Under the pieces are notes generated by a model. That model saw only the letters and a list, made by a program, of their open reading frames with translations, made no database searches and was not told the origin of the DNA. A stretch of DNA of 32,916 nt. It comes from Chromatiaceae bacterium. GTDB taxonomy: Bacteria > Pseudomonadota > Gammaproteobacteria > Chromatiales > Chromatiaceae. Below, in pieces: positions 1 to 32,916 of this stretch (position 1 is the first letter of the stretch; each line of letters begins with the position of its first letter). The position numbers and the translations under genes were made by a program. The stretch covers positions 1 through 32,916 of the forward strand of contig JACDZG010000086.1 in NCBI GenBank assembly GCA_013426805.1. The letters run 5' to 3'.

Positions 1-55
1 CGCGCGGTCACAATTGCGACGAAATCCTTATGTCCTTTTTTGAGAGAAATTTCAT

Positions 56-78
56 GGCCTTGATCATAAATCCGGCCA
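56..78 (+). repeat. Left inverted end of the IS-like unit
   Basis: This 23-bp sequence starts GGCCTTGATCAT and ends TCCGGCCA. It matches the reverse complement of 1952-1974 at 20 of 23 positions. Confidence 0.6.
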
Positions 79-177
79 AGACCCAGTCTAGGGCTTGGTT
101 AAGCGCCTGCGGGGGAGTGGCAGGACCCCCGAAATTGCGTACCCTTGGCAGTGCAAACCAACCGAGGGTAACGGAAC

Positions 178-1944
178 ATGATCGAAGGTCCTGCCGGGCT
201 TGACTGTAGCGCAGACACGGGGGTCGATGCCATCGGGCGCGACCCGGCGGGCGGCCCGCGGGTGGTCGTGAAGCACCGCTCGCGCCTGGAGCGAGCGCAA
301 CAGCGAGAGGCCGCCGAAGCGCGCTTGGCGCAGGGGCAACCCCAACGGCACGTCGCCGCGGAGCTTGGGGTGGCCCGCAGCACCTTGCAGGACTGGTGTC
401 AGCCGACCCCAGTCGGCGCGGCCCCGGCGGTCTTGGCGGCGTTCGTGGCGACCCCCGAGGGTGTCCAGTGGCTGCACCAGATCGTGGTGGCGGCGCACGT
501 TGTCATCACGCTGCAAGGCGGTGCCGGGGTGCGGCTGGTGTGCCAATTCCTGGAGTTGAGTGGGTTGTCGGCGTTCGTCGGTGCGAGTTACGGGACCCAA
601 CAGGCGCTCAATGTCGCACTGGAGGCGGCGGTGGTCGCCACGGCGCGTGAGCAACGGGCGCTGCTGGCGGTGGGCATGCCGCACCGCGCGATCACGGCGG
701 CGGAGGATGAGACCTTTGATCCGCAGATCTTGTTGGTCGCGCTGGAGCCGGTATCGAATTTTCTGCTGGCGGAACAGTACGCGGCGGATCGCACGGCGGC
801 CACCTGGACGCTGGCGTTACGCGACGCCCTGGCCGGCTTGAACGTCACGGTGATGCAGGGCACCAGCGATGAGGCCACCGCGTTGCGCCGGCATATCGAA
901 ACAGATTTTGCAGCCCATCACTCACCGGACCTGTTCCATGGACAACAGGAGGTGTCGAAGGGCACCAGCCTGCACCTGGCCCGCCAGGTGAAGCAGGCCG
1001 GCGCTAACGTCGTGGCCGCGCAGGGGCGATTGGACGCTGCGCGGGCCGCCGCGCGGGCCTATGAAGCGCAGTCGCCGCGTCCCTGCGGGCGTCCACCCGC
1101 CTTCGCGGCGCGGATTGAAGACGCTGTGGCCGCCGTGGTGCAGGCCGAAGCCGACCACACGCAGGCGCAGGCGCGTCAGACGGACGCGCGTGCATTGGTG
1201 CGCGAACTGGGAACCCTCTATCACCCCTATGACCTGGCGCACGGACAGGCGCAGCCCGTGGAGCGTATCGCGCAACGCTTTGCCGACGTGTGGGCGCGGC
1301 TGCAACAGCTGGCCGACGCGGCCGATCTGCCGACACGGGCGCGCGCGCGCCTGGCCAAAGCCGAGCGCCTGACCATTCAGTTCCTCGCCACCATCACCTT
1401 TTTCTTCGCGACCGTGCAGGCCAAGGTCGAGGCACTGAATCTGTCGCCCGCCCTGGAACACGCCCTCCTGACGCAGGTGATCCCGGCGCTCTACCTGGAA
1501 CGGGTCGCGGCACGCAGCACGCACGCCGAACCGCGCCACCGGCTGCGCGCCCTGAGCCGTCAGTTGCTCGAACCGCTCGGCCAACCCGATCATCCGCTCA
1601 ACGCCCTGTCGGCGACCGAGCGCGCGCGCCTCGAACAGGTGGCCGGCGACTGCGCGGACCTGTTCCAGCGCAGCAGTTCCGCGGTGGAGGGTCGCAACGG
1701 TCAACTGTCCCTGCATCATCATGGCCGGCATCGCCTGAGCGATCAAAAGCTCGCGGCACTGACCGCGGTACATAACTTCCACATCCGCCGGGCCGACGGC
1801 ACCACGGCCGCCGAGCGTTTCTTCGGCCAAGCCCACGCGGCGTTGTTCGCGCTGGTGCTCCAGCGGATGCCGCTACCCCCGTCACCAGCGCGCCGACGAC
1901 CCCGCCCACCCAAGCCGCTTTCGCTCCTGCCGGTGGCGGCCTAG
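178..1944 (+). CDS. Large transposase-like protein (DUF6399 family)
   Basis: This 588-residue protein probably moves the surrounding element. Residues about 49-74 form a helix-turn-helix of the kind found at the start of transposases (LGVARSTLQDW). The core carries HHSPDLFHGQQE, and near the C-terminus is SSSAVEGRNGQL followed by a HNFHIRRADGTTAAERFF block, which I recognise as the conserved end of DUF6399 transposase-like proteins. Acidic residues in TSDEA, SPDLFH and AVEGRN could form a DDE-like catalytic triad; that assignment is inference. Residues about 280-350 look like a coiled coil rich in Ala, Gln and Arg. The ATG at 178 follows a weak purine-rich stretch. The reading frame is intact, so the gene may be active. 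Confidence 0.72.
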   Translation: MIEGPAGLDCSADTGVDAIGRDPAGGPRVVVKHRSRLERAQQREAAEARLAQGQPQRHVAAELGVARSTLQDWCQPTPVGAAPAVLAAFVATPEGVQWLHQIVVAAHVVITLQGGAGVRLVCQFLELSGLSAFVGASYGTQQALNVALEAAVVATAREQRALLAVGMPHRAITAAEDETFDPQILLVALEPVSNFLLAEQYAADRTAATWTLALRDALAGLNVTVMQGTSDEATALRRHIETDFAAHHSPDLFHGQQEVSKGTSLHLARQVKQAGANVVAAQGRLDAARAAARAYEAQSPRPCGRPPAFAARIEDAVAAVVQAEADHTQAQARQTDARALVRELGTLYHPYDLAHGQAQPVERIAQRFADVWARLQQLADAADLPTRARARLAKAERLTIQFLATITFFFATVQAKVEALNLSPALEHALLTQVIPALYLERVAARSTHAEPRHRLRALSRQLLEPLGQPDHPLNALSATERARLEQVAGDCADLFQRSSSAVEGRNGQLSLHHHGRHRLSDQKLAALTAVHNFHIRRADGTTAAERFFGQAHAALFALVLQRMPLPPSPARRRPRPPKPLSLLPVAA

Positions 1945-1951
1945 CGGGGGG

Positions 1952-1974
1952 TGGCCGGAACGATGATCAAGGCC
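1952..1974 (-). repeat. Right inverted end of the IS-like unit
   Basis: This 23-bp sequence is the inverted partner of 56-78. It starts eight bases after the transposase stop codon. With 1981-2003, six bases further on, it also forms a long imperfect hairpin (19 of 23 positions complementary). Confidence 0.6.
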
Positions 1975-1980
1975 CGCGAA

Positions 1981-2003
1981 GGCCTCGATCAAGATTCCGG
2001 CCA
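1981..2003 (+). repeat. Solo copy of the 23-bp IS-end-like repeat
   Basis: This is a direct-orientation relative of 56-78, beginning GGCCTCGATCA and ending TTCCGGCCA. A weaker relative in the opposite orientation is visible at about 2084-2106. The stretch between the transposase and the convergent permease gene is therefore built from repeats. Confidence 0.55.
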
Positions 2004-2020
2004 CTTGGGCTCGCCGGGTA

Positions 2021-2073
2021 CGTAGTCAGGCCATCCTGGCCTGACACTGTCTGGGCTGGAAGCCGTGACTACG
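2021..2073. terminator. Nested hairpin between convergent genes
   Basis: A perfect 9-bp stem with a 3-base loop (2025-2033 with 2037-2045) lies inside a second 8-bp inverted pair (2021-2028 with 2066-2073, CGTAGTCA / TGACTACG). It lies just after both convergent genes and could stop transcription or protect mRNA ends. There is no clear T-run, so a Rho-independent role is uncertain. Confidence 0.35.
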
Positions 2074-2113
2074 CAGGCCGCTGGTCGGGATTGCGATCAA
2101 GACCTGCGCCCCC

Positions 2114-3358
2114 TCAGACCCGCCCCCCCAGCCACAAGCTGACCGCGGCCACCGCGAGTGTGCACAGGGTCACCGGCACGCCGATGCGCGCATGGCGCCG
2201 CCAATCGATCGGGATGCCGCGCCGCTGCGCCGCCTGGACCACGATGATGTTGGCGATGCTGCCGACGATGAACAGATTGCCGGCCAGGGTGCTGGAGAGC
2301 GCCAGCAGGGTGCCGCCCAACGGGTGGGTGGCGGTCGGCAGCAGCAGCATGACGGCCGGGACGTTGGAGACCAGATTACTCAGCAGAAAGCTTGCGACGA
2401 ACAACGGCGCCGGGTCCCGCAGGTCGATGCCGACGGCGGCGAGTTCAGTCACCGCTTGTGCCGGGATGCCGGTCGCCTGAAGCGCGTGGTTGACGACGAA
2501 CAATCCCATGAAAAGCACCAGGAGTTCCCAGTCGACCAGCCCGAGCATCCGCCGGGAGTGCAGCCGCCGGCTGGTCAACAGGAATCCGGCCCCGGCCAGG
2601 GCCAGCAGGTCGCGCGGCCAGGGCACGAACAGGAAGGCGGCGAACAGCAGCGCGGCGACCGCGAGCCCTTTGGCACTCTGCCAACGATCGAGCCGTCGGC
2701 CTGGTTCCGCCTGCAGTTCCGTGGCGGCAACGGCCCTGGGCAGTCCGTCGGGCAGTGCCCAGCGCCCACGGGTGAGAACCAGGATCAGGCTCCAGGCCAC
2801 CGCCAGTCCTAACCCGGTCGGCAGCGCGGCTTGGGCGAGATAGTCGGTGAACGACAGGTGCAGTGTTTCCCCGATCAGCATGTTCTGGGGGTTGCCGATC
2901 AGGGTCGCCGCGGAGCCGATGTTGGCGGCACAGGCGAGCGCCAGCAGGAAGGGTACCGGGTCCAGCCGCCGCGCGAGACAGAGTTCCGCCAAGACCGGGG
3001 CCATGGCCAGGCACACGATGTCGTTGCTGAAGACCGCCGAGAGTCCGCCTGCCACCGCGATCAGTGCGCCCAGGAGCAGCGGCGGCTGCACCGGCAAGGC
3101 GCCCAGGCGCCGCGTCGCCCAGTCGTAGAAGCCGCCCAGCCGCAGTTGGGCGGACACCACCATGAACGAAAACAACAACGCCAGCGTCGGCGTATGAATC
3201 GCCGCGCGCGCCGCCTCCTCGGTCACCGCCCCGCTCGCCACCAGGACGATGGCCCCGAGCAGCGCGACCCCGGTCCGATCGAGCTTCAGGAACGGCAGTC
3301 CGCCCAGGATCATCCCGAGATAGACCAGCAGGAACACGGTGAGGACAAGGGGAGTCAT
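2114..3358 (-). CDS. Anion/arsenite-type permease of the ArsB/NhaD-SLC13 superfamily
   Basis: This 414-residue inner-membrane protein is a predicted secondary transporter with about ten to twelve hydrophobic segments across its whole length. It opens with a membrane segment (PLVLTVFLLVYLGMILG). It carries the superfamily's re-entrant-type motifs: SNDIVCLAMAPVLAELC near residue 115 and ATLIGNPQNMLIGE near residue 155, with a second-half counterpart SNLVSNVPAVMLLLP near residue 330. These place it in the ion transporter superfamily that includes ArsB, NhaD and CitT/SLC13; the substrate cannot be read from sequence. It is a single gene convergent with the transposase and divergent from rnfB. The ATG at 3358 begins just before the first membrane segment. 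Confidence 0.8.
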   Translation of the reverse strand: MTPLVLTVFLLVYLGMILGGLPFLKLDRTGVALLGAIVLVASGAVTEEAARAAIHTPTLALLFSFMVVSAQLRLGGFYDWATRRLGALPVQPPLLLGALIAVAGGLSAVFSNDIVCLAMAPVLAELCLARRLDPVPFLLALACAANIGSAATLIGNPQNMLIGETLHLSFTDYLAQAALPTGLGLAVAWSLILVLTRGRWALPDGLPRAVAATELQAEPGRRLDRWQSAKGLAVAALLFAAFLFVPWPRDLLALAGAGFLLTSRRLHSRRMLGLVDWELLVLFMGLFVVNHALQATGIPAQAVTELAAVGIDLRDPAPLFVASFLLSNLVSNVPAVMLLLPTATHPLGGTLLALSSTLAGNLFIVGSIANIIVVQAAQRRGIPIDWRRHARIGVPVTLCTLAVAAVSLWLGGRV

Positions 3359-3548
3359 GACGCGGCGGTCGGCGATGAAGAAGCGCGGAGTTTACGCCCG
3401 CGCTACGCAGCATACCGGACTCGCGGTAGCGACTAAACCGCGCCCAGCGCGGTATGCGATGAAAATTACGCATTTCGCGCCGGACGCGGTTTAAGAGGCG
3501 CGGTCAAGAATTCGATCCAGCGAATCATCGATCTGTCAAGGCTCCTCT

Positions 3549-3578
3549 TTGATATTAATAAGCACTATCGAATATAAG
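3549..3578 (+). promoter_or_regulatory. Candidate sigma-70 promoter for the rnf operon
   Basis: TTGATA (3549-3554), an 18-bp spacer and TATAAG (3573-3578) each match the sigma-70 consensus at five of six positions. Transcription would start near 3585 and leave a leader of about 315 nt before rnfB. This is a prediction from sequence only. Confidence 0.45.
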
Positions 3579-3595
3579 CGTATAGTGATTATACG
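3579..3595. promoter_or_regulatory. Palindromic operator candidate at the rnf promoter start site
   Basis: CGTATA, five bases (GTGAT), then TATACG form a perfect 6-bp inverted repeat directly after the -10 element of the candidate rnf promoter. Its placement over the predicted start point is typical of a repressor site. I do not recognise the regulator. Confidence 0.4.
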
Positions 3596-3899
3596 ATTCC
3601 GGAGTCTGCGCCGAGTGATCGTCGGTGGCGCTAAACCACGTAACTAAAATGGTTGACATCTCGATCATACATTGATCTCTAAGGTTCATCGGGCTGCGAC
3701 GGATCGCTTCTGCTGATTTCTATACTCACCATTAACGAAAAGGACAATTTTGGCGTTGATAAAACATTACCATCCCGAGTCATTCAGTTACCGACTTGGC
3801 TGACGTTCCCAGCGCCCGGTTATCAGGCCCGTCCCGCGGGTCGGCGCAGGTGACGTAGCGTCCGGCGGTTCACCGCGATCGGGTCATACTCAAGCCTCT

Positions 3900-4781
3900 A
3901 TGGAACCCATTCTGATTGAACCTATCCTGACTGCCGTCGGCTTCATGACCGTTCTTGGTCTGACCCTGGCGGGCATCCTGGTTGTCGCCAACAAGCGACT
4001 CTATGTCTTTGAAGATCCTCGCATCGATCAAGTGGAGGAATTGCTGCCCAGGGCCAACTGCGGGGCCTGCGGCAGTCCGGGTTGCCGGCAGTTCGCCGAG
4101 TCCGTGATCCGCGGCGATGCCGCCCCCGGTGCCTGCACGGTCAACGCCGGATCCATGAATCAGCTCATCGCTGATTTTCTGGGTGTCGCCGTGGGTTTTG
4201 CCGAGCGCCAAGTGGCGCGTCTCGCCTGTGCCGGCGGCAGCCACGTGGCCTACACCAAGGCGTCCTACCGCGGCGTCAAGTCCTGCCGGGGCGCGGCCCT
4301 GGTGTCGGGTGGCGGCAAAGGCTGCTCCTGGGGATGTCTGGGGTTTGGCGACTGCATGACGGTCTGTGATTTCGGCGCCATCAAACTCGACAGCTTCAGT
4401 CTGCCGATCGTGGATACACAGAAATGCACGGCCTGCGGCGACTGTGTCGAGGTTTGCCCCAAGAATCTGCTGAGTCTGCACCCGGTCAGCCATCGCCTCT
4501 GGGTTGCCTGTCTCAGTCATGGCATCGGCGACGTGGCCGAGGCGGACTGCGACGTGGTGTGCACCGCCTGCGGCCGCTGTGCTCAGGATTCGCCCGAGGG
4601 TCTGATCGAAATCAAGGACAATCTGGCGGTGATCGACTACTCGAAGAACGCCCTCGCGTCCCATGTGGCGATCGAACGCTGCCCGACGGGAGCGATCGTC
4701 TGGCTTGAAGCGGACGGCTCCAAGCTCAAGGGGCGGGATGCGAAGAAGGTCATCCGTAAAGCCGCCTTGCCGACGGCCTGA
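3900..4781 (+). CDS. rnfB: Rnf electron transport complex subunit B, long form
   Basis: RnfB is the iron-sulfur subunit that exchanges electrons with ferredoxin in the membrane-bound Rnf complex (ferredoxin:NAD+ oxidoreductase coupled to ion transport). The 293 residues show an N-terminal membrane anchor (about 9-30), then the RnfB-specific cluster motif C54-x2-C57-x4-C62-x16-C79. A two-cluster ferredoxin-like domain follows (C142, C146, C152, C156 and C176, C179, C182, C186). The final ferredoxin-like domain keeps only C221, C224, C227 and C261: the fourth Cys of the first motif is Ser231, and the CxxCxxC of the second motif is gone (around NALASHV). By ferredoxin cross-ligation this leaves exactly one cluster. 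It starts the rnfB-PFOR-rnfCDGEA operon. The Shine-Dalgarno is weak. Confidence 0.93.
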   Translation: MEPILIEPILTAVGFMTVLGLTLAGILVVANKRLYVFEDPRIDQVEELLPRANCGACGSPGCRQFAESVIRGDAAPGACTVNAGSMNQLIADFLGVAVGFAERQVARLACAGGSHVAYTKASYRGVKSCRGAALVSGGGKGCSWGCLGFGDCMTVCDFGAIKLDSFSLPIVDTQKCTACGDCVEVCPKNLLSLHPVSHRLWVACLSHGIGDVAEADCDVVCTACGRCAQDSPEGLIEIKDNLAVIDYSKNALASHVAIERCPTGAIVWLEADGSKLKGRDAKKVIRKAALPTA

Positions 4782-4870
4782 CCGTTTCGAGGAAGCGGTC
4801 GGCGTCTGCGCAGACGTTGCCCGTATCCCCCCAGTTTGCTCAATTCGGATGGTTGCGGCGCCGTTGACAA

Positions 4871-4889
4871 CGCAAGCGCGGTGCTTGCG
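4871..4889. other. Hairpin between rnfB and the PFOR gene
   Basis: CGCAAGC, a 5-base loop and GCTTGCG form a perfect 7-bp stem in the 221-bp gap. There is no T-run, so it is more likely a processing or stability element than a terminator. Its function is unknown. Confidence 0.3.
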
Positions 4890-5002
4890 GTCGGTCGACA
4901 CGCGACCGCGACAGAGATCGCTCGGCGCACTTGGCGCCTTGACTTTTTTATCAGTTGAAGGCTGGCAATCGATCGCCGACAGCCCACCACACGAGAAGCC
5001 CC

Positions 5003-8000
5003 ATGTCCGCTAAGAAAGACGAAAAACAGTTCAAATACCCCGGCATTCGTATGGCGATGGACGGCAACACGGCCGTGATCATGTGCGAGCGGGAGGCGTC
5101 GGACGCCGCGGGGGCCTATCCGATCACCCCATCGACTCAGATGGGTGAGTACTGGGCCGAGGAGGTGGCTGCCGGTCATATCAACATTTCCGGCAATCCG
5201 CTGATCTTCGTCGAACCTGAATCCGAGCACGCCGCGGCCGCCGTGACTGCCGGCATGTCGATGACCGGCCTGCGGGCGGTGAATTTCTCTTCCGCCCAGG
5301 GCGTGGCCTTCATGCACGAGTCGCTCTATGGGGCGGTCGGCAAGCGGCTGCCCTATGTGCTCAATATCGGCGCCCGCGCCATCACCAAGGCGTCACTGAA
5401 CGTCCACTGCGGCCACGATGATTACCACTGTATCGACGATACCGGCTTCTTTCAGGTCTTCGGCAAGAGCGCCCAGGAGGCCGCGGACCTGAGCGTGATT
5501 GCGCGCAAGGTGGCTGAACTCTCGCTCACCCCCGCCGCGGTCGGCCAGGATGGCTTTCTGACCACCCACCTGATCGAGCCGCTGCGTGTCCCGGAGCGTG
5601 AACTGATCGCCGAATACCTGGGTCGTCCGGACGACATTATTCCTTGTCCCACGCCGGCACAGAAGATGATCTACGGGGAGACCCGGCGGCGCGTCCCCAT
5701 GCTGTGGGACGTGGACAATCCGGCGCTGTCCAGCCCGGTGCAGAACCAGGATGCCTATATGCAGGCGGTAGCCGGTCAGCGTCCCTATTTCTTTGATCAC
5801 ATCGAGGCGATCGCCGATCGGGCGATGGACGAGTTTTACAACCTCACCGGTCGGCGCTACCGGCGGGCCAGCGGCTATTCCATCGATGACGCCGAGTATC
5901 TGATTCTGGGCCAGGGCAGTATGGTGACCCAGGCCGAGGCGGTCGTGGACTATCTGCGCGACACCCGCAAGCTCAAGGTCGGCGTGGTGAATCTCACCAT
6001 GTGGCGCCCCTTCCCGGGTGACCTGATCGCCCGTCTGCTCCAGGGCAAGCGCGGGGTGGCGGTGCTCGAACGGACCGATCAGCCGTTGGCTGAAGATTTG
6101 CCGATCATGCGCGAGGTGCGCGCGGCACTCGCCAAATGTCTGGAAAACGCCGCCGTGGGCAAGGGCGAAGCGCTCCCCTATCCGGCGTATCCCACCTACA
6201 AGCAGGGCGACATGCCCAGACTCTATTCCGGCTGCTATGGATTGGGGTCGCGCGATCTGCAGCCGGAGGGTCTGATCGCCGCGGTGGAGAATATGCTGCC
6301 GAACGGCAAGCGCCGCAGCTTCTATTATCTGTCGGTCGATTTCGTGCGCGAGGCGGCCGATCCCAAGGATGAAATTCGCATCCATCGGCTCACCGATGCC
6401 TATCCCGGTATTGGGGATCTGGCGCTGCGCGGCAGCGAGAATCCGAATTTGTTGCCCAAGGGCGCCATCACGGTGCGCATGCACTCGGTCGGTGGTTGGG
6501 GTGCCGTGACCACGGGCAAGAACCTGGCCATGACGCTCTATGAACTGCTCGGTTTCGATATCCGGGCCAATCCCAAATACGGTTCGGAAAAGAAGGGTCA
6601 GCCGACCACCTACTTTCTGTCCGCCGCTCCGGAGGAAATCCGGCTCAATTGCGAATACACCTATGTCGATGTGGTGATGTCGCCTGACCCCAATGTGTTC
6701 ACCCATTCGAACCCGCTTTCCGGGCTCGATAAAGGCGGTTCCTTCATCGTTCAGTCGAGCCTCGACAATCCCGAGCAGGTGTGGGCGAGCTTTCCGCCCC
6801 AGGCCCGCAAATTCATGATCGACAACGGGATCCGCGTCTTTTATATCGACGGGTTCAAGATCGCCCGTGAAGAGGCGTCCGATGTCGAGATGCAATACCG
6901 CATGCAGGGCAATGCCTTCCAGGGTGCCTTCTTTGCGGCCTCGCCCCTGATGGAGCGGTCCGGACTCACCGAGGAGGGTCTGTTCACGGCGATCGGCGAT
7001 CAATTGCGCGAGAAGTTCGGCGGTAAGGGCGAGCGGGTGGTGCAGGACAACCTGCGTATCGTACGCCGCGGCTTCGACGAGATTATCGAGATCAAAGACA
7101 AGCCGGTCATCGCCGGTCAACTCATCTCGCGCAAGACACCGGGGCTGCCGGTCATGCTGAAGACGCTGCCCGAGGGCGATGGCGGCATCACCGACGTGCA
7201 TCGGTTCTGGGAGCAGACCGGCGTCTTCTATGCCACCGGCCGCGGCAGCGACAATCTGGTCGACCCGCAGATGGCGGTGTCGCTGATGCCGGCCTCCACC
7301 GGTGTCTACCGTGACATGACACAGATCCGGTTCGACTATCCGAAATACCTTCCGGAAAACTGCACCGCCTGCGGCAACTGTTTCTCCGTGTGCCCGGACA
7401 GCGCCATCCCGGGCCTGGTGAACACCATCTCAGATATCTTCGCCACCGCCATCAACCGGGTCGAACGGACCCTGCCCACCCAGCACCTGCGCCGTGAGAC
7501 CCGCAATGTGGAGAAGCGCCTGCGTGAACTGATCGCGGGCGCCGGGGAAGCCGCCGATATGCGCACCCTGATGGATCGGGCGGTGCTCGAAACCCTGGCG
7601 GCCTTCAGCGGTGAGCCGGAGCAGAAGCCGGTGCTGGAGAAGGAAATGGGCCTGATGATGGCCGCGCTGGGCGATTACCAGTTTGCCATTACCAAGCCGT
7701 ATTGGACCAATCGTGAGAAGAAGCAGCCGGGCACGGGCGGACTCTTCAGCATCACCGTGAATCCCTATACCTGCAAAGGCTGCATGGAGTGCATCGAGGT
7801 CTGCGGCGACGGCGCCCTGATCGCCGAGCCCCAGACCCCCGACAGCATCGTGCAGATGCAGGCCCGCTGGAAGACCTGGCTGGCGCTGCCGACCACCGAC
7901 CCGTCGTTCATCCGCATCGACGATCTGGACGGCAAGGTGGGTGCCCTGGAGACCCTGTTGCTCGATAAGGGCAATTACCAGTCCATGGTGTCGGGCGACG

Positions 8001-9907
8001 GGTCCTGCATGGGCTGCGGCGAGAAGACGGTCATCCATCTCTTCACCGCTACGGTTGCCGCCCTGATGCAGCCGCGGGTCAAGGCCCATCTGGCCGAGCT
8101 CGACGACCTCATCAACCGGCTGGAAACCCATGTGCGCCTCAAGCTCGCCGCCGGGGTCAACCTGAGCGACAGCGCCGCCATCGTACGGGCGCTCGACAGC
8201 AGCAAGCATACTGACCTCACGCTGTCGGACCTCTCCGCTCAACTCGACCGCAGCGGTCAGCCGGTCGACACGGAATGGCTGCGCTGGGTCACCGGACTGC
8301 TCGATAAGCTGCGGCATCTCAAGACCCAATACACCAAGCCGCAGCCGCGCTCGACCATGGGCATCGTGAACTCCACCGGCTGCACCTCGGTGTGGGGTTC
8401 CACCTGGCCCTATAACCCCTATCCGTTCCCCTGGACCAATCACCTGTTCCAGGATTCGCCATCCATCGCGCTCGGGCTCTTCGAGGGCCACATGTGCAAG
8501 ATGGCCGAGGGTTTCAAGGCGGTGCGGATGGCGCGGCTGGAGCTGGAAGGCAAGTACAACGAGGCCGAGCATCACAAGTTCTTCACCTATTACGATTGGA
8601 AGCAGTTCAGCGAAGAGGAGTGGCGGCTGTGTCCGCCGGTGGTCGCGGTGGGCGGTGACGGGGCCATGTACGACATCGGGTTCCAGAACCTCTCGCGCGT
8701 CCTCGCCTCGTCCCATCCGGTGAAGGTCCTGGTGCTCGATACCCAGGTCTATTCCAATACGGGTGGTCAGTCCTGTACCTCCGGCTTCATCGGCCAGGTG
8801 GCGGACATGGCGCCCTACGGCAAGGTCGGGCGGGGCAAGACCGAGATCCGCAAGGAGGTGGCGCTGATCGGTGCGGCGCATCGCGGGTGCTTTGTCCTGT
8901 CCAGTGCGACCTCGCATATGACCCATTTGCTGGAGGGCTATATCGACGGTCTGAACAGTCGTCATCCGACCCTGTTCAATGTCTATAGTTCCTGCCAGCC
9001 GGAACACGGGATCGGCGATGATATGTCCACCCGTCAGGCGCGGATGGCCGTTGAGTCGCGTGCGTATCCGCTGTTCCGTTTCGACCCGGACGCAGGCACC
9101 ACCTTCGAGGAGTGCTGCTCGGTCGAGGGTAATCCGAACATCGACCAGGACTGGATCTCCTGGACCCTGAAGTACACCGACGACAAGGGCGCACCGGCCG
9201 AAATGACCGTGCCCTTCACCTTCGCCGACTTCGCGATGAGCGAGGGGCGCTTCCGCAAGCACTTCCGTAAAGCGCCGCCCGAGACCTGGAACGACTCCAT
9301 GGTGCCCTTGGCGGAGTTCCTGGATCTGTCCGAAGACGAACGGGAGGGGATGTTCCCCTACATCTGGGGAGTGGACGGCAAGAACCGACTGATGCGCGTC
9401 CTGGTGTCCGCGGAACTGGTGCTCTCCACGGAAGAGCGCCGGGGCTACTGGTCCCAGTTACGCGGTATCTGCGGCCAACTCAATCAGGTCGACGTGGAAC
9501 AGATCCGCAATCAGGCGAAGGCCGAAATGGCGCAGAAGCTCACCAGCAGCCTGCTCGCGATGGCTGGCGGGGACATGGGCGCGCTGACCGCACTCGGCGG
9601 CAACGGCGGCATCGGCATCCAGGCCGACAGCGCCGGTGCCGGTGCCGGTGCCGGGGATTGGTCGCCGGTGTGGATCGACACCCCGGAGTGCACGGCCTGC
9701 GACGAGTGCATCAACATCAACCCGAAGATCTTCAAGTACAACGGGGCCAAGCAGGCCGAGGTGGCGGATGCCCGCGGCGGACCCTTCAAGGATATCGTCA
9801 AGGCGGCCGAGAAGTGCACCGCCGGGTGCATCCATCCGGGAACGCCCTTCAATCCGGCCGAGGCCGGGGTCGATAAACTGATCAAGCGGGCGGAGAAATA
9901 CCAGTAG
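5003..9907 (+). CDS. nifJ: Pyruvate:ferredoxin oxidoreductase fused to a C-terminal ferredoxin domain
   Basis: This 1634-residue enzyme interconverts pyruvate + CoA with acetyl-CoA + CO2 + reduced ferredoxin. Visible in order: the N-terminal pyrimidine-binding domain with AYPITPST (38-45); the central gamma-type domain (RMHSVGGWGAVTTGKN, from 492); two ferredoxin motifs (C787, C790, C793, C797 and C924, C927, C930, C934); proximal-cluster Cys C1002, C1005 and probably C1331; and thiamine diphosphate binding around GGDGAMYDIGFQNL (1217) and SNTGGQS. A Gly-Ala linker (about 1545-1551) leads to a single-cluster ferredoxin-like domain (C1563, C1566, C1569, C1605). Typical homodimeric enzymes have about 1170-1200 residues. 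The excess lies in this tail and in insertions near 800-915 and 1010-1115. I chose ATG 5003, preceded by GAGAAG, over an upstream TTG (4955). RnfC begins two bases after the stop. Confidence 0.93.
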   Translation: MSAKKDEKQFKYPGIRMAMDGNTAVIMCEREASDAAGAYPITPSTQMGEYWAEEVAAGHINISGNPLIFVEPESEHAAAAVTAGMSMTGLRAVNFSSAQGVAFMHESLYGAVGKRLPYVLNIGARAITKASLNVHCGHDDYHCIDDTGFFQVFGKSAQEAADLSVIARKVAELSLTPAAVGQDGFLTTHLIEPLRVPERELIAEYLGRPDDIIPCPTPAQKMIYGETRRRVPMLWDVDNPALSSPVQNQDAYMQAVAGQRPYFFDHIEAIADRAMDEFYNLTGRRYRRASGYSIDDAEYLILGQGSMVTQAEAVVDYLRDTRKLKVGVVNLTMWRPFPGDLIARLLQGKRGVAVLERTDQPLAEDLPIMREVRAALAKCLENAAVGKGEALPYPAYPTYKQGDMPRLYSGCYGLGSRDLQPEGLIAAVENMLPNGKRRSFYYLSVDFVREAADPKDEIRIHRLTDAYPGIGDLALRGSENPNLLPKGAITVRMHSVGGWGAVTTGKNLAMTLYELLGFDIRANPKYGSEKKGQPTTYFLSAAPEEIRLNCEYTYVDVVMSPDPNVFTHSNPLSGLDKGGSFIVQSSLDNPEQVWASFPPQARKFMIDNGIRVFYIDGFKIAREEASDVEMQYRMQGNAFQGAFFAASPLMERSGLTEEGLFTAIGDQLREKFGGKGERVVQDNLRIVRRGFDEIIEIKDKPVIAGQLISRKTPGLPVMLKTLPEGDGGITDVHRFWEQTGVFYATGRGSDNLVDPQMAVSLMPASTGVYRDMTQIRFDYPKYLPENCTACGNCFSVCPDSAIPGLVNTISDIFATAINRVERTLPTQHLRRETRNVEKRLRELIAGAGEAADMRTLMDRAVLETLAAFSGEPEQKPVLEKEMGLMMAALGDYQFAITKPYWTNREKKQPGTGGLFSITVNPYTCKGCMECIEVCGDGALIAEPQTPDSIVQMQARWKTWLALPTTDPSFIRIDDLDGKVGALETLLLDKGNYQSMVSGDGSCMGCGEKTVIHLFTATVAALMQPRVKAHLAELDDLINRLETHVRLKLAAGVNLSDSAAIVRALDSSKHTDLTLSDLSAQLDRSGQPVDTEWLRWVTGLLDKLRHLKTQYTKPQPRSTMGIVNSTGCTSVWGSTWPYNPYPFPWTNHLFQDSPSIALGLFEGHMCKMAEGFKAVRMARLELEGKYNEAEHHKFFTYYDWKQFSEEEWRLCPPVVAVGGDGAMYDIGFQNLSRVLASSHPVKVLVLDTQVYSNTGGQSCTSGFIGQVADMAPYGKVGRGKTEIRKEVALIGAAHRGCFVLSSATSHMTHLLEGYIDGLNSRHPTLFNVYSSCQPEHGIGDDMSTRQARMAVESRAYPLFRFDPDAGTTFEECCSVEGNPNIDQDWISWTLKYTDDKGAPAEMTVPFTFADFAMSEGRFRKHFRKAPPETWNDSMVPLAEFLDLSEDEREGMFPYIWGVDGKNRLMRVLVSAELVLSTEERRGYWSQLRGICGQLNQVDVEQIRNQAKAEMAQKLTSSLLAMAGGDMGALTALGGNGGIGIQADSAGAGAGAGDWSPVWIDTPECTACDECININPKIFKYNGAKQAEVADARGGPFKDIVKAAEKCTAGCIHPGTPFNPAEAGVDKLIKRAEKYQ

Positions 9908-9909
9908 CC

Positions 9910-11370
9910 ATGAGCAACGGCACCTCACAAGACCCGCCGAAAGGGGCGGGCGGCACCTGGCGGCCGATGATCGCGCGCATGCTCGCCGGTCTGCGCCCGG
10001 CCTCCGCCCGCCCCGGCGGCCATGGGTCCGGGCTGCTGCGGATCTTCCGCAAGCGCAAGACCTTCCCCCACGGGATCTATCCCGTGGAGCATAAAGAATG
10101 GACCGCGGACAAGCCGATCCGGCGTCTGCCGTTCGCGCCGGTGCTGGTCCTGCCGCTGGCCCAGCATCGGGGGGCGCCGTCGCAGCCCCTGGTGCAGGTC
10201 GGTCAAGAGGTGGTGCGGGGCGAGCCGATCGCCCGCGCCGCCGGGTTCGTCTCGGTGCCCATGCACGCGCCGGCCACCGGGGTGATTCAGGCGATCGACC
10301 TGGCGCCGACCCCGGAAGGCCCCAAGACGATGGCCATCTATCTCAAGGTCTACCAGGCGGACCCGCAGCAGGTGCTGTTCGACACCGGCCACGACATCGA
10401 TTCCATGACCAACGAGGAAGTCGTGGCGGCGGTGCAGGAAGCCGGTCTGGTGGGTCTGGGCGGTGCCGCTTTCCCCAGTCATGTGAAGCTCATGCCGCCC
10501 AAGGACGCGGTGATCGATACGGTGATCGTCAACGGGTGCGAGTGCGAGCCCTATCTCACCTGTGACCACCGGGTGATGCTGGAGCAGACCGACGCCCTGC
10601 TGCGCGGCATCCGGTTGATCATGCGAATCACGGGGGCCAAGCGGGCCATCATCGGGGTGGAGGACAACAAGCTGAACGCGGTGGATCAAATCCGCGCCAA
10701 GCTGCCCGCCAATCTGCCGATCACCGCCGAGGCGGTCGAGAGCAAATACCCGCAGGGCGCCGAGAAGATGCTCATCAAGAGTCTGCTCGGCAAGGAGGTG
10801 CCGGTCGGCGGCCTGCCCGCCCATGTGGGCGTGGCGGTGTTCAATGTCGGCACCCTGGCGCAGATCGGCGATCTGCTGCCCAAGGGCCGCGGCCTGATCG
10901 AGCGGGTGGTGACGGTGAGTGGGCCGGCGGTGGCCAACCCCGGCAACTTCATGGTGCCGATCGGTACACCGGTGCGTTTCCTGCTGAACCATGTCGGGAT
11001 CAAGCCAACCCTGGGTCAGGTGATTCTGGGCGGGGCCATGATGGGCATGTCGGTGTCCTCGATCGATGTGCCGGTCACCAAGGGCGTCTCCGGGATCGTG
11101 GCCCTGGAGCGCGACGAGGACGATCCGGCGCGGCGTCAGGTCTATCCCTGCATCAAGTGCGGCGAATGTCTCAAGGCTTGTCCGATCAACCTCAATCCCT
11201 CCATGCTGGGTGAGTTGGCGCAGGCGCGCGAGTACGGGCTCATGGCCCAGGGCTACAATCTGGATCAGTGTTTCGAGTGCGGCAGTTGCGCCTATGTCTG
11301 CCCGTCGAACATCCCGCTGACCCAGTATTTCCGTATCGCCAAGTCGATCAACCGGGAGAGGAAGAACTAA
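9910..11370 (+). CDS. rnfC: Rnf electron transport complex subunit C
   Basis: RnfC is the peripheral subunit that binds NADH and FMN and carries two [4Fe-4S] clusters. The 486 residues show an N-terminal extension of about 45 residues, then HGIYPVEHKEW, typical of the RnfC start. The nucleotide-binding core has GLGGAAFPSHVKL near 178-190, followed by NGCECEPYLTCDHR. A soluble-ligand-binding beta-grasp segment follows, then paired cluster motifs C414, C417, C420, C424 and C454, C457, C460, C464. The length is near that of short RnfC proteins; the long repetitive C-terminal tail found in many gammaproteobacterial RnfC proteins is absent. It begins two bases after the PFOR stop, which indicates cotranscription and probable translational coupling. 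Confidence 0.95.
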   Translation: MSNGTSQDPPKGAGGTWRPMIARMLAGLRPASARPGGHGSGLLRIFRKRKTFPHGIYPVEHKEWTADKPIRRLPFAPVLVLPLAQHRGAPSQPLVQVGQEVVRGEPIARAAGFVSVPMHAPATGVIQAIDLAPTPEGPKTMAIYLKVYQADPQQVLFDTGHDIDSMTNEEVVAAVQEAGLVGLGGAAFPSHVKLMPPKDAVIDTVIVNGCECEPYLTCDHRVMLEQTDALLRGIRLIMRITGAKRAIIGVEDNKLNAVDQIRAKLPANLPITAEAVESKYPQGAEKMLIKSLLGKEVPVGGLPAHVGVAVFNVGTLAQIGDLLPKGRGLIERVVTVSGPAVANPGNFMVPIGTPVRFLLNHVGIKPTLGQVILGGAMMGMSVSSIDVPVTKGVSGIVALERDEDDPARRQVYPCIKCGECLKACPINLNPSMLGELAQAREYGLMAQGYNLDQCFECGSCAYVCPSNIPLTQYFRIAKSINRERKN

Positions 11371-11376
11371 GCCGCC

Positions 11377-12426
11377 ATGGTTAAAGGCATCGAGATCCGC
11401 ACCTCCCCGCACCTCAAGCGGGCGCTCAATGTGCAGCAGATCATGCGCAGCGTGGTGTACGCCATGCTGCCGATCTGTGCCTTCGCCATCTGGCAGTTCG
11501 GGCTCAGCGCCGCCCTGCTGTTGGCGACGACCACCGGTGCCGCGGTGGCCACCGAAGCCTGGTTCTCGCGCCTGCGCGGGGCGGGCAATACGGTGGCCGA
11601 CTGGTCGGCGGTCATCACCGGCATCCTGCTCGGACTCACCCTGCCGCCCGGCTTTCCGTTGTGGATGGCCGCGGTGGCGGCTTTCGTGGGTATCGGGCTC
11701 GGCAAGGCACTGTTCGGCGGCTTGGGCTACAACGTGATGAATCCGGCCCTGATCGGCCGGGCCTTCGTGCAGGCCGCGTTTCCGGTGGCGATCACCACCT
11801 GGACCCCGGCCTTCGCCCCAAGCCGCTTCGTTGAACTGATCCCGACCACGCTGACCGCACCCTTCATGCGCCCGGAGTCGGTGACTGACTGGATCGCCGG
11901 GCTGGGCGTCGACTCCTGGACCGGTGCCACCCCCCTGGCGATGCAGAAGTTTCAGCATATCGAAACACCGGCCTGGGACACCTTCGCCGGGTTGGTATCG
12001 GGTTCGGCGGGCGAGACCTCGGCCCTGCTGATCCTGGTATGCGGTCTGTGGCTGGCCTGGCGCGGCTGTCTGGACTGGCGCATCCCGGCCAGCGTGCTGG
12101 CGGGCGCCGCGCTCACCGCGCTGCCGTTCTGGCTGGTCGATCCCGGCCTCTATCCCTCGCCCTGGTTCGTGCTGTGTTCCGGCGGTCTGATGCTCGCCGC
12201 CTGGTTCATGGCCAGCGACATGGTGGCCTCGCCGGTGACACCCTGGGGGGCGATCATCTACGGCGTGTTCATCGGGGCGCTGACGGTGATCATCCGGCTC
12301 TTCGGTGGCTTGGTGGAGGGGGTGATGTATGCCATTTTGCTCGGCAATGCCGCCGGTCCGCTGATCTCGGCCTGGACTCAGCCGCGGGTCTATGGGGCGG
12401 TGAAAAAGGCGCGTGCCAAGTCCTGA
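11377..12426 (+). CDS. rnfD: Rnf electron transport complex subunit D
   Basis: RnfD is an integral membrane subunit of the NqrB/RnfD family that carries a covalently bound FMN and belongs to the ion-translocating core. The 349 residues hold about nine to ten hydrophobic segments. The flavinylation motif is TGAT in DSWTGATPLAMQ, so Thr185 is the expected FMN attachment site. GGLGYNVMNPALIGRAF (114-130) is another family hallmark. The gene starts six bases after rnfC. Flavin attachment normally needs an ApbE-type transferase, and none is encoded in this window. Confidence 0.94.
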   Translation: MVKGIEIRTSPHLKRALNVQQIMRSVVYAMLPICAFAIWQFGLSAALLLATTTGAAVATEAWFSRLRGAGNTVADWSAVITGILLGLTLPPGFPLWMAAVAAFVGIGLGKALFGGLGYNVMNPALIGRAFVQAAFPVAITTWTPAFAPSRFVELIPTTLTAPFMRPESVTDWIAGLGVDSWTGATPLAMQKFQHIETPAWDTFAGLVSGSAGETSALLILVCGLWLAWRGCLDWRIPASVLAGAALTALPFWLVDPGLYPSPWFVLCSGGLMLAAWFMASDMVASPVTPWGAIIYGVFIGALTVIIRLFGGLVEGVMYAILLGNAAGPLISAWTQPRVYGAVKKARAKS

Positions 12427-12432
12427 TCCCCG

Positions 12433-12452
12433 GCCGCGGGTGCGCCCGCGGC
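12433..12452. other. GC hairpin between rnfD and rnfG
   Basis: GCCGCGGG, the loop TGCG and CCCGCGGC form a perfect 8-bp stem seven bases after the rnfD stop codon. A second, slightly imperfect stem follows at about 12473-12492. This is the only wide gap (157 bp) among rnfC-rnfA, and there is no T-run. The hairpins could tune relative mRNA levels across the operon. Confidence 0.4.
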
Positions 12453-12583
12453 TCGCGATGGGGGCGCACCGTCCGGTACCGCGCGGTGCCGGGATGCCGC
12501 CACCGCCGTCAGGGTGGATCAGCGCGGTCACCGCAACGCGCGGGTGACCGGACGTTCTCAGGATCAACAGGTTTTTTCCGACT

Positions 12584-13291
12584 ATGACCAATGACGTACA
12601 AGTCGAGGCACCGCAGGCCCCGCCGGATGCAACGCCGACCTTCGCCATGCTGCGCACGCTGGGGGGGATCTCGCTGATCTCCGGTCTGCTGGTGGTGCTG
12701 GCGTATCAATTCACGCTGCCGATCATCGCGGAGAATCAACGCGTGCGGACCGAGCAGGCGGTCTTCCGGGTCGTTCCGGGCGCCGTCACCAAGCGCGACT
12801 TCGTCCTGACCGACGCCGGGTTGGTGCCGGCGGGGGAGGGTGTTCAGGGCGAACTGATCTATGCCGCTTATGATGCGGCCGACCAACTCAAGGGCGTCGC
12901 GATCACCGGTGTCGGCAATGGCTACGCCGGGCCGGTGACCGTGCTGTTCAATTACGACCCCGCCTGCCAGTGCATCGTCGGCAGCAAAATACTGCAAATG
13001 ACCGAGACTCCGGGATTCGGTGACAAGATGGAAACCGATCCGGAGTTTCTGGAGAATCTGAAGGCGCTTGATGCCAAGCTGAACGCCGACGGGACGGCAC
13101 TCATCAATCCTATTGTGACCGTCAAGCACGGCACCAAGACCCACCCCTGGCAGATCGACGCCATCAGCGGCGCGACCCTCTCCTCCAATGCCATGGGTAA
13201 GGCGGCTAATACCGCCGCACAACGGGCCACGCCGGCGATCCAGCGGGATCTCGCGAAGCTCACCGCGGCCAACCACACCGGGCAGGACTGA
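12584..13291 (+). CDS. rnfG: Rnf electron transport complex subunit G
   Basis: RnfG is a membrane-anchored FMN-binding subunit facing the periplasm. The 235 residues have one N-terminal membrane helix (about 25-46) after a Pro- and Ala-rich leader, then the FMN-binding domain with GNGYAGPV and QMTETPGFGDKM. The attachment motif is SGATLSS, so Thr198 should carry the second covalent FMN of the complex. The Cys pair in DPACQCIVG (C128, C130) is less usual for this region. It is separated from rnfD by a 157-bp hairpin-containing gap and from rnfE by four bases. Confidence 0.93.
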   Translation: MTNDVQVEAPQAPPDATPTFAMLRTLGGISLISGLLVVLAYQFTLPIIAENQRVRTEQAVFRVVPGAVTKRDFVLTDAGLVPAGEGVQGELIYAAYDAADQLKGVAITGVGNGYAGPVTVLFNYDPACQCIVGSKILQMTETPGFGDKMETDPEFLENLKALDAKLNADGTALINPIVTVKHGTKTHPWQIDAISGATLSSNAMGKAANTAAQRATPAIQRDLAKLTAANHTGQD

Positions 13292-13295
13292 CACC

Positions 13296-13958
13296 ATGGC
13301 CGAATTGCCGAAACATCAGGAAGATCTGAGTCTGGATACCTTCGTTCGGGGACTCTGGAAAGAGAACCCGGTTTTCGTCATGCTGCTCGGTATGTGCCCG
13401 ACACTGGCCGTATCCAACTCGGCGATCAATGCCATCTCGATGGGGCTCGCGACGACCTTCGTGCTTGCCGGCTCGGGGGCGCTGATCTCCGGGCTGCGGA
13501 ATTGGATTCCCAAGCAGGTGCGGATCGCGAGCTATATCGTGATCATCGCGACCTTCGTGACCATCGTGGACTACGCCATTCAGGCCATCAGTCTGGACCT
13601 CTATGCCGCGCTGGGCGCGTTCATCCAGCTGATCGTGGTCAACTGCATCATCCTGGGCCGCGCCGAGGCCTATGCCTCGCAGCAGCGTCTGGTGCCGACT
13701 CTGGTGAACAGCCTGGGAATCGGTGCCGGTTTCACGATCGCCCTGTTCGCGCTGGGGTCGGTGCGTGAAATCCTGGGCAGCGGTACCCTGTTCGGTCTGC
13801 ACCTGTTCGGCGCTGGATTCCAGCCCTGGGTGGTGATGGTCCTGCCCCCCGGCGGTTTCTTCGTACTGGGTGCCTGGCTCTTGTTGTTCAACTGGATCAA
13901 ACAACGCGGCGAGCGTCGCGCCGATGCGCCGACTGGAGTTCCCGCCAATGCACGCTGA
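13296..13958 (+). CDS. rnfE: Rnf electron transport complex subunit E
   Basis: RnfE is an integral membrane subunit that, with RnfA, forms the pseudo-symmetric core holding an intramembrane [2Fe-2S] centre. The 220 residues contain about six membrane helices. The two conserved Cys expected to bind the iron centre are C34 (LLGMCPTLAVS) and C117 (IVVNCIILGRAEA). I chose ATG 13296, four bases after rnfG, because it precedes MAELPKHQEDLS and the conserved LWKENPVFVMLLG. Upstream in-frame codons overlap rnfG and do not resemble the family. Its end overlaps the rnfA start by 11 bases. Confidence 0.94.
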   Translation: MAELPKHQEDLSLDTFVRGLWKENPVFVMLLGMCPTLAVSNSAINAISMGLATTFVLAGSGALISGLRNWIPKQVRIASYIVIIATFVTIVDYAIQAISLDLYAALGAFIQLIVVNCIILGRAEAYASQQRLVPTLVNSLGIGAGFTIALFALGSVREILGSGTLFGLHLFGAGFQPWVVMVLPPGGFFVLGAWLLLFNWIKQRGERRADAPTGVPANAR

Positions 13959-14538
13959 GTCGCTCCCGTCGATCTTTCTGAACGCCGCGATCGTCAACAA
14001 TTTCGTATTGGCGATGTTTCTCGGCATCTGCCCCTTCCTGGGTGTCTCGTCGAAAAAAGAGACCGCCTGGAACATGGGGTTGGCGGTGATCTTCGTGCTC
14101 CTGGTCAGCTCCGCCGCGGCGTTCGGAATCAACTGGCTGCTGGTCAACCTGGAACTCGAGTTCCTGCGGCTGATTTGCTACATCGCGGTCATCGCCTCGA
14201 CCGTGCAGCTCGTCGAGATGTTCGTCAAGCGCTATAGCCCCGCTCTGTTCCGGTCGTTGGGTATCTTCCTGCCGCTCATCACCACCAATTGCGCGGTCCT
14301 CGGTCTGGCCCTGTTTCAGACACAGAAGGAATACGACTTCATCCAGAGTCTGGTCTACGCCCTGGGTGCCGGGGCGGGATTCACCCTGGCACTGATGCTG
14401 ATGGCCGGGCTGCGCGAACGCCTGGCCCTGGCGCGGGTGCCGGACGTGAGCCAAGGCGCGGCCCTGACCCTGATGCTGGCCGGGCTCTTGTCCCTGGCCT
14501 TCATGGGCTTCGCCGGGCTGGGGGGCTCCCATGGTTAA
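13948..14538 (+). CDS. rnfA: Rnf electron transport complex subunit A
   Basis: RnfA is the second core membrane subunit, paralogous to RnfE and inserted in the opposite orientation. The 196 residues contain about six membrane helices. C28 (FLGICPFLGVSS) and C115 (LITTNCAVLGLAL) are the expected ligands of the shared [2Fe-2S] centre. The start at 13948 (MHAESLPSIFLNAAIVNNFV) is supported by family alignment and a GGAG about nine bases upstream. It overlaps rnfE by 11 bases, and the next small gene begins inside its last codons. Confidence 0.94.
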   Translation: MHAESLPSIFLNAAIVNNFVLAMFLGICPFLGVSSKKETAWNMGLAVIFVLLVSSAAAFGINWLLVNLELEFLRLICYIAVIASTVQLVEMFVKRYSPALFRSLGIFLPLITTNCAVLGLALFQTQKEYDFIQSLVYALGAGAGFTLALMLMAGLRERLALARVPDVSQGAALTLMLAGLLSLAFMGFAGLGGSHG

Positions 14539-14707
14539 GGCGCTCACCGCATCCCTGGTGATTTTCGCCGTCATGCTGGGCTGGCTTTGGGTGCAGGCGG
14601 CCTATGCCCGCTTCGCGCGGCGCTACCCGGAACTGGGTCCCTTCCGCGGCGATGGCGGGTGCGGCGGCGGCTGCTCCTGCGGTAAGGGCAACTGCGAGCG
14701 GGATTGA
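14531..14707 (+). CDS. 58-residue membrane protein with a Cys-rich tail, coupled to rnfA
   Basis: This small frame starts with ATG at 14531, overlapping the last eight bases of rnfA. It has one membrane helix (about residues 4-25, rich in Leu, Val, Trp) followed by Arg residues, so the tail should face the cytoplasm. The tail ends GCGGGCSCGKGNCERD, placing Cys at 44, 48, 50 and 55. The layout (one helix plus four clustered Cys, beside the genes for the intramembrane [2Fe-2S] subunits) resembles NqrM (DUF539), the small protein needed to mature the related Na+-NQR. It also resembles FeoB-associated Cys-rich membrane proteins. I see no direct NqrM sequence signature, so an assembly or iron-delivery role is inference. 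The tight overlap supports a real, translationally coupled gene. Confidence 0.7.
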   Translation: MVKALTASLVIFAVMLGWLWVQAAYARFARRYPELGPFRGDGGCGGGCSCGKGNCERD

Positions 14708-14780
14708 GCAATCGCGATCAGCGGTCAGCTGATCAGCGCAATCAACACTATTTGGCAAGACCATCCATTTGGAGCACTGC

Positions 14781-15641
14781 ATGAGCGAGCTGCCGGCCGA
14801 TATCGGCCCCACCACTGAAGCGATTATTAAAGAAAGCAAGCGCATCACTCCGGCCGCTGCCGATGAAGTGCGCCATTTGTCGATCCAAGTTCTCGACCCG
14901 GCCTTCCAGTTCGTTGAGGGTCAGAGCATCGGGGTGGTCGTCCCCGGCCCCCATCCATTCGGCAACCCCTATCATGTGCGGCGTTATTCGATCGCCAATG
15001 CGCGCAGCGTGCCGCAGGACGCGGGCGTCGCCCTGGATCTCCTGGTACGCCGCTGCTTCTCGATTGATGAGGTGAGCGGTGAGCGTTACCCCGGCATCGC
15101 CTCCAATTATCTCTGCGATGCCAAGCCCGGCGACCGCTTGACGATCAGCGGACCCTATCTCAGCCCATTCAAGATGCCGCTGGATAGCAACGCCAATCTG
15201 CTGATGATCGGCACCGGCACCGGCATCGCCCCCTTCCGCGCCTTCGCTCAGCTCATCTACGAACGCCGCGGCGGTTGGCAGGGTCAGGTGCGCCTCTATT
15301 ACGGCGGCCGGACCGGGCTCGATCTCATGTATGCCAACGATGAGACCACCGACCTCGCCGACTATTACGACGAGGCCACCTTCAAAGCCTTCAAGTCGCT
15401 GGCCCAGCGTCCGCTGATGCGCTCCTCCGATGCCCTGGAGCAAGGACTGAGTGAGCACGCGGCCGAAGCCTGGGGGCTCATCCAGGACCCCAAGACCCAT
15501 GTATTCGTTGCCGGACTCGGGCGCATCGCCACCGTCCTGGACAAGGTCATGGCGGATCAGGCCGGATCCGCCGACGCCTGGAAGGCGTGCAAGCAGACGC
15601 TGATCAACGAGAAGCGTTGGTCGGAGCTGGTCTACAACTGA
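14781..15641 (+). CDS. Plant-type ferredoxin-NADP(+) reductase
   Basis: This 286-residue flavoenzyme should move electrons between ferredoxin and NADP(H). The FAD domain has RRYSIAN (67-73) and GIASNYLCDAKPGD (105-118). The pyridine nucleotide domain has GTGTGIAPFRAF (144-155) and YYGGRTGLDLMYANDE. It ends EKRWSELVYN, with an aromatic residue near the end as in plant-type reductases, although one Asn follows the Tyr. I chose ATG 14781, with GGAG six bases upstream, over an in-frame TTG at 14769. It lies 73 bp after the small Cys-rich gene and probably closes the rnf-PFOR operon, connecting its ferredoxin pool to NADPH. Confidence 0.88.
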   Translation: MSELPADIGPTTEAIIKESKRITPAAADEVRHLSIQVLDPAFQFVEGQSIGVVVPGPHPFGNPYHVRRYSIANARSVPQDAGVALDLLVRRCFSIDEVSGERYPGIASNYLCDAKPGDRLTISGPYLSPFKMPLDSNANLLMIGTGTGIAPFRAFAQLIYERRGGWQGQVRLYYGGRTGLDLMYANDETTDLADYYDEATFKAFKSLAQRPLMRSSDALEQGLSEHAAEAWGLIQDPKTHVFVAGLGRIATVLDKVMADQAGSADAWKACKQTLINEKRWSELVYN

Positions 15642-15669
15642 GCCGGTGGAGTAGGGCGCCCTGCGGCGC

Positions 15670-15751
15670 GGCCTCGATCATCGTTGCGGCCGGCCGCGGA
15701 CGGTCCGCTGTGCGGACCGACCGTAGGGTCCGCTGTGCGGACCGACGACCG
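15670..15751 (+). repeat. 82-bp dispersed repeat, copy A
   Basis: The first 32 bases match copy B (19534-19615, reversed) at 30 positions, and the last 29 at 28. The central 21 bases are different in sequence but equal in length. The centre here is a palindrome, GGTCCGCTGTGCGGACC, and that block recurs in the conserved tail (copies at 15702-15721 and 15727-15746). The first 23 bases are a variant of the IS end at 56-78. Confidence 0.75.
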
Positions 15752-15820
15752 CGCAGATCGCGAAACGGCCCGGTTTACAACCAGGCCGGCGCCTCCGTAG
15801 AGCGCGCGGTGCCGTCGCCG

Positions 15821-15848
15821 CCGACCTGAGCCGAATAGGGCCTATAAT
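15821..15848 (+). promoter_or_regulatory. Promoter of the Fic gene, suggesting a leaderless transcript
   Basis: A perfect TATAAT (15843-15848) lies six bases before the ATG at 15855, so transcription would start at or next to that A. The -35 is weak (CCGACC, 16-bp spacer). No Shine-Dalgarno fits between the -10 and the ATG. Confidence 0.5.
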
Positions 15849-15854
15849 CGGCTC

Positions 15855-16988
15855 ATGTGGATCTGGCAACGGCCTGACTGGCCGACCTTCAGTTTTGATG
15901 CGAGCCGCCTGGCTTCGACCGTCGCCGAGTACCGGTGTCGGGCCGAGGCACTCGCGGGTACCGTGTCGCGATTGGCCGTCGATGACCGACGGGAAGCCCT
16001 GGTGGACCTGCTCGTTTCCGAGGCGATCAAGACCAGTGCCATTGAAGGCGAACAACTGGATCGTGCGTCGGTCCGCTCCTCAATCAAAGCCTACATCGGA
16101 CTGACTCCGAAAGACACCCTGTCCCGAGACCCGCGGGCCGACGGGATCGCGGCCCTCATGGTGTCCGTTCGCGACAACGTTGCCCGGCCGCTGGACGCCG
16201 CTTTGCTCGGAATCTGGCAGACCATGGTGATCCCGGAGCGCCCGTCCCATGCATTGGAGCGGGGCGTCTTTCGTCGCGGCGACGCGCCGATGCTGATCGT
16301 CTCCGGTTACATCGGCAAACAGCGGGTGCATTACGAAGCACCACCGTCATCACAGGTGCCGCAGGAGATGGCCCGATTTTTGGCTTGGTACAACGCGACC
16401 GACCCTACCATCAACAAGAACCCGCTTCCCGGACCGCTGCGAGCCGGCATTGCGCATCTGTGGTTTGAATCGATCCATCCGTTCGACGACGGCAACGGCC
16501 GAGTCGGGCGGGCTATCGCCGATCACGCCATTGCCCAAGACCTCGGGTACCCGCCACTGTCCAGCCTCGCCACCTGCATCGAGGCCGACAAGAAGACCTA
16601 CGATGCGCTGTTGGAGCGCAGCCAACGTGCGGGGCTTCAGATCGATGACTGGCTCACCTGGTTCGTCGCAACGGTGCTCAAGGCCCAAGATATCGCCCGC
16701 ACGCAGATCGACTTCGTGGTCGAGAAGGCGCGCTATTTCGACCGATTTCGCGATCGTCTCAACGGCCGTCACCAAAAAGCGATTGCCCGGATGTTCGCCG
16801 CGGGTCCGGCCGGATTCGAGGGCGGCATGACGGCCGGGAAATATATCGGCATCACCGGCTGCTCGAAGGCGACCGCGACGCGCGACCTGGCGACCCTGCT
16901 CCAGCTCGGTGCCTTGATCAGCCTGCCCGGCGGCGGGCGCAGTGCCCGCTACGGGCTGCCGCGGGTATCGGGGCAGATCCCCGAATGA
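15855..16988 (+). CDS. Fic-domain AMPylase with N-terminal autoinhibitory motif
   Basis: Fic proteins usually transfer AMP from ATP to hydroxyl side chains of target proteins. The 377 residues begin with a DUF4172-like segment (MWIWQRPDWPTFSFD). The inhibitory motif [S/T]xxxE[G/N] follows as TSAIEG (60-65), which places the protein in the class with the inhibitory helix ahead of the Fic fold. The catalytic motif is complete: HPFDDGNGRVGR (208-219) with His208 and Arg219. The C-terminal 70 residues look like a winged helix (YIGITGCSKATATRDLATLL). It is a single gene without an adjacent antitoxin, as expected when inhibition is in cis. The target is unknown. Confidence 0.9.
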   Translation: MWIWQRPDWPTFSFDASRLASTVAEYRCRAEALAGTVSRLAVDDRREALVDLLVSEAIKTSAIEGEQLDRASVRSSIKAYIGLTPKDTLSRDPRADGIAALMVSVRDNVARPLDAALLGIWQTMVIPERPSHALERGVFRRGDAPMLIVSGYIGKQRVHYEAPPSSQVPQEMARFLAWYNATDPTINKNPLPGPLRAGIAHLWFESIHPFDDGNGRVGRAIADHAIAQDLGYPPLSSLATCIEADKKTYDALLERSQRAGLQIDDWLTWFVATVLKAQDIARTQIDFVVEKARYFDRFRDRLNGRHQKAIARMFAAGPAGFEGGMTAGKYIGITGCSKATATRDLATLLQLGALISLPGGGRSARYGLPRVSGQIPE

Positions 16989-17121
16989 CGTGTGGTACCG
17001 GATCGAGTCCCACCGGATCATCCCGGCCGGTGCGGAAACAGTCGCTATTCCAGCCGGTCATGTGACTGGCGGCGTCCCAGGATGCCTTGGCCCGGACACG
17101 CAAGGCAGCGATCACCCGGAT

Positions 17122-17153
17122 TTATCCACAGATGTCACAGATGTTCACAGATG
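17122..17153. repeat. Three CACAGATG repeats preceded by TTATCCACA
   Basis: CACAGATG occurs at 17127-17134, 17136-17143 and 17146-17153, with a perfect DnaA-box sequence overlapping the first. Similar repeat runs are, to my knowledge, common between genes in unrelated bacteria. One DnaA box alone does not indicate an origin. Confidence 0.5.
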
Positions 17154-17185
17154 AAGAAAAACACCTGTGTTCATCCGTCACAGAG

Positions 17186-17314
17186 TCATTTTCCCATATG
17201 AGCGAGGCTGATCATCCATCGCCAAGGAACCCAAACAGCAGCACCGAGCCCCACCAACAGAGCCAACAGCCAATTCGCGGCAAGATCGTCGGGAATTTGC
17301 AGAGTAAATTGCAT
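17186..17314 (-). CDS. Possible 42-residue protein or antitoxin fragment
   Basis: The frame starts MQFTLQIPDDLA, which resembles the N-terminus of many small antitoxins (beta-strand followed by PDDLA). It then turns hydrophobic (WLLALLVGLGAAVWVPW) and stops after 42 residues. A GGAG lies about five bases before the ATG. It may be a truncated antitoxin, a small membrane peptide or chance. No toxin is adjacent. Confidence 0.25.
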   Translation of the reverse strand: MQFTLQIPDDLAANWLLALLVGLGAAVWVPWRWMISLAHMGK

Positions 17315-17444
17315 CGCGCTCCGCTCAGTGTAAGAGATTGCTCATTGACGATTCGGCCTCAATCATCGCCCCCGCCGTAACAGCGGATTCCAGCCGCTTT
17401 GAAGAGCCAGGATAATGCTTCTACGAACACTGGCCGCTGCGCGG

Positions 17445-17467
17445 TGGCCGGAACGACGATCAAGGCT
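17445..17467 (-). repeat. Solo copy of the 23-bp IS-end-like repeat
   Basis: TGGCCGGAACGA followed by CGATCAAGGCT. It differs from the right IS end (1952-1974) at two positions. It lies a few bases past the stop codon of the broken AAA gene. Confidence 0.6.
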
Positions 17468-17475
17468 CATTCCGA

Positions 17476-18133
17476 TTATCCCTGATTGACCTGCGGATCA
17501 TCCACCAACACCTCCGCTAGCGTGCGCGCATCGAAGACACGTTCACTCCAGGCCATGACCGGCGCGTACCGTCTGCTCGGCCGGGGCCTGCGGGTGCAGG
17601 TCCAGCAGGCGCCGGGCCGCGCCGAACTGGGCCGGGGCCAGCACCGCGTCGGCGGCCAGTTCATCGAGCAGGGCGGACGGCAGGTCGCGGTCGCCCAGAT
17701 GGCGCTCGACCATCCGGCGGCGCACCGAGCGCGGCGGGGTGACGACGGCGACCGGCAGCAGGAAGCGCCGCAGAAAGGCCGGGTCCATGCGGTCGGCGTC
17801 GTTGGTGATCCAGATCGCCGACACCGGATTCTCCTCCAGGATGCGGTTCATCCAGCCTTTCCGGCGGCCGGTGGACCGCTGACCGCGCAGTAGCGCGACC
17901 AGGTCGTCACTGGCGCCGAACACGTCCTCGACCTCGTCGAACAGCAACACCGCATCGCGCCGCCGGGCGAGCATACGCTGGGCCAGCGGATAGGCCGACA
18001 GCCGACCCGTGCGCGCCAGTCCGTCGCCGTCCTCATCGGCGCTGCCCATGGCGGCACGCGATGCTGATCCGGATGGCGAGTCGCCTGCTCCGGCGGCCCT
18101 CATTGTTCCGGCAATCGCCTCAGTGCAAGGCAC
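17476..18133 (-). pseudogene. C-terminal remnant of an AAA+ ATPase
   Basis: The main frame (17543-18133) encodes the second half of an AAA+ module: Walker B DAVLLFDEVEDVFG, sensor 1 SAIWITND and an arginine-finger region DPAFLRRF. The Walker A loop and everything before it are missing, and the first 45 residues do not look like the family. Near 17545-17570 the frame shifts: the last real residues (MAWSERVFDARTLAEVLV) continue in another frame and end at a TAA at 17476-17478. The gene is therefore truncated at its start and frameshifted at its end. Its nominal GTG start overlaps the end of the next reverse-strand gene, which suggests rearrangement joined them. Confidence 0.7.
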
Positions 18134-18641
18134 CCGGCCGCGCGTCGGTGTCCTTCACCGGCAGCAGGTCCACGAACCGGCCTTGCACCTCGGTGGAGTG
18201 CTGATAGTCCGGTTCGCCGAAGGTGCGCCGTTTCTTCGAGGCACCCTTGGGCTTGACCGGCACCTGGGCCAGCCACAGGCCGTGACGGGTCTCCAGTGAG
18301 AAGGACACCACATCGATGCGGTAGGGCGAGGCGCCGATGGAGCCATAACGCTCCAGAATTTCCTTGTACCGGTGCACCTTGTCACGCGGCAGGCCCCAGG
18401 CATCCATGATGACAAAGATGAAGTCGGCCTGATGGATCGCGGCCAACTGGCGGATCAGGAAGGCCGAGTCGTCCTTGGTCTGCTCGGAGGCCGCGTTCAT
18501 CATCACCTGGTGCGTCTCGCCGGTGGTCAGGTTGCCGACGAAGGCGACCGGCACGAGTTGCTCGCCCTCTTCAAGGATGTTGCGTGCCACCACGACCAGC
18601 GGGTCGATGATGTTCCGATAGGCAGTTGGAATCGTGCTCAT
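18120..18641 (-). CDS. Unknown 173-residue protein
   Basis: I do not recognise a family. The frame is intact with an ATG at 18641 and no strong Shine-Dalgarno. The protein looks soluble, with an alternating strand-helix pattern: VPVAFVGNLTTGETHQVMM near residue 30, ADFIFVIMDAWGLP near 75, and a basic segment KPKGASKKRRTFGEP near 130-145. No membrane segment or signal peptide is visible. Codon use is like that of the neighbours. It lies between the broken AAA gene and the cold-shock gene, inside the segment bracketed by the 82-bp repeats. Confidence 0.6.
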   Translation of the reverse strand: MSTIPTAYRNIIDPLVVVARNILEEGEQLVPVAFVGNLTTGETHQVMMNAASEQTKDDSAFLIRQLAAIHQADFIFVIMDAWGLPRDKVHRYKEILERYGSIGASPYRIDVVSFSLETRHGLWLAQVPVKPKGASKKRRTFGEPDYQHSTEVQGRFVDLLPVKDTDARPGALH

Positions 18642-18724
18642 GCAGGACAGCCGTTGAGGGCGGCGTGGCCGCCGGAAAGCGCCAGTTTAGGCGATTTCCG
18701 TCGACGTTTGTCTGAAGAAAAACC

Positions 18725-18753
18725 TTGCGGGTTTACTCGGTCATCGGTATGAT
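18725..18753 (+). promoter_or_regulatory. Cold-shock gene promoter with a long leader
   Basis: TTGCGG (18725-18730), a 17-bp spacer and TATGAT (18748-18753) form a good sigma-70 promoter. It predicts a leader of about 120 nt before the csp start at 18883. Long structured leaders are typical of cspA-type genes and control their translation at low temperature. Confidence 0.55.
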
Positions 18754-18882
18754 TCGCGAGTGCAGTGTTTTCCTGTAGTGTTTCGGCAGTACCTCCTCTC
18801 CGTAGTGCGTGGCAGATCTTCCGTAATAGCCCGACAGTTGTCTGCATATACACACGTTTAGTTCAATTCAGAGGTTTCCGAA

Positions 18883-19086
18883 ATGGCAACAGGTACAGTC
18901 AAGTGGTTCAGTAACGATAAAGGCTTCGGCTTTATCGCTCCTTCCGACGGCAGCAAGGACGTCTTCGTCCATCACAGCGCCGTCCAGGGCGGTGGCTTCA
19001 AGTCGCTGGCCGAGGGACAAACCGTCTCCTACAACGTTGAGCAAGGCCAGAAAGGCCCGAGCGCGACGAACGTCGTACCCCAGTAA
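18883..19086 (+). CDS. Cold-shock domain protein (CspA family)
   Basis: This 67-residue single cold-shock domain should bind single-stranded RNA and DNA and act as an RNA chaperone. Both nucleic-acid motifs are complete: RNP1 KGFGFI (13-18) and RNP2 VFVHH (27-31), with the aromatic KWF at 7-9. The length is the family norm. AGAGG about eight bases upstream serves as the ribosome binding site. A strong terminator follows 30 bases after the stop, so it is monocistronic. Whether it is cold-induced cannot be told from sequence. Confidence 0.95.
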
Positions 19087-19094
19087 ACCTGGGT

Positions 19095-19115
19095 ACCAGG
19101 TGCCTGGCACCTGGT
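19095..19115. other. Near-perfect palindrome before the csp terminator
   Basis: ACCAGGTGCC and GGCACCTGGT are separated by one base, giving a 10-bp self-complementary arm. It sits between the csp stop codon and the terminator, so the csp mRNA would end in two successive hairpins. Confidence 0.6.
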
Positions 19116-19116
19116 G

Positions 19117-19149
19117 AAAAAAAGCCCCGCCCATTGGCGGGGCTTTTTT
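19117..19149 (+). terminator. Rho-independent terminator of the cold-shock gene
   Basis: GCCCCGCC (19124-19131) pairs with GGCGGGGC (19136-19143) around a CATT loop, followed by six T and preceded by seven A. The A- and T-runs make it potentially bidirectional. Confidence 0.93.
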
Positions 19150-19399
19150 GTTTGTGGTCCGTCGAACGACGGCGCCCCGTCTTTCTCTCGCTTCGCTTTT
19201 TCGGAACCCTGCTTTGATTTCCACAGCCGACATCACCATGCAGTTCGGCGGCAAGCCGTTGTTCAAAATTGGTGACCAAATCCGGCAAATGCGGGTAACG
19301 CTCTTCCAGCCGCTCGAAGGCCGCGGCGATCACCCGCGCTCGCGTCCGGTCGTCCGGCGCGCTGGCCAGGGCTTCATACAGCTCGACGGCAGAGCCCAT
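19150..19399 (-). pseudogene. 5' remnant of a coiled-coil DUF1640-like gene
   Basis: The frame starts at ATG 19399 with a strong GGAGGG nine bases upstream. It encodes MGSAVELYEALASAPDDRTR and an ERLEERYPHLPDLVT block, which resembles the start of small coiled-coil proteins common in Chromatiaceae-like genomes. After about 55 residues the similarity stops; the frame becomes Arg- and Lys-rich and runs through the csp terminator and antisense to csp until 18998. The coiled-coil part normally following is missing. I read this as a gene truncated at its 3' side by the rearrangement that put csp next to it. Confidence 0.45.
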
Positions 19400-19533
19400 G
19401 GGATTGGTCCCTCCAAGGGATGCGTTGGGCGGTTGCCGCTAGTGTAGCTGATTCAAGACTCACGCCTTGGACTCCAGGGCCGCGGCAGCGACGCGGGGCC
19501 TTGGTCATACACCCGGCCACCGCGCGATCGGCA

Positions 19534-19615
19534 CGGTCGTCGGTCCGCACAGCGGACCCTATGGGTCACGGTGTTACCGTAGGGTCCGCGGCCGGCCGGA
19601 ACGATGATCAAGGCC
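19534..19615 (-). repeat. 82-bp dispersed repeat, copy B, overlapping the RND gene end
   Basis: This is the inverted counterpart of 15670-15751 and has the same length. Its central 21 bases differ from copy A but are also self-complementary (ACGGT-AAC-ACCGT). The 23-bp IS-end-like part is at 19593-19615, inside the RND gene; the stop codon of that gene (19574-19576) lies in the variable centre. Confidence 0.75.
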
Positions 19616-22600
19616 CGACGCGGTGTCGTCCGACGCCCGCGGCACGCGGAACCAGGCCGCGTAGAGCGCGGGCAGGAACCCCAGCGTCAACACGGTCGCG
19701 GCCAGGATGCCGCCCATCATCGCGACCGCCATGGGGCCGAAGAAGGCGCTGTGGACCAAGGGGATCATGGCGAGCACGGCGGCGGCGGCAGTCAACACGA
19801 TCGGCCGGAAGCGCCGGGTCGTGGCACCGATGATGGCGTCGCGCTGCGTTGCTCCGGCGGCACGGTCCTGCTCGATCTGGTCGACCAGGATGATGGAGTT
19901 GCGCATGATGATGCCGGACAGCGCAATGGTGCCGAGCATGGCCACGAAACCGAACGGCAAGCCGAACACCAGCAGCCCGGCGGTGACACCAATCAGCCCC
20001 AGCGGCGCGGTCAGCAGCACCATCAGCGTGCGCGAGAAGCTCTGCAACTGGATCATCAGCAGGGTCAACACGGTCACCAAGAGCAGCGGCACGCCGGCGG
20101 CGATCGAGCGCTGGCCGCGCGCCGATTCCTCGACCGCACCGCCGATTTCAATGTGGTAACCGAGCGGCAACCGGGCGCGCAGCGCGGCGAGTTGCCGGTC
20201 GATCCGGTTGGCCACGTCCGGCCCCTGGGCGTCGCCCAGCACGTCGGCGCGCACGGTCACGGTCGGCAGGCGGGCGCGGCGCCAGATGATGCCGTCCTCC
20301 TGTTCGTAGCGCAGTTCGGCGATCTGGGTGATGGACACCGCCTTGCCGTTGCGCGCGGGCAGCGCCAGGTCCTGGAGCGACGCCAATCGCGCGCGTTCGG
20401 CGGGTTGGCCGCGCAGGACCACCTCGATCTGCTTGTCGGCCTCGCGAACATAGGTGACCGTGAGTCCGGACATGGTGCTTTGCAGGAACGCGGCCAGATC
20501 CTGAGAGGAGAAACCCAGCACCCGCGCCTTGTTCTGATCGACCTTCAGGCGGATCACCTTGGTCGGCTCGTCGGAGTCGAATTGGGCGTTGATGATCTGC
20601 GGATCGGCGCGCACCAGGGCCATGACCTCGCGGGCCAGCCCCCGCACCCGCGGCAGATCGTCGCCGGAGACGCGGAACTGGACCGGGAAGCCGACCGGCG
20701 GCCCGTTCTCCAGGCGCGTCACCCGCCCGCGCAGGCCGGGGAAGTCCTCTTCGAACAGTTGGATCAGCCGTGTGCGCAGCCGCTCACGCGCATCATTGTC
20801 CATCGCGACCAGCACGATCTGCGCGAAATTGGCGCTTTGCAATTGCTGATCGAGCGGCAGATAAAAGCGCGGGCTGCCCACGCCGACATAGGTGACATAG
20901 CTTTCAACACCCTGCTCGCCGTCGAGGAATTGCTCCATCCGCCGCGCCTCGCCCAGGGTGGCGGCGAATGAACTGCCCTCGGGCAGACGCAGGTCGACGA
21001 TCAGTTCGGGTCGGGACGAGGATGGGAAGAACTGCTGCGGGACCAAGCGGAAAGCGGCCAGCGCGCCGATGAATACGGCGAGCGTTGCACCGATGACGAT
21101 CCAGCGGTGGGCGACGCTCCAGCTCACCAGTGACCGGAAGCGGCGATAGAAGGGCGTGTCATAGACCTGATCCGGGACCTGATCCGGGACCTGATCCCGA
21201 TGGCCGTGCGTGCCGCCGTGGGGCGCCGGCTCCGGGCGCCCGCGCAGCCGTGCGCTCATCCGCGCCGCAAGTGAGGCCCGCCGCGGCTGACCGAAGTCAG
21301 GCAGCAACTTGAACCCGAGATACGGGATTACGATGACCGCCACGACCCAGGAGGCGATGAGCGCGATCGCCGAGACCTGAAACAGCGAGCGGGTGTATTC
21401 GCCGGTCGAACTCTTGGCCATCGCGATCGGCAGAAAACCGGCAACGGTGACGAGCGTGCCCGAGAGCATCGGGAAGGCGGTGCTGGTATAGGCGAAGCTC
21501 GCGGCACTGAAGCGGTCGAATCCCTGCTCCAGCTTGATGGCCATCATCTCGACGGCGATGATCGCGTCATCGACCAGCAGACCAAGCGAGAGGATCAGGG
21601 CGCCGAGCGAGATCTTGTGCAGACCGATGCCGAACAGCCACATGCACAGGAAGGTCGTGGCCAGTACCAGCGGGATCGCGATGGCGACCACCAGCCCGGT
21701 ACGCAAACCCAGACTCACCAGCGACACCGCGAGCACGATGGCGACCGCCTCGGCGAGTGACCGGATGAATTGCTGCACCGAGCGCTCTACCGCGCGCGGC
21801 ATGCTGGCGACCTGTCCGATCTCCATGCCGATCGGCAGTTCGGGTTCCAGCGCGGCGAGTTGCGTCGCGAGCGCGCGTCCCAGCGCGATCACGTCGCCGC
21901 CCGCGACCATGGTCACGCCGATCCCTAAGGCTTCGCGCCCGTGCCGGCGCATCTTCTCCTGGGGCGGGTCCACATAGCCGCGTGACACTTGTGCGATGTC
22001 ACCCAGCCGGAACAGGCGGTCGTTGACCCGCAGGGCGATGTCGCGAACGGCATCGAGTGAGTCGAAGGCCCCGCTCGGGCGCAGGTAGATGCGGTCGGTG
22101 GGAGTCTCGAAGGCGCCGGCCGCGGCCACCGCGTTCTGCGCCGCGAGCGTCCGGACGATCTGCTCGGGGGTGATGCCCAGCAGCGCGAGCCGGGCATTCG
22201 ACAGCTCGATATAGATCTTCTCGTCCTGCTCACCGATGAAATCGATCTTGGCGACACCCGGCACGCGCAGCAGTTCGGCGCGGATGCGATCACCAAAATC
22301 TTTGAGATCGCGATAAGTGTAACCTTCGCCGCTGATCGCGTAGAGATTAGTATAAGTATCGCCGAACTCGTCGTTGAAGAAGGGCCCCTGAATGCCGGGC
22401 GGCAGGGTCTGACGGATGTCGGTGACTTTCTTCCGGACCTGATACTGAAGATCGGGGATCGCCGTGGGCGGCAGTGAGTCCAGTAATGAGACGAAGACCA
22501 ATGACTCCCCTGGTCGGGAATAGCTCTGCACGAACTGGAGCGGCAGTTCCTGCAATTGCTGCTCGATGCGGTCGGTGACTTGCTGTTCGACCTCGCGGGC

Positions 22601-22795
22601 CGAGGCGCCGGGCCAATTCGTCTTGATGACCATCACCTTGAAGGTGAACGGCGGGTCTTCGGACTGACCGAGCTGGGTATAGGCGACGCTACCGGCCAGG
22701 GCCAGCATGATCATGAGATACAGGACGAGCGAACGATGGCGCAACGCCCATTCGGACAGGTTGAGGTTCAGGCGTGGAGTGGCTGGAGGTGTCAT
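19574..22795 (-). CDS. RND efflux pump inner-membrane transporter (HAE1-like)
   Basis: This 1073-residue proton-driven pump should export hydrophobic or toxic compounds together with the adjacent membrane fusion protein and an outer-membrane channel not present here. It has the two-fold RND layout: a membrane helix at 21-41, a large periplasmic loop, helices from about 345, and a repeat in the second half. The proton-relay pair Asp409-Asp410 (GLLVDDAIIAVEMM) is present. The second half ends with ALSGIIMRNSIILVDQIEQ and RFRPIVLTAAAAVL. A short repeat (DQVPDQVPDQVYD) lies in the central cytoplasmic loop. I chose ATG 22795, four bases after the fusion protein's stop. The final 13 residues are encoded by the 82-bp repeat. 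Confidence 0.92.
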   Translation of the reverse strand: MTPPATPRLNLNLSEWALRHRSLVLYLMIMLALAGSVAYTQLGQSEDPPFTFKVMVIKTNWPGASAREVEQQVTDRIEQQLQELPLQFVQSYSRPGESLVFVSLLDSLPPTAIPDLQYQVRKKVTDIRQTLPPGIQGPFFNDEFGDTYTNLYAISGEGYTYRDLKDFGDRIRAELLRVPGVAKIDFIGEQDEKIYIELSNARLALLGITPEQIVRTLAAQNAVAAAGAFETPTDRIYLRPSGAFDSLDAVRDIALRVNDRLFRLGDIAQVSRGYVDPPQEKMRRHGREALGIGVTMVAGGDVIALGRALATQLAALEPELPIGMEIGQVASMPRAVERSVQQFIRSLAEAVAIVLAVSLVSLGLRTGLVVAIAIPLVLATTFLCMWLFGIGLHKISLGALILSLGLLVDDAIIAVEMMAIKLEQGFDRFSAASFAYTSTAFPMLSGTLVTVAGFLPIAMAKSSTGEYTRSLFQVSAIALIASWVVAVIVIPYLGFKLLPDFGQPRRASLAARMSARLRGRPEPAPHGGTHGHRDQVPDQVPDQVYDTPFYRRFRSLVSWSVAHRWIVIGATLAVFIGALAAFRLVPQQFFPSSSRPELIVDLRLPEGSSFAATLGEARRMEQFLDGEQGVESYVTYVGVGSPRFYLPLDQQLQSANFAQIVLVAMDNDARERLRTRLIQLFEEDFPGLRGRVTRLENGPPVGFPVQFRVSGDDLPRVRGLAREVMALVRADPQIINAQFDSDEPTKVIRLKVDQNKARVLGFSSQDLAAFLQSTMSGLTVTYVREADKQIEVVLRGQPAERARLASLQDLALPARNGKAVSITQIAELRYEQEDGIIWRRARLPTVTVRADVLGDAQGPDVANRIDRQLAALRARLPLGYHIEIGGAVEESARGQRSIAAGVPLLLVTVLTLLMIQLQSFSRTLMVLLTAPLGLIGVTAGLLVFGLPFGFVAMLGTIALSGIIMRNSIILVDQIEQDRAAGATQRDAIIGATTRRFRPIVLTAAAAVLAMIPLVHSAFFGPMAVAMMGGILAATVLTLGFLPALYAAWFRVPRASDDTASGLDHRSGRPRTLR
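21164..21199. repeat. Short in-frame 12-bp tandem repeat in the RND gene
   Basis: About three copies of a 12-bp unit (CCTGATCCGGGA and a variant) encode the DQVP repeats in the loop between the two halves of the transporter. As multiples of three bases, copy-number changes would not break the frame. Confidence 0.6.
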
Positions 22796-22799
22796 CCGG

Positions 22800-23981
22800 T
22801 CAATTCGCCCGCGCTGTCGTCGCGGCTGTCGGCACCGTCGGATCAGGCGGGACCGGCCGTCCGGCGCCGGCATAGGGCCGGACCTGCTGACCGTCGTGAA
22901 GCTTGTTGGCGCCGGTGGCGACCACCCACTCACCGGCACGCAGTCCGGCGGCGATCACCACGCCGTCTTCGCGGTATTGGGCGATCTCGACCGGGCGCAG
23001 CGACACCGTGCCGACCATGGGGTCATAAACCCAGAGCGCGGGCCGACCATCGCTTGCCTGATAGAGTGCGGTCGCGGGCAACAGACTGGCCGTCCCGGAC
23101 CCGGGATCGGCCAGCAGGACCTCCGCGGTCATGCCCCACTGCATGGCCGGCGCCGGGTCGATGACCGAGACGCGCACGGCGAAGGTCCGGGTTACCGGAT
23201 CGACCGTCGGCGAGACCTCGCGGACCTCACCGCGATAGCGGACGTCGGGAGCGGCCGCCAGCATCACCGCGATCTGCTGCGCCTGCTGCACCTCGCCGAT
23301 CCGCGCCTCGGGAACGGCGATCTCGACCTCGCGTTCGCGCTCGCGGGCGTACCGCATCACCAGTTGACCGGCGGTGACCACCTGACCCGCCTCGGCCGCG
23401 ACGGCCGTGATCACACCGTCTTGCGGGGCGAGGAGTTGCGCATAGGCTGCCTGATTGCGGGTGACGGCAAGGTTCGCCTGGGTTTGCTCGAGCCTGGCTT
23501 GGGCCGCTTTCATCGCATTGCGCTTGGCGTCGAGGGCGGAGGCGCTGATGAATTTCTGTTTGAGAAGGTTCTCGTGACGGTCGAGTTCGGCTTGGGCGAA
23601 CTCATGATCGACCCGCGCGGCGGCGACCTGCGCCTCGGCGGCCTCGGTCTGCAGCGCCAGATCCGCCGGATCAAGCCGCGCCAGCACCTGGCCCTTGCGC
23701 ACCCGTGCACCGGCATCGACACCGCGGCTGACGATCTTGCCGCCGATGCGGAAGGCCAGGTCCGACTCATAGCGGGGCTTGATCTCGCCGGCGAATACGG
23801 CAGTCTCGGCGCCGCTGCCCGGCACGACCTGGATGAGCAGCACCGGACGAATCGCGGCCGCGACCGGCTCGGGCTTGGTGCAGCCGGTGAGGGTGGCCGC
23901 CAGCAGGATCAGCAGGACGACCCCGAGCGGTTTGCCGTTATACCGTGGAAATGTCAACAGGAAGTGCGGCGATCGATTCAT
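22800..23981 (-). CDS. RND efflux membrane fusion protein (lipoprotein)
   Basis: This 393-residue periplasmic adaptor bridges the RND pump and an outer-membrane channel. The N-terminus is a lipoprotein signal (VVLLILLAATLTGC) with the lipidated Cys at position 34. The biotinyl-lipoyl-like half is visible around GGKIVSRGVDAGARVRKGQVLARLDP. An alpha-hairpin coiled coil follows (about residues 115-190), then the second lipoyl half with APQDGVITAVAAEAGQVV and beta-barrel strands. I chose ATG 23981, the one directly before the signal peptide. Its ATG overlaps the TetR stop codon (ATGA), and its stop lies four bases before the pump gene, so the three genes form one coupled operon. Confidence 0.92.
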   Translation of the reverse strand: MNRSPHFLLTFPRYNGKPLGVVLLILLAATLTGCTKPEPVAAAIRPVLLIQVVPGSGAETAVFAGEIKPRYESDLAFRIGGKIVSRGVDAGARVRKGQVLARLDPADLALQTEAAEAQVAAARVDHEFAQAELDRHENLLKQKFISASALDAKRNAMKAAQARLEQTQANLAVTRNQAAYAQLLAPQDGVITAVAAEAGQVVTAGQLVMRYAREREREVEIAVPEARIGEVQQAQQIAVMLAAAPDVRYRGEVREVSPTVDPVTRTFAVRVSVIDPAPAMQWGMTAEVLLADPGSGTASLLPATALYQASDGRPALWVYDPMVGTVSLRPVEIAQYREDGVVIAAGLRAGEWVVATGANKLHDGQQVRPYAGAGRPVPPDPTVPTAATTARAN

Positions 23982-24661
23982 GGCGATGTCCGGGTGGTTG
24001 ACGAGGCGCCGATCATTCCCACCCAGAGCGCCCGCAATGCGTCCTCGAGTTCGACCGGGTAGCTCCAGGCGAACACCGGCGGTAACTCGGGATCGGGGCC
24101 GGCCGCCGCGCAACCGGCCGCGGCCGACATCTGCCAGAGCCCGAGGATCAGCGCATAACTGCGGCGCAGCAGAACGACCCCGCGCCCCAGGGTGGGTTTC
24201 GATGGCGACAAGGGAAAATGACGCTCGACCCCAGCGCCTGCCCGTTCGAGTCGGGCCGCCATCCGCTGCTTGAACGCCAGCGCTTCGGCGGGCGGAATAC
24301 TGTGGGTCATCAGGCCGAAACAGCGCGCCGCCAACGGCAGCACCAGGGGCGGATCGACCAGATGGGCGCGCGTCAAGGCGAACACCGCATCGAAGTCGAC
24401 GTGCGGCGCCAATTCCACCAGTGCGATCAGGTCCCGGAAGAAGCGGTCGATCCGGCGCTCGTGAACCGCGAGCAGGAGTTCCTCCTTGCTCGGAAAATAG
24501 AGGTAAACGGTTCCCTTGGCGAGGCCGGCGTGAACGGCCACCTCAGCGACGCTGGCGACGCGGGCGGGCGCGTCCAGCAGAACGCCCTCGGCGGCGTCGA
24601 GGATGGCGTCGCGGCGCTCCTGCTTATCTTCAGCCTGAATGGCCCGCTGACGAACGGCCAT
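23978..24661 (-). CDS. TetR-family repressor of the efflux operon
   Basis: TetR-type regulators bind DNA through an N-terminal helix-turn-helix and release it when a ligand binds the C-terminal domain. The DNA-binding part is typical: RRDAILDAAEGVLL, then VASVAEVAVHAGLAKGTVYLYFPSKEELL. The remainder is helical, as expected for ligand binding and dimerisation. The start is uncertain: ATG 24661 (MAVRQRAIQ) has GGGAG upstream and gives 227 residues; ATG 24706 would add 15 residues but has no Shine-Dalgarno. The gene leads the tetR-adaptor-pump operon, so autoregulation is likely. Confidence 0.88.
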   Translation of the reverse strand: MAVRQRAIQAEDKQERRDAILDAAEGVLLDAPARVASVAEVAVHAGLAKGTVYLYFPSKEELLLAVHERRIDRFFRDLIALVELAPHVDFDAVFALTRAHLVDPPLVLPLAARCFGLMTHSIPPAEALAFKQRMAARLERAGAGVERHFPLSPSKPTLGRGVVLLRRSYALILGLWQMSAAAGCAAAGPDPELPPVFAWSYPVELEDALRALWVGMIGASSTTRTSP

Positions 24662-24723
24662 GGCAATTGCGGCTCCCGGTACGACACGTAACTGACTCAG
24701 GGTCATTTAGTCGCTACAGTAGA

Positions 24724-24736
24724 TGACCGCCGGTCA
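24724..24736. promoter_or_regulatory. Candidate TetR operator
   Basis: TGACCGCCGGTCA is a perfect palindrome (TGACC-3-GGTCA) just upstream of the tetR gene. TGAC...GTCA palindromes are frequent operators of TetR regulators of efflux pumps. Confidence 0.5.
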
Positions 24737-24820
24737 GTTGTCAACGCGCAGCGATCGGGTCCCCGGCCGCGCGGCTCCCTGGAGTCCAAGGCGTCAGCCG
24801 TGGCCCCTCACGCAAAGGCT

Positions 24821-24916
24821 CCGTGGGAGCGGCCTCCGGCCGCGATGGATCGCGCGGAATCCACACCATTGGCATTCACCGCCGCACCGCATCGCGGCCG
24901 GAGGCCGCTCCCACGG
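24821..24916. repeat. 26-bp perfect inverted repeat between tetR and the dioxygenase gene
   Basis: The arms 24821-24846 and 24891-24916 are exact reverse complements, each beginning CCGTGGGAGCGGCCTCCGGC when read inward. They flank 44 bases. GTGGGAGCGGC-type repeats are common REP-like intergenic elements in gammaproteobacteria. This one lies between the start of the tetR operon and the end of the dioxygenase gene. Confidence 0.8.
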
Positions 24917-24932
24917 GGGCACCGGCTGGCTT

Positions 24933-25856
24933 TCACGTCCCCGCAATGCGGTCGTAATAGCGCGCCCTATAGATGAGCCGGGGCACCGGCCCGTCAGTGA
25001 AGCCGGTGCGGGTATGCAGCACGTTGTTGCAGATCAGGCCCCAACCGGGTTCCAGACGGCCTTCCAGGTGCCAGGGACCGGGGGTATGCAGGACAGTCTT
25101 GAGACAAGCGACGGCTGCCGCGCTGAGCGGGTCGTCGCGCCACCGGATGTTGCGGGCGCGGTTGGTGTAACGCATGTGTAATCGGCCGTCGGGGCGGACC
25201 GAGAACACGGGGCCGGATTGCTCGGCGCGCGTCACCGTGCCGCCGGTCGGGGCCTCGCCCTCATTGGCCGGGATGGTCATGCACCGCGGGTGCATCAGGG
25301 CGCGGATGAACTCGGGATCGCGGTCACGCACCAGACAGTAGACGACCTCATGGTCGAGCAGGGCATTGGCGCCGCCCGCGGCGGCCGGGTGGACGCAGTG
25401 CAGCAGCACTCCGTTGATCTGCCGCTCGGGAGTGTTGTAGTAGCCGTCGGTATGCCAGGCGATGGGCCGGTCGGTATAGGGGATGTACCCGCGATGCCGC
25501 GCGTCGGTCTGGACCTTCAGCGAGGTCACGGCGTCCTCGTCCGCTCCCGGATTGTGATCCAGCCGGTGCAGGCCGAAGCGGGCGCCCAGTTCCACCGGGA
25601 TCGACTTGCCCGGATCAGCGCCGGTCCGGCCGACATAGATCGCCATATTGGCCCGTCGGCAGCGGTCCAGGATGGCGTCGAACTGTGTCTGCGTCAGTTG
25701 GCGCGGGTCCTCGACTTCCACCACCAGATCCGCCAGCCGGGTGGGGGCCGCGGCGAGCCGGGCGTCGCGCCAGCGTGCATAGCCGTCGGCGTTATCGAGG
25801 TCGAAGGGGGAGGGGGTCGCGGTCGCTGCGGCGACCGGTGCTGACGTGGGTTGCAT
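24933..25856 (-). CDS. TauD/TfdA-family Fe(II)/2-oxoglutarate dioxygenase
   Basis: These non-haem iron enzymes oxidise small substrates using O2 and 2-oxoglutarate. The 307 residues contain the iron-binding facial triad: His135 and Asp137 in WHTDGYYN, and His281 in CNNVLHTRTGF. The 2-oxoglutarate-binding Arg is probably Arg293 in PRLIYRARYY. The first 20 residues are Ala-rich and disordered-looking. ATG 25856 has AAGGA about nine bases upstream. It is a single reverse-strand gene, divergent from the SBBP gene. The substrate is unknown: the family includes taurine, gamma-butyrobetaine and natural-product enzymes, and no pathway neighbours help. Confidence 0.85.
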   Translation of the reverse strand: MQPTSAPVAAATATPSPFDLDNADGYARWRDARLAAAPTRLADLVVEVEDPRQLTQTQFDAILDRCRRANMAIYVGRTGADPGKSIPVELGARFGLHRLDHNPGADEDAVTSLKVQTDARHRGYIPYTDRPIAWHTDGYYNTPERQINGVLLHCVHPAAAGGANALLDHEVVYCLVRDRDPEFIRALMHPRCMTIPANEGEAPTGGTVTRAEQSGPVFSVRPDGRLHMRYTNRARNIRWRDDPLSAAAVACLKTVLHTPGPWHLEGRLEPGWGLICNNVLHTRTGFTDGPVPRLIYRARYYDRIAGT

Positions 25857-26090
25857 CGTTACAGATCCTTATTCATCAGAGAATTCCGGTCGGCTGACCT
25901 TATGCGTGGAGGGCGATAATAAGGCGATTCCCAGGAATAAACACCCCGACCGCGCATGCCTGCAATATCCGTCGGGGGCTGTAGGGGGTGATCGTTCATA
26001 GAGCGGGTCTCCCGCGGACGCTCGGTTGAATAAATCCGCGGTACGGCGGTTAACGAGCGATCAACGGGATTTTCCGGGCTTTGACCGCGA

Positions 26091-26099
26091 TGTTATAGT
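26091..26099 (+). promoter_or_regulatory. Extended -10 element upstream of the SBBP gene
   Basis: TGTTATAGT matches the extended -10 form TGnTATAAT with one mismatch. A clear -35 is lacking. Transcription would start near 26106. Confidence 0.4.
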
Positions 26100-26113
26100 C
26101 CGCTCTCACAAAG

Positions 26114-26129
26114 TGTGACGCTGATCACA
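26114..26129. promoter_or_regulatory. CRP/Vfr-type binding site
   Basis: TGTGA, six bases, TCACA is a perfect match to the core of the CRP palindrome; AAAG and GTTT flank it, close to the AAA/TTT of the full site. Its centre is about 15 bases after the start predicted from the extended -10, a position that would block rather than activate that promoter. Confidence 0.6.
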
Positions 26130-26159
26130 GTTTCTGATCACGGTTTCTGATCACAGTTT
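26121..26159. repeat. Three tandem 13-bp repeats overlapping the CRP-type site
   Basis: CTGATCACAGTTT, CTGATCACGGTTT and CTGATCACAGTTT follow one another without gaps. The first contains the right half of the CRP-type palindrome; the other two repeat a GATCAC half-site. Confidence 0.85.
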
Positions 26160-26208
26160 CCCACGCATCAGCCAGGTCTTGCAGATTGTTCACCCACGGA
26201 GCTTGGTC

Positions 26209-28052
26209 ATGTTTGAGATCCTGCCACGACTGCGTTTGGTTCCCGCCGTGCTGGCGCTCGGCAGCGGCCTGCTGGCCGCCGCCGCACCCCCGCCAGTTGG
26301 CGGGGCAGGTGTTACCGAATTCGCGGCCCCATTGGTCCAACCAGCCACAGCGCCGGCCGCGGCGGCGACCGCCCCAGCCGCCCCGGCCCAGGCGCGCATC
26401 CAGGCCGACTACGGCAAGCTGCCCTACACCTTCGAGGCCAACGGCGGCCAGGCCGATGCGGCGGTCAAGTTCCTCGCCCGCGGCCCCGGCTACAGTCTGT
26501 TTCTGACGCCCGGCGAGGCGGTGCTGTCGCTGCACACCAGCCAACCGAACCCGGCGTCGCGACCCCGGCCCGGCGCCCGGCCGGAGCCGGCCGCCGTGTC
26601 GGAACCGACCGCCGCGGCGACCCCGTCGGCAGTGCTGCGCCTGAGTCTGGTCGGTGCCAATCCCGAACCGGTCATCCGCGGCGAGGCCGCCCTGCCGGGC
26701 AAGGTCAACTATCTGCGCGGCAAGGACCCCGCCGCCTGGCGCACCGGCCTGTCCACCTATGCCAAGGTGCGCTACGAGGGGGTCTATCCCGGTGTCGATC
26801 TGGTCTATTACGGCACCCAGGGCCAACTGGAATATGACCTGGTGTTGGCCCCGGGGGCGGACCCCAAGGTCATCCGGCTCGCCTTCGCGGGGGCGGATCG
26901 GATGCGGCTTGATGACACCGGCAATCTGGTGCTGACCCTGGGCGAGCAGCAGATCATCCAGCACAGCCCGCGGGTCTATCAGGAGACCAACGGCGAGCGC
27001 ACGCTGGTTCCGACCCGCTATGTGCTGGCGGATAGCCGGCAGGTGAGTTTGACGATCGGGGACTATGACGCCGGGCGGGCGTTGGTGATCGATCCGGTGT
27101 TGGTGTACTCCACCTACCTCGGCGGCAGCGCTTACGCAGGCAGAAAGCTGCGGTTGGCGCGGTGACGCATTTGTGGCGAAGTTCAGTGCCGATGGCGCGC
27201 TGGTCTACTCCACGTACCTTGGCAGCACCCATTACGATGGGGCCAGGGACATCGCCGTCGACAGCACCGGTCAGGTCTACGTGACCGGAGGAACCGATTC
27301 GGCCGACCTCACATGCAACCCCCCCCCCCGACGACAGGGCGGGAGAGCGTAATGCATTTGTGGTCAAACTCAGTGCCGACGGCACCGCGCTGGTCTACGC
27401 GAACTACTTCGGTGGGGGGAGCGAGAATTTTGAGGATGCTTACGGCAGCCTCGGCACCGGCATCGCGGTGGACGGCGCCGGCCAGGCTTACGTGACCGGA
27501 TGGACCGACCGCACCGATTTCCCGACGCGCAACGCGCTGCAGCCGGTCTTTGGCGGCTTCCGTGATACCTTTATCACGCAACTGAGTGCTGATGGCGCGA
27601 CGCTGCTTTACTCCAGCTACTTCGGCGGAGGCGGAGTGGAAATGAATAGCGCTATCGCTGTGGATAGCGCCGGAAACGCCTACCTGACCGGACAAACCTG
27701 GTCCGGCGATGTCCCGATGCATAATGCTCTACAACCGGTTTTTGGCGGTGGCACAACGCACCAGGTGGCCGTGCTGCCCGACCTCGACGGCAACGGGGTG
27801 ACCGAGCTGGCGGTGTTGAGCCGGGACGCTGCCGGTCAAACAAAAACCGAACTGCGCGATGCCGCTACCGGAACCCTGATACGCAACCTCTGGTTCGATC
27901 ACCTTGACCCGCTGGATCTGGCGGTGCTGCCCGATCTGAATGGCAATGGCAGCCCGGAGGTCGCTGTGCTCGGTGTGCCGACAACGGGCGGGGCTCAGGT
28001 CCTGATCAAGGACAGTGCGACCAAGGCGGTGGTCAGCCGGCTAGACTTCTAG
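26209..28052 (+). pseudogene. Secreted SBBP-repeat/FG-GAP protein gene, frameshifted, possibly phase variable
   Basis: The first frame (26209-27165) encodes a hydrophobic secretion signal (VPAVLALGSGLLAAAA) and a conserved N-terminal domain (FEANGGQADAAVKFLARG ... VYPGVDLVYYG). It ends in the first SBBP beta-propeller blade (YSTYLGGSAYAG), where an apparent internal deletion changes frame. A second frame (about 27158-27353) holds one blade and stops just after an 11-C run (27319-27329). A third frame continues to 28052 with two more blades (IAVDGAGQAYVTGWTD, IAVDSAGNAYLTGQTW) and two calcium-type repeats (LPDLDGNG, LPDLNGNG). Two frame changes separate the parts; losing one C would rejoin the last two. 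Related proteins usually have more blades. Confidence 0.75.
27319..27329 (+). repeat. 11-base poly-C tract
   Basis: Eleven consecutive C sit inside the SBBP coding region. Ten or thirteen C would join the upstream blade frame to the downstream frame. Tracts of this length are prone to slippage during replication and to sequencing error. Confidence 0.9.
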
Positions 28053-28063
28053 CCCCCCTTGTG

Positions 28064-28086
28064 GCGCCGGTTTCCAGCCGGTGCGC
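28064..28086. other. Hairpin between convergent SBBP and pyruvate carboxylase genes
   Basis: GCGCCGG and CCGGTGCGC can pair with a small bulge between the ends of two convergent genes. No T-run is present. It may be a weak terminator or a REP-like element. Confidence 0.3.
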
Positions 28087-28112
28087 ATCCGACAATAACG
28101 AACCGCCCGAAC

Positions 28113-29936
28113 TCAGGGCGGCGCGATCTCCAGCAACACCTCATCCGGATTCACCGCGTCCCCCTTGATAACATAAACGGCGGTGACGGTGCCGGCGATG
28201 GGGGCCTGGATCTCGGTCTCCATCTTCATCGCCTCGGTGACCAGGACCGACTGCCCGGCTTCGACGCTGTCGCCTTCCTTGACCAGCACATCGACGATGT
28301 TGCCCGGCATGGAGGTGGTCACATGGCCGGGGGCGCTGGGCTTGGGCCGCTTGCCGACGATTGCCTTCTTCACCGCACCCTCGGTCCCGCCGGTGAGGAC
28401 GATCTCGTCCAGGGTTTCGACCACGACCTCTTCGGGGACGCCGTCGATGTTCAGGTAGAAGTGCCGGTCGGCCTGGCCCTTGTGGCCAGCACCCGTGACC
28501 TTGACGTGGTAGGTTTCGCCATGGACCGCGATGTTGAATTCGGTGGGTGCGCTGCCGGCCGCCTGGGCGCTCGGCGGCGGCTCCAGGGGTTCCGGCTGCA
28601 GGGTCCCGGCCGCCCGCTGTTCCAGGAAGGAGCGGCCGATCTCCGGGAACATGGCATAGATCAGCACATCATCGGCGGAGTGGGCGAGCGGTCCGATGTC
28701 CTGCGTCAGCCGCTCCATCTCGGGTTTGAGCAGGTCGGCCGGGCGGCATTCCACCAGTTCTTCGTTGCCGATGGCCTGCTGTTGCAGGGTCGGGTTGACC
28801 GGTGCCGGGGCGCGGCCGTAGCGGCCCTGGAGATAGCGTTTCACCTCGTTGGTGATGGTCTGGTAGCGCTTGTCGGTCAGGACATTGATGACCGCCTGGG
28901 TCCCGACGATCTGCGACGTGGGGGTGACCAGGGGCGGGTAGCCCAGGTCTTTGCGCACCTTCGGGATTTCTTCCAGCACCGCGGACATGCGCTCCAGCGC
29001 GTTCTGTTCCTTCAGTTGGTGGGCCAGGTTGGAGATCATGCCGCCGGGGACCTGATTGATCTGCACCCGCGTATCGACCCCGGTGAACTCGCTTTCGAAC
29101 TGGTGATAGCGTTTGCGAATCTGGTAGAAATAGATACCGATGTCCTGAATCGCTTGCAGGTCCAGCCCGGTGTCGTATTGGGACCCGCGCAGCGCGGCGA
29201 CCATGCTCTCGGTGGGCGGATGGGAGGTGCCGCCGGCCATGGAGGAGATGGCGGTGTCGATGGTGTCGCACCCGTTTTCGATCGCCTTCAGGTGACACAT
29301 GTCCGCCAGGCCCGCGGTGGCATGGGAATGCAGATGCAGCGGCAGATCCACCGCGTCCTTCAGTGCCCGCACCAGGTCGGCCGTGACGAAGGGCGTCAAC
29401 AGCCCCGCCATGTCTTTGAGGGCGAGCGAGTCGCAGCCCATGGCCGCCAACTCTTTGCCCATCTGTACGAACCCGGCCACGTTATGAACCGGGCTCTGGG
29501 TGTAACAGATGGTGCCCTGCGCATGTTTGCCGGCGTTCTTGGTGGCCTCGATGGCGGTCTGGAGATTGCGCACGTCATTCAGGGCATCGAAAATGCGAAA
29601 AACGTCCATGCCGTGTTCAGCGGAGCGTTTCACGAACGCGCGCACCACGTCATCGGAATAATGGCGGTAGCCCAGCAGATTCTGACCGCGCAGCAGCATT
29701 TGCAGCCGGGTCCGGGGCAGGGCCTCGCGCAGTTGGCGCAGACGATCCCAGGGGTCTTCTTTCAGGAAGCGTACGCAGGCGTCGAAGGTGGCGCCGCCCC
29801 AGCATTCCAATGACCAATAACCGATGGCGTCGAGCTTCGGGCAGATCGGCAGCAGGTCCTCGGTGCGCATCCGCGTGGCGAGCAACGACTGATGGGCGTC
29901 GCGCAGACAGACGTCGGTGATGTTGATCTTGGGCAT
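28113..29936 (-). CDS. pycB: Pyruvate carboxylase subunit B (carboxyltransferase and biotin carrier)
   Basis: This 607-residue subunit transfers the carboxyl group from biotin to pyruvate, giving oxaloacetate. The N-terminal HMGL-like barrel begins ITDVCLRDAHQSLLATRMRT, with LECWGGATFDACVRFL and the metal-binding region LHLHSHATAG. A conserved carboxyltransferase C-domain and a Pro-rich linker (about 455-475) follow. The C-terminal biotinyl domain carries the attachment motif EAMKMET with Lys571. Sequence alone also fits oxaloacetate decarboxylase alpha, but the biotin carboxylase gene 27 bases upstream and the lack of membrane beta and gamma subunits favour two-subunit pyruvate carboxylase. 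ATG 29936 precedes the conserved start. Confidence 0.88.
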   Translation of the reverse strand: MPKINITDVCLRDAHQSLLATRMRTEDLLPICPKLDAIGYWSLECWGGATFDACVRFLKEDPWDRLRQLREALPRTRLQMLLRGQNLLGYRHYSDDVVRAFVKRSAEHGMDVFRIFDALNDVRNLQTAIEATKNAGKHAQGTICYTQSPVHNVAGFVQMGKELAAMGCDSLALKDMAGLLTPFVTADLVRALKDAVDLPLHLHSHATAGLADMCHLKAIENGCDTIDTAISSMAGGTSHPPTESMVAALRGSQYDTGLDLQAIQDIGIYFYQIRKRYHQFESEFTGVDTRVQINQVPGGMISNLAHQLKEQNALERMSAVLEEIPKVRKDLGYPPLVTPTSQIVGTQAVINVLTDKRYQTITNEVKRYLQGRYGRAPAPVNPTLQQQAIGNEELVECRPADLLKPEMERLTQDIGPLAHSADDVLIYAMFPEIGRSFLEQRAAGTLQPEPLEPPPSAQAAGSAPTEFNIAVHGETYHVKVTGAGHKGQADRHFYLNIDGVPEEVVVETLDEIVLTGGTEGAVKKAIVGKRPKPSAPGHVTTSMPGNIVDVLVKEGDSVEAGQSVLVTEAMKMETEIQAPIAGTVTAVYVIKGDAVNPDEVLLEIAPP

Positions 29937-29963
29937 GATGAGAACCTGAATCTGATAAAACAG

Positions 29964-31382
<1,419 letters not shown>

Positions 31383-31702
31383 CTTGGGGGCCTCCGAGGC
31401 GTGCCGTTGGGGCTGTTGTACCGGGCTCGTCGTGGAAACGGCCGCGCCGCGCCGCTTATGTTGCTTTGCAGCAATATACCGGACTGAGGCGAATCCGCAA
31501 GCTCTGGAGGCTGCGGCGGTGACCCGGACCGGCAGGCGTATACTTTGATGGCCGTGCTCATGACTCCGGCGGTAGGGTGCGGTGAGGAACGAACCGCACC
31601 GCGGCGTCCGGGAGTTTGATGCCTGGGGCCGGTGCGGTTCGTTCCTCACCGCACCCTACAATACAGCAACAGTGGATCTCACAACGGCGAACGAGGCATG
31701 CG
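31383..31702. other. 320-bp divergent region between pycA and the stress-protein gene
   Basis: No gene is visible. Its main feature is the 29-bp inverted repeat at 31573-31659. I see no strong promoter match for either gene. Confidence 0.5.
31573..31659. repeat. 29-bp perfect inverted repeat with self-complementary arms
   Basis: The arms 31573-31601 and 31631-31659 are exact reverse complements around 29 bases. Each arm can also fold on itself (GTGCGGT / ACCGCAC). This resembles the GTAGGGTGCG-type repeats seen between genes in many proteobacteria. Confidence 0.85.
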
Positions 31703-32179
31703 ATGACAACCGAGACTTATTCCCGTCTGCTGGCGGCAGTGGACTTCGAACCGAACGGTGAGCCGGTCATCGACCGCGCCCAGCGGCTGCGCGCCTTGTT
31801 TGGAGCGCGCCTGACCCTGCTGCATGTGCTGGAGCATGTTCCGCCAGCGCCGGATTATATGCCGCTCGGCTTCGGCGGGGACTTGCCGACCCCGGATGAC
31901 CTGGGGCTGGAGCAGGAGCTCGTGGATATCGCCTGTCGGCAACTGGACGTCCTGGGCGAACGTTTGGGCGTCGCGCCGGTCGACCGTCTGGTCCGGGTCG
32001 GTCCCACCAGTCATACCATCGACGAAGTCGCCGATGAAATCGCCGCCGACTTGGTGATCATCGGCAGCCACGGTCGCCATGGTTTCCTGGGGCTGTTCGG
32101 CTCGACCGCCAAAGCGGTGCTGCGCAGCGTCAAATGCGATGTGCTGTGTGTGAAGCTGCAGGATGCAGCGCCGACCTGA
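31703..32179 (+). CDS. Universal stress protein (UspA family)
   Basis: This 158-residue soluble protein has the USP fold. It begins with the first strand YSRLLAAVDFEP, has a second strand ARLTLLHVLEHVPP, and ends with ADLVIIGSHGRHGFLGLFGSTAKAVLRSVKCDVLCVKL. The GSHG...GST loop resembles the ATP-binding motif of many family members but has one residue fewer than the usual G-2x-G-9x-G(S/T) spacing, so nucleotide binding is uncertain. ATG 31703 was chosen because it precedes the first strand and has GAGG about six bases upstream. It is a single gene, divergent from pycA; its trigger and partner are unknown. Confidence 0.9.
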   Translation: MTTETYSRLLAAVDFEPNGEPVIDRAQRLRALFGARLTLLHVLEHVPPAPDYMPLGFGGDLPTPDDLGLEQELVDIACRQLDVLGERLGVAPVDRLVRVGPTSHTIDEVADEIAADLVIIGSHGRHGFLGLFGSTAKAVLRSVKCDVLCVKLQDAAPT

Positions 32180-32251
32180 ATAGACCGGCGCAAACGCATC
32201 GACCGGATCACGCGGGATGTTCGTTCGGTTTCAGGGGGCGATAGCGCCTTC

Positions 32252-32773
32252 TCATCCGAACGAATTCTCAATTAACTGGGTGACTTCCTGCGTGATGCGT
32301 TCGTTCATCGTCTCGGGCAGCCTGAACCGGTCATACATCCCGTTCTGACCATTGAACAGCAGCATCATCTGGCGGCCAAGGTCGTGCGGATCGTCGAACT
32401 GCCAGCCGACCATGTCGGCGCTGCCCCGGACATACTGACCCCGGCACATGAGCCGCAGAACGTGCAGGACGGTATCGCCCACCTTCTCGCAGAAATGCAA
32501 CCAATAGGGCCACTCCGCCGTCACGTCCAGGAAGAAGGAGCGGATCTCCGGGATCTCCGCGGTTTCGCGCGGGTCCTGATCCCAGCCATCGAAATAGAAG
32601 GTCAGCTTGCCTTCCCACTTGAGGGCCGCCTCGCGGGTGCCTGAGAGCAGTGAGAGCTTTTCGAGCAGCGGGCGGATGTCGCCGGTGTCCACCGACTCGC
32701 GGGTGATGGCGATCACCACGAGCTCATCTTTTGCCGGGGAGAAATGGGCCAGCGGGTACTTGGGTTTTTTCAT
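32252..32773 (-). CDS. Unknown 173-residue protein
   Basis: I do not recognise a family. The frame is intact, starts with ATG 32773 (MKKPKYPLAHFSPAKDELVV) and ends LIENSFG. It looks soluble and mixed alpha/beta, with many aromatic residues in the middle (KLTFYFDGWDQDP, AEWPYWLHFCEKVGD) and a helical stretch TVLHVLRLMCRG. There is no signal peptide or membrane helix. It is convergent with the stress-protein gene and about 70 bp from it. The following 143 bases to the window end show no further gene I can support. Confidence 0.65.
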   Translation of the reverse strand: MKKPKYPLAHFSPAKDELVVIAITRESVDTGDIRPLLEKLSLLSGTREAALKWEGKLTFYFDGWDQDPRETAEIPEIRSFFLDVTAEWPYWLHFCEKVGDTVLHVLRLMCRGQYVRGSADMVGWQFDDPHDLGRQMMLLFNGQNGMYDRFRLPETMNERITQEVTQLIENSFG

Positions 32774-32916
32774 GGTGTCAGTGGTGCAGGCGCCGCACCC
32801 GCGGCAGATCGGTCCGCTAGTCTACAAAATCCTGCAGGTGCGCGCTCCGGTCGCGCGGCCACCGGGTGCGATCCAAACTGATGTGGTTGCCGGAACTGTC
32901 ACGCGGCTTGCTTAAC

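Follow-up and report, generated by a model that had tools for sequence, protein, structure and literature searches.

Directly behind rnfA in a Chromatiaceae Rnf operon lies a frame encoding only 58 residues, and the locus raises the question of what so small a membrane protein, with a cysteine-rich tail, does beside an Rnf complex. The window, that is, the whole stretch of 32,916 nucleotides that was analysed, holds this frame (ORF58) in a single forward-strand operon with the gene order rnfB-PFOR-rnfCDGEA-ORF58-FNR. The operon opens with a long-type rnfB of 293 codons (3900–4781; TIGR01944 at 73.8 bits, cut-off 68.7) and a gene for a PFOR-like 2-oxoacid:ferredoxin oxidoreductase with a C-terminal ferredoxin domain (4955–9907; TIGR02176 at 376.6 bits, under the cut-off of 911). 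It continues with rnfC (9910–11370) and rnfD (11377–12426), both with Pfam and NCBIfam matches, rnfG (12584–13291; FMN-binding domain, TIGR01947 at 82.8 bits, under the cut-off of 102), rnfE (13296–13958; Pfam and NCBIfam matches, tested from 13299) and an rnfA of the ORF58-bearing clade described below (13948–14538; TIGR01943 at 243.3 bits, cut-off 229.3). ORF58 (14531–14707) follows, and the next gene encodes a ferredoxin-NADP reductase-like protein (FNR; 14781–15641; its top NCBIfam matches, to PetH and BoxA, stay under their cut-offs). We take the rnfE product to pair with RnfA around the intramembrane [2Fe-2S] centre, a cofactor assignment made from family knowledge. The operon has its own RnfB, given the long-type gene at its head, which scores E 1.3e-20 in an rnfB search; three more rnfB matches (E 1e-20 or better), one of them with an internal stop, lie on other contigs of the same genome. 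The arrangement from 3900 to 15641 suggests that a 2-oxoacid oxidoreductase feeds this Rnf directly and that the complex is connected to NADP. The same combination of long-type RnfB, PFOR, RnfCDGEA, ORF58 and FNR occurs in several phyla by label and in three of the eight genomes of the window's genus, and its PFOR-like protein in the window, at 1650 residues, exceeds the TIGR02176 (pyruvate:ferredoxin oxidoreductase) model by about 480 positions.

Translation of 14531–14707 gives 58 residues with cysteines at 44, 48, 50 and 55, and the rnfA stop codon (TAA, 14536–14538) lies within the frame, confirming both the protein and the eight-base overlap that a sequence-only reading, made without database searches, had described when it pointed to the frame as overlooked. 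An AlphaFold2 model built from one of our alignments (A2) has a single helix at residues 2–31, in agreement with the one membrane helix of that reading, followed by a disordered cysteine tail (block mean pLDDT 49). The 20 residues after the helix are richer in lysine and arginine than those before it in all 75 members with usable frames, drawn from the best 80 of 571 relatives, which suggests that the tail is probably cytoplasmic, a weak test of topology because the head consists of few residues only. Pairwise dN/dS between the window protein and seven relatives is 0.15–0.46. The frame is real and conserved, and the lack of conservation in relatives, of the frame or of its cysteines, that the sequence-only reading had said would count against it was looked for and did not occur. 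A second match to ORF58 in its own genome (contig C212, E 0.5) was rejected, as it is out of frame within an unrelated frame of 859 residues.

Strong matches to ORF58 (E 4.1e-8 or better) were found in 18 of 55 genomes, comprising its own and those of relatives, all within the window's family (Chromatiaceae), and each of the 17 outside its own genome lies 3' of a window-like rnfA; within the genus, three of eight genomes carry it. A profile of these 18 sequences gave 17 matches at E 0.01 among 369 genomes of the class. Eleven were clear (E 1.9e-13 or better), and the ten of these from other genomes all adjoin rnfA; five of the six weak matches fall outside rnf clusters, the exception being L075. 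Among 398 genomes of the phylum, the profile gave three matches at E 0.001, including its own genome, and a search of plasmids found none.

We then scanned named genomes with the window's RnfA and went on with the best 80 of 571; these loci represent Rnf close to that of the window rather than Rnf at large. At 77 of these best 80 loci, a protein with a helix and a cysteine tail lies just 3' of rnfA; this count includes two loci judged by eye, one where the frame starts and the contig ends (L118) and one with a stop near the beginning (L119). No ORF58 was found just 3' of rnfA at the remaining three (L085, L155 and L157). Usable frames came from 75 of the best 80, some with starts trimmed by hand and two (L108 and L156) kept by hand despite failing parts of the strict filter. 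The filter, a transmembrane segment followed by at least three cysteines between –60 and +700 of the rnfA end, passed 73 of the best 80 rnfA loci, whereas of 2827 positions drawn at random from those loci it passed 69; it also fired at 10 of 32 canonical rnfA loci, where the hit was always a ferredoxin stretch inside RnfB, so that by itself it is no proof. By record label the best 80 span nine phyla, namely Pseudomonadota, Verrucomicrobiota, Kiritimatiellota, Lentisphaerota (from L119 only), Hydrogenedentota, Bacteroidota, Acidobacteriota, Myxococcota and Calditrichota, many of the records being metagenome bins in which single labels may be wrong. Within the best 80, the two frames share 1, 4 or 8 bases at the rnfA stop in 39 of the 72 loci with a computable gap, three gaps not being computable. 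A PFOR match is present at 53 of the 58 loci of this sample with about 9.3 kb or more of upstream sequence, and FNR lies within 1.5 kb at 31 of the 57 with at least 2.5 kb downstream.

The same genomes supplied 40 other rnfA or nqrE loci for comparison. None of the 32 canonical rnfA loci, in which rnfB follows within 0.6 kb 3', carries ORF58, and neither does L202 (genome G803), where rnfA is followed by a long-type rnfB, making 33 rnfA loci of other kinds without it. None of the four NqrE-type loci has ORF58 3' of nqrE, one contig (L199) is too short to judge, and the last two, L197 and L198, which are second Rnf copies in Bacteroidota genomes, do carry it. In an RnfA tree of 121 rows, a single clade of 82 (support 100/97) takes in all 80 ORF58-bearing rows together with L085 and L199, and a separate branch (100/99) holds the 32 canonical rows; three changes were counted for the ORF58 label, and the tree carries a long-branch warning. 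ORF58 thus belongs to one Rnf clade, the PFOR-linked Rnf and its relatives, and not to Rnf generally, so that the tie to Rnf proposed by the sequence-only reading holds for this clade, while its extension to Rnf as a whole fails at the 33 other rnfA loci.

An ORF58 profile was also run against 49 genomes, those of 50 loci picked from the 80 (a spread plus L085, L155 and L157) apart from the genome of L152. It gave 49 matches in 46 genomes, of which 47 directly follow an rnfA match on the 3' side and the two exceptions lie in G791 and G822, and it missed a divergent copy in G828. The genome of L085 (G791) has an intact, unlinked ORF58 on another contig (C269; L220:4959–5162, reverse strand), beside a phosphoenolpyruvate synthase gene, and also a partial canonical rnfA; in the L085 rnf cluster itself, other genes lie between rnfA and the FNR gene. 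G793 and G795, which have Rnf without ORF58, gave no profile match anywhere in the genome. Three Rnf clusters in Bacteroidota and Acidobacteria bins differ in their PFOR, which is absent at L205 and matched only distantly at L207 and L209; L205 and L209 have an ORF58 relative, and L207 ends at the contig end.

RseC is a membrane protein that acts as an accessory of canonical Rnf/Rsx; in E. coli, according to passages of PMC11729352, the three conserved cysteines of its CX2CX5C motif can bind an Fe-S cluster. Across the 49 genomes its distribution is complementary to that of ORF58: RseC was found in 24 of the 26 genomes with a non-ORF58 Rnf versus 1 of the 23 without one (Fisher p 1e-10, uncorrected for kinship, in genomes of unstated completeness). 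The exceptions are G806 and G803, which have a non-ORF58 Rnf without RseC, and G811, which has RseC and only an ORF58-type Rnf. Two weak matches were excluded, in G823 (25.1 bits, in a frame of 916 residues) and in G827 (under the cut-off); counting both gives 3 of 23 (p 1e-8). The absence of RseC could follow phylum rather than function. That RseC tracks non-ORF58 Rnf so closely bears on the function of RseC itself. ORF58 stands alone in ten genomes, including G823 and G827, where the chosen thresholds gave no other type of rnfA, no NqrM, no NqrE and no accepted RseC. The Pfam NqrM family was detected in 6 of the 49 genomes and in only 5 of the 19 with an NqrE-type match; a dedicated factor is therefore not detected for every relative. 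One Kiritimatiellae genome with an NqrE-type match (G822) has an extra frame of 67 residues (L221:2525–2728, reverse strand) that adjoins a VTT-domain protein and has, by eye, an NqrM-like helix and tail; it is unmatched in Pfam and is possibly a diverged NqrM.

The cysteines of the tail are ordered but not rigidly spaced. Among the 75 members from the best 80 of 571 relatives, 68 fit CXCX3-5C or CX2CX4-6C, so the order is non-random: 300 shuffles of the tails averaged 10 and never exceeded 20. The same 75 members have two to six cysteines (two in L156, four in 55 members) in 39 forms of spacing, and this variability favours a carrier over a fixed electron relay. CX3CXCX4-5C occurs in 18 of the 75 and CX2CX5C in 30, the latter absent from the window protein and present in all seven RseC proteins compared. 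How well C44 is conserved depends on the alignment, because A1 lacks it in 4 of the 18 members from the Chromatiaceae family (L006, L007, L008 and L012), whereas A2 places a cysteine in that column in every row. The only PDB profile hit of ORF58 was SoxR (E 0.1), at a CX2CXCX5C stretch, its [2Fe-2S] site; this spacing is close to the CX3CXCX4-5C of ORF58 and recurs unchanged in L092, although SoxR is a DNA-binding transcription factor.

A conserved, one-helix, cysteine-tailed protein that is tied to one Rnf clade and has an NqrM-like tail is best read as serving assembly or iron delivery. We accordingly lean, if only slightly, towards ORF58 being a dedicated factor for the insertion or assembly of iron or of a [2Fe-2S] cluster in this clade, with a role like that of NqrM but in a separate family. 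Translational coupling would put ORF58 beside newly made RnfA, where its single helix might dock on the RnfA/RnfE pair. The tail, if it is indeed cytoplasmic and binds metal, could hold iron or a labile cluster and would pass it to the cysteine half-sites of RnfA and RnfE. ORF58 would in this way do for its clade what NqrM does for Na+-NQR, and RseC may serve canonical Rnf/Rsx likewise. The intramembrane centre can form without ORF58, as canonical Rnf lacks it. In the literature, the relevant parts of a 2025 review (PMC12174285) describe NqrM as seemingly needed to insert the intramembrane [2Fe-2S] centre of NQR and name no such factor for the RNF centre; the corresponding parts of PMC6209661 name none for the RNF iron centre, and the two sources together are the basis for the placing of the NqrM gene beside the nqr genes and for its role in the NQR centre. 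Searches among openly available papers listed no factor that matures the iron centre of Rnf.

The likeness to NqrM (DUF539, PF04400) raises the alternative that ORF58 is simply a diverged member of that family. NqrM has about 60–80 residues, one helix and then a tail usually with four cysteines, and ORF58 has the comparable layout that the sequence-only reading had pointed out; in Vibrio the NqrM gene lies beside the operon of the homologous pump, and RnfA and RnfE are homologues of NqrE and NqrD. Profile comparison aligned the two tails over 16–20 columns with a probability of 79–90 and one-to-one E values of 1.6e-5 and 1.6e-6. A control comparison of NqrM with RnfB gave 0.1, so the likeness is more than a general effect of cysteines, at least in the tail, since the helix is not reached; cysteine-rich tails can, on the other hand, align by composition. 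Two frames, L152 and L221:2525–2728, appear intermediate by eye, neither with a Pfam match at E 0.1. Against membership, the PF04400 profile gave nothing for the window protein at E 10 and matched 1 of 69 members (E 0.016), the helix is unaligned, and the NqrM tail signature GSCGG...CXCXXPCXKR (alignment A3) is not kept. ORF58 differs further in its helix (WxxVQ...FAxRHPEFGP, in place of the NqrM core), in its variable cysteine spacing and in being tied to Rnf, not NQR. We consequently rejected membership and regard it as improbable that ORF58 is a diverged NqrM. The kind of function put forward by the sequence-only reading is probably right, and a kinship with DUF539 is not borne out. FeoB-associated cysteine-rich membrane proteins (PF12669), small proteins with a helix and a cysteine tail, have a similar layout; at E 0.05 the 69 members matched 14 Pfam families, and PF12669 was none of them. 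The window protein had no NCBIfam match and in Pfam only DUF1345 at E 0.1, below the cut-off, and the best values among the 69 members (Pfam E 0.00046, NCBIfam E 0.00058) fell to scattered, unrelated families, such as DUF6234 in seven and MtsC in five. Lacking a convincing match in either collection, ORF58 is treated here as a putative separate family. RseC was likewise rejected as a home for it, with no match to PF04246 and a profile comparison probability of 3: both are Rnf-associated membrane proteins whose cysteine motif faces the cytoplasm, as predicted in the case of ORF58, but RseC has two helices and an N-terminal cysteine domain (in the parts of PMC11729352 on its architecture) and is 137–177 residues long in the seven compared.

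The main rival to a maturation factor is a permanent small subunit: ORF58 would stay in this type of Rnf, its helix packed on RnfA/RnfE and its tail serving as a redox centre or as a dock for PFOR, RnfB or FNR. The shared operon, the strict linkage and the restriction to one clade would all be expected of a subunit, and the genes for PFOR, and in many loci for FNR, share the cluster with rnf at the frequencies given above for the best 80 of 571. A relay centre, in contrast, needs fixed ligands, which the variable number and spacing of the cysteines do not offer, the tail is disordered in the AlphaFold2 model, and ORF58 is present at 23 of the 26 loci of the best 80 without FNR within 1.5 kb as well as at L197 and L198; we consider a subunit possible but unlikely. 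That ORF58 instead senses redox state or iron and regulates the cluster fits the SoxR-like spacing and a proposal, in a portion of PMC9124969, that RseC regulates the RNF genes of Clostridium ljungdahlii, yet 58 residues without a recognised DNA-binding or signalling domain, encoded behind rnfA and before FNR, make this quite improbable. Descent from RnfB, as a remnant or substitute, was suggested by the position of ORF58 in the slot that rnfB occupies at all 32 canonical loci and by the fact that RnfB too begins with a helix followed by cysteines; it is very improbable and close to refuted by the complete long-type RnfB encoded upstream, and at 58 residues ORF58 matches neither PF04060 nor a ferredoxin family and reaches a profile probability of only 8 against long-type RnfB.

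If the maturation-factor reading of ORF58 is extended, each branch of the Rnf/NQR group would have its own membrane-bound, cysteine-motif builder of the [2Fe-2S] centre, NqrM for NQR, RseC for canonical Rnf and the ORF58 family for PFOR-linked Rnf, a tentative proposal that we hold to be plausible without being probable. Were it true, the membrane iron centre of Rnf would have its first dedicated maturation factor in ORF58, and RseC would be recast as one too, a new reading of that protein. An uncatalogued family from nine phyla, by label, bears on how [2Fe-2S] is inserted into the membrane part of Rnf. The frame would also be relevant when PFOR-type Rnf is expressed in a foreign host, because a gene of this size is readily missed in building the construct. 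Elsewhere in the window, a gene for a DUF4172-Fic protein lies just behind the operon (15855–16988, forward strand), and 178–1944 on the same strand encodes a DUF6399 protein that has weak matches to helix-turn-helix families and may be transposase-like.
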